From contig JABDCP010000009.1 of NCBI GenBank assembly GCA_013288045.1, positions 1 to 43,823 of the forward strand: DNA of 43,823 nt, in the 5' to 3' direction. The stretch is from Candidatus Babelota bacterium (GTDB lineage Bacteria > Babelota > Babeliae > Babelales > Babelaceae). Positions 1 to 43,823 of this stretch are shown here, piece after piece (position 1 is the first letter of the stretch; every line of letters begins with the position of its first letter). The notes beneath the pieces are model-generated. The model did no database searches. It was not told the DNA's origin and was given only the letters and a program-made list of their open reading frames with translations. The position numbers and the translations under genes are program-made.

Positions 1-1019
1 TAGCCCTGTTTTTTAAGAAACTCATAGGCTAAATGGTGTAACGACTTATCTGGATAGTCCTTATTATGTAACCAATACCCCGGCGCTGCAAGCTCGGCTA
101 TATAATCCTGAGTTGCAAGAACACAATCGTAGACTTCTCGTTGACGATTGGTAAAGGTACCTGATACGGGAAGGGTTCTAGTCAGATCTGCACAATAAAA
201 TCCAATTTCCGCTCCACAATCAAGTACAACAAGATCTCCCGCACGAAGCTGACGATTGTTAGCAGTGTAATGAAGAACCGTACTGTTTTTTCCGCTCCCT
301 ACAATCGTAGGAAATGCGGGTGAACCTCCAGCCTCTTTAAAAATAAACTCAACTCCAGCTTGAAGCTGATACTCAAAAAGATCTGGCCCAGTGCGCATTG
401 CTGCTGCTTCAATCGCTTGCATAGTACAATCGATTGCATCATAGATCATTTCTAGCTCATCACGAGATTTAGTGCGACGTAGTGCACCTACCACTGATGA
501 GATATCAACAATTGAGGATGCTATCTCAGGACGCAAGGCACACAATCTCTCAATAAAAAGAGTTTGTTCAGTTACTCGGGAAGGACTGTACACCATATAT
601 AACAGCTCTCCCCTTGCCACTCGAGCTGCCAGATCCTCCAAAAAATGCTCATATTCTTTTTGGGTACATGCTGCAGTTGCTGCATAGCCCTTACAAGGAT
701 GTCCTAGATGGCGAACGTCATTCATTCCCCATTGAGCTGCATGCTTTTGCTCAGCCTCTGCAATAGTGCTTACCCACTGAGAGCGAGAACTTCCATAGCT
801 GGGAACCCAAAGAGTTGTAGCGTTGTGATCCATCTGAAGAATCGTTGCAGGCTCTTCAAGGCCCGTAAAATAATAAAAGGTGCTCTCTTGTCGGAAAGCG
901 TATCGATGATGTTCAAACCCAGCAAAAAGAATGACGGAACCTTTTTTCCCCGGATATGCCTCTGAAAGAGCAGTTTGCAGAAGCTTTCTTCTTTCAATAT
1001 AGGGAGTATATGAACTCAT
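1..1019 (-). CDS. pepP: Xaa-Pro aminopeptidase (M24 family), 3' end outside window
   Basis: Partial gene. It starts at ATG 1017-1019 and stays open to the left edge, giving about 339 residues. It is predicted to be a cytoplasmic metallopeptidase that removes an N-terminal residue preceding proline. The first ~130 residues fit the aminopeptidase P N-terminal domain (Tyr-rich 'FYYFTGLEEP' near residue 50). The M24 'pita-bread' domain follows, with two metal-binding aspartates visible in 'VVLDCGAEIGFYCADLTRTLP' (D267 and D278, 11 apart as expected). The remaining His and Glu ligands lie beyond the window. It begins 13 bases after recR ends and is last in the visible yidC-recR-pepP operon. The family is clear; other M24B members (prolidases) are the main alternative. 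Confidence 0.9.
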   Translation of the reverse strand, partial: MSSYTPYIERRKLLQTALSEAYPGKKGSVILFAGFEHHRYAFRQESTFYYFTGLEEPATILQMDHNATTLWVPSYGSSRSQWVSTIAEAEQKHAAQWGMNDVRHLGHPCKGYAATAACTQKEYEHFLEDLAARVARGELLYMVYSPSRVTEQTLFIERLCALRPEIASSIVDISSVVGALRRTKSRDELEMIYDAIDCTMQAIEAAAMRTGPDLFEYQLQAGVEFIFKEAGGSPAFPTIVGSGKNSTVLHYTANNRQLRAGDLVVLDCGAEIGFYCADLTRTLPVSGTFTNRQREVYDCVLATQDYIAELAAPGYWLHNKDYPDKSLHHLAYEFLKKQG

Positions 1020-1032
1020 AGAGTATCCTCGG

Positions 1033-1632
1033 TTAAAATGGTCGTCGCTCTGATAGCGCCTTATACACGGTTAAGCGGTCCATAGCCTCTAATGATGAGC
1101 CTACAGGTAGCCCACGCGCTAGACAGGTTATCTTAATATCTTTACCTTTGAGTTTTGATGAAATATAGGAAGCTGTAGCCTCTCCTTCGGGAGTCTGATT
1201 AAACGCAAAGATAAGCTCCTTACACCCAGTGGCTACCCGAACGACAAGCTGCTTAATCGTTAAGTCGTCAGGGCCTATCCCATCAAGAGGGCATAACGCT
1301 CCACCAAGAACATGATACATCCCAAAGTATCCACCAGTTTTTTCAAGCGCAATAAGGTCACGCCAGTTTTCCACAACACAGATCATCTGAGCATCTCGTT
1401 TTGCTGAGCTACAAAAGGGGCAGGCCTTATCCTTTTCTTTCCAAGTCCAACAGTTCGAACACTTATCAATTCGTTTTTTAAGCTCTTGAAGCACCGATAC
1501 GAACTTTTGAGTTGACGGCTCATCAAGATCTAGAAAGTACTGTGCTACCACATACAGATTCTTTGAAGCCAAGTACGGTACCCGCTGAAGCTCTTTTAAA
1601 AAGGCAAGAAGTGTAGGACTCTGGTCAATCAT
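1033..1632 (-). CDS. recR: Recombination mediator protein RecR
   Basis: 199 residues, the normal RecR length. RecR acts with RecO (and RecF) to load RecA on gapped DNA. Visible parts in order: an N-terminal helix-hairpin-helix region, a four-cysteine zinc finger ('CSNC' and 'CPFC', residues ~58-74), a Toprim domain starting at 'VVENWRDLIALE' (~86), and a C-terminal Walker-B-like tail. The signature 'YHVLGGALCPLDGIGPDDL' is typical of the family. Its ATG overlaps the yidC stop codon by 4 bases (1629-1632), so translation is probably coupled. Nothing unusual is seen. Confidence 0.95.
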   Translation of the reverse strand: MIDQSPTLLAFLKELQRVPYLASKNLYVVAQYFLDLDEPSTQKFVSVLQELKKRIDKCSNCWTWKEKDKACPFCSSAKRDAQMICVVENWRDLIALEKTGGYFGMYHVLGGALCPLDGIGPDDLTIKQLVVRVATGCKELIFAFNQTPEGEATASYISSKLKGKDIKITCLARGLPVGSSLEAMDRLTVYKALSERRPF

Positions 1633-3149
1633 CGTGCAAGTGCTTTAAGTACAAGAGTTTGTGCTAATGCGAACAATGAACTAGATGCTATGAAAAGCGT
1701 TAACCCAGCAGATATATTCACGGTAATCGCGGCAAAAACAATCGCTAACAAAACATTAAACATCATCTGCCGAGCATCACTCATTTCACCCATCATTCCT
1801 ATCATTGAAGCACCAGCAAGTACCGGTAAAATATAGTAAGGATCAGGTGATGATAAGTCTGATATCCATAAAAAAGGTGCTTGATATAACTCAATCGCAT
1901 TTGATAAAACACGCTGCAATCCAATAAAAACAGGTATCTGAAGAAATATAGGCAAACATCCCAAGGCCTGGGGAATACCATGCTTACGCATGAATTCAGC
2001 TTTTGCCGCTGAAAGAGCCTCTGGATCATCCTTGTAGCGTTGCTCAAGGTACTGAAGTTTCTTCTGAGCTTCCATATTTCTTTTTTTAGTCTGCTCGACA
2101 TTCAAGGTAAACGGGATCAAAACGATACGCACTAACAATGTTAATACGATAATAGCGATCCCATAGTTCTGAAATATGCCATATAAGAAGATAAGCAGAT
2201 AGAGAAGGTACTTAGAAATATGGAAGAACCATCCATAGGAAAGAAGCCCCTCCAACCTACTATCAACATGGGAGATTGCAGCAAGCTCTTTTGGTCCAGC
2301 ATAGAATGAAAGCGTCCAGCTCTTTTTCTCATGTATCGTTTCACTCTGGAGCACTGCCTGTGGAGTCTCACCATCGAATTTAAAGTAGGCACGCTGGGTA
2401 AAATTATCAGGATCTTTAAACAGTACCTGTGCAAAATAGGTATCTTCAAGCCCAAAGATTGAAGGATGCTCAACTCCTACATTTATAAGATCTTTGATCG
2501 GTTTCTTTTCAAGAGAAGTGCCGCTTGCAAGTACCGTGTTGATAATGTCTTTTGTATCGCCGACCACTTGTGGACCGGTAAAGAAAATACGTGGTCTTAC
2601 GCCTTCAGGAGTCTTAGGATCGATCGTAACGGTAAGATCTATGACATACTCATCATGATGCACCGTAAACTGCTTAGTAATACTTGCTGCGGGGGATTCT
2701 CCCTTATAAGTAAGAATAGTCCGCTTGTCCTCATCTTTCTTGTCACTCAGAGTATAGTAGTAAGGAGTCTTCCCTAGACCATCGAGCGCTACTAAAAAGG
2801 ACCCTTTTTGCTTACTTGACGAAGGCACTAACGTCTCCACCAATGTAGGCTTACCCCCAAGCTCGCGCGCATACCCGATAAAAGTAACTGCCGCGCCATC
2901 ATTAGAAAACTGAATTCTACTGGTAGGCAAGGTAACCACCGAATCTTCATGTTCTCGAGCGGGTGCCGCATCATAATAATCGATATCAAGATCTAAGGGT
3001 TCTGCAATCTGAACCGTTGTAGGCGCTACAAAACGACGATCAGTGGACTGTTCAGTAGCAGGGTGCTTCTCAGCTAGGAAAAAATGATGGATAAGCAGCG
3101 TACCTGCGAGCGCAAAAGCAACAGGCAGTATAAAATCTTTAGCATTCAT
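1629..3149 (-). CDS. yidC: Membrane protein insertase YidC
   Basis: 506 residues. YidC inserts and folds inner-membrane proteins alone or with SecYEG. The start at ATG 3147-3149 gives 'MNAKDFILPVAFALAG', a proper N-terminal membrane anchor, and is preceded by AAGGA at 7 bases. An in-frame start 12 codons upstream is disfavoured. Order of parts: an N-terminal TM helix, a large periplasmic domain (~30-300) of the Gram-negative type, then the conserved insertase core with several TM helices (~310-500), including 'YGIAIIVLTLLVRIVLIPFTL' and 'GCLPIFLQIPVFIGLQRVL'. The periplasmic domain supports a Gram-negative style envelope. It is first gene of yidC-recR-pepP; rnpA and rpmH, often adjacent elsewhere, are not upstream here. 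Confidence 0.95.
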   Translation of the reverse strand: MNAKDFILPVAFALAGTLLIHHFFLAEKHPATEQSTDRRFVAPTTVQIAEPLDLDIDYYDAAPAREHEDSVVTLPTSRIQFSNDGAAVTFIGYARELGGKPTLVETLVPSSSKQKGSFLVALDGLGKTPYYYTLSDKKDEDKRTILTYKGESPAASITKQFTVHHDEYVIDLTVTIDPKTPEGVRPRIFFTGPQVVGDTKDIINTVLASGTSLEKKPIKDLINVGVEHPSIFGLEDTYFAQVLFKDPDNFTQRAYFKFDGETPQAVLQSETIHEKKSWTLSFYAGPKELAAISHVDSRLEGLLSYGWFFHISKYLLYLLIFLYGIFQNYGIAIIVLTLLVRIVLIPFTLNVEQTKKRNMEAQKKLQYLEQRYKDDPEALSAAKAEFMRKHGIPQALGCLPIFLQIPVFIGLQRVLSNAIELYQAPFLWISDLSSPDPYYILPVLAGASMIGMMGEMSDARQMMFNVLLAIVFAAITVNISAGLTLFIASSSLFALAQTLVLKALAR

Positions 3150-3331
3150 GAAATGATCCTTTTCAATAAAAAGTAACAGCGACACCCCGTATCAGGACGA
3201 CCACTATCTTAAGGTGATGAGGAGATTCTGTACGTAGTTTACCAAAGGGCCACATTTTAGGCTAGTCGAAAAAATCCTATGCCTAAGAAAGTATCTAGAT
3301 TTTCAAAGAAGGAAAAGAGCAGGATATTCGC

Positions 3332-3360
3332 TTTACACACCGCGCAACTTGCTCTATCAT
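3332..3360 (+). promoter_or_regulatory. Sigma-70-type promoter for the MerR-type regulator
   Basis: TTTACA (3332-3337) and TATCAT (3355-3360) are separated by exactly 17 bases, about 40 bases upstream of the ATG at 3400. It lies in the ~250-base divergent region between yidC and the regulator gene. Predicted from sequence only. Confidence 0.55.
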
Positions 3361-3399
3361 TAGAATCGTAAAGACCAGCCTCTTAGCACGACAGAGCCT

Positions 3400-3807
3400 A
3401 TGACAGAAAAAGCATTTACCAAAGCTGAAATTGCACGCACGTTAGGTATACAATTGTATATGCTCACGGCATGGGAAAAGCAGTTCGACATTGTTCCTTT
3501 GGGGGAGAATGATGAAGCTGTCTATACCCCTCAACAGCTTGCTACCTTCAGAAGCATTAAAGAGCTCCTCTATGAAAAAGGCTTAACAATGGCCGCTGCA
3601 AAAAAAGCTCTTCAAGATACGAGCGGTCAGTTTGAGGGAAAAGAGCTCCATGCGGCATCTCCTCTTTTTTTTGAGCCAACTAAGGTCACAAGATTAACTG
3701 AACATGCTCAGAAGGAACCCTCTCTTGATCAGCGCAAGAGTAAAGATATCGCCGCCAAGCTGCTTCAGATTAAAGCACAGCTCGTTAAAATCAACACTTC
3801 CTTATAA
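3400..3807 (+). CDS. MerR-family HTH transcriptional regulator, short
   Basis: 135 residues. The first ~70 residues form a MerR-like winged helix: 'FTKAEIARTLGIQLYMLTAWEK' (recognition helix region), then 'YTPQQLATFRSIKELLYEKGLTMAAAKKAL', the typical second wing and helix that in MlrA/MerR proteins ends in 'G(h)tlaea'. The C-terminal ~50 residues are polar and helix-forming ('KSKDIAAKLLQIKAQLVKIN') and could make the dimer coiled coil. There is no obvious effector-binding cysteine set. In many bacteria a MerR-like gene of this size sits beside ribosomal or translation genes; here the downstream neighbour is murC, 129 bases away on the same strand. Target genes are unknown. Confidence 0.75.
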   Translation: MTEKAFTKAEIARTLGIQLYMLTAWEKQFDIVPLGENDEAVYTPQQLATFRSIKELLYEKGLTMAAAKKALQDTSGQFEGKELHAASPLFFEPTKVTRLTEHAQKEPSLDQRKSKDIAAKLLQIKAQLVKINTSL

Positions 3808-3936
3808 GATACAATCTCTTAAGAGACAACCTCATTTCTTTTCAAGATAGAAAAAAGTACCGTTTTTACGTATACTCAAAAGGAAGATCTATCTCAAGTC
3901 ATAGGCTACAATAACTCTTTTTTTGAAAGCATCGAC

Positions 3937-5328
3937 ATGTATACGCAAGGACATATTCATTTTGTTGGTATCGGTGGTATAGGTATGAGCGGCATTGCCA
4001 AAATCCTTCGCTCACAGGGGTATACCATCTCAGGATGCGATTCGGACCTTTCACAAAAAAGTGTCCTGGACTTGCTTAAGTTAGGATGTACCATTCATCA
4101 GGGGAATAATACTCCTCAGTGCCGGGACCATACAATCGACGTCCTAGTCTACTCCTCAGCTATTCGTGAATCAAATGAAGAAATTATCTATGCACAGGCT
4201 CGAGGCATTCCAACGATTCCCCGAGCTTTAATGCTTTCAGAGATTATGCGCACCAAATTCAGCATTGGAGTAACGGGATCTCACGGTAAGACAACGGTTA
4301 CTTCACTCATTTCACATATTCTCATTGAAGCCAATCAAGATCCTACCGTCATTATCGGAGGACATCTCAAGGCTATCTCCTCAAATGCTCAACATGGCTC
4401 AGGAAAATTCTTAGTTGCAGAGGCTGATGAAAGCGATCGATCCTTCCTCCGACTCTATCCTACCATAGCAGTTATTACGAATATTGGTCTTGAGCATCTT
4501 GATACCTATAAGGATCTTGAAGATATCAAAAAGACCTTTGCAGAATTCATTACACATGTTCCATTCTATGGAAAAGCTGTCGTCTGCCTTGATGATCCCA
4601 ATATTCGATCTCTGCTCCCTTTTCATCAGGTAAAAACTATTAAGTATGCACTCGATCAAGAAGGAGCTGACATCTATGGGACCGATGTCGTCCTAGGAAC
4701 ACACGAATCTACCTGTACAGTCTATAATAAGGGAATTCTACTGGGCACCCTTACAGTTTCTATGGCGGGTAAGCATAATCTTCTGAATGCTCTAGGAGCC
4801 CTTGCAACTGTCCTTGATATCGGAGTTTCATTTGAAGAGGCAGCTCATGCTCTGCAGACATTTAAAGGAGTGGACCGAAGATTTACCTATAAAGGAACCT
4901 TCCAGGGCGCAGAGATTATCGATGATTATGGACATCACCCTACTGAAATCCTGAATACCCTCCTAGTCGCGCGCAAAAGGACTAAAGGAAAACTTATCCT
5001 CGTCTTTCAGCCACATCGATTCTCTCGTACTGAGCTTCTGTGGGATGACTTTGTAAACCTTTTGGCATACAGTGCGGTAGATGAGCTCATTATCACCGAT
5101 ATTTTCCCAGCAAGCGAAGATCCCCGTCCTGGAATTACTACGCCGGCTCTGGTACAAGCTATCCAAGCAAAAAATCCACAATGCCCTATCACCTATGTAC
5201 CTCAATCAGAGAACTTCATAGAGATACAAGCGCTTCTTGCCAAGAAAGCTTCTCACGATGATCTTATCTTGCTCCAAGGAGCGGGGAAAGTAACGAAGCT
5301 CGGTCCTCTTCTTGCACAAACTACGTAG
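3937..5328 (+). CDS. murC: UDP-N-acetylmuramate--L-alanine ligase
   Basis: 463 residues, full length. MurC adds the first amino acid of the peptidoglycan stem peptide, using ATP in the cytoplasm. The N-terminal Rossmann domain has 'HFVGIGGIGMSGIAKIL' (residues 8-24). The central domain carries the ATP P-loop 'GVTGSHGKTT' (111-120) and 'AEADESDRSF'. The C-terminal ligase domain has 'DDYGHHPTEI' and 'FQPHRFSRT'. All signature motifs look intact, so peptidoglycan synthesis is probably retained. A TACAAT box at 3907-3912 could be its -10, without a convincing -35. The gene stands alone rather than in a dcw cluster, as is common in reduced genomes. Confidence 0.96.
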   Translation: MYTQGHIHFVGIGGIGMSGIAKILRSQGYTISGCDSDLSQKSVLDLLKLGCTIHQGNNTPQCRDHTIDVLVYSSAIRESNEEIIYAQARGIPTIPRALMLSEIMRTKFSIGVTGSHGKTTVTSLISHILIEANQDPTVIIGGHLKAISSNAQHGSGKFLVAEADESDRSFLRLYPTIAVITNIGLEHLDTYKDLEDIKKTFAEFITHVPFYGKAVVCLDDPNIRSLLPFHQVKTIKYALDQEGADIYGTDVVLGTHESTCTVYNKGILLGTLTVSMAGKHNLLNALGALATVLDIGVSFEEAAHALQTFKGVDRRFTYKGTFQGAEIIDDYGHHPTEILNTLLVARKRTKGKLILVFQPHRFSRTELLWDDFVNLLAYSAVDELIITDIFPASEDPRPGITTPALVQAIQAKNPQCPITYVPQSENFIEIQALLAKKASHDDLILLQGAGKVTKLGPLLAQTT

Positions 5329-5425
5329 CATCAGCTTGAGAAGATCGCTTTCACCTATTGTTGACTTTCCCAGCATGGCTTTGGCATCCTAAAACTACAG
5401 ATTGGGGAGAACATTAGGGGAAGAC

Positions 5426-5728
5426 ATGACTATCTACAAAAAAGCTTTTTTCGTTCTTATATGTGTTGGACTCGCTCCCTCACTCCATGCCCAAAATCGC
5501 CAAAGAGAAGCGGCAGTGGGAAGATTTCTGGGTGCCCTTACGGGAGCTACGTTAGCAGAAGAATCATTTGGTAACCAATGTTATTATCAAGATGGTCCTG
5601 CCTACCTCTTTGTCTATCCGGGAGCACCTATATATGCATATGACTATCCCACCTACGTCTATTCGCCTATTTACGCCTATCCTGACATGAGACATGCTAT
5701 TTATCCAAGTTACTTCTTCTCACGCTAG
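5426..5728 (+). CDS. Small secreted tyrosine-rich protein, unknown function
   Basis: 100 residues from ATG 5426, preceded by AGGGG at 5 bases; a TTG start at 5402 would spoil the signal peptide. 'MTIYKKAFFVLICVGLAPSLHAQ' is a clear signal peptide with a predicted cut after 'HA'. The mature part begins with a short glycine-alanine stretch ('VGRFLGALTGATLAEE') and then becomes very rich in Tyr and Pro ('YAYDYPTYVYSPIYAYP'). There is a single cysteine in the mature region. It resembles small exported or outer-membrane-associated proteins of no known family. It is followed by two more secreted-protein genes on the same strand. Function unknown. Confidence 0.65.
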   Translation: MTIYKKAFFVLICVGLAPSLHAQNRQREAAVGRFLGALTGATLAEESFGNQCYYQDGPAYLFVYPGAPIYAYDYPTYVYSPIYAYPDMRHAIYPSYFFSR

Positions 5729-5891
5729 TTCGTTGTCCCCGGCTCATTCGCGTACTCAAAAAGCATCGAATGCACATCTTACCCATACCTGTTAGAGCTT
5801 GGTAAAGTTCCATTATGCTGGTACCAACACCAAACACCTTTCCTTCATTTAGATTAACAAACTTCCCTGCACCTCTCTTGTGTACTAACAA

Positions 5892-5987
5892 CCCCAAACT
5901 ATTGCTTTCGGAATTTTCTTTAGAGTACCCTGAGTGTAACTGGGGAGTGAACCCAGAAAAACAAATCGTTTCAAAGGGGGAAATCCT
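5892..5987 (+). promoter_or_regulatory. Conserved upstream block of beta-helix gene A
   Basis: The ~95 bases before the ATG at 5988 match 17052-17145 in front of the paralogue. Shared segments include 'ACTATTGCTTT', 'GAATTTTC', 'TAACTG', 'CCCAGAAAA' and an AAAGGGGGAAA Shine-Dalgarno region. A clear -10/-35 pair common to both copies is not evident. The conservation suggests either a shared leader or regulator site, or simply recent duplication that included the promoter. Confidence 0.6.
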
Positions 5988-7619
5988 ATGAAGTTAGTAT
6001 CTAAATCTCTTGTGTTACTCATTAGTCTTATGATTCTCGCGCCGGCGTTAGCAAAATCTGATAAGCATTGCAATGAAGAAGTCGTAAAATATGTCCAAGC
6101 CAATGCCGCTCCAAATGGTAACGGTTCCAAAAAACATCCTTTCTCATCACTTGCAGCTGCTGCCCTTGCTACATGGGATGTCCTCATAGTGCTTCCTTCA
6201 GTACAGGCGCTTGAAGGAGGGATAACCCTCAAGCCAGGACAAGAAATCATTGGATCTTGCGATCCGACAGGTGATATCTCTGTATCTCCACAACAAGCTA
6301 CCATTACGACTTTTAGCACAACCCCCAACCCAGTTGGCATTACAGCTACGGGCAATAATGTCATTAAGAACATATATTTTAAGAACACCTGGTCCTCCGC
6401 TATCAACTATGATAATGCGGTAAATCTGACCGTACAGGACTGCCTCATTACCGGTCACAACCAAGGAAATGTCAAAGTTCCCGCAGGTCCTTTTGCAGGT
6501 TCACTCGTGGGAGGAATACAGGGACAATGCTCACAATCTGGCGAAGCTCTTATAGAACATGTTATTATTCGCAACAATCATGCTGGTCCCGGAATTCAAG
6601 ATTTTCCAGTAAACCCTGCTCATCGGGAATTAATAGTATGCAAGTGCGAGTTTGCTCAACTTAATGCTAATGGTATCACGTCTGAGCCTATAGGTGGTAC
6701 TACCACTGGCTTTTCTTCCGTTGTTGTTAGAGATTCATATTTTCATGATTTTGTTGGAAGTGGAGGATTCGGATTCCTTTGTGAACCCCAAAATGGAAGT
6801 GTTCAGACAGTTCTCATTAAAGATTCAGCTTTTTCTAATATTAATACTTTTAATATCCAAGGCAATCCAATTTATGACACCACGAATACAGCGCCTGCAC
6901 CAGAGCTAAAAATAGAAATTGATACCTGCTCATTTGAAAACGGTACGAGCGTTGCAATAGACATAACAAATAAAGGCGCACTAAAAAGTAAACTGTTTGT
7001 AGAAAACTCGGTCAGTAATAATATGAGCACTTTTTTCGTATCGCGACTATTGGGTGGCGTACAACAAAATAGGCTCTGTGGTAACACCGCTACAGGTGGG
7101 ACTTTCTACGAGGCAAAATCAGAGAATCCGCAATCCGTAGAGAGAACTGAACTCATACGTAACTGCTTTACTGGACCTATAGGCATCAAACTCGACCCAA
7201 CCCAACCTTGGACTCTCCTTGATATAACCGCTGAATGTAACTGCTTCTTCGGCACCGGCACTGGCAGTATTTTGTTTGATACCATAACTTCAAGTCCCAC
7301 GCCAGGAGCGTTTAATGGGCTCATTAAGGCCCATAACAATACCTTCTCCGGTTTCGCTACTGATATTCAAGACAATGGAAGCGGTGTCAATTACCTGGTG
7401 AGCAAAAACTTTTGGGGTACACCTACAAACACAACCCCGTGTTCAAGTACAAGTCCCTGCCCACCATACCAAACGTGTGAACATGGCTCTTGTCTTGGTC
7501 CAATAGTTCCTAATCCTTTCCTTGGCAAGGGCTCTATTGATGCAAGAGATCCACTTACAGCTTCTATTAAATGTCCTTGCAACTGTAGCTTTTCAACATC
7601 TGGAACGCCTGCACCTTAA
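5988..7619 (+). CDS. Secreted right-handed parallel beta-helix protein A
   Basis: 543 residues with the signal peptide 'MKLVSKSLVLLISLMILAPALAKS'. The mature N-terminus has 'VVKYVQANAAPNGNGSKKHPFSSLAAA', the entry motif of many beta-helix proteins (N-G-N-G-S..H-P-F..L). Then come many short 'IKNIYFKN', 'NLTVQDCLI', 'VVVRDSYFHDF', 'VLIKDSAFSNI' rungs typical of right-handed parallel beta-helices, and a C-terminal cysteine cluster ('CSSTSPCPPYQTCEHGSCLGP'). Such folds serve as lyases, glycosidases, adhesins or phage tailspike-like proteins; no catalytic set is recognised here, so the role is open. It is a full-length paralogue of the gene at 17146. The region before it (5729-5987) holds the conserved upstream block and no other gene. 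Confidence 0.8.
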   Translation: MKLVSKSLVLLISLMILAPALAKSDKHCNEEVVKYVQANAAPNGNGSKKHPFSSLAAAALATWDVLIVLPSVQALEGGITLKPGQEIIGSCDPTGDISVSPQQATITTFSTTPNPVGITATGNNVIKNIYFKNTWSSAINYDNAVNLTVQDCLITGHNQGNVKVPAGPFAGSLVGGIQGQCSQSGEALIEHVIIRNNHAGPGIQDFPVNPAHRELIVCKCEFAQLNANGITSEPIGGTTTGFSSVVVRDSYFHDFVGSGGFGFLCEPQNGSVQTVLIKDSAFSNINTFNIQGNPIYDTTNTAPAPELKIEIDTCSFENGTSVAIDITNKGALKSKLFVENSVSNNMSTFFVSRLLGGVQQNRLCGNTATGGTFYEAKSENPQSVERTELIRNCFTGPIGIKLDPTQPWTLLDITAECNCFFGTGTGSILFDTITSSPTPGAFNGLIKAHNNTFSGFATDIQDNGSGVNYLVSKNFWGTPTNTTPCSSTSPCPPYQTCEHGSCLGPIVPNPFLGKGSIDARDPLTASIKCPCNCSFSTSGTPAP

Positions 7620-7723
7620 GCAAGCCTCTCAAAGAGAGACTCCAGAAGCTTGAAGAATGAGAGAAAGCATCAAAGGCAGATCTCATCACAACTACCGAAG
7701 CAAGAGCTCTTACAAGCAACTAA

Positions 7724-7762
7724 GTTCCTACCTATGAAACCTAACGTACCATAGGTAGGAAC
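7724..7762. repeat. Perfect 13-bp inverted repeat downstream of beta-helix gene A
   Basis: GTTCCTACCTATG (7724-7736) and CATAGGTAGGAAC (7750-7762) are exact reverse complements around a 13-base loop. No T-run follows on either strand, so it is not a classical intrinsic terminator. It may protect the 3' end or terminate by another route. The rest of the 380-base gap (7620-7999) holds no gene; an AT-rich stretch near 7881-7915 (TTGTAT, TATAAAAT) may contain the promoter of the next gene, but the spacing is not canonical. Confidence 0.75.
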
Positions 7763-7999
7763 ACCAAACCGAGCTCCCCTACGCAAGCTCACTAGTTCTC
7801 ATTCTAGTTCCTGTTTCTCGGTTCATTGTCTACATTCAGACACCCCCCACCTGTTGCAACTTCGTAAAGTACGGTTACGCTTGTATATACATACACGTAA
7901 CCCGGTTTATAAAATGCTTGCTACGCACCATAAAATCACTAAACAATCATACAGTAGCAGCACCCTCTGGAAAATATAATTAACCTCTAGGAGACCTCC

Positions 8000-8509
8000 A
8001 TGATCTATAAACCTCTTTTACCTCTTGCAGTGTGCGTATTGCTCTGTGCATCAGTCCAGGCAAGAACCTCTGATGGCCTTATCATTGGTGGATTTGCAGG
8101 GTTGACCGCTGGGCTCATTACAAGTGCCATCGCTCATCATGCAAACCATCATCATTGCCATCGCCGTACCGTTTATGTCGAAGAGTCACCACGAATTGTT
8201 GAGCGACCTGTTATCGTTGAGCAAGTAATTGAGCACCGCCCCGTAGTCATTGAACAGCGCGTGCGCCAGGGCCGAGTAACCACCTATCACCAACCACAAC
8301 CGGTACATACCTGTCAGCCAGCTCCTCAACCAACTCAGGCGATTCAGGCTCAGCCCACGGCAATACCGAACCTCGCAGAACGAGAATTGGCTCTGAGAGA
8401 GCAACAAGTAAAGCTTGATCTGCTGAAAGAAGAAAATAAAAAGCATGAGCTTAAAATAAGAGAACTGGAACTTGAAGTCCAACGCGTAACAGCTCGCAAG
8501 GCTTTCTAG
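8000..8509 (+). CDS. Secreted His-rich, coiled-coil envelope protein, unknown function
   Basis: 169 residues, ATG preceded by AGGAG at a good distance. 'MIYKPLLPLAVCVLLCASVQA' is a signal peptide. Next is a glycine-rich hydrophobic stretch ('GLIIGGFAGLTAGLITSAIA', residues ~26-45), like a glycine-zipper membrane segment, then a His-rich patch ('HHANHHHCHRR'), a Val/Glu/Arg-rich segment with loosely repeated 'VERPVIVEQ / EHRPVVIEQ' units (~62-85), a Gln/Pro-rich linker, and a C-terminal coiled coil ('RELALREQQVKLDLLKEENKK', ~128-165). The layout fits an envelope-anchored protein, perhaps metal-binding through the His patch. No known family is recognised. A hairpin terminator follows. Confidence 0.65.
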   Translation: MIYKPLLPLAVCVLLCASVQARTSDGLIIGGFAGLTAGLITSAIAHHANHHHCHRRTVYVEESPRIVERPVIVEQVIEHRPVVIEQRVRQGRVTTYHQPQPVHTCQPAPQPTQAIQAQPTAIPNLAERELALREQQVKLDLLKEENKKHELKIRELELEVQRVTARKAF

Positions 8510-8530
8510 ATCAACTTGTCTAACTAAACG

Positions 8531-8561
8531 TGCTGCATCTCTTTAGGTGCAGCATCTTTAT
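8531..8561 (+). terminator. Likely intrinsic terminator after the 8000-8509 gene
   Basis: TGCTGCA (8531-8537) pairs with TGCAGCA (8548-8554) around a 10-base loop and is followed by TCTTTATT. It lies between convergent genes, just before the end of the lipoprotein gene on the minus strand. Confidence 0.6.
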
Positions 8562-8995
8562 TGCTTTAGCGTTGTAAAAAGAGTAACCGAGGTTTGAGTT
8601 CCTTCAGAACGAAGGACGATAGTACAGAGCTTTGAGGGCTTTGCAAACATAAGACAGGATTCTGGCGCCATAACAATACCAAGCTCTTCCCACCCCCAAT
8701 AGTCCATACTGGTGTGATAAAATACACGTAGCTCTTCCTGAGAAAGCTCAGTTGTATAGGTAAGCACCATCTGAGTTTCAGTAAATAAAAGCTTTTTCGG
8801 CTGCACATTTAAAGGGAACGACATATCATGAAGCCGAGCTAGCTCTTCGGGGGTTAGGTTAGGAAACTCCTCAACCTGAACGGCCGGTGTCATAATCACA
8901 CTTGAAAGAGATAGCTCTTGGCGCCCTCCGCATCCACTAAGGCATACAAGAAGAGTCCCCATGAAAAGAACTTTCACAAAGACTCTTGCATACAT
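8558..8995 (-). CDS. Predicted lipoprotein, unknown function
   Basis: 145 residues. The N-terminus 'MYARVFVKVLFMGTLLVCLSGCGGRQ' is a lipoprotein signal with lipobox LSGC; the modified cysteine would be residue 22. The mature domain of about 120 residues has a plain alpha/beta pattern ('KLLFTETQMVLTYTTELSQEELRVFYHTSMDYWGWEEL'), reminiscent of small periplasmic domains in which a Trp-rich 'YW(G)WE' segment recurs after a helix. It starts 8 bases after rplS ends and is almost certainly co-transcribed with it. The pairing with a ribosomal protein gives no functional clue. Confidence 0.75.
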   Translation of the reverse strand: MYARVFVKVLFMGTLLVCLSGCGGRQELSLSSVIMTPAVQVEEFPNLTPEELARLHDMSFPLNVQPKKLLFTETQMVLTYTTELSQEELRVFYHTSMDYWGWEELGIVMAPESCLMFAKPSKLCTIVLRSEGTQTSVTLFTTLKQ

Positions 8996-9003
8996 AACAA
9001 TCC

Positions 9004-9399
9004 TTACGATTTTTTCAGGGCAGCTTTCTGTTCTTTGGTAAGAACTTTCTCAGCAACACGGGCAGCTTTACCGATACGATCTCTCATATAGTAGAGCTTA
9101 GCACGACGGACTTTACCCTTACGAACAAATTCAACATGCTCGACAAGAGGAGAGTAATACGGGAAAATACGTTCAACAGATATAGAGTTGGAACCGATTT
9201 TCCGGATCGTGAAGGTAGAAGCCATTCCATGGTTATGCATAGCTATAACGTCCCCTTCAAATAGCTGAATTCGTTCCTTGTCGCCCTCTTTGATTTTTTG
9301 GGACACTTTAACGGTATCTCCGACCGTAAATGAATCAAAGGTGCGTGGTTGCATACCAAATTCAAGAATCGTTTCTTTAGTATAGTGTTTTGCTTTCAT
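9004..9399 (-). CDS. rplS: 50S ribosomal protein L19 (bL19)
   Basis: 131 residues. bL19 sits at the 30S-50S interface. The core '[30 protein letters not shown]' and '[54 protein letters not shown]' match the family throughout; the Lys-rich C-terminal extension is modest. In many bacteria rplS follows trmD directly; here a separate small membrane-protein gene lies between them and rplS has its own promoter (9467-9495). Confidence 0.97.
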
Positions 9400-9466
9400 G
9401 ATCGTCCTTTTCGAGGCTCTTGACGCTAAAATACTGATTAATTTTTCTGTGCATTGATTTTAGTAT

Positions 9467-9495
9467 AGGATAATTTTTCAAGTTTGTCATGTCAA
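9467..9495 (-). promoter_or_regulatory. Sigma-70-type promoter for rplS and the lipoprotein
   Basis: On the minus strand, TTGACA (9490-9495) and TATCCT (9467-9472) are 17 bases apart; an overlapping TATACT lies at 9462-9467. It is ~65 bases upstream of the rplS ATG. The consensus -35 box makes this a convincing prediction. Confidence 0.65.
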
Positions 9496-9556
9496 AATCG
9501 CTGCTAGTTACTAAGGCCTAAGATCAGCTCTGATCTAAAACAGCACACTCTTCAAG

Positions 9557-10084
9557 CTACCCTAATGCATTGAATGTTTCTCTTTGAGCCTGGATATAAC
9601 TATCCACTTCCAGTGCTTTTTTAAGCTTAGTGGTGTCACTTTGTCTTTTATAGAGCAGCATCGATCCTGAAACGAGACCTAGCCCACCAAGCGCCACTAT
9701 TGTCATTCTGTTGCGCATTAATTCAATAAGGCTGTCTGTTATATGCAACTCTGGCAACAATCCTTTTATAACAAGAATGCCACCTCCTACTATCATGCCG
9801 GTTCCCATTAACTTAATAGCCACGTCGAATGGATCCCTCTCCCATAACTTGTGTAGTTGAGCATTTCTAACTCTTCCCGCAGCAAGCTCACCAAGAGATG
9901 ATAAATATATCTTCTTATTGTTTGAACTCTGCTGACCGCCTAAAAGATCTTGAATCCCTCGCTCAAGGCTTTCAAGGTCTGAATTTTCAATAGAGCTCTT
10001 ACAAGCAGTATATGCAGCATCTTCTGCAAATAATACGCTACCAAAAAGACTCAATGTCAGAGCCATACATATTAGTTTCGTCAT
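9557..10084 (-). CDS. Small exported membrane protein, unknown function
   Basis: 175 residues; ATG preceded by AAGGAG. 'MTKLICMALTLSLFGSVLFAED' looks like a signal peptide with an 'LFA' cut site. A polar segment (~22-85) is followed by two hydrophobic stretches ('MGTGMIVGGGILVIKGLL', ~94-111, and 'MTIVALGGLGLVSGSMLLYK', ~127-146), probably a helical hairpin, and a charged C-terminal tail. No family is recognised. It is wedged between trmD and rplS but has its own promoter and lies beyond the trmD terminator, so it is likely a separate unit. Confidence 0.65.
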   Translation of the reverse strand: MTKLICMALTLSLFGSVLFAEDAAYTACKSSIENSDLESLERGIQDLLGGQQSSNNKKIYLSSLGELAAGRVRNAQLHKLWERDPFDVAIKLMGTGMIVGGGILVIKGLLPELHITDSLIELMRNRMTIVALGGLGLVSGSMLLYKRQSDTTKLKKALEVDSYIQAQRETFNALG

Positions 10085-10123
10085 GAGAATCTCCTTAATT
10101 TAGTTGTCTGCGAACTTTTTTAC

Positions 10124-10152
10124 AGTATCTATCAATGTGAGGTCGTCGTCAA
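10124..10152 (-). promoter_or_regulatory. Promoter for the 9557-10084 gene
   Basis: Minus strand: TTGACG (10147-10152), a 17-base spacer, GATACT (10124-10129). It is ~40 bases before the ATG. Confidence 0.5.
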
Positions 10153-10202
10153 ATAGCTTTGGGGCGTTGAACTCAGAGATCGGAAGGCTGAAGACTTTTC
10201 AC

Positions 10203-10222
10203 AAAAAAATTGGATTACCAAT
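10203..10222 (-). terminator. Likely intrinsic terminator of the ffh-rpsP-khpA-trmD operon
   Basis: Read on the minus strand: ATTGG, a 4-base loop, CCAAT, then a run of seven T. The stem is short but the T-run is immediate, and it stands ~45 bases beyond the trmD stop. Confidence 0.55.
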
Positions 10223-10265
10223 CTAGAGTTTTTGATAGCATCTACGTATTACCCTCACTTGTGCC

Positions 10266-11567
10266 CTATTGAGCTACGGGATTCGTGCCTAGCCATCTAT
10301 CAAATATGACTGCTGCTGCGGACCGAACAGATAAATGGTTAAACTCAGAAAAGCCCTCTATGGGACCTAAGACATAATCACAACGTTCAAGTAGGCTCGG
10401 TGCTAGACCCCGAGCAGTGCCGAGTACAAGGACTACCGGTCGCTCTTGAGACCACACGCGCTCTTGGTCGTAATAAGTAAGCCCTTTGATACCGGTAACC
10501 TGTCGTGCCGAGGTAGCAATGCAAAGAGGTTGCTTACCTTCTTGGTGCTTAATTTGAGCAAGCGCCTCATCAAATGATTCAACTAAGCATACTGCCTTTA
10601 GCGCTTCATGCCGTTGTGGATTATAGTCGATACCTATATCGGTATGCCAAAAATGGAGGAGCTTCTTAACAATCTTCTGCTGGTCTAATAAAGGTGTAAC
10701 GAGAAAGTACTTGGTAATGCCATAGGTACAGGCTGAACGGGCAATATCATGAATATCGAGTGACGTTACCGAACTAGTACCCTCGGTATCATCCCCTAGG
10801 AGTACTTGGCTATGCATAAGAATAACGTAATGAGGCGGAATTTGTTGCGCCACCAGCTTCTTATCTTCTTGTGCATAGGTATGTGAGCGTACCCATCCAA
10901 AATGATGAATCACCGAATCATGAGCAGCCTTGGTTCTTCTCCAAGATTCAATAGCTCCATGGTTACCCGAGCGTATTATCTCAGGTACTTCAAGACCCTT
11001 CCAAAGTACAGGAGCTGTATATTCAGGGTAATCGACAAAAGGGCCCGAGAAGGACTCTTCAAGCACCGATTCTTCTTTGCCTACAACACCAGGTATAAGC
11101 CTTAAAAGGCCTTCCATAAGCACCATAGCGGGAAGATCCCCTCCCATAAGGACATAGTCCCCTATAGAGACCATACAATCTGCATAGACCTCTTCAACTC
11201 GAGCATCCATACCTTCATAGCGTGCAGGTATGAGCATAATGTGCTTTTTTTCTTGCAAGATCTGAGCAAGCTTCTTCAGTAAACACTGGTCAAGCTTTTG
11301 CCCCTTTGGTGAAAAAAATATTTTATAAGCAGGACCATGCTGGAGCTCGCTCTTCTCAATACCCATTTGAATGACTTCTGGCTTTAAGAGCATTCCTGCT
11401 CCCGGCCCAAAGCTTGGACTATCGATACGTTTTTTCGGTCCTACTAAGGAAAAAAGATCTTCAACGTCTAAGGAAACAATCCCTGCATCAACCGCACGAG
11501 CAGGCAAGCTCGTCTTTATAAACGGTTCATACAGGGCTTTAAAAAGGGTAAGCGTCGATATACGCAT
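10266..11567 (-). CDS. trmD: tRNA (guanine-N1)-methyltransferase TrmD fused to a second RNA-methyltransferase-like domain
   Basis: 433 residues, against ~240-250 for ordinary TrmD. Residues 1-~230 are TrmD, which makes m1G37 in tRNA: 'PSFGPGAGML', 'ARYEGMDARVEE', the knotted SAM site 'IGDYVLMGGDLPAM' (135-148), and 'GPFVDYPEYTAP' with the likely catalytic Asp179. Residues ~245-433 match the Methyltrn_RNA_4-type SPOUT-like domain (PF09936 by recollection): 'TSLDIHDIARSACTYGITKYFLVTPLLDQQ' and 'VLVLGTARGLAPSLLERCDYVLGPI'. This domain is a separate gene near trmD in some other bacteria. The fusion may bind or modify tRNA at a second site; its substrate is unknown. It abuts khpA (stop 11568, next base). 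Confidence 0.9.
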   Translation of the reverse strand: MRISTLTLFKALYEPFIKTSLPARAVDAGIVSLDVEDLFSLVGPKKRIDSPSFGPGAGMLLKPEVIQMGIEKSELQHGPAYKIFFSPKGQKLDQCLLKKLAQILQEKKHIMLIPARYEGMDARVEEVYADCMVSIGDYVLMGGDLPAMVLMEGLLRLIPGVVGKEESVLEESFSGPFVDYPEYTAPVLWKGLEVPEIIRSGNHGAIESWRRTKAAHDSVIHHFGWVRSHTYAQEDKKLVAQQIPPHYVILMHSQVLLGDDTEGTSSVTSLDIHDIARSACTYGITKYFLVTPLLDQQKIVKKLLHFWHTDIGIDYNPQRHEALKAVCLVESFDEALAQIKHQEGKQPLCIATSARQVTGIKGLTYYDQERVWSQERPVVLVLGTARGLAPSLLERCDYVLGPIEGFSEFNHLSVRSAAAVIFDRWLGTNPVAQ

Positions 11568-11801
11568 TTACGCAGTTTCTATAACGAGATCGTGAGGATT
11601 ACCTTCTAAAGGTAAGTTAATCAATGCTCGTAAGGCCTTGAAGGTTCTTCCTTCTTTGCCGATGACACGGGCTCGGTCCTCAGGAGCAACCCTCACTTCA
11701 AAGATTATTCTATCTGAGCTCTCAATACGGGTAATGGTAAGATCTTGAGGATTATCCACAAGTTTTTCAATACAAAATCTGAGGAGTTTTTCTACGTCCA
11801 T
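11568..11801 (-). CDS. khpA: KH-domain RNA-binding protein KhpA
   Basis: 77 residues, one KH domain. 'IIFEVRVAPEDRARVIGKEGRTFKALRALIN' contains the RNA-binding GxxG loop ('IGKEGR'). KhpA usually forms a dimer or a complex with KhpB and acts on RNA in the cytoplasm. Its position between rpsP and trmD is the standard one. Its stop is immediately followed by the trmD start. Confidence 0.92.
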   Translation of the reverse strand: MDVEKLLRFCIEKLVDNPQDLTITRIESSDRIIFEVRVAPEDRARVIGKEGRTFKALRALINLPLEGNPHDLVIETA

Positions 11802-11813
11802 TGAGTACCCTAC

Positions 11814-12059
11814 TTACGCCGCTGCAGAACTTTTATATTGTCGACGCAACTTTTCAACTGAGTCGCTTACCTGAGCCCCTTTTGAGACCCACTCGCTAAT
11901 ACGGGCATCATGGAATTGAACAAGCTCTTTAGTCTCAGGATTATACGTTCCAAGAATCTCAAGAGGCTCTCCATCTCGTTTTTTACGAGAGTCGATAGCT
12001 ATAATACGATACATAGGTGCGTGAGTTCGCCCTATACGAGTCAAGCGAATTTTTACCAT
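11814..12059 (-). CDS. rpsP: 30S ribosomal protein S16 (bS16)
   Basis: 81 residues, full length. 'MVKIRLTRIGRTHAPMYRIIAIDSRKKRDGEPLEILGTYNP' is diagnostic of bS16. It lies 12 bases upstream of khpA and 33 bases downstream of ffh in the same operon. rimM, which commonly sits between khpA and trmD in such operons, is not present. Confidence 0.97.
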   Translation of the reverse strand: MVKIRLTRIGRTHAPMYRIIAIDSRKKRDGEPLEILGTYNPETKELVQFHDARISEWVSKGAQVSDSVEKLRRQYKSSAAA

Positions 12060-12092
12060 TCGTCATATCCTTTAGTTAACAGATACTCAATT

Positions 12093-13415
12093 TCATGAAC
12101 CATGTTTTCCCATCTTTCTCATGAGTGTAGCATATTGTTTAATTTGCTCAAATCGGGCAAGCAATGTATTGACGTCAGTCGGAGTAACACCCGCCCCTTG
12201 CGCGATTCTTTTTTTTCGTGACCCATCTAGTAACGAAGGTATCATTCGTTCTTTAGGGGTCATCGAGCTCATGATAGCTTTGAACTTTTTCATCTCTTTT
12301 TCAAGAACTTCCCCTTGCTCAGGAGTTACCTTTAAACCTAGATTACCAGGAAGATACTTAGTTATCGAACTGAGTGAACCTAATGAGTTCATCATAGACA
12401 TCGTTGCTGCAAAATCATCTAAGGTAAACCCTTTTGACATTGAACGGGAAAGTCTTTCCTGGTCCTGTAGCTTAATCTTCTTCTCAGCCTGCTCAAATAA
12501 GGTCTGCAAGTCGCCCATCCCCATAATTCTACTAGCCATACGCTCCGGTCTAAAGGGCTGCAAGTCTTCAAGCTTCTCACCAGTAGCTGCAAAAAGAATC
12601 GGTTTCTTTAAAGCATACCTAAACGCAAACGCTACACCACCACGTGTATCACTATCCATTTTGGTAAGTAAGGCACCCATAAAACCAACTGAGGTATCAA
12701 AGGCCTTGGCAACGGCAAGTGACTCCTGCCCTATCATACCATCAAGTACTAAGATCTTATAGTTTGGATTAACGGCTGTGTCGATCTTTTTAAGCTCACC
12801 AAGCAAGGTTTCATCAATATGGAGCCGCCCTGCTGTATCAAGGAGCAGCACATCCACCAGCTCTTTCTTCGCATATGCTTTAATATCTATCGCTGCAGCG
12901 ACAGGATCTGTCTCTTGAGAGCGATAGAAGAGTACTCCCGCCTTCTTTGCAAGAATCTCAAGTTGGTCTATCGCAGCTGGTCTATAATAATCGACCGAAG
13001 CAACCATAATATGCCTTTTTTTGCCTCGCGCTTCAGCCTGTTCCTTAAACATCAAGGCAAGCTTACCAAGAGTCGTCGTCTTACCAGAGCCCTGCAATCC
13101 AAGAACCATAATGGTAGCTGGAAACTGAAAGCTAAAGCCACTTGTAGAAGCTCCCCCTAAGAAGGTCACCATCTTATCATGGACAATTTTGACAAGCAGT
13201 TCTGCAGGCTTCATAGAGTTAATGAGCTTTTGCCCTATTACTTCTTGCCGTATCTCTTGGGTAAATGATTCAATTACTTCAAAGGGAACATCGGCCTCAA
13301 GCAAGGCATCACGTACCTTACCAAGAGCCTCATCAAGAGATTGCTCGGTAATCCGAGATCCGCTTGAAAAGCGAGAAAAAATTGAAGAAAATTTTGAAGA
13401 TAGACGATCAAACAT
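12093..13415 (-). CDS. ffh: Signal recognition particle GTPase Ffh
   Basis: 440 residues. Ffh with 4.5S RNA delivers nascent membrane proteins to FtsY and SecYEG. The N domain is at ~1-85. The G domain has the P-loop 'GLQGSGKTTTLGKLA', 'DYYRPAAIDQLE', 'LLDTAGR' and 'LTKMDSDTRGG'. The methionine-rich M domain (~300-440) carries 'MGDLQTLFEQ', 'MSMMNSLGSLS' and the RNA-binding 'MIPSLLDGSRKKRIAQGAG', which matches the usual 'S...R..RIA.GSG' site. It is first in the operon, with a TATAAT-type promoter divergent from hflX. Confidence 0.97.
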   Translation of the reverse strand: MFDRLSSKFSSIFSRFSSGSRITEQSLDEALGKVRDALLEADVPFEVIESFTQEIRQEVIGQKLINSMKPAELLVKIVHDKMVTFLGGASTSGFSFQFPATIMVLGLQGSGKTTTLGKLALMFKEQAEARGKKRHIMVASVDYYRPAAIDQLEILAKKAGVLFYRSQETDPVAAAIDIKAYAKKELVDVLLLDTAGRLHIDETLLGELKKIDTAVNPNYKILVLDGMIGQESLAVAKAFDTSVGFMGALLTKMDSDTRGGVAFAFRYALKKPILFAATGEKLEDLQPFRPERMASRIMGMGDLQTLFEQAEKKIKLQDQERLSRSMSKGFTLDDFAATMSMMNSLGSLSSITKYLPGNLGLKVTPEQGEVLEKEMKKFKAIMSSMTPKERMIPSLLDGSRKKRIAQGAGVTPTDVNTLLARFEQIKQYATLMRKMGKHGS

Positions 13416-13438
13416 ACTCGGAGGCCACCAGAATTCTT

Positions 13439-13465
13439 ATTATACTCTTATCTATAGGAAGACAA
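13439..13465 (-). promoter_or_regulatory. Promoter for the ffh operon
   Basis: Minus strand: perfect TATAAT (13439-13444), with TTGTCT (13460-13465) 15 bases upstream. The spacing is one or two bases short of ideal. The divergent hflX side holds AT-rich boxes (for example TAGAAT near 13518) but no clear pair. Confidence 0.5.
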
Positions 13466-13554
13466 ATACAACCAAGTCATATAGACTAGACATAGCTTAG
13501 TACAAATAAGTATAGCATAGAATAAAACTCTTGAACATTTTTACATGGCAGAGC

Positions 13555-14664
13555 ATGAAACCAGAATCAACAACTACTATAACACATCCCCGCACGCTCT
13601 TAGTGGGTATACATGCCCCCTATAACCATACAAAGGATATTCAGTCCTATTATGATGAGTTTATCAACTTAGTACTCTCAAATGGGCTTGAATATGATGC
13701 TACCTTTTTCACAAAAATTAGAACGGTCGACCCAGCCTACTTTCTCACTAAAGGAAAAGTGGAGGAACTCAAAGAAATCTGTGATAGAGATAACATTGAA
13801 GAAGTGATCATCTCAGAACCGATTAGTGCTCAACAAGAACGCAACTTAAGCGAACTTCTCCATCTGAGAGTGTTCGATCGAACGCAGCTTATTCTTGAGA
13901 TCTTTGAAAAAGGTGCCCAGTCAGCCGAAGGTAAAACTCAGGTTGAGCTTGCTCTCTTTGAGCACCGTAAGTCTCGACTTGCCGGCCGAGGTATCCACAT
14001 GTCTCAGCAGTCTGGCCGTATTGGAACCCGCGGCCCTGGTGAAACCCAAAAGGAAAAAGACCTTCAGCATATTGAACATCGAATGATCAAACTTCGAAGA
14101 GACCTCGAGCAGCTTGAAAGGACTCGTGAAACACAAAGAAAGCGGCGTCTTGAGACTAAGATTCCTCAAATTAGTCTTGTCGGATATACCAACGCCGGAA
14201 AATCTACGATTCTCAATCTGCTTACCAAAAGTGACGTGCTTGCTGAAAACCGATTGTTTGCAACTCTTGATACCACAACACGAGCACTCATTATCGATGG
14301 GAAAAAAAAGGGCCTCATCTCAGATACCGTAGGATTTATTCAGCAGCTTCCTCACCATCTTATCGAAGCATTTAAGTCGACACTTACAGAGCTTAAATAT
14401 GCCCACCTGCTTTTACAGGTAGTAGACATATCTGATCCAAACTGGCCAGCGCATATCCAAGTAGTTCTGGAAGTTCTTAAAGAGCTTGATATTGATAAAC
14501 CGATGTTCTATGTCTTTAATAAGGCTGACCGCCTTGGCGAAGGCGAACTGGTTGGCTACAAGATAGCGCGGTATGAGCCCCAGGTACTCGTTTCAGCTCT
14601 TTCAAAAGAAGGCATCGCTCCTTTAGTAGAATTTCTTCGTGAGTGGACTCCTGAAGAGGATTAA
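13555..14664 (+). CDS. hflX: Ribosome-splitting GTPase HflX
   Basis: 369 residues from ATG 13555; an in-frame TTG at 13531 could extend it by 8 residues. HflX binds stalled 70S ribosomes and splits them. The N-terminal HflX domain includes 'DATFFTKIRTVDPAYFLTKGKVEEL' and 'ERNLSELL..RVFDRTQLILEIFEKGAQSAEGKTQVELA'. The linker 'GPGETQKEKD' and coiled-coil 'RDLEQLERTRETQRKRR' are typical. G domain: G1 'GYTNAGKST' (~220), G3 'DTVGFI', G4 'NKAD'. Full length with intact motifs. It starts a plus-strand run divergent from ffh and is followed by a T-run terminator. Confidence 0.95.
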   Translation: MKPESTTTITHPRTLLVGIHAPYNHTKDIQSYYDEFINLVLSNGLEYDATFFTKIRTVDPAYFLTKGKVEELKEICDRDNIEEVIISEPISAQQERNLSELLHLRVFDRTQLILEIFEKGAQSAEGKTQVELALFEHRKSRLAGRGIHMSQQSGRIGTRGPGETQKEKDLQHIEHRMIKLRRDLEQLERTRETQRKRRLETKIPQISLVGYTNAGKSTILNLLTKSDVLAENRLFATLDTTTRALIIDGKKKGLISDTVGFIQQLPHHLIEAFKSTLTELKYAHLLLQVVDISDPNWPAHIQVVLEVLKELDIDKPMFYVFNKADRLGEGELVGYKIARYEPQVLVSALSKEGIAPLVEFLREWTPEED

Positions 14665-14708
14665 CCATCAGCTGATCAATCATATGTATCAGAAAAGAGC
14701 TAAAAGCA

Positions 14709-14736
14709 TTCCTTGCCTTGTTAAGGAACCTTTTTT
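14709..14736 (+). terminator. Intrinsic terminator after hflX
   Basis: TTCCTT (14709-14714) pairs with AAGGAA (14723-14728), followed by CC and six T. It is ~45 bases past the hflX stop and before the helicase gene. The helicase promoter probably lies in 14737-14798, where no consensus pair stands out. Confidence 0.6.
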
Positions 14737-14798
14737 AGACTAGCACAAGAGCATAGTACAAAGTAGGTGCTCCCCCTCACTCTACATCCAGGAACATA

Positions 14799-17012
14799 AT
14801 GAGCTTTAAAGAATTTTTTGAACAGAACTTAAACCCAGAACAGCAGCAAGTCGTAGAGCCCGAAAAAGGGGTCCTTATTGTAACCGCTGGTGCAGGATCG
14901 GGAAAGACTCGAGTTATTACGGCACGTATGGCCTATCTGATAACACAGCATCACATACCGGCTTCTCAAATCATAGCCCTTACCTTTACCAACAAAGCTG
15001 CTAAAGAAATGAAAGAGCGTATAGCTCGTTTTCTTTCCCATGAGGGGCCCCTTCCCTATGTGGGCACGTTCCATTCTTATTGCCTGCGTATACTCAAAAG
15101 CAATTCGCATCTTCTGCCGTTTAAAAGTTTCTCCCTTATGGATGAAGCTGACCAAGAAAAATTAGCTCGCGACCTTATTACTGAAAAGGGGCTCACCAAA
15201 AAGCTTCGACCAGGACAACTGGTCGCCTTTGTCTCTAAGCTAAAAAATGAAGCGACTGATGACCAAGAACGGGCTAAGCTTTGGGGCGATGATCTTTTCT
15301 ACAGAGATCTGTATTATCTCTATGAAGCTCGTAAGACTGCTGCTCACTGCCTCGATTTTGATGATCTGTTAGTGCATACTCTTGAGCTTTTTAAAAAGAA
15401 TGAGATCTTTAAAAAAGTATTCCAAGAGCATGTTCGTCATGTCCTTGTTGATGAATATCAGGATACCAATAAGGTACAACATGCGCTCCTTAAAGAACTA
15501 ACCAAAGATCAGGGTACCTTTTCACTTGACTCTTTATGTGTTGTTGGCGACGAAGATCAATCAATTTACTCATGGCGAGGAGCCACAGTAAGCAATATTA
15601 TTAATTTTAGCAAAGATTTTCCGGCAGCACGTTCGATTACCATTGAACGTAACTATCGATCAGTCCAGCCGATATTGCATATCGCTAATGAAGTTATTAA
15701 GCATAATGCCTTTAGAAATCCAAAACGGCTCTATTCAGGGCGCGATGCGGATGATTCTGTGCGCATGCTTACCTGCCAATCTGGTCATCAAGAGGGAGAA
15801 GCTGTCGCCCTTTTTCTTAAAATGCTCCGCGGACATTCAGGAATAAACTCAGCAGCCATCCTCTACCGGTCTCATTTCCAGTCCCGTTCGCTTGAAGAGG
15901 CGCTGATTCGTCATTCGATTCCTTACAAAATTATGGGCGGTATCCAATTTTATGACCGTCTTGAAATTAAGGATATGCTCGCCTACATGAGGCTTCTCGT
16001 CAATCCTTACGATAGACTTGCCTTTGCTCGTGCTATCAATAAACCGAGCCGTGGCCTTGGGGATAAATTTGAAGATCTCTTTTATGAAACATGGGATATG
16101 ATGCCCTTTGAGACCTATGCAGGCATAGCACAGATGTTACTGCAACAGGGCTCTTTAACTGCCTCAAAACATGAAGCTCTTAAAGATTTTCTGAAGACTT
16201 TTGAAGGATTCTCAAGCACCTCACAACCAAGTAAGGTCCTGAATGCACTTATTGAGAGAACCCACTATTATACCTATCTAGATTCTGCCTTTGAAAAAGA
16301 AGAAGCAGTAGCCAAAAAAGAAAACCTCAAGGAGCTTATCAATGGCGTTCTCTTCTTTGAAGAGCGGCATGAAGCCACTCTTGATAGCTTCTTACAAGAA
16401 GTATCTCTTTTGCAAGAACAGATGAATGCCCCTGAGGATACGTCTGAGTATGTGAAGCTCATGACGTTTCATGCTGCCAAGGGTCTTGAGTTTGATACGG
16501 TTATACTTTCAGGAATCGAAGAAGGAATACTCCCCAGCGCTCGCTCACTTGGTAACCAAGAATCACTTGAGGAGGAACGTCGCCTTCTCTATGTGGGCAT
16601 CACACGGGCTCGAGAACGGTTACTTATAACCCGCACAAAGTATCGCTATACATATGGAACACTCACTGACCAGCAACCATCACGTTTTCTAGATGAGATT
16701 CCTGAAGGCCACGCCCCACAGGAAGATGCCTCATATTGGAAAGAATACGAGCTTATACGCTACTTCAATGACTGGTTTTTCCATCGCGCTCAACCAGTAG
16801 CCCCCAAGAGTAGTGACGACTTAAACTATGAGCCCGCCTTTCAAGAAGAGCTCGAAGAACCCTCCTGGAAGCAATACCAACCGGTCTATCATGCTAAATT
16901 CGGGCAAGGGATCATTGAGAAAATCGAACAGAAGAGCACCTCTACGCATCTTACCATTCGCTTCAAGACAGGCATTAAAAAGCTTGATGCATCCTATATC
17001 ACCTCTTTATAA
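14799..17012 (+). CDS. Superfamily 1 DNA helicase UvrD/PcrA type
   Basis: 737 residues, the usual length. A 3'-5' DNA helicase used in nucleotide excision and mismatch repair and in clearing RecA or replication blocks. All SF1A motifs are seen: Q motif 'LNPEQQQVV', Walker A 'TAGAGSGKT' (~30-38), 'ALTFTNKAAKEM', Walker B 'VDEYQDTN', 'VVGDEDQSIYSWRGA', 'IERNYRS', 'LMTFHAAKGLEFDTV', and 'RRLLYVGITRARERL'. The C-terminal ~50 residues ('VYHAKFGQGIIEKIEQKS..LTIRFKTGIKKLDASY') fit the tail by which PcrA-type helicases bind RNA polymerase. uvrD or pcrA would both be acceptable names; no symbol is assigned. Confidence 0.95.
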   Translation: MSFKEFFEQNLNPEQQQVVEPEKGVLIVTAGAGSGKTRVITARMAYLITQHHIPASQIIALTFTNKAAKEMKERIARFLSHEGPLPYVGTFHSYCLRILKSNSHLLPFKSFSLMDEADQEKLARDLITEKGLTKKLRPGQLVAFVSKLKNEATDDQERAKLWGDDLFYRDLYYLYEARKTAAHCLDFDDLLVHTLELFKKNEIFKKVFQEHVRHVLVDEYQDTNKVQHALLKELTKDQGTFSLDSLCVVGDEDQSIYSWRGATVSNIINFSKDFPAARSITIERNYRSVQPILHIANEVIKHNAFRNPKRLYSGRDADDSVRMLTCQSGHQEGEAVALFLKMLRGHSGINSAAILYRSHFQSRSLEEALIRHSIPYKIMGGIQFYDRLEIKDMLAYMRLLVNPYDRLAFARAINKPSRGLGDKFEDLFYETWDMMPFETYAGIAQMLLQQGSLTASKHEALKDFLKTFEGFSSTSQPSKVLNALIERTHYYTYLDSAFEKEEAVAKKENLKELINGVLFFEERHEATLDSFLQEVSLLQEQMNAPEDTSEYVKLMTFHAAKGLEFDTVILSGIEEGILPSARSLGNQESLEEERRLLYVGITRARERLLITRTKYRYTYGTLTDQQPSRFLDEIPEGHAPQEDASYWKEYELIRYFNDWFFHRAQPVAPKSSDDLNYEPAFQEELEEPSWKQYQPVYHAKFGQGIIEKIEQKSTSTHLTIRFKTGIKKLDASYITSL

Positions 17013-17051
17013 GGATAGTACTGTAAGGAAGCACGTCCAACAAAAAAGAGT

Positions 17052-17145
17052 CCCCAACTATTGCTTTTCGAATTTTCGGTAAGGTAGTATAGATCTAACT
17101 GAGCTTGAGCCCAGAAAACAATACCTTACAAAAGGGAGAAATCAT
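17052..17145 (+). promoter_or_regulatory. Conserved upstream block of beta-helix gene B
   Basis: Partner of the block at 5892-5987. Here TTGCTT (17061-17066) and TAGTAT (17085-17090), spaced 18, could form the promoter. An AAAAGGGAG Shine-Dalgarno stretch precedes the ATG at 17146. Confidence 0.55.
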
Positions 17146-18723
17146 ATGAAGTTCTTATCAAAATCTCTAGCGTTACTCGTAACCCTTACGATGCTCGCAC
17201 CTGCCTTAGCAAAATCGGACAAGTGCCATGAAAAAGAAGTTGTAAAATATGTCCAAGGTGGAGCTCCTGCTCCTGGTAACGGTACCAAGGAACATCCTTT
17301 TGCCACACTCCAAAATGCTCAAAAGGATCCATCGTGGGACGTGCTTATTGTACTTTCATCAAAAGTCCCACTAACCGATGGTATCATCCTAGCAAACCGC
17401 AAACTCATAGGTGAGGAAAACCCCACCTGTATATCCTTCTCTCAGACGCAACCTACTCTCACAACCTTGGGGGTTACCGTCGTTGGTAATTCGGTCATTG
17501 AAAACCTCTATATTAAAGATACCACCGGCTCTGCCATCAATTATGATAAAGCAGAAAACCTTACGGTGAAAAATGTTCTCATTACAGGTTTTAATAAAGA
17601 AAATAGCGGAGCAGTGGCAGGAATTCAAGGCAACTCTTCAAGCCCAGGGGAAACAATTGTTGAACATACTATTATTCGCAACAATAATGGGACAACTGGC
17701 GTGGGAATTTCTGACATACCTGTAGGCGTATCCCGGAAATTAACCGTATGCAATTGTACGTTTTCTGCACTTACCAATACAGGTATCAATAGCGTTGCAG
17801 CTGGTCTTACAACTTTAGCTCGCATTGTTATTCGAGATTCTTATTTTCATGATTTTAATGGAACTACCGGTACCGGAGTCTCCTTTAACGCTAACTTTGG
17901 CGGTCAAGTGACCGCACTGGTAAAAGATTCTTCATTTAGTAATATTGTAACTGCCAGCGGTGGCGATCACATTAGTACCGGAGCATTTAGCGTATCTGGT
18001 AGCAGCGTATCAGATTTGAAAGTAAAAATTGATCGCTGCTCATTTGAAGAAGTCACCACATTAGATTCTAGTGCGGCTATATTAGCGGGAAATGACAGCT
18101 CAATAAGCGAAATCATTGTTGAAAACTCGGTAAGCATGAACTTAGCCTTTTTCTTTCAATCAATCGTAAATCACACGGCTGTACAAAAAAACAGGCTCTG
18201 TGGAAATACGGTCACTGGATCAGTCTTCTATGGTTTATACAATACCAATACTGGAACGCTAACTCCTGTGGAAATAACCGACATTAGAGGAAATCTCTTT
18301 ACCGGAGGGCAAGGCATTTCATTCCAAGAAATTAATCCCTGGAAACTGCTCAAGGTAACAGCTGAACATAATTGTTTCACGGGAACACAGCAAAGTGATG
18401 CTTTTATTGCTGGAAAAGGTAATGCAGGGAACGCAGATATTTTTGCCCATAAAAACTCTTTTATTGGGTTTAGCACTGACATTTTCGATTCAGGCTCCAA
18501 TATCAATTACCAGGTGAGCAAAAACTTTTGGGGTCATACTCCCGCAATTCCTTGCACAGGAGGCGTATGTTCAAGCCCATACCAGGTCTGTAAAAACAAT
18601 GTTTGTCTTGGTCCAATAGTTGCTATAGCTCCTATTTTCACTGGCTTCATTGATGCGAGTGATCCGCTTGAGGAGTCTATTAAATGTCCTAATAGCTTCT
18701 GCAGAGAAGAATTTTGTAAGTAA
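17146..18723 (+). CDS. Secreted right-handed parallel beta-helix protein B
   Basis: 525 residues, paralogue of the 5988-7619 product along its whole length. Signal peptide 'MKFLSKSLALLVTLTMLAPALAKS'. Shared landmarks: 'EVVKYVQGGAPAPGNGTKEHPFATLQ', 'SAINYDKAENLTVKNVLITG', 'IVIRDSYFHDF', 'KNRLCGNTVTGSVFY', 'YQVSKNFWGHTP' and the C-terminal cysteine group 'CSSPYQVCKNNVCLGPIV.....DASDPLEESIKCP'. The middle rungs differ more than the ends, as in proteins whose exposed faces vary. The conserved Cys-containing C-terminus could be a cap or anchor. No enzyme motif is recognised; a surface or host-directed role is inferred from secretion and lifestyle only. Confidence 0.8.
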   Translation: MKFLSKSLALLVTLTMLAPALAKSDKCHEKEVVKYVQGGAPAPGNGTKEHPFATLQNAQKDPSWDVLIVLSSKVPLTDGIILANRKLIGEENPTCISFSQTQPTLTTLGVTVVGNSVIENLYIKDTTGSAINYDKAENLTVKNVLITGFNKENSGAVAGIQGNSSSPGETIVEHTIIRNNNGTTGVGISDIPVGVSRKLTVCNCTFSALTNTGINSVAAGLTTLARIVIRDSYFHDFNGTTGTGVSFNANFGGQVTALVKDSSFSNIVTASGGDHISTGAFSVSGSSVSDLKVKIDRCSFEEVTTLDSSAAILAGNDSSISEIIVENSVSMNLAFFFQSIVNHTAVQKNRLCGNTVTGSVFYGLYNTNTGTLTPVEITDIRGNLFTGGQGISFQEINPWKLLKVTAEHNCFTGTQQSDAFIAGKGNAGNADIFAHKNSFIGFSTDIFDSGSNINYQVSKNFWGHTPAIPCTGGVCSSPYQVCKNNVCLGPIVAIAPIFTGFIDASDPLEESIKCPNSFCREEFCK

Positions 18724-18746
18724 GGCAACTCCTATCTGATACACAA

Positions 18747-18783
18747 TCGAGCTTTCTGGTAAAAAATATACCAGAAAGCTCGA
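18747..18783. repeat. Perfect 15-bp inverted repeat after beta-helix gene B
   Basis: TCGAGCTTTCTGGTA (18747-18761) and TACCAGAAAGCTCGA (18769-18783) are exact complements around a 7-base A-rich loop, starting ~23 bases after the stop. The tail on the plus strand is A-rich, not T-rich. Like the hairpin after gene A, it lacks a U-tract. Confidence 0.75.
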
Positions 18784-18907
18784 AAAAAGTAGCTAAACAT
18801 AACCACTTAGCAATCAGCTGCCAAGCTTCGTCTTTATAGTATAGAAACAACCATAAGGGAGGAATATTAACTTAAAGATACCCCAGTACCCGCACCCATC
18901 AAACGAC

Positions 18908-18931
18908 CGGATTTTATAATATAAAAGATCC
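18908..18931. repeat. AT-rich imperfect hairpin between convergent genes
   Basis: CGGATTTTATA and a TATAAAAGATCCG-type arm can pair over about nine bases with one wobble. With the hairpin at 18747-18783 it is the only structure seen in the 308-base gap 18724-19031; no gene is visible there. Confidence 0.35.
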
Positions 18932-19031
18932 GATCAACATTAACCCTAAAAAAAATCCCAGTGGAAAGCAGCTCGCAGAAAATCTATCAAATAATTGAAT
19001 CATCAAAACACTTCGCAGCCCAACTCTAAGA

Positions 19032-20504
19032 TCATTCTTTTTGAAAAAGATCTTCAAGATCTACTAGTCCTGAAACCATCGCCTCAGCATACAGAGACGG
19101 CTTCAATCCACTTGCAGACACGAAGGCGAGAAATACGAGCTTGTTTGTTTTGGTACGCTTTTTGAATGCTTCAATTTTCTTGGAGAGCAATGCAGCATAC
19201 TGCTTATCAATAACAAATTCATTCAGGCTATACTTAATTTCGCAAAGAGTAATTGCACCATCATCACGGTCAAACAATAAATCAACCTGAGCTCCCTGAT
19301 CTTTTGAAACTCGAGCGGGTACGTATCTCCAAGCATAGGGAATCGCTGTAGGACTTAATTGCAAGGCTATGCTTATTTGAGGAACATGCTTATAGCAGAG
19401 TGCTTCAAACGCATACCCCGACCAGCTGCGCCATTGAGCTGAATTCTGAATTCGCTCCCAATATCCTTTACGCATACCCTTTTCTAAAAGCGTTTCCTGA
19501 ATCGGTTCTATCCAATGAAAATAAAAAAGACTATATTCGTCAATCATCTTATAATAGACACCTCTTCGTGCATGTTTAAACGGCTTAAACCGCTGAATGA
19601 AACCGGCCTCTTCTAAATCTTCAAGCCACGAGATAAGTCTGCCACCACTTGAAATATGCTTGAACTGAGATGCAAGGTCCTCTTGGCCTATCCCATAATG
19701 ATGTTGGGCAATCGTTCTTGCAAGCTCAATATGGCCTTCTTGAGAACCAAATAGTGTCTCATATAAGTTAGTAAACTCGCTCATAAGAAAACTATTTTTT
19801 TTGAATGCTAACCGTTCGATCGTCTGAACCGCCGTAGCACCGGGCTCTATTTGGGACAGATAAAAGGGAATCCCGCCAAGCACCATATATATGTCAGCAA
19901 TCTGGCGCTCGTTAAGCTTTATTTTTGCATGCACCAGGTACTCTTTTGTTTGTGCAAGATTGAGTGGCTCCAAGTGAATTCTTTTTGTAACGCGGTTATA
20001 GAGGCCACCTTTATTATTGATGATATTTTTTACGATCCATCCTCCTGATGATCCGCAAATAATAAGTTTAATCCTACCATCTTGAGACCAGTAATGATTC
20101 CAAAAGTACTCAAGCATCTGGATTAAGCGAGAATTTGGAGTTACCATCCAGGGAAATTCATCAAAAAAGAGAACTATTTTTTTCTTATTTGATAGCTCGA
20201 TATAATCTGTTAGAAACTTAAAAGCGTCTCGCCAGTTATTAGGTACTTTTGCACTCCCTTCTGGAACTCCAAACGCCCGCACTAGCCCTTCAGAAAAGCC
20301 CGTTAACTGCTCTTGAAGGCTCCCATTTTTTATCCCTGTAATAGAAAAAAAAAGTGCTTCTTTCCGATCTTTAAAGGCATTTCGCACAAGGAATGTCTTT
20401 CCTACTCGTCTTCTTCCATAGAGGGCAATAAACTGGGGGGATGGTGAAACATAGGCTGAATCAAGAATTTTCAGCTCATCTTTGCGACCAACAATACTAC
20501 TCAT
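19032..20504 (-). CDS. AAA/STAND-type ATPase with C-terminal DUF234 nuclease-like domain
   Basis: 490 residues. The N-terminal 'IVGRKDELKILD' and Walker A 'GRRRVGKT' (30-37), followed by 'KKIVLFFDEFPWM' (Walker B), mark the archaeal-ATPase (ATPase_2) family. A winged-helix region (~260-330: 'IGQEDLASQFKHISSGGRLISWLEDLEEAGFI') follows. The C-terminal DUF234 domain has 'GAQVDLLFDRDDGAITLCEIKYS', the D...ExK core of a PD-(D/E)XK nuclease fold. The family is common in archaea and host-associated bacteria, often in accessory regions, and its role is unsettled (mobile-element or defence-linked suggestions exist). A strong inverted repeat sits just before its Shine-Dalgarno (GTAAGGAG). Confidence 0.85.
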   Translation of the reverse strand: MSSIVGRKDELKILDSAYVSPSPQFIALYGRRRVGKTFLVRNAFKDRKEALFFSITGIKNGSLQEQLTGFSEGLVRAFGVPEGSAKVPNNWRDAFKFLTDYIELSNKKKIVLFFDEFPWMVTPNSRLIQMLEYFWNHYWSQDGRIKLIICGSSGGWIVKNIINNKGGLYNRVTKRIHLEPLNLAQTKEYLVHAKIKLNERQIADIYMVLGGIPFYLSQIEPGATAVQTIERLAFKKNSFLMSEFTNLYETLFGSQEGHIELARTIAQHHYGIGQEDLASQFKHISSGGRLISWLEDLEEAGFIQRFKPFKHARRGVYYKMIDEYSLFYFHWIEPIQETLLEKGMRKGYWERIQNSAQWRSWSGYAFEALCYKHVPQISIALQLSPTAIPYAWRYVPARVSKDQGAQVDLLFDRDDGAITLCEIKYSLNEFVIDKQYAALLSKKIEAFKKRTKTNKLVFLAFVSASGLKPSLYAEAMVSGLVDLEDLFQKE

Positions 20505-20518
20505 ATATGCTCCTTACA

Positions 20519-20565
20519 ATTCTGTTCCGCCTCCTTGAAGGATGCCAGAAAAGGCGGAACAGAAT
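20519..20565. repeat. Perfect 14-bp inverted repeat in the leader of the DUF234 ATPase gene
   Basis: ATTCTGTTCCGCCT (20519-20532) and AGGCGGAACAGAAT (20552-20565) are exact complements; the 19-base spacer contains its own palindrome CCTTGAAGG. It ends a few bases from the ATPase Shine-Dalgarno sequence, so it could be an operator, a translation-controlling hairpin, or the terminator of the hicB-like gene upstream. Nothing else is seen in 20505-20680. Confidence 0.7.
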
Positions 20566-20680
20566 CAAATCCGTTTTATCCCGCCTCACTGGATGTTAAG
20601 TTGATAGTACGGACGACTTACAGATACACCCTATAGATACGAGAAAAGAATATCATGCCCCCAGATTAACGAGCACCAGA

Positions 20681-21085
20681 CTAAAGCTTTGAGCCATCCA
20701 TTCCCGCAAGTGCCTCATCAATAAAAGTATCGATGGTCTGACTTAGAGAAAGATTACGCTTTGTTGCCTCTTGAGTTAGGCGATGATGTCTTTCTGAAGT
20801 TGTTCTATATGCTATAGTACTTTTGAAAGAATACCTGTTTACAGGTTCTGCAATAGCGTGGCCTTCACATAAACAAGACTCAACATACAACGCTAACGCC
20901 TCTTGAATAGATTCAAAAGCTTCAGCTATAGAGGAACCATCTGTCATGACATGAGGTAACTCATTAATACTTAAGATATATATTTTGCCTGAGTTGCTAT
21001 CACTGTCCTGTCCAACAGTATAGGTCCAAGGGAGATTAAGATAGTATGACACATCCTTAGATGCCGTCTTGATATCCATGAGCAT
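20681..21085 (-). CDS. HicB-like antitoxin-type protein without a HicA partner
   Basis: 134 residues; AAGGAGG stands 7 bases before the ATG. The N-terminal ~75 residues fit the HicB partial-RNase-H-like fold: 'LPWTYTVGQ', 'YILSINELPHVMTDGSSIAEAFESIQEALALYVESCL'. The C-terminal part ('SERHHRLTQEATKRNLSLSQTIDTFIDEAL') is a ribbon-helix-helix DNA-binding domain. HicB proteins neutralise HicA mRNA interferases and repress their own operon. Only ~70 bases separate it from the upstream gene and no ~60-80 residue HicA is visible on either side. It may be an orphan regulator, or an antitoxin left after toxin loss. Confidence 0.75.
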   Translation of the reverse strand: MLMDIKTASKDVSYYLNLPWTYTVGQDSDSNSGKIYILSINELPHVMTDGSSIAEAFESIQEALALYVESCLCEGHAIAEPVNRYSFKSTIAYRTTSERHHRLTQEATKRNLSLSQTIDTFIDEALAGMDGSKL

Positions 21086-21155
21086 TCGATGCCCTCCTTA
21101 AGTAGATCGTCTGTGAGGACTTTTCTTAATGATAACAACCACGTCCCTTCATGCG

Positions 21156-21731
21156 TCAATCGAGAGTCTCTATCTCTTCTAATGGTATACGAGATTCTTG
21201 ATGCGGTTCATGATGAAATTGATAGGTCTCAATAAATGCACCCAGTGCTCGATGATTGCTTAGGAGCGCCTGAGGATCTTGAAGCAATGCTTCAAAATTT
21301 GAGTCAGGAGTAAGGGAAAGCGTTTTCCCGATGACTTTGCCATTAGCCAGTTTCACCCCATCACCAGGTACTATATAGTATCCTTTTTTCGTACCAATTA
21401 TCTGATATTCTTTACCCTCTATGGTGAGGTTTTCAGGAAGATACGGACCCTCCCAATTGTGTGGCTCTAATAGATTCATAGATCCTACAACAGACCCTGC
21501 AAAAGAACCAACATTTAGAAAATCTATTAGATCCTTCGGATAGCGAAATGCTGTTATCTTACATCGATCGTTTATTCGCTTAAAAATATCCTTAAGCTGT
21601 ACAATATGATCAGCTATAAGCTCATCATTTGCCTTACGAGCTTGCATAAGATAGCGAATAATAATTATCCCAGAGCCTGCCACAAAAAGAAGTGCCAGGA
21701 AAATCCATGATCGATTATGTTGTGTAACCAT
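21156..21731 (-). CDS. Single-pass membrane protein with pseudopilin-like periplasmic domain
   Basis: 191 residues from ATG 21729-21731; a GTG start at 21764 would overlap the upstream gene. 'WIFLALLFVAGSGIIIIRYL' (~9-28) is a TM helix, followed by a helical stretch and a small globular part with 'NWEGPYLPENLTIEGKEYQIIGTKKGYYIVPGDGV'. The W-(E/K)-GPYL pattern resembles the C-terminal beta part of GspG-type pseudopilins. There is no prepilin-peptidase site (G/FT-E) at the N-terminus, so it is at best a distant relative. It begins 10 bases after the previous gene and is co-transcribed with it. Function unknown. Confidence 0.6.
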   Translation of the reverse strand: MVTQHNRSWIFLALLFVAGSGIIIIRYLMQARKANDELIADHIVQLKDIFKRINDRCKITAFRYPKDLIDFLNVGSFAGSVVGSMNLLEPHNWEGPYLPENLTIEGKEYQIIGTKKGYYIVPGDGVKLANGKVIGKTLSLTPDSNFEALLQDPQALLSNHRALGAFIETYQFHHEPHQESRIPLEEIETLD

Positions 21732-21741
21732 ATTTTTCACT

Positions 21742-22026
21742 TCAATGGCATGATGAGGAATCACATTTACAATCTGCTGAATTGCATTTGCAATCTGCTA
21801 CATTACCCTGACATCGTTTTGAATGAGCTAAATATAAAAAGACAAAGCAGAACATAGCAGCAAAACCGATCATAACATAGTTTGAGCTCGAAGTTATCGT
21901 AACACCCCATATGGAAATCGGCAGCAGACCATAAGCCTGGAACCCAATATGAACAAGCATATCCCAAAAAGCCGCCCCTGCAAGAAAATACCACAGATCA
22001 TGTAATGACCAACATTTACACCACAT
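21742..22026 (-). CDS. Small two-TM membrane protein with cysteine-rich tail
   Basis: 94 residues. It opens with 'MWCKCWSLHDLWYFLAGAAFWD', then two TM helices (~10-40 and ~50-68). The last 20 residues, 'KRCQGNVADCKCNSADCKCD', contain a doubled 'ADCKC' unit and finish 'SSSCH', giving six cysteines in the tail plus two at the N-terminus. A CKC/C-x-C pattern on one membrane face suggests metal binding, which is inference. Stop and next start are 10 bases apart. Similar short 'W(S/T)xHDLWHFLAG' proteins occur in other intracellular bacteria as far as I recall, with no assigned role. It could be the first gene of this small minus-strand run; no promoter was confirmed. Confidence 0.6.
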   Translation of the reverse strand: MWCKCWSLHDLWYFLAGAAFWDMLVHIGFQAYGLLPISIWGVTITSSSNYVMIGFAAMFCFVFLYLAHSKRCQGNVADCKCNSADCKCDSSSCH

Positions 22027-22107
22027 ATGTATCTCCTTTTGATAATAGATGTATTAACTTTCAGCGTAAGCATAAAAGAATCTTACGCAAGTAGCAACTC
22101 CGCCTTG

Positions 22108-22239
22108 TCATGTATGTGTATTTTTACAGATCCTAGCTAATGCTTGGCTAGATTCGCCAAATCCCTGGTCTGCTAAAAGTTTATGTCTTCTTTTAGCTTC
22201 TTCTATATTACCTTCATTGACATACCCTGGATACCCCAT
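22108..22239 (-). pseudogene. Sel1-like repeat fragment, right flank of the IscB element
   Basis: A 43-codon open frame from ATG 22237-22239 to a TGA at 22108. It contains 'YVNEGNIEEAKRRHKLLADQ' followed by 'GFGESSQALARICKN', a Sel1-type (short TPR-like) repeat. Its first five codons belong to the element's right end, and it overlaps the iscB stop. Joined to the left fragment (23830-23904), it would read through in frame as a short protein with two Sel1 units. It is best viewed as the 3' part of an interrupted gene. Confidence 0.6.
22158..22177 (-). repeat. 20-base Sel1-repeat segment, copy 1 (copy 2 at 23859-23878)
   Basis: CAAATCCCTGGTCTGCTAAA here and CAAATCCCTGATCTGCTAAA at 23859-23878 match in 19 of 20 positions on the plus strand. 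Both encode 'LADQGF' on the minus strand. They lie on opposite sides of the IscB element and reflect two units of one repeat protein, not duplicated target sites. Confidence 0.85.
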
Positions 22240-23575
22240 GGCTTACTAAAACTGGAAAGGAAAGGGTATCCTTAGCCCGTTGTGTTGTTAATGAGTTCTT
22301 TTTAACTAGTGGTATAAAACTATAACGGTACCCATCAGACCTATGAATCAGCTTGCAATATGAATGTTTTATGCCTTGTACAACTTCACCATCTTGAGTT
22401 GTAATATTAAAATAGCCACGTGCACGAACGGCTACTTTACCCCAATAGGTACCTTTCTTTTTACCCTCAGGGACAATCGCTCTAACGATATCTCCCGTCT
22501 GAAAGCCATACTGTTTTTTAGCTCCTTTTGAGGAACTTCTTGGAAAACCATACCTATCTACCGCGCACATCTGCCGAGAGCCATGCCCAGTTGCTTTAAC
22601 ATATAAGGGCATAGCATCCTTGAGTAGCAATTCCTTGGGAGTTGAAGCTCCAACACAGGCAGCATCTATCCAATGTGCTTTCTCAAAGTGTTGCTGAGTT
22701 CTATTGCACTTTGTTAAAGCTCCGGTACCTGTTTCTAGAGGCAGACCATAGGTGCTTAGAAGCTTCACAAGGGCCGCTCTCATTACGTTCATAGCTGCTG
22801 CATTTTTTAGGGGAGCCTTCGCAAGCTCTTGTACCTCATGATAGCCAAACTCAGCTGCAGTGAGATTACCTTTACTTTGATTACAGGGCCTACAGGCTAG
22901 TGTAAGATTCGATACTCTATTACTCCCACCTCTACTCTTAGGCACTATATGATCTATCTCAAGAGGCACTTCTTTTTGCTTACAATAGCTACACATATAC
23001 TTGCACTTTTCAAGAACATATTCTTTAGTCTCATAGCCATAGAGTTCTCCCTGTTGATATTCAATATGAGAGATCTCAGCATTCTGCATAAGCTGTGTAT
23101 CAAACTTAGAATCTTCTATGCTTATTGCTGTAATAGGGCTAGAACGAATTAATTTGTTTATCCATGTTTTGATCTGAGCAATTCTGCCTCCTAAGGATGG
23201 CGGTAAAAATCCACTTTCACGCATTCTGTTAGCAAAGCGAGCAGGTCGATAGCGAGTTTTCCTCGCTCTTCGTGAGCATCGTGAACTTCTACGTGAGGTA
23301 AGAGCTTGTGAAATAGTATCACTCCTATGTTGTATTTCCAAAGCATGAACTACCTTACCTGTTGCATCGTCTACAATGGCCATTCCTGTTGTCTTACTAC
23401 CAGGATCAATTTTGAGACGTTGGGGTTTTATTTCTTCTTTCGATACCTCCTTGAGTATGATAGTAAAAGGGTACAACCTAAAGACAGATGCTTTACCCCG
23501 TGTAAGCAGTAATCGTGCCTTCGAAGGATGACACGGATTGACCGGCTTTTTGAGAGTATCAAGTACATGCACCAT
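22214..23575 (-). CDS. iscB: RNA-guided DNA endonuclease IscB
   Basis: 453 residues from ATG 23573-23575 (AGGAG at 6 bases); a GTG one codon earlier is too close. IscB is the transposon-encoded ancestor-type relative of Cas9, cutting DNA guided by omega RNA. Order: N-terminal PLMP-type domain ('VLDTLKKPVNPCHPSKARLL'); RuvC-I 'KIDPGSKTTGMAIV' (Asp57); Arg-rich bridge helix (~95-117, with RRSSRCSRRARK); RuvC-II 'ISIEDSKFDTQLMQ' (Glu154); HNH 'CSYC...LEIDHIVPKSRGGS...CRPCNQSKGN' (His209, Asn232, zinc cysteines 195/198/228/231); RuvC-III 'HWIDAACVG' (His301, Asp304); C-terminal target-recognition part. All catalytic residues are present, so it should be active. No tnpA is nearby. Its last codons overlap the right-end hairpin and the stop appears to come from the target. 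Confidence 0.95.
   Translation of the reverse strand: MVHVLDTLKKPVNPCHPSKARLLLTRGKASVFRLYPFTIILKEVSKEEIKPQRLKIDPGSKTTGMAIVDDATGKVVHALEIQHRSDTISQALTSRRSSRCSRRARKTRYRPARFANRMRESGFLPPSLGGRIAQIKTWINKLIRSSPITAISIEDSKFDTQLMQNAEISHIEYQQGELYGYETKEYVLEKCKYMCSYCKQKEVPLEIDHIVPKSRGGSNRVSNLTLACRPCNQSKGNLTAAEFGYHEVQELAKAPLKNAAAMNVMRAALVKLLSTYGLPLETGTGALTKCNRTQQHFEKAHWIDAACVGASTPKELLLKDAMPLYVKATGHGSRQMCAVDRYGFPRSSSKGAKKQYGFQTGDIVRAIVPEGKKKGTYWGKVAVRARGYFNITTQDGEVVQGIKHSYCKLIHRSDGYRYSFIPLVKKNSLTTQRAKDTLSFPVLVSHGVSRVCQ
22229..22271 (-). repeat. Right-end hairpin of the IscB element, inside iscB
   Basis: GGATACCC (22229-22236) pairs with GGGTATCC (22264-22271) around a 27-base loop. It ends ~5-12 bases before the inferred right boundary. 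Subterminal imperfect or looped hairpins recognised by TnpA are typical of IS200/IS605 ends. The iscB reading frame runs through it and supplies the protein's last ~20 residues. Confidence 0.6.
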
Positions 23576-23579
23576 CACA

Positions 23580-23829
23580 ATCTCCTTTCTCCCCTTACGG
23601 GGGTAATGTGTACCTCGCCAATGTTAAACAGCGGCATATCTTAGAAGCACTAGCATAGACCCTCTGCTTGTTTAACTTCTAAGTTCCAGAGCCTGAAACT
23701 GGTCGGCATTTCAAGGTGGGAGCTTGAGCGCTGCTGTTTAACGTAGCCTTATAGCCATTGCTGGCCCTGGCTGAAGCTGGTCAACGTGAGCTCTTGCAAG
23801 CTGAGGCTTTTAAGCCGCGGTCGTTGACA
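23580..23829 (-). ncRNA. IscB-associated omega RNA (scaffold); guide expected upstream at about 23830-23846
   Basis: The ~250 bases between the left boundary and iscB are non-coding and highly structured. Helices seen: 23822-23828 with 23780-23786 (CGTTGAC/GTCAACG), enclosing hairpins GGCTT..AAGCC (23805-23816) and AGCT..AGCT (23789-23802); a 10-bp helix 23733-23742 with 23623-23632 (GCTGTTTAAC/GTTAAACAGC); an 8-bp helix 23676-23683 with 23640-23647 (CTTCTAAG/CTTAGAAG); AGCCA..TGGCT (23753-23772); and CCCC..GGGG (23591-23602) just before the iscB ribosome site. In known IscB systems the omega RNA precedes the gene and carries its guide at the 5' end, in flanking DNA. The exact ends are not determined. 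Confidence 0.8.
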
Positions 23830-23904
23830 TATAACAGCTAAGTTGCACCGCACATTAGCAAATCCCTGATCTGCTAAATATTTATATAATGTCTTAAATC
23901 GCAT
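23830..23904 (-). pseudogene. Sel1-like repeat fragment, left flank and probable omega-RNA guide source
   Basis: From ATG 23902-23904, eight bases after the trpS stop, 25 codons read 'MRFKTLYKYLADQGFANVRC' then 'NLAVI' before the element begins. 'LADQGFANxxxNLAVI' is the Sel1 repeat core. Fused to the right fragment this would give '...NLAVI-YVNEGNIEEAKRR...', with 32 residues between equivalent positions, near the Sel1 repeat length. The final ~16 bases, coding for 'NLAVI', sit where the guide of the omega RNA should be. Confidence 0.6.
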
Positions 23905-23911
23905 CACTGCA

Positions 23912-24949
23912 CTAAAAATAATCTAATCTCATTACATGACGCACTTCATGCATAGTATGCTCCGCAGCCTGACGGGTCTTTTCAGTCCCTTCCTTCAAAA
24001 CTGAAAGCACATAGCTTTTGTCTTTTTTAAAATGCTCTCTACGCTCCCTGATAGGTCCAATAATTCCTTCAAGAACTTCGATGAGTCGCTTTTTAAGAAC
24101 TACATCTCCAAGTCCACCTCGTTGGTAGTGCGCTTTCAACTCTTCAACTTCCAACACGCGTGGATCAAATACGTCAAGGTACGCAAATACCGTATTGCCT
24201 TCCACTTTACCTGGATCAGTCACCTTCAGATGCGTAGGATCGGTATACATGCTCATCACTTTTTTTGCTATTACATCTGGAGAGTCAGAAAGATAGATAG
24301 CATTCCCTAAAGACTTGCTCATTTTAGCCTGACCATCAGTACCTGGTAATCGAGAAACCTTAGGGACTAATGCTTTTGCTTCAACGAGAATATCAGTCTG
24401 ATAGACTCGATTAAAGCTCCGCACAATCTCATTGGTCTGTTCGATCATGGGAAGTTGGTCTTCACCAACGGGCACCACATCAGCCTTAATAAACGTAATG
24501 TCAGCAGCCTGACTAATCGGATAGCACAAGAAGCCCGCGTTAAGCTTTTCACCAAACCCCTTCTGAAGAATTTCTGTCTTTACGGTTGGATTACGCTGCA
24601 GCCGAGCAATGGTCACTAAATTCATATAATAAATAGTAAGCTCAGCAATTTCAGGGATCATCGACTGAATAAAGATGACTGATTTGTTCGGATCAATGCC
24701 AACAGCTAGATAATCATAGGCTACTTCAAGAACATTTTCTCGCACCTTCTCAGGCGTATCAAAGTTGTCAGTCAACGCCTGAACATCTGCAACAATGATA
24801 TATTGCTTGTGTGTATCTTGTAGGATCAGCCTATTCAGAAGAGAGCCGACATAATGGCCAAGATGCAGGGGTCCTGTAGGTCGGTCACCGGTCAATACTA
24901 TCGGAATAGGTGAAGTTTTTTTTGCAGCACTTTCTGCCTTTGAGCTCAT
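23912..24949 (-). CDS. trpS: Tryptophan--tRNA ligase
   Basis: 345 residues, class I aminoacyl-tRNA synthetase charging tRNA-Trp. The HIGH-like motif is '[12 protein letters not shown]' (~25-37) and the KMSKS loop is '[14 protein letters not shown]' (~210-220). '[19 protein letters not shown]' and '[14 protein letters not shown]' are typical of bacterial TrpRS. The Ser/Lys-rich N-terminal tail of ~14 residues is a little longer than usual. It is a stand-alone gene. Its promoter was not identified with confidence in 24950-25090. Confidence 0.96.
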
Positions 24950-25092
24950 AGCACCAAATCTCCATCAGATTTTTTAGTCTGCCAATAGCACCCTTCTCTG
25001 ATATAAAAGCGCTGACTAAAAGTTCATTTCAACAGATTTAACTTTTTTTGTTCGCCTAGATCAATCCAAGCTAAGAATCATACTATATGAAC

Positions 25093-25121
25093 TTGGCAGA
25101 TTTGTCCAAATAAGGTATACT
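25093..25121 (+). promoter_or_regulatory. Sigma-70-type promoter for the CdaA-like gene
   Basis: TTGGCA (25093-25098), a 17-base spacer, TATACT (25116-25121), ~70 bases before the start codon. Confidence 0.65.
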
Positions 25122-25190
25122 CAGTACGGTCGAAAAAGGAGAGACCAAGCAGATCATTTCCCATATCTTACAAGCTTGTGAAGGGGCTTC

Positions 25191-26024
25191 ATGACATACC
25201 TAACGGCAATGCTCGCCCATGTTGCGCGCACATTACCCTACCGCGATATTATAGAAGTACTTTTTTTTGCCGGAGCAATTTATTATATACAACTGTGGCT
25301 GAAGAAGGACAGCCAGCGTAATCTTCTTTTAGGATTCTATATTTATTGTGCACTCTTTTGTGCCTCATACTATGCAGATCTTCCGGTCCTACGTTTTATC
25401 TTATTTATATTTGCACCCGCAATAGCGATGCTCTTCATTATTTTGCATCAAGAAACATTGCAAAAGAATTTTATTACTCTCTCAAATCCTGCAACCCCTC
25501 TTAAGGACCAAAGTACCTGGATTGACGAGCTCATAAAATGTACTCTCACGGCTCTTAATAAGCATAAAGATATTATTCTCGTTCTTGAACGAAATGATCC
25601 TCTTAAAAACCTTATTCATGCGCCCTATTTTATTTATGCTGAACTTAAGAAGGATGTCTTTGAGATTCTTCTTGAGAAGCAGGCGGCAGGAAACGATTAT
25701 ATGATCTGGATAAATCAACAGGGAAAGATTGTTTCCATTAACTCATGTTGGAAGACACAGCTTGATGAAGATTGGATTTCCCAAGATGCAGAACATATGC
25801 ATGTCTGGAAACAGCAGGCACTCTACTTTAGCAGTAAAACTGACGCTCTTGCGCTTAAGATCAATCCTGTTTCACGAAGTTTTGACGTTGTTTCACAAGG
25901 TCGCATTGTGGAAGGAATGACCGCAGATGCAGTGACTACCTACCTCAAGAAACAGCTTCTTCAAGGTTCACGAAAAGAAAAAGTAGCCATAGTCCAACCG
26001 CAAGCATCACAAAAATCAGCTTAA
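25191..26024 (+). CDS. CdaA-like membrane protein with degenerate diadenylate cyclase domain
   Basis: 277 residues. Three TM helices (~18-36, 46-62, 66-85) match the CdaA/DacA layout ('YRDIIEVLFFAGAIYYIQLWLKK' ... 'LLLGFYIYCALF' ... 'LFIFAPAIAMLFIILHQETLQKNF'). The cytosolic part aligns along the DisA_N/DAC fold: 'KDIILVLERNDPLKNLI' for the usual 'GALIVLER.D.L'; 'NDYMIWINQQGKIVSINSCW' where the catalytic 'DGAVII...G.I..A.C' belongs; 'VWKQQALYFSSKTDALALKI' in place of 'RHRAALGISE.TDA..IVV'. Both signature motifs, DGA and RHR, are gone (NDY at ~168-170, WKQ at ~206-208). Synthesis of c-di-AMP is therefore unlikely; a scaffold or regulatory role is inferred. cdaR-like and glmM homologues lie 15 kb away. 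Confidence 0.75.
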   Translation: MTYLTAMLAHVARTLPYRDIIEVLFFAGAIYYIQLWLKKDSQRNLLLGFYIYCALFCASYYADLPVLRFILFIFAPAIAMLFIILHQETLQKNFITLSNPATPLKDQSTWIDELIKCTLTALNKHKDIILVLERNDPLKNLIHAPYFIYAELKKDVFEILLEKQAAGNDYMIWINQQGKIVSINSCWKTQLDEDWISQDAEHMHVWKQQALYFSSKTDALALKINPVSRSFDVVSQGRIVEGMTADAVTTYLKKQLLQGSRKEKVAIVQPQASQKSA

Positions 26025-26036
26025 CAACCTATGCAC

Positions 26037-26066
26037 AAGATCGCCGGCTCATATGCTGGCGATCTT
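26037..26066 (+). terminator. Strong hairpin after the CdaA-like gene, probable terminator
   Basis: AAGATCGCCGGC (26037-26048) pairs with GCTGGCGATCTT (26055-26066) over 12 positions with one G-T wobble and a 6-base loop. The tail is ATATATG, not a T-run. Confidence 0.5.
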
Positions 26067-26500
26067 ATATATGTGCTATCTTGTTAATCCACACACCATG
26101 CTACCGGGCGTGATTTTACACTCATGCATAGCACGTCGAAAAAGTTAAGAAGCATGCTCTCCTTATATAAGAAACTTGGGCCGCCTCTGAGAAGAAGTCA
26201 CCCATCCATTCAAACAAACTATTAAAAAAGGGGAAATGTACATTCCTTGAGGACGAATAGAGAGTCCTCTATTCTTCTGCATGTCAAGGGACATGCATCT
26301 TCGATTAAACCCATCTATTACCAGGAAAGACTCGTTTGATAGCCTGTTTCTATACTTTTTATAGGCATGGGGAGTAAAGATCAGGGTCTAGGAAAAAAAT
26401 TAATGTAGATATAGTATTAGTAGCAAAGGTATCGTAAACCCGCTTGACTACGAGAGCAAGAATATCTTTAAGAAGTTAAGCCTATGAAGGAATTATTATT
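26067..26500. other. Intergenic leader region before the ankyrin cluster
   Basis: 434 bases without a gene. It contains a tight hairpin GCATGTC/GACATGC (26279-26296, loop AAGG) and a nearby GAGGAC..GTCCTC pair (~26249-26265). A TTGACT near 26452 lacks a clear -10. AAGGAA precedes the ATG at 26501. It may be a long structured leader. Confidence 0.4.
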
Positions 26501-27649
26501 ATGAAAAATCTATTTATTTTTTGTGGACTACAGCTCTTAATAATAACGTGTGAGGCTGCAGAGTCATCATGCCTAGCAAAACCTCGATCTGAAGAGACTA
26601 CGTCACAACCAACCAAATTGGAATCCCTCTTTAAAGTAATCAGATGGGGCAACATGGCTGAAGATGATCTTTTGAACAAGGTTGATGAATTACTTAGCCA
26701 GGGCTGCGATGTGAACCAAGAAGGATATCTAGGCAGAACCCTGCTCATGTTTGCAGCTGCTCGAGACTATAGAGCTGTAGTACAGAAGCTCATAGATGCA
26801 GGTGCCGATCTGAAAATTCGGGACAAAGTCGGTATGAATGCGCTTATGTTTGGCGCCTATCAAGGGCATGCGGAAATTTGTGCGCTTCTTATTGGACATA
26901 TGGGGAGAATCAATATGGATGCTCCTGATACTAGCGAGACAACCGCCCTTATGTACGCTGCACGTAGCGGTAGTAAAGCTACGATTTCTCTGCTGTTACA
27001 GCATGGTGCTCAGGCCAATGCGCGAAATAAATCAGGTTCTACACCCCTTATGCAAGCCTGTGGTGTCTCGTTTCCGTCTGTCGAGGTGTCCTGGCGTTCA
27101 TCTTCGCAAAAAGGGAAAATTATAACTTTGGCTGAGGCGCGTATTGCTGGCATAGATGCCTGTACAGAACTTCTGCAAATCGGAGCCGACATTACTGCCG
27201 TTGATGCAAGTGGCAAATCAGCACTTTTTTATGCTGCGTTAAATTTGCGAGAAGATGTATGCAAACTATTATTGAGTCGAGGAGCTACAAGTATACGAAT
27301 TGTTGAACCAGACAACTTACTCTACGTGAACGACCTTATGTCAGCAGCTCTTTTAGGTAATGAAACTTGCTTAAAGGTATTGCTCGATGCTGGCGTGCCA
27401 GTAAATGCCAAAAATGATCACGGCGAAACAGCTCTTCTTAAAGCAGCTTCTAGAGGCCATCTACCCTGCATTTCTTGCTTGCTCGCTGCCAAAGCAGATT
27501 TAGAGCTATGCGATGATACCGGTCTTACACCGTTATATGCGGCAGCACAAGAAGATCAAAAAGAAGCTGTTGCCACTCTGCTTAAAGCGGGCGCTCGGCG
27601 AACTCTTGATCCTCGCTTTCAACATATCAATAGCAGGTTGTCATGGTAG
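26501..27649 (+). CDS. Secreted ankyrin-repeat protein 1
   Basis: 382 residues. Signal peptide 'MKNLFIFCGLQLLIITCEAAES'. After a ~35-residue lead come about eight ankyrin repeats: 'LGRTLLMFAAARDYRAVVQKLIDAGADL', 'VGMNALMFGAYQGHAEICALLIGHM', 'SETTALMYAARSGSKATISLLLQHGAQAN', 'SGSTPLMQACGV', then 'SGKSALFYAALNLREDVCKLLLSRGA', 'HGETALLKAASRGHLPCISCLLAAKADL', 'TGLTPLYAAAQEDQKEAVATLLKAGA'. Ankyrin proteins of intracellular bacteria often act on host proteins; here that is inference, supported by export. It lacks a ~40-residue insert present in its two neighbours. Its end is shorter than that of paralogue 2, and remnants of the lost tail may be readable past the stop. Confidence 0.85.
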   Translation: MKNLFIFCGLQLLIITCEAAESSCLAKPRSEETTSQPTKLESLFKVIRWGNMAEDDLLNKVDELLSQGCDVNQEGYLGRTLLMFAAARDYRAVVQKLIDAGADLKIRDKVGMNALMFGAYQGHAEICALLIGHMGRINMDAPDTSETTALMYAARSGSKATISLLLQHGAQANARNKSGSTPLMQACGVSFPSVEVSWRSSSQKGKIITLAEARIAGIDACTELLQIGADITAVDASGKSALFYAALNLREDVCKLLLSRGATSIRIVEPDNLLYVNDLMSAALLGNETCLKVLLDAGVPVNAKNDHGETALLKAASRGHLPCISCLLAAKADLELCDDTGLTPLYAAAQEDQKEAVATLLKAGARRTLDPRFQHINSRLSW

Positions 27650-27821
27650 AGCAAGAAAGATTTTTGTAAGTTGGTCAGTTATTATTGAAGGCCTTAGATA
27701 AAAAATTTGGCATACGAAGAGACTGAGACCACGAAAAAAATACATGCGATTATTGAAATCTGCCGACCCAAAATAAAAATTTCTTGCAAGCTAATCCAAT
27801 TTAAAAAATAGTAGGGTTATT

Positions 27822-29156
27822 ATGAAAAATCTGCTTATTATCTGTGGGCTCTTACTAGGACCCGTGATGCAGTGCGAGGCTGCGAAGCCATTATGCATTA
27901 CAAAGTCTCAACATTCGTTGACGGACGACAAAGCACAGAAAGCAGAATTTGATTTGCTTGCCATAACCCTCCATCGGGACAATAGACCTGAGGATGAGCT
28001 GTTAAACAAAACTCGTAAATTACTTAATCAAGGAGTCGATATCAACCAAAAACATCACTCATTGACCTTACTCATGCTCGCGGTTGGGAAAGGGTATGGA
28101 GCTTTAGTACACATGCTGTTAGATGCAGGTGCTGATCTGAACATGCGCAGTTCAACAGGTATGACAGCACTCATGATTGGTGCTTATCAACAAGAAGCAG
28201 AAATGTGTAGGCTGCTTATTCAGCACATGGAGAAAAAGCGACAGTATGGTACCGTTGCCCGTGCTCTTATGGAGTGCATGGGTTCTTGTGATATTAAAGG
28301 AGCCTACCAAGTGCTCACAGGCTTTAATCAAGAAGGTATCGATGCTACCGATGATACTGGCATGACCGCCTTAATGTATGCGGCTCACAATAGAGACAAA
28401 ACTACTACTGCCCTACTTCTCCATCATGGAGCGCAAGCTAATGCCCAAAACAAGTTTGGTATGACTCCTCTCATGCTATCCTGCGGGGCCCCTATACCAC
28501 AGACAGAACGAGCCTTTGATGAAATCATTACTCTCAGTATAGATGCCTGTGTAGCGCTTCTGCAAAATGGTGCCGACATTAGGCGTCGAGATCAGAATGG
28601 AAGGTCAGCACTTTTGCATGCTGCAGAGGCCCTCGGAGAAGATGAATGCAAATTATTGTTGAGTCAAGGAGCCAAAGAAACGCACTTTAATAGATCTGGT
28701 TATCCCCCTATCAAGGCTGACAATCTTCCCCTAGCAGCATTGCATAATAAAGAGGTTTGCTTAAGAGTATTACTCGATGCTGGCGTGCCAGTAGATACTG
28801 CCCTACATGGTGGGACAACTACACTTCATTGCGCTGCTTCTTCTGGCAGCTTAGGGTGCATCAATACGTTACTCGATGCTGGAGCAGATACAGAACTACG
28901 CGATGAAAAGAGCTTTACACCATTGTATAATGCTGCAGCAAATGGTCATAAGCAGGCTGTTGATGCTCTTGTTAAAGCCGGTGCCAATCGAATTCTCGAT
29001 TTTTCCTGTGTTGAACATGGATATTCTCGTCACCTAGGCGAAAGTATTAAAAAATGGTTTCAGCAAGAGAGGTACAATTATGAGGAGCTTGCCCAGGAGA
29101 TCGATAGATTAAAAGAAAAATTCGGTCCAGTAGCAGGTCAAAAGAGGTTCTTATGA
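27822..29156 (+). CDS. Secreted ankyrin-repeat protein 2
   Basis: 444 residues; signal peptide 'MKNLLIICGLLLGPVMQCEAAK'. The repeat layout is the same as in neighbours 1 and 3. After the second repeat it carries an insert 'HMEKKRQYGTVARALMECMG' plus 'SCDIKGAYQVLTGFNQEGID' (~125-165) that protein 3 shares and protein 1 lacks. Ankyrin units: 'LTLLMLAVGKGYGALVHMLLDAGADL', 'TGMTALMIGAYQQEAEMCRLLIQ', 'TGMTALMYAAHNRDKTTTALLLHHGAQAN', 'GGTTTLHCAASSGSLGCINTLLDAGADTEL', 'KSFTPLYNAAANGHKQAVDALVKAGAN'. The C-terminal ~45 residues form a charged helical tail ('ESIKKWFQQERYNYEELAQE'). Stop and next start overlap by 4 bases. Confidence 0.85.
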   Translation: MKNLLIICGLLLGPVMQCEAAKPLCITKSQHSLTDDKAQKAEFDLLAITLHRDNRPEDELLNKTRKLLNQGVDINQKHHSLTLLMLAVGKGYGALVHMLLDAGADLNMRSSTGMTALMIGAYQQEAEMCRLLIQHMEKKRQYGTVARALMECMGSCDIKGAYQVLTGFNQEGIDATDDTGMTALMYAAHNRDKTTTALLLHHGAQANAQNKFGMTPLMLSCGAPIPQTERAFDEIITLSIDACVALLQNGADIRRRDQNGRSALLHAAEALGEDECKLLLSQGAKETHFNRSGYPPIKADNLPLAALHNKEVCLRVLLDAGVPVDTALHGGTTTLHCAASSGSLGCINTLLDAGADTELRDEKSFTPLYNAAANGHKQAVDALVKAGANRILDFSCVEHGYSRHLGESIKKWFQQERYNYEELAQEIDRLKEKFGPVAGQKRFL

Positions 29157-30391
29157 AAAATCTCTTTATTCTATACATGCTCTTGGTAGGATGGGAAATA
29201 CGGTGCAATGCGGCAGAGCCATCTAGCTTAATGCGGGTTGAATCAACTGCCCCAAATACTACTTATGAAGATAAGCTGGACTCATTCTTGAACGTGTTGC
29301 AATGGCGCCAGGACAAGTCTGAAGACGAAGCTCTTGACGAGACTTGTGAATTACTTGGTCTTGGAATGAATGTCAATACAAGAGGATTACTACAAAGGAC
29401 TCTTCTCATGGGCGCTGTTGTGCGAAATTTTAGAAATTTAGTGGAACTGCTGCTCGCTGAGGGTGCAGATCTAAGCCTTCGGGATGTGGATGGGATGTCC
29501 GCACTTATGCTTGGTGCCTATCATGGTCATGCAGAACTATGTAAGCTTCTCATTGATCATATGGAACGCAAAAATAAGGAGAAGCGCCAGTATGGTGCCA
29601 TTGCACGGAACTTCCAGGAGCGAATCGGTATGTGTGATATCAAAGGAGCAGTACAAGTGCTAACAGGTTATGATCAGGACACTATCGATGCTCGAGATAC
29701 GTATGAAATGACGGCACTTATGTATGCTGCACGTAGTTTAGACAGAGCTACGATTGCTGTACTGGTAAAGCATGGAGCTCAAGTTAATGCACAAAACAGG
29801 TCGGGCCATACTCCTCTTATGCAGGCTTGTGGAGTTAACATACCCACTGTAGAACGCTCCTGGCCTTTTATACATAGATCGCAACTCACTTTGAGCGAAG
29901 CAAGTATCGCAGGTGTTGAAGTCTGCCGAGAATTGCTTAAAAGCGGTGCACATACAAATATTCTTGATAATGCTGGCCACTCATCACTGGTTCATGCTGC
30001 AGCTCACTTGCGGGAAGATATCTGCACATTGTTATTAGCGTATGGAGCTGAAATTATAGTCTTAAGGCCGGATATGAGATCACGCTACACTAACGATTTT
30101 ATGCTAGCAGCTCTTTATGGTAGAGAAAATTGCATGACCGTATTGCTCATGGCAGGTGTGCCCGTAAATGCTCAAGAGTCTGGTACAACAGCTCTTCACA
30201 ATGCAGCCTCTCGAGGCAATCTAGGGTGCATCTCTACGTTACTCGGTGCTGGTGCAGATACAGCACTGAGAGATCATGAGGGTTATACTCCCCTGCAAAA
30301 AGCAGCTCAAAAGGGACAAAAAAATGCTGTTGCTATTTTACGAGAGGATAAAAAAGCAAGAGCCCAGCGTTGCCAAAGTAATAAAACATAA
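29153..30391 (+). CDS. Secreted ankyrin-repeat protein 3
   Basis: 412 residues; signal peptide 'MKNLFILYMLLVGWEIRCNAAEP'. Close paralogue of protein 2 through the repeats and the insert ('MERKNKEKRQYGAIARNFQE', 'MCDIKGAVQVLTGYDQDTID'). Ankyrin units include 'LQRTLLMGAVVRNFRNLVELLLAEGADL', 'DGMSALMLGAYHGHAELCKLLIDHM', 'YEMTALMYAARSLDRATIAVLVKHGAQVN', 'SGTTALHNAASRGNLGCISTLLGAGADTAL', 'EGYTPLQKAAQKGQKNAVAIL'. The long helical tail of protein 2 is replaced by a short basic end. Translationally coupled to gene 2. It faces artP convergently, 28 bases away. Confidence 0.85.
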   Translation: MKNLFILYMLLVGWEIRCNAAEPSSLMRVESTAPNTTYEDKLDSFLNVLQWRQDKSEDEALDETCELLGLGMNVNTRGLLQRTLLMGAVVRNFRNLVELLLAEGADLSLRDVDGMSALMLGAYHGHAELCKLLIDHMERKNKEKRQYGAIARNFQERIGMCDIKGAVQVLTGYDQDTIDARDTYEMTALMYAARSLDRATIAVLVKHGAQVNAQNRSGHTPLMQACGVNIPTVERSWPFIHRSQLTLSEASIAGVEVCRELLKSGAHTNILDNAGHSSLVHAAAHLREDICTLLLAYGAEIIVLRPDMRSRYTNDFMLAALYGRENCMTVLLMAGVPVNAQESGTTALHNAASRGNLGCISTLLGAGADTALRDHEGYTPLQKAAQKGQKNAVAILREDKKARAQRCQSNKT

Positions 30392-30419
30392 GAATTCTGA
30401 AACGCTTCTGAGCATGGAG

Positions 30420-31145
30420 TTACCAAGAGTGCAACTCACCTTTAACAAATCCCGCTAAATACTTTAGCTTTTCAGAATTTGCCTGTACCTCTTTGGTTGA
30501 TGCAACTTCTATGATTTTGCCATCCTTCATAAGATATATGGTGCCCTCCACAGTATCATTAAGCACCAGATCCATATCATGAGTGGCCACCAGCACGATA
30601 TGGCCCTCATCGGCTAACTGCTGAATTTGTTGGGCAACATGGCTGGTTAAAAAAGGGTCTAAGGCAGACGTCGGTTCATCAAGGCATATAACATAGGGAT
30701 TAGTAGCTAACGCACGAGCAATGGCTAGTCGCTGTTTTTGCCCTCCTGATAAACTACTAATTGCTGCTGATCCCTTATGCTCAAGCTTATATTTCTTGAG
30801 AAGCTCTTGCGCTATTCGATCAGCTTCATGTGCACTTTTATTATACACATGCTCAAGTGCTAAGGTGATATTCTGCTTCACCGTAAGATGGGGAAAGAGA
30901 TTAAAATGCTGGAAAACCAAGCTTATTACTTTATGCACATTAGCATTATCTAACGTCTTATTATCAAGAGTAATCGTTCCTGCAGAACAGTGCTCAAGAT
31001 CATTTAAAATACGCAATAATGTCGACTTGCCTGCACCGGACTCTCCCAGTAAAAAGGCGACATGTCCAGCAGGAACCTCCAAAGAAATATCGGTGAGGAT
31101 CGGCTTGTTATTGATTGCTTTTGAGACATTATTAATTTTTAACAT
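30420..31145 (-). CDS. artP: Amino-acid ABC transporter ATPase (ArtP/GlnQ type)
   Basis: 241 residues. It energises polar amino-acid import. Walker A 'GESGAGKST' (~34-42), Q-loop 'VFQHFNLFPHLTV', signature 'SSLSGGQKQRLAIARAL' and Walker B 'VICLDEPTSALDP' are complete, and the H-loop 'VATHDMD' is present. It is the last gene of the arginine island and overlaps artM by 14 bases. Substrate is judged from the ArgR/ArgG/ArgH context: arginine, citrulline or ornithine. The symbol is by context; glnQ is possible. Confidence 0.85.
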   Translation of the reverse strand: MLKINNVSKAINNKPILTDISLEVPAGHVAFLLGESGAGKSTLLRILNDLEHCSAGTITLDNKTLDNANVHKVISLVFQHFNLFPHLTVKQNITLALEHVYNKSAHEADRIAQELLKKYKLEHKGSAAISSLSGGQKQRLAIARALATNPYVICLDEPTSALDPFLTSHVAQQIQQLADEGHIVLVATHDMDLVLNDTVEGTIYLMKDGKIIEVASTKEVQANSEKLKYLAGFVKGELHSW

Positions 31146-31794
31146 ACCAACTCATCTTTCGTTCGATGTATTTAAATAGCAACTCAGAAACGGACGTGAG
31201 CACGAGATAAAAAAGCGCCACAAGACAGAAAATAGTTATCACGTCATATGTTTGGTTCATAATAGCTCGCGCTTCTTTATACAGCTCCATAACACCAATC
31301 ACCGAAGCAAGACTAGAATCTTTTAGCAGTGTGATGTACTCCCCTACCAACGCAGGAAACATGATCCGTATTGCCTGTGGAATGACTATATAGCGCCCTA
31401 TCTGCCATGAACTAAAACCGAGCACTTGCGCCGCTTCAATTTGTTCATTACCAACGCCAATAATGCCTGATTTTATAATCTGACTCATAAAGGCACTCGC
31501 ATTAATAGCGATGGCACAGATAGCAGCCCAAAATGGAGAGAGCTCTAGGCCGAGCAAAGGCAAAACGTAGTAAAAAAATGTTATTTGAATAAGCATAGGA
31601 GTACCACGAATCAGCGTAACATAGAGAGTAATAGGAATCCGCACCAAAGCATTCTGGAGCGTATGCAAATATCCTAAGAGCACTCCTAAAGCAAAACCAA
31701 GAGAATACGATATGAGGGTAATTTGAACAGTAATCCAGGCTCCTTGCACTAAGCTAGGAACTGAGGTTAAAGCAAGCGATATATCAAAAGCCAT
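31132..31794 (-). CDS. artM: Amino-acid ABC transporter permease (His/Glu/Gln/Arg family)
   Basis: 220 residues with five predicted TM helices. The N-terminal 'LVQGAWITVQITLISYSLGFALGVLLG' and the 'YVTLIRGTPMLIQITFFYYVLP' segment are family hallmarks. The EAA loop 'EQIEAAQVLGFSSWQIGRYIVIPQAIRIMFPALVGEY', which contacts the ATPase, is intact. One permease gene is present, so a homodimer is likely. It starts one base after the argH stop, with AAGGA inside argH. Substrate is not set by sequence; context favours arginine or citrulline. Confidence 0.85.
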   Translation of the reverse strand: MAFDISLALTSVPSLVQGAWITVQITLISYSLGFALGVLLGYLHTLQNALVRIPITLYVTLIRGTPMLIQITFFYYVLPLLGLELSPFWAAICAIAINASAFMSQIIKSGIIGVGNEQIEAAQVLGFSSWQIGRYIVIPQAIRIMFPALVGEYITLLKDSSLASVIGVMELYKEARAIMNQTYDVITIFCLVALFYLVLTSVSELLFKYIERKMSWYVKN

Positions 31795-31795
31795 G

Positions 31796-33145
31796 TCATT
31801 CCTTTAATAGTTGCTTAATTGCTTGTTGATAGATAGACCGTTCATGCTCTACCCAACCGAGGTAATCAACGCATTTTTTACTGCTTAGCTCGAGCTGTAA
31901 ATTTCCCGATGCACCTTGATGGGTTTTCTGCTGTATGTTTACAACAGGATCTTCAGATGGCACCGATTCAGGTTCAAGCGCTACCTGCTTATAAGCATCT
32001 CGAAAAGGAACCCCCTTTTGCACCAATCGCAACGCATGATCGGTTGCAAAAAGCTCACTACTAAAAGCTCCCATACATGCTTCAGGATTAATTTTAAGCT
32101 GAGTAATTGTAAGCGTGCATATACGCACTGCATTAAGCGTTATCTCAAAACTATCCATAAGAGGCTCTTTGGTCTCTTGAAAATCTCGATTATATCCTGA
32201 TGGCAGTGCTCGTATAATCATGAGGGTTTGCATAAGATTACTTAGTACCGTAGCCGATTTTGCACGGACCAATTCTAGTCCACAGGGATTTTTCTTTTGC
32301 GGCATTAAGCTACTTCCTGAACATAATTCTTGGGGAATTTCTACATACCCAAATTCTGGCGCACTAAAAATAATGAGATCTGTACTCAACTTGCTCAAAT
32401 CGATCATTATCTGCGTTAATGCATGTACAACAATACTCTCTATCTTTCCTCGGCTATTGCTCACGTACACCACATTATTTTGTACTTTCACAAAACCTAA
32501 GAGATCTGCCACTTCTTGACGATCAATCGGCAGTATTACCCCATAGCCAGCTGCAGAACCCAACGGAGATTGATTAACCAATTCATAAGCGGTCTCTAAC
32601 AGCATGATAGTATCAAGCAACGATTCGGCATATGCTCCAAAAAAGAGTCCAAGGGAAGACGGCATTGCACGTTGGAAATGAGTTCTTCCGGGCATAGGAA
32701 TATCTTTGGTTGATTCCGCCAGTTCAAGCAATTTTTTGCAGAGCGCAAGTACTTCTTCGGTAACTCCGAGCAATTCATGTTTCATATACAATCGCATATC
32801 AAGCGCCACTTGATCATTTCGTGATCTCGCTGTATGAATTTTCTTGCCTAAATCTCCTAGCTGATCGATAAGAAAATTCTCAACTGCGGTGTGCACATCT
32901 TCATCGCTCTGTTGTATGAAAAAATTATTTTGTTCCGCTTGGCTTATGATCTCTTGTAAGCTTTTTTTAAGCAGCATGAATTCTTGCTTCGTTAAAATCC
33001 CTATGCTCATAAGCATATGGGCATGAGCAATACTGCCTAGGCAATCATAGACTATGAGGTTCTTATCAAGAATCGGATCTTTACCTACCGTAAAATGCTC
33101 AACGAGTTGATTAAGTTGATACTCTTTTTGCCATAACTTAGCCAT
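31796..33145 (-). CDS. argH: Argininosuccinate lyase
   Basis: 449 residues from ATG 33143-33145, with AAGGA at 7 bases; an upstream GTG adds 5 residues. It splits argininosuccinate into arginine and fumarate. Fumarase/aspartase superfamily: N-terminal 'YDCLGSIAHAHML', 'DEDVHTAVENFLIDQLGDLGKKIHTARSRNDQVA', 'MPGRTHFQRAMPSSLG', and the catalytic loop 'GSSLMPQKKNPCGLELVRAKSA'. The typical GSSxMPxKxNP is present. It overlaps argG-like by 8 bases. The C-terminal domain is somewhat divergent ('SSKKCVDYLGWVEHERSIYQQ'). Confidence 0.93.
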   Translation of the reverse strand: MAKLWQKEYQLNQLVEHFTVGKDPILDKNLIVYDCLGSIAHAHMLMSIGILTKQEFMLLKKSLQEIISQAEQNNFFIQQSDEDVHTAVENFLIDQLGDLGKKIHTARSRNDQVALDMRLYMKHELLGVTEEVLALCKKLLELAESTKDIPMPGRTHFQRAMPSSLGLFFGAYAESLLDTIMLLETAYELVNQSPLGSAAGYGVILPIDRQEVADLLGFVKVQNNVVYVSNSRGKIESIVVHALTQIMIDLSKLSTDLIIFSAPEFGYVEIPQELCSGSSLMPQKKNPCGLELVRAKSATVLSNLMQTLMIIRALPSGYNRDFQETKEPLMDSFEITLNAVRICTLTITQLKINPEACMGAFSSELFATDHALRLVQKGVPFRDAYKQVALEPESVPSEDPVVNIQQKTHQGASGNLQLELSSKKCVDYLGWVEHERSIYQQAIKQLLKE

Positions 33146-34397
33146 TATTTGTTCCTTCACTATACTCTTGCTGCTGTCGTTTTATAAGCATTTCAAAAGG
33201 CAAACCCATAACCTTTGCTGCATGGGCACACCATCGTTGATCAAATTCAGTCGAAGTTATTGAACGTATTTCAGGGAAGAAAAGCCCTGTTTTTGAAGTA
33301 CGCTCTACAATCGTTATGGTACCTTTATACAGTTGCAGCTTATAGGTACCATTAACCACTGTTTGAGTCTTTTCTACAAAAGCATCCAGCGTACTTTTCA
33401 GCGGATGGTACCACATACCATGATACGTAAGATAAGACCACATGGTATCTACATTCTTTTTGAACTGTATCTCTTCTTTGGTCAGACAAAACAGTTCAAG
33501 GTCTTGGTGCATTTTCAGAATAATATGCGCTGCTGGAGCCTCATATATTTCACGACTTTTCATGCCCATAATACCATCTTCAAACATATCAATAAGTCCT
33601 ATACCATGCTTACCACCCAGAACATTGAGTTGCTCTACAATGGCATCTAAGGGCATCTCCTTGCCATCAAGATGAGTAGGAATACCGTTATTAAAAGCAA
33701 GCTCGATTTCTTCAGGAGTATCTGAAGCTTTTAAGGATGGTTTAAGCCATAACCATACGTCATCTGGTATTTGTTGATTGAGCCCTATAGCACCTGAGGC
33801 GATAGATCGGCACCACAAGGTTTTATCATCCCCACCAACAATCTGCTCAGTGACAGGTACCCCCCACGCTTTACATAGCTCCTGCTCTTCTGAACGTGTT
33901 AAATTGAAATCACGGACTGGAACAAGGATCTTAAGCCCTGGTGCAAACATCGTAAACACGTTATGCATTCGATATTGATCATTGCCTTTTCCTGTTGATC
34001 CCTCCATTAGCGCATCACAGCCTAGTCGTAATGCTTCTTGGGCAACTAACCGAGCTACCAACTGACGAGTCATTGAGGTAGAAACCGGATACCCGTTGTA
34101 GCTTGAATTAGCTTGAATAGCCTTTGGAAGCCACTGCTCAGTAAATTCTTTTTGTGCATCGATAACAATAGGCTCAATATTAAGCAACTTCGCTTTTTTG
34201 GTAACTTCTTCAAGTTCCTCTTTGCCTTGTCCTATATTCACGGTGATAGCAACTATTTCCTCTGCTTTGTATACTTTACGTAAAAGCTCGATACACAGCG
34301 ATGAGTCAAGACCACCTGAAAAGGCTACGGCCACCTTCTTAACAGGCGGTATAGTAGTTGCCTGTATTTTTTCCATAATTGAAGTAATTGAGTTCAT
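33138..34397 (-). CDS. Divergent second argininosuccinate synthase-like protein
   Basis: 419 residues. ATP PP-loop 'VAVAFSGGLDSSLC' (residues ~21-34), 'YPVSTSMTRQLVARLVAQEALRLGCDALMEGSTGKGNDQYRM', 'GKHGIGLIDMFEDGIMGMKSREIYEAPAAHIILKMHQDLE' are ArgG family features. Compared with its upstream neighbour it carries a region of its own ('CRSIASGAIGLNQQIPDDVWLWLKP') and differs in most positions. Thus it is a deep paralogue, not a recent copy. It may be a second synthase with other kinetics, a subunit of a mixed tetramer, or an enzyme joining another amine to citrulline or aspartate. The first is the simplest. SD is AAGGAA; stop overlaps argH. Confidence 0.8.
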   Translation of the reverse strand: MNSITSIMEKIQATTIPPVKKVAVAFSGGLDSSLCIELLRKVYKAEEIVAITVNIGQGKEELEEVTKKAKLLNIEPIVIDAQKEFTEQWLPKAIQANSSYNGYPVSTSMTRQLVARLVAQEALRLGCDALMEGSTGKGNDQYRMHNVFTMFAPGLKILVPVRDFNLTRSEEQELCKAWGVPVTEQIVGGDDKTLWCRSIASGAIGLNQQIPDDVWLWLKPSLKASDTPEEIELAFNNGIPTHLDGKEMPLDAIVEQLNVLGGKHGIGLIDMFEDGIMGMKSREIYEAPAAHIILKMHQDLELFCLTKEEIQFKKNVDTMWSYLTYHGMWYHPLKSTLDAFVEKTQTVVNGTYKLQLYKGTITIVERTSKTGLFFPEIRSITSTEFDQRWCAHAAKVMGLPFEMLIKRQQQEYSEGTNNG

Positions 34398-34414
34398 AAT
34401 ATTCCTTATTCTTG

Positions 34415-35626
34415 TTACTTGTTTATATTTGCCATCTTTAATCGTAAGGCTTGAGCCTTAATGAATCCTTGCGCATCGATTGGATTAAACCCACCAAGTT
34501 CATCCATGCTTGCAATGCTCTTGTTATAGAGCGATACCTGAGACTTCCTACTGGTGACGTAGGCGTTGCCTTTATATAAAGTCATATACACCGTACCACT
34601 TACCTGTTCCTGACTCTGGTTAATAGCGGCCATAAGAAATTTCATCTCAGGGCTAAACCAAAAGCCGTTATATATAAGCTCGGCAACTTTTGGCATAAGC
34701 ATATCTTTCAGATGAGCAACCTCACGATCTAAGGTTAATCCTTCGAGATCTCGATGTGCTTTCCACAACATAGTGCCTGCCGGAGTCTCATAAATTCCTC
34801 GTGATTTTATGCCGATAAAACGATTTTCAACCATATCAACTCGGCCGATCCCGTGCAAAGCACCAAGCTCATTGAGATATTTAAACAGTGAAAGAGATCC
34901 GACTATCTGTTTTTCGCTATCTTGTTCAACAGCTACGGGAACTCCCTTTTCAAAAGTGATAGCAATCTTTACTGGCTCTTCAGGAGCATGCAATGGTGAT
35001 TGTGTCCATTCGAAAATAGTATCACTCGAACCATACGCAGGATCCTCAAGCTCTCCTGCTTCGTAGCTAATGTGCATAAGATTTGCATCAATGCTATAGG
35101 GTTTTTTAACCGTAGCAGCAATCGGAATACATTGTTCCTGGGCATAGGCGATTAGATCTGAACGCCCTTTAAACTGCAGTAAAAACTCTTGGTCTTTCCA
35201 TGGTGCTATAATCTGCACATCAGGCATCAATGAAAGATAGGTAAGTTCAAAACGTACTTGATCATTTCCTTTGCCCGTTGCACCATGCGCAAGGAGAGTA
35301 CTCTTTTCTTTCCGCGCAATTTCTATCTGCTTGTGTGCAATAAGCGGACGCGCTAATGAAGTACCTAAAAGATAGCTTCCTTCATAGAGCGCGTTTGCTT
35401 TCAATGCTTGAAAAATATACGCTTCAACCAATTCTTCTTGAAGATTCTCTATATACACCTTACTTGCGCCAAGCGAGAGTGCCTTTTTTTTGATTTCTTC
35501 AAAATCTTCTTGTTGGCCGACATCAGCTACAAAGCAAATAACTTCATACCCTTTATTGCAAAGCCATTTGAGAATCACTGAAGTATCTAAACCGCCACTA
35601 TAGGCTAAAATTACTTTCTTCTTCAT
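34415..35626 (-). CDS. argG: Argininosuccinate synthase
   Basis: 403 residues, typical length. It condenses citrulline with aspartate using ATP. '[17 protein letters not shown]' (PP-loop, residues 6-22), '[20 protein letters not shown]', '[14 protein letters not shown]', '[20 protein letters not shown]' and '[28 protein letters not shown]' are canonical. Between artJ (13 bases upstream) and the argG-like gene (18 bases downstream). With argH it would complete arginine synthesis from citrulline; the genes making citrulline are not in the window. Confidence 0.95.
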
Positions 35627-35638
35627 TGTATTCCTCTG

Positions 35639-36391
35639 TTAAAAGTTGAGATGCCATTTCTTTTTAAGGTTATCTAAGGTCCCATCTCGTTCTAAGCCAG
35701 TAAGAGCGTGCTGAATCTGCTCAAACACTTCTGGGTATGCCTTTGGTACGGCTAGTGCATAGCTATCCGATACAGAAAGCGTAAGGATGTTAAACTTTTC
35801 AATCCCATAGAGATCAAAAAATGGTTGCACTGCTGCGCGCGAAGATACATAGGCATAGGCGCGACCATTGAGTACTGCAAGGAATGCCTCTGCAGGAGTT
35901 GCCAAACCTCTTAGATCAATTCCCTGCTGCTTTTTCATATAGCTCTCTGCAGAATAACCATCATTAACTATCACTTCTTTGCCCTGAAGATCCTCAATGC
36001 TTTTAGGCGAGGAGTCGGCTAAGGTAATAACCACCAATGGATCATTGGCCAGATAGAGCTTGGTGAAGAAAACTTTTTTGCTACGTTCTGGCGTTGGCGT
36101 CAAACCTGCAGCAAGGACCTGGATCCTACCTGATTGCGCTTCGATCAGGAGCGCATCAAAAGCCATATCTTTAAAGACAATTTCTTTGCCGAGATAGGTG
36201 CCTACTGCACGCACAAGATCGATTTCAAAACCAACAATGCTACCATTCTCTCGATATTCAAAGGGAGGAAAAGCAGGATTAGTACCAACCACGAGAACAT
36301 TTTGATTGGATGCTCCATCTTTTTTGTAGCAATAGAGTACCGCAATCAAACCAGTAATACCTAGAAACAAGGCTATGAGTATCTTCTTCAT
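35639..36391 (-). CDS. artJ: Amino-acid ABC transporter substrate-binding protein
   Basis: 250 residues from ATG 36389-36391; a GTG at 36400 (overlapping argR) is an alternative. SBP_bac_3 family: 'LVVGTNPAFPPFEYRENGSIVGFEIDLVRAVGTYLG', 'FDALLIEAQSGRIQVLAAGLTPTPERSKKVFFTKLY', 'DLQGKEVIVNDGYSAESYM'. The N-terminus 'KKILIALFLGITGLIAVLYC' is hydrophobic; the cysteine after it lacks a good lipobox (Tyr at -1), so it may be anchored by an uncleaved helix. The binding pocket should favour basic or citrulline-like ligands by context, not shown by sequence. Second gene of the island. Confidence 0.85.
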   Translation of the reverse strand: MKKILIALFLGITGLIAVLYCYKKDGASNQNVLVVGTNPAFPPFEYRENGSIVGFEIDLVRAVGTYLGKEIVFKDMAFDALLIEAQSGRIQVLAAGLTPTPERSKKVFFTKLYLANDPLVVITLADSSPKSIEDLQGKEVIVNDGYSAESYMKKQQGIDLRGLATPAEAFLAVLNGRAYAYVSSRAAVQPFFDLYGIEKFNILTLSVSDSYALAVPKAYPEVFEQIQHALTGLERDGTLDNLKKKWHLNF

Positions 36392-36396
36392 ATCAT

Positions 36397-36867
36397 TCAC
36401 TCTGTTGTTTGAGATTTCTTAAAATGAACACTTTGACAAACAGCTTCAAAAACTTTTTGTATATTTTTTATGGACTTTGGCGTAACCAACACAACATTTT
36501 CTCCTGCCAACGTTGCGAGAACTCCTGTATCAGTTTGCTGATCAAGAAAGTCACCAACAAACGGAGCCAGGCCTCCTAACGTTTTAACGACAATCATCGT
36601 TTCATTATGCACAATATCAACCACTCCAAGACGCATGATTTCTTGTTTAACATTAATCTCCTTAAGTTCATAAATCATGGTATCTTTAAATCTATATTTG
36701 GTAACACCAAGTTCTCGCAAATCACGAGAAACAACAGATTGATTGGTTACAATGCCATAGTCCTTTTTAAGGAGGTCGACCAACATATCCTGGTTTTCCA
36801 CCGGATACTTCTTAATTAGGTCCTTAATAGCCTCTTTACGAGCCAGTAAATTCTCAATAGTAGCCAT
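36397..36867 (-). CDS. argR: Arginine repressor ArgR
   Basis: 156 residues; AAGGAG at 7 bases. N-terminal winged helix (1-~75) with 'NQDMLVDLLKKDYGIVTNQSVVSRDLRELGVTKYR', where 'SVVSRDLRELG' is the recognition helix. The C-terminal domain binds arginine and forms hexamers ('VKTLGGLAPFVGDFLDQQ', 'GVLATLAGENVVLVTP'). It heads the operon and two ARG boxes overlap its promoter, so it should repress itself and the island when arginine is high. In Chlamydia ArgR is likewise tied to an amino-acid ABC transporter. Confidence 0.92.
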   Translation of the reverse strand: MATIENLLARKEAIKDLIKKYPVENQDMLVDLLKKDYGIVTNQSVVSRDLRELGVTKYRFKDTMIYELKEINVKQEIMRLGVVDIVHNETMIVVKTLGGLAPFVGDFLDQQTDTGVLATLAGENVVLVTPKSIKNIQKVFEAVCQSVHFKKSQTTE

Positions 36868-36961
36868 AATGCAACTCCTTTGTAAAATGAATTTTTATCC
36901 CAACCAACTCTCTGGTATTTTTCCAGCAATGGCCAGCCACGGTCATTATTGATCAAATTAT

Positions 36962-36979
36962 ATTGAATTATTATTCTTT
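36962..36979. promoter_or_regulatory. ARG box 1 (operator)
   Basis: AT-TGAAT-TATT-ATTCT-TT fits the consensus wnTGAATwwwwATTCAnw with one mismatch in the second arm. It lies 4 bases from ARG box 2, downstream of the -10 with respect to argR. Confidence 0.65.
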
Positions 36980-36983
36980 ATAT

Positions 36984-37001
36984 TGTGAATTATAATTCAT
37001 T
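36984..37001. promoter_or_regulatory. ARG box 2 (operator), perfect match
   Basis: TG-TGAAT-TATA-ATTCA-TT fits the ArgR consensus (wnTGAATwwwwATTCAnw) at every fixed position. The centre-to-centre distance to box 1 is 22 bases, near the 21 seen in E. coli pairs. It covers the -10 of the argR promoter. Confidence 0.8.
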
Positions 37002-37017
37002 TTATCGGGGAAGTCAA
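36989..37017 (-). promoter_or_regulatory. Strong sigma-70-type promoter of the arginine island
   Basis: Minus strand: TTGACT (37012-37017), 17-base spacer, perfect TATAAT (36989-36994). The -10 is inside ARG box 2, so ArgR binding must block polymerase. The leader to the argR ATG is ~115 bases. Confidence 0.8.
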
Positions 37018-37019
37018 GG

Positions 37020-37326
37020 ACTAAATAGAAGATGAAAATATAAATCGTGGAGAGAAGACAAAAGTCGGCCTCAAAGGCATTTTCGCAAGTCGAGCAACAA
37101 AAAAAGGCCCTCTGTCCAACAGCCTCGCACCTCGATTAGATAACATTGGGCTCAAATGGTCGATCAATCAGGACTCGAGAATTGACTCAAAAGGTACTAC
37201 ACGCAAAAGAAGATATAGAAATGAAAGTCAATGAAGCTGTATATACCGATCGGCATACTTTCCCACAAAACCCTGTGGATGAACCTAGACACCTCTACCA
37301 AAGAAGGAATTTTAAGCCAGGGAGCT
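37020..37326. other. Intergenic region between argR promoter and DUF2339 gene
   Basis: About 300 bases. A short GCCT-CAA-AGGC hairpin lies near 37059-37070. A 99-codon open frame on the plus strand (from 37146) runs into the antisense of the DUF2339 gene and looks spurious. Nothing else is recognised. Confidence 0.4.
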
Positions 37327-39543
37327 CTAGGAGGCTTCCTCTCTTTTTGAAAGACGCTGATAGATATACGAAGCAATTATCAGCAAAGCTCCTACAAGTA
37401 AGAAAGCTCCTATGCGCATGCCAGTGTCAGGCATTCGATGAATAATTGAGCCCAATTTCAGCAGTGTGATAAGAAACAAAAAGAGCCCAATAAAGCGTAC
37501 AGAACTATCTTTATACGCAAGACCACCAATAATAAGCAAAAAGGCTGTAATACCATAGTAAACCGTGAGTGCATATTCGCGGTAATCTGACGCTTGTGCA
37601 ACTGATCGTCGAGATGCTTCACTTATAGGCTGTATAAAATACTGCAGGAGCGAAGTAATCTGCGCACGAGCCGATTGAAATAGCTCATAATAATGAATCA
37701 CGAAAATAATATAGAGACGCACGAGGAGAAACAGTAATGCACCAATGACGAAGCTCACTGCCCGCCGTATAAAAACGTAGCGAGCATCTCCTTCAAGTTT
37801 CCCGCGTTCAGGAATGAGTGCAAGCGCAAAAAAGAAGAGAGAAAACAGTACTATAAGCCCTGCAAATAACAGGGTATACGAAAGTATGCTCAGTTGACCT
37901 AGGGGTGGTAAAAAACGATTGATGTGCGATAAATCAAACGATACATAATACAGAGCAGTGTAGAACAAGCTCATCAGTAAAGAAAAAGCTCCAACATAAT
38001 ACAACAAACGTTTCCGATAGATAAAACTCATAAGCACAACAACTGCACCATATCCTGCTGCCAGGAGCGCTTCAAAGGAAGGAATAAGCTGAACTTCAAA
38101 GATGGTTGCTATCACAAAAAGTGGCGCTATGAATGCCCCAGCTAAGGTAAGCGCCGAGAAAGAAGTATCATATTCTACTTTGTTAGGTTCGTGCGTCAAA
38201 TAGGAGGCTAGCATGAGAATACCCATCAAAACCAGCGATGTGCAGATAGGTACGAAGAGCGCAATGGCGCCACCATCCCACAAGAATGGCCCTCTGAGAA
38301 ATGACATGAGTATGAGTATGCTCATCGGCACAAGACTTATGAACAGAATAACTTCTCTTCGCACGAGAAACCACAAACCAGCAAGAAACACAAGCCCAGG
38401 AACAAGCAATCTTATTGCCTCATAAGAAGGCATAAACCCACTAACCGCTACTGTTCCATAACAGCTCACGGTTAAGGCAAGAAGCGTCGCCGTTACCGGA
38501 CGGACGGGAACATTTCGGGTTAATAAAAAACCTATAAAATAAAGGGTCCCCATAATGAGAAAAACTGCAGTAAATAGGCTATACCCAGATCCACCAAAAA
38601 TACCTTTCGTCAGTACAAAATAAGTTTCTCGCATTGAAGAAGTATGATACAAGACTTCATACAATCTTAAGACAGCAATCTGATTTGCAAGAAAAAGAAG
38701 AACGGCATCGTGTACTGTATTCCCTCTATCCTTCATCAGTCCATAATATGAACACACAAGGCAATAGAGTACTGCCATGCCTAACAAACCGATCATTTCG
38801 ATATTAACTGAAAAGGAACCGAATTCAACTGCTATAAAGGTGCAAAAAGCACTCAGATATGCAAGGGAATACCAACTGTTTTTAAGAGCAACAATAAGAG
38901 CAGCGGCTGCCAGCACCAGAAAATAAGAAACCTCCAGAACTGTTCCCGTCATGCTACTATATACCGTAATAAATCCTCCAAAAAAGCTGAGATAGGCTAT
39001 GTTGAGAGAATTGTAGTACACGGCAGCACTAAGCGAACCAAAAGAAACAATACCAAAACCAACAAGCGCTAAAGGCTGCGGAATAAGATGGTAATACGAA
39101 GATGCCGCAAAGATAGAGAGATAATACAAAATAATACCGCAGGCGAAGGTTGCACGTGACCATAATTGATACCGAGTCCATACATACCCACTTACTGCAA
39201 TGAAGCCTGTAGCTATTGCTAATCCCAAAACCACTTGTAAAAGTGGACTTAGTACATCATGCTGTATCGCATACCGAACAAAGAAAAGAGCGCCCAGTGC
39301 AAATACAACAACCCCGAGTGTTTGCAACCAATATTTCCCAATCGTTAATTCAAGAGATCGCCAATCTCTTACTTTCTCTTTGGATGGTTCTTTAAGGGGG
39401 CGTACAAAAGGCTTTTTTTCTTCCTGTTTCTGACTGGGGGACTGTAACACGGTCTCAAGTTCTTTGATACGCTGCTCTTGTTGAGCTAGCTGTTCGCTGA
39501 TTTTTTTGAGTTCTTGCAAAAGCTCATTATCGTTCTTTGCCAT
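37327..39543 (-). CDS. DUF2339 family polytopic membrane protein
   Basis: 738 residues from ATG 39541-39543; a TTG three codons earlier is less likely. The N-terminal ~40 residues form a coiled coil ('NDNELLQELKKISEQLAQQE'), followed by a charged linker and 'DWRSLELTIGKYWLQTLGVVVFALGALFFVRYAI', the usual DUF2339 entry (the family pattern is 'E...G.rwl..iG...l..G..fflkya'). The rest is ~20 TM helices. The function of DUF2339 is unknown; some members are near cell-surface polysaccharide or envelope genes. It is transcribed alone here. Confidence 0.8.
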   Translation of the reverse strand: MAKNDNELLQELKKISEQLAQQEQRIKELETVLQSPSQKQEEKKPFVRPLKEPSKEKVRDWRSLELTIGKYWLQTLGVVVFALGALFFVRYAIQHDVLSPLLQVVLGLAIATGFIAVSGYVWTRYQLWSRATFACGIILYYLSIFAASSYYHLIPQPLALVGFGIVSFGSLSAAVYYNSLNIAYLSFFGGFITVYSSMTGTVLEVSYFLVLAAAALIVALKNSWYSLAYLSAFCTFIAVEFGSFSVNIEMIGLLGMAVLYCLVCSYYGLMKDRGNTVHDAVLLFLANQIAVLRLYEVLYHTSSMRETYFVLTKGIFGGSGYSLFTAVFLIMGTLYFIGFLLTRNVPVRPVTATLLALTVSCYGTVAVSGFMPSYEAIRLLVPGLVFLAGLWFLVRREVILFISLVPMSILILMSFLRGPFLWDGGAIALFVPICTSLVLMGILMLASYLTHEPNKVEYDTSFSALTLAGAFIAPLFVIATIFEVQLIPSFEALLAAGYGAVVVLMSFIYRKRLLYYVGAFSLLMSLFYTALYYVSFDLSHINRFLPPLGQLSILSYTLLFAGLIVLFSLFFFALALIPERGKLEGDARYVFIRRAVSFVIGALLFLLVRLYIIFVIHYYELFQSARAQITSLLQYFIQPISEASRRSVAQASDYREYALTVYYGITAFLLIIGGLAYKDSSVRFIGLFLFLITLLKLGSIIHRMPDTGMRIGAFLLVGALLIIASYIYQRLSKREEAS

Positions 39544-39690
39544 AGGGAGCAACCTCTCATTAGTGTACTCTTTCCATACTCATTTTTCTTCAGTATAAAA
39601 GTTTTCTCAAGAAATACTTCTCGTTCGAGCTCTTACTACTGCAGTCCTTTTCCATGAAAAAAGTTCAAAGCATCGCAACAACATCTTCAT

Positions 39691-39728
39691 GAAGAAGGGC
39701 TGCTCTTTGTTTAAAGCAGCCCTTCTTC
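39691..39728. terminator. Perfect 14-bp hairpin beyond the APC permease gene
   Basis: GAAGAAGGGCTGCT (39691-39704) pairs with AGCAGCCCTTCTTC (39715-39728) around a 10-base loop. On the plus strand the tail is TTACTATTTG; on the minus strand, the direction of the permease gene (stop 39739), there is no T-run. Probably terminator or 3' stabiliser for the permease mRNA. Confidence 0.6.
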
Positions 39729-39738
39729 TTACTATTTG

Positions 39739-41040
39739 TTAGGCGATGTGAGATTCTTTTTTTCCCTTATACAAAAGTCCACCAATACCAAGACATGCCA
39801 GGTATGGGAGTGCAAAGAGAAGCCGCTCTTGTACTGAAGTACCAAGACTAAAGATACAATAGCACACAAGGCCAATAACTAATGCAAGAGATATGTACGT
39901 CAAAGGCACTTGAGAAGCTTTACCTCTTTGGCGTTGAAGAACACTCAATGAGATAAGGGGAAGAATAAATGACAAGATAACGCCCATGTTACTCAATGAG
40001 CCCACGATCGGAATGCTTGGCATAAGAGTTGCTATACTGAAAGACATAATCGCAATAATCATAATCGTGACCCAAGGGCGATACCATGCGGTTTCGAGGC
40101 GCAACACATGAGAGAAGTAAAAAAGATCCTGCTCTGCCATTGCATGAAGTACGGCCGCATTCGCATTCAAAAGCCCCGCTGCTGCTGCAAAAAGCATTAA
40201 TGCAGAAGCTGCTGGAATAATGATTTTCATAAGCGTCTTGAAATAAGGGATTGGAAGCGTGAGGAAATCTGCAAAGGAAGAAGCTTGTTGTGCTGCAAGC
40301 TCCGTTGGACCCATAAGGTTCAATACCCCTAAAGTAAAGAGCGTATAGAGAAGCGCTGTAATAATAAAGCCTATAAGGATTGCAAGTGGCGCATTACGTT
40401 CACTATTTTCAATATGGTTACTGATGGAGCAGCAATACTCAAACCCTAAGTAACCAAATATCGCTAAAGGCATTGAATAGGGAATCATGCTCAACTCAGC
40501 AGAGGTCACCGTAAATGAAGGATTAATGATAAATGGCAACAGCAGAATAACCGATACGATCGGAATAATTTTTGAAATCGTTAATGAGTTAAGAATTCTA
40601 CTGTAGAACTTCAAAGTCAACAGATTCAACCCGACTAAGATAAGAATAGTCACAAAATTAAAGAGCACTGGGTTTTCCGTAAACCAGGTCCAATTGGGAC
40701 CTAAGGCACGTAGCAAGGTACCCCGCAAAGCCATCGTTTCAACCGCTATCGCAAAGGTATACCCAACAACATAGAGTAATCCACTCCAGAATCCAGCCGT
40801 CGTATTAAGACCAGCTTTTGCGTACCGATAAAAGCCTCCTGCTCCTGGGCTGTAACGGCTCATTTGCACCGTACTTAGCACAATTGGTAAAAACATTAAA
40901 GCAACCAGTAACCAGGTAATAAAGCTCGCGTTTCCCGCCACCGCAGCCATATATCCAGGTCCAATTAAAATCCCTGATCCAACCATAATATTGATATTCA
41001 TCAATATAGCAGTCGTCAACGAAATTTTGTGTTGCTTCAT
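39739..41040 (-). CDS. APC-superfamily amino-acid permease
   Basis: 433 residues from ATG 41038-41040 (AAAGG at 7 bases); a longer frame from 41181 adds 47 residues of non-membrane sequence and is rejected. About 12 TM helices. TM1 'TAILMNINIMVGSGILIGPG' has the unwound GSGI motif that binds the substrate carboxyl/amino groups in APC transporters. TM3-TM6 features ('YSPGAGGFYRYAKAGLNTTAGFWSGLLYVVGY', 'IFGYLGFEYCC') match amino-acid permeases/antiporters (AdiC/CadB-like group). Substrate undecided; the arginine island upstream makes an arginine/ornithine or similar exchanger an idea only. Two 18-bp direct repeats lie in its promoter zone. Confidence 0.85.
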   Translation of the reverse strand: MKQHKISLTTAILMNINIMVGSGILIGPGYMAAVAGNASFITWLLVALMFLPIVLSTVQMSRYSPGAGGFYRYAKAGLNTTAGFWSGLLYVVGYTFAIAVETMALRGTLLRALGPNWTWFTENPVLFNFVTILILVGLNLLTLKFYSRILNSLTISKIIPIVSVILLLPFIINPSFTVTSAELSMIPYSMPLAIFGYLGFEYCCSISNHIENSERNAPLAILIGFIITALLYTLFTLGVLNLMGPTELAAQQASSFADFLTLPIPYFKTLMKIIIPAASALMLFAAAAGLLNANAAVLHAMAEQDLFYFSHVLRLETAWYRPWVTIMIIAIMSFSIATLMPSIPIVGSLSNMGVILSFILPLISLSVLQRQRGKASQVPLTYISLALVIGLVCYCIFSLGTSVQERLLFALPYLACLGIGGLLYKGKKESHIA

Positions 41041-41149
41041 GAGGAAACCTTTCTGGTAAGCTCTACATAGGCGCATTCGGATATCACAAAAAGATGAATA
41101 GGCCTTCAGAGCGTTTATGAGGGATCTTTCACTTTTCCTAGTACGGGAG

Positions 41150-41185
41150 CACTTTAATAGCAAAAGACACTTTAATAGCAAAAGA
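41150..41185. repeat. Two perfect 18-bp tandem repeats upstream of the APC permease
   Basis: CACTTTAATAGCAAAAGA occurs twice in a row (41150-41167, 41168-41185). On the minus strand each unit gives TTGCTATTAAAG; TTGCTA of one copy and TATTAA of the next are 16 bases apart, a promoter-like spacing. The remainder of the 349-base divergent gap 41041-41389 holds no gene. Confidence 0.85.
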
Positions 41186-41389
41186 CATTGTTACAGCATA
41201 TCAGGTTAAAAAAATACGTAAAGCCAGTGTTACATGGGTGGCTGTGTAGGCCACACTTGATAGATTCGTGCTTTTCACTAGCCACTCGATCATACTTTTG
41301 GTACACTACTAAAAAAATGAAGCATGTATGAGATACCAGGCAAAGGTGCTCCTGTGGACACACCTAACATCTAAAGTGATGGTTACCCT

Positions 41390-41791
41390 ATGAAATCATT
41401 CCGTACAGCTTTTACCAGCCCCATCTTTCTCAAAGTTTCATCCCTTATCTTAGGGTTTCTTCTCTGGTCTTCCGTAAGTGAGCTCTTTCCTCGCACACTG
41501 TGGGTAGCGGTCCCTATCTCTTTTTACAATAAAGACTTGCGCGCTATTAGCGCACCAGAATCAGTTCATATTGAGTTAAGCGGCAAACGATCACATATTA
41601 AACGTATTGATACTCATAATCTGGCAGTTCATATCGATGCACAAACATTGCACACGGGAGACAATCACCTAGCGATTACCCATGAGCAGCTTCTAATGCC
41701 GCCAAGCATAACGGTAGCAACAATAATCCCACAAAAAGTTGTGGTACAGGTAACTCAGGTGCCTCCTGTACGTAAAGGAGAGGCCTCATGA
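41390..41791 (+). CDS. CdaR/YbbR-like single-domain membrane protein
   Basis: 133 residues. One N-terminal TM helix ('FLKVSSLILGFLLWSSVSEL', ~14-33) and one YbbR domain ('VAVPISFYNKDLRAISAPESVHIELSGKRSHIKRIDTHNLAVHIDAQTLHTGDNHLAIT', ~43-105), against 3-4 in Firmicutes CdaR. In other bacteria CdaR regulates CdaA, with both next to glmM. Here only cdaR-like and glmM are together, with a 4-base overlap; the CdaA-like gene is at 25191. The short, one-domain form is common outside Firmicutes. Confidence 0.8.
   Translation: MKSFRTAFTSPIFLKVSSLILGFLLWSSVSELFPRTLWVAVPISFYNKDLRAISAPESVHIELSGKRSHIKRIDTHNLAVHIDAQTLHTGDNHLAITHEQLLMPPSITVATIIPQKVVVQVTQVPPVRKGEAS

Positions 41792-43823: not shown

Follow-up and report, generated by a model that had tools for sequence, protein, structure and literature searches.

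What kind of element separates two Sel1-coding fragments beside trpS in this Candidatus Babelota genome, where exactly does it begin and end, and what keeps it there? The window, i.e., the whole stretch of 43,823 nucleotides analysed here, is contig C9 of the source genome (G000; 1.04 Mb in 31 contigs, 67% complete). Comparisons covered 101 genomes of the phylum, all from one order, and a family set of 16 genomes consisting of the source genome and 15 relatives. The locus is very probably explained by a transposase-less OMEGA element of 1611 bp, which was inserted in the IS200/IS605 manner directly before an ATGA within a Sel1 fragment and is presumably retained by its nuclease.

An IscB gene and its omegaRNA

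The following features, given in window coordinates, make up the element and its host surroundings:

22214 to 23578, minus strand: iscB, 454 aa (matches to NF040563, RRXRR and the HNH domain)
23603 to 23828, minus strand: HEARO/omegaRNA (RF02033, model positions 1-211 of 211, 127.8 bits, E=3.8e-27, gathering score 83)
22229 to 22271, no strand assigned: terminal hairpin near the 3′ end with 8-bp arms GGATACCC and GGGTATCC (read from the sequence)
23912 to 24949, minus strand: trpS, flanking host gene (TIGR00233, 242 bits)
21156 to 21764, minus strand: host gene, 202 aa

The protein scored 404.8 bits against the NCBI IscB model NF040563 (cut-off 175), contained RRXRR (RuvC) and HNH domains with 206 and 52 bits, respectively, and is clearly homologous to solved IscBs. 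D58 (RuvC-I), E155 (RuvC-II), H210 and N233 (HNH), and H302 and D305 (RuvC-III), which we take to be the catalytic residues from what is known of the family, were all conserved in an alignment with a second copy in the same genome (C3) and with IscB of genome G010, bearing out the intact RuvC and HNH motifs that the original prediction had read from the letters. The structured RNA region proposed for one end proved to be a full-length HEARO directly 5′ of iscB and above the gathering score, and the hairpin proposed for the iscB end was found as the 8-bp inverted repeat listed above. By the known mechanism of the family, IscB and omegaRNA are predicted to form an RNA-guided DNA-cleaving complex.

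No Y1 transposase TnpA was detected at E≤0.001 in the 67%-complete assembly, including the element itself. The description of the element as complete stands for a transposase-less element and falls for one with tnpA. IscB usually occurs with no TnpA in its neighbourhood (PMC9755519). Y1 proteins were present in some members of the phylum and mostly absent from the closest relatives.

Ends of the element and target motif

Comparison with the sister copies and with related elements gave the following ends:

22218 to 23828, minus strand: IscB element, corrected ends, 1611 bp (HEARO start; sister-copy comparison)
22214 to 22217, minus strand: ATGA (TCAT on the plus strand), presumed target-adjacent motif and insertion target (RTGA/RTGR junctions)

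At the RNA end, the Rfam model and the copies C1 and C3 all begin with GTCAA, as does the window element at 23828, and the similarity to C1 and C3 stops there. At the other end, TATGTCA (22218-22224) recurs at the end of C1 before ATGAA, in an unrelated context; these seven bases therefore belong to the element and not to Sel1, and the codons for 'YV' that had been assigned to Sel1 are the tip of the element. The sequence TATGTCAATGAA is common to the window and C1, whose surroundings, before a conserved gene, are unrelated. The stop codon TGA of iscB is part of the host ATGA.

The comparison of near-identical elements in different surroundings covered seven sets (the window pair, G010, two Blastocatellia types and three viral groups). 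In all seven, the shared sequence reached an RTGA-type motif and ended no more than two bases from it. Two of the comparisons were read by eye: one Blastocatellia pair had been mis-anchored automatically, and another showed a single variable base just before GTGA. The 3′ junctions of about 36 related elements, likewise read by eye because an automatic hairpin finder was too crude, and checked with near-identical copy pairs, carried RTGA or RTGG. For IsrB enzymes, a TAM of NTGA/NTG has been measured (PMC9581776). Together, the copy sets, the junctions and the IsrB motif place the element at 22218-23828, directly before a host ATGA. As in IS200/IS605-type insertions, a fixed short motif stands at one junction and is kept in the empty site, as seen in the RTGA sets and in the ATGAAC at the C1 site of a relative. 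The 2009 description of HEARO reportedly noted ATGA or GTGA at the 3′ side already.

The original prediction had instead fixed the insertion point by protein logic at 22225-23829, which misses 7 bases of the element at the iscB 3′ end and takes in 1 base too many at the RNA end. That the element has these ends, and interrupts an intact Sel1 gene built of units of exactly 32 residues, is improbable: TATGTCA also ends C1 in its unrelated context, the RNA end begins GTCAA in the Rfam model as well as in C1 and C3, and no RTGA is left at the boundary. What this placement does offer is an in-frame join with the 32-residue unit seen in a Sel1-type gene elsewhere in the genome (contig C22), a point that leads to the flanks.

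The interrupted Sel1 sequence

Sel1-coding sequence was confirmed on both flanks of the element:

23829 to 23904, minus strand: Sel1-like fragment, 5′ part
22108 to 22217, minus strand: Sel1-like fragment, 3′ part, with stop

As had been proposed, removal of 22225-23829 (join 22224/23830) leaves an open frame with a repeat spacing of 32 residues. The join at the corrected ends is also open, with a spacing of 30 residues; an in-frame join has a chance of one in three. Since the frame is open with either boundary, it cannot by itself choose between them, and the only point in favour of the boundary proposed first is the 32-residue spacing.

The expected empty site, with an uninterrupted Sel1 frame after trpS, was not found. 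All 15 family relatives have trpS, none has Sel1 behind it, and none provided an empty site for the window copy; in the nearest relatives, a homolog of the 202-aa host gene (21156-21764) directly follows trpS. A search of the family for an intact copy of the flanks returned distant Sel1 genes only. Given the absence of Sel1 after trpS in all relatives, the Sel1 piece is a lineage-specific insertion or remnant, probably the latter, and not an ancestral gene with an empty site to be found.

Elsewhere in the window, a HicB-like antitoxin-type protein (20681-21085) scored 24.6 bits, just under the Pfam cut-off of 27, and two adjacent, similar ankyrin-repeat genes (26501-27649 and 27822-29156) are likely a tandem duplication.

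Guide and retention

By analogy with the known family, the host flank that forms the 5′ end of the omegaRNA would serve as the guide:

23829 to 23848, minus strand: expected guide segment, adjoining the first HEARO base

In a search of the 16 family genomes, no target of this guide with NTGA and up to 3 mismatches was detected; the guide matched at its own site only, where GTCA takes the place of NTGA. Because GTCA and not NTGA follows the guide match, the occupied allele would be protected.

These observations fit the following course of events. An IS200/IS605-type process would have inserted the element immediately ahead of ATGA, within the lineage-specific Sel1-repeat fragment that separates trpS from the following gene, with mobilisation presumably by a TnpA that was not seen in the assembly. 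Adjoining host DNA (from 23829 on, minus strand) would then become the 5′ end of the omegaRNA and act as guide, so that IscB and omegaRNA may cut empty alleles, in which the guide match is followed by ATGA, and spare the occupied allele, in which it is followed by GTCA. If a cut empty allele is repaired with the occupied one as template, the element would persist. From what is known of the family, it is reasonable to infer that the element is kept by its own nuclease.

Sister copies in the same genome

A search for further copies in the source genome, as the original prediction had suggested, yielded two, both diverged from the window copy:

L002, 1393 to 3036 (contig C3, about 23951-25594): C3 element, in tRNA-Ala(GGC)
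L003, 1505 to 1909 (contig C1): C1 element, 405 bp, internally deleted, with the complete omegaRNA and 45 codons of iscB

C3 encodes an intact IscB with 64% protein identity to the window copy and an omegaRNA of 108 bits. The omegaRNA of C1 is full-length (129.4 bits), its terminal bases are the same as those of the window copy, and the two are 89% identical over the RNA end. The ATG of a conserved gene follows C1 immediately. Five relatives (G011, G007, G004, G009 and G012) lack the element at this site but have the gene and its upstream neighbour, and in G011 the gene begins with ATGAAC, like the C1 locus. The omegaRNA of C1 may serve on its own as a guide RNA for IscB made by the window copy or C3.

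Given this divergence in protein and RNA, nothing points to a very recent burst of copying. The claims of an active element and a recent insertion found no support, as the search of the 67%-complete genome detected no TnpA and the identities given above set the copies apart.

The missing tnpA, the deletion in C1 and the divergence of the copies would also be expected of a dead relic that lost mobilisation together with tnpA and in which iscB is intact by chance. We consider this unlikely, as reading frame, catalytic motifs and omegaRNA are intact in both the window copy and C3 at approximately 64% protein identity, which is what purifying selection predicts, and as IscB elements usually lack tnpA (PMC9755519). 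The intact catalytic motifs in the absence of a transposase, together with a standalone omegaRNA directly before a conserved gene, are likewise compatible with an IscB domesticated for a host role in regulation or defence instead of element maintenance. Such a role is very improbable, because every copy occupies a different site with element-type ends and the occurrence is sporadic, with clear IscB in 2 of the 101 phylum genomes and HEARO above the cut-off in the source genome alone.

A tRNA-Ala gene as insertion site

At the C3 locus, a 34-bp 3′ half of tRNA-Ala occurs twice, with 31 of 34 positions identical. The displaced native half abuts the start of the omegaRNA, and the other half makes the tRNA-Ala whole again, with ATGG coming next when read in the direction of iscB. 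Up to the end of the tRNA, the reading frame of the C3 protein is similar to that of the window copy, which places the T-arm of the tRNA at the position of the terminal hairpin. G010 (L077) has just one tRNA-Ala(GGC) at the corresponding site, and the gene behind it is the one found there in the source genome.

Tentatively, C3 may represent a type of IscB element that targets a tRNA gene and carries a replacement tRNA 3′ half as its terminal hairpin, such that the insertion restores the tRNA; either this holds or a tandem tRNA pair has suffered a deletion. If the former is true, an RNA-guided element would be using the harmless-insertion strategy of tRNA-site integrases.

When viral contigs were scanned for tRNA genes that contain an omegaRNA end, the two matches obtained were put down to chance, and a direct repeat around the element at viral locus L112, considered as a second case of tRNA or gene restoration, was unconvincing. 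The tRNA-like piece in C3 was also considered as a tmRNA 3′ end and rejected, since the acceptor ends of the tmRNAs of relatives differ and the piece matches tRNA-Ala. No tmRNA scored above the cut-off in the 67%-complete source assembly, probably owing to its incompleteness; tmRNA was present in 14 of the 16 family genomes.

Distribution of related elements

Within the phylum, the second genome with clear IscB besides the source genome was G010, a member of the same genus, in which three or more copies or fragments of an IscB element lie at contig starts (L136, L138 and L141). This position suggests that a repeated element interrupted the assembly. HEARO was not detected in G010, probably because its contigs break inside iscB.

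Outside the phylum, related loci were found on viral contigs (43, nearly all with 39-55% identity), on plasmids (70 with matches, the best at about 50-53% identity) and in phages (16 with matches). An IscB search of genome contigs returned partial Blastocatellia copies only; the window IscB is 63% identical to a partial match in a Blastocatellia MAG. The window element is a sporadic, probably horizontally acquired member of the known IscB/HEARO family. The Blastocatellia MAG G101 carries two types of IscB element (L137/L144 vs L139/L140/L143), with GTGA vs ATGAA at the 3′ end, in several copies that are mostly located at contig ends.

At 21 of 27 viral junctions (among L093-L133), an open frame of at least 60 codons started no more than 20 nt downstream of the motif; the baseline was 12-14% of RTGR sites on the same contigs, this null being approximate and the loci not fully independent. 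RTGA ends that lie mostly at gene starts and the apparent rebuilding of a tRNA gene are both relevant to the question of how IscB elements poor in transposases can spread without damage to the host.

Comparison with known systems

The window copy extends a known family to a phylum that rarely hosts it; its ends are fixed to the base, and its target motif can be predicted. It shares with the IscB/HEARO OMEGA elements (RF02033 and NF040563) the protein domains, a full-model omegaRNA, the order of RNA followed by iscB, the terminal hairpin and a 3′ motif of the NTG type; it differs in that its IscB is 50-55% identical to the nearest matches on plasmids and in viruses, and in its occurrence in a phylum where the family is rare. 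IsrB (DtIsrB and relatives, PMC9581776) has a 3′ TAM of the same NTGA/NTG type and an omegaRNA 5′ of the gene, but lacks the HNH domain that the window IscB possesses. With IS200/IS605 transposons, the element has in common that no target duplication is expected, that it adjoins a fixed motif of a few bases (TCAT, read on the opposite strand), that hairpins lie at the ends and that an internally deleted derivative exists; unlike them, it carries no tnpA, and none was found in the genome assembly.
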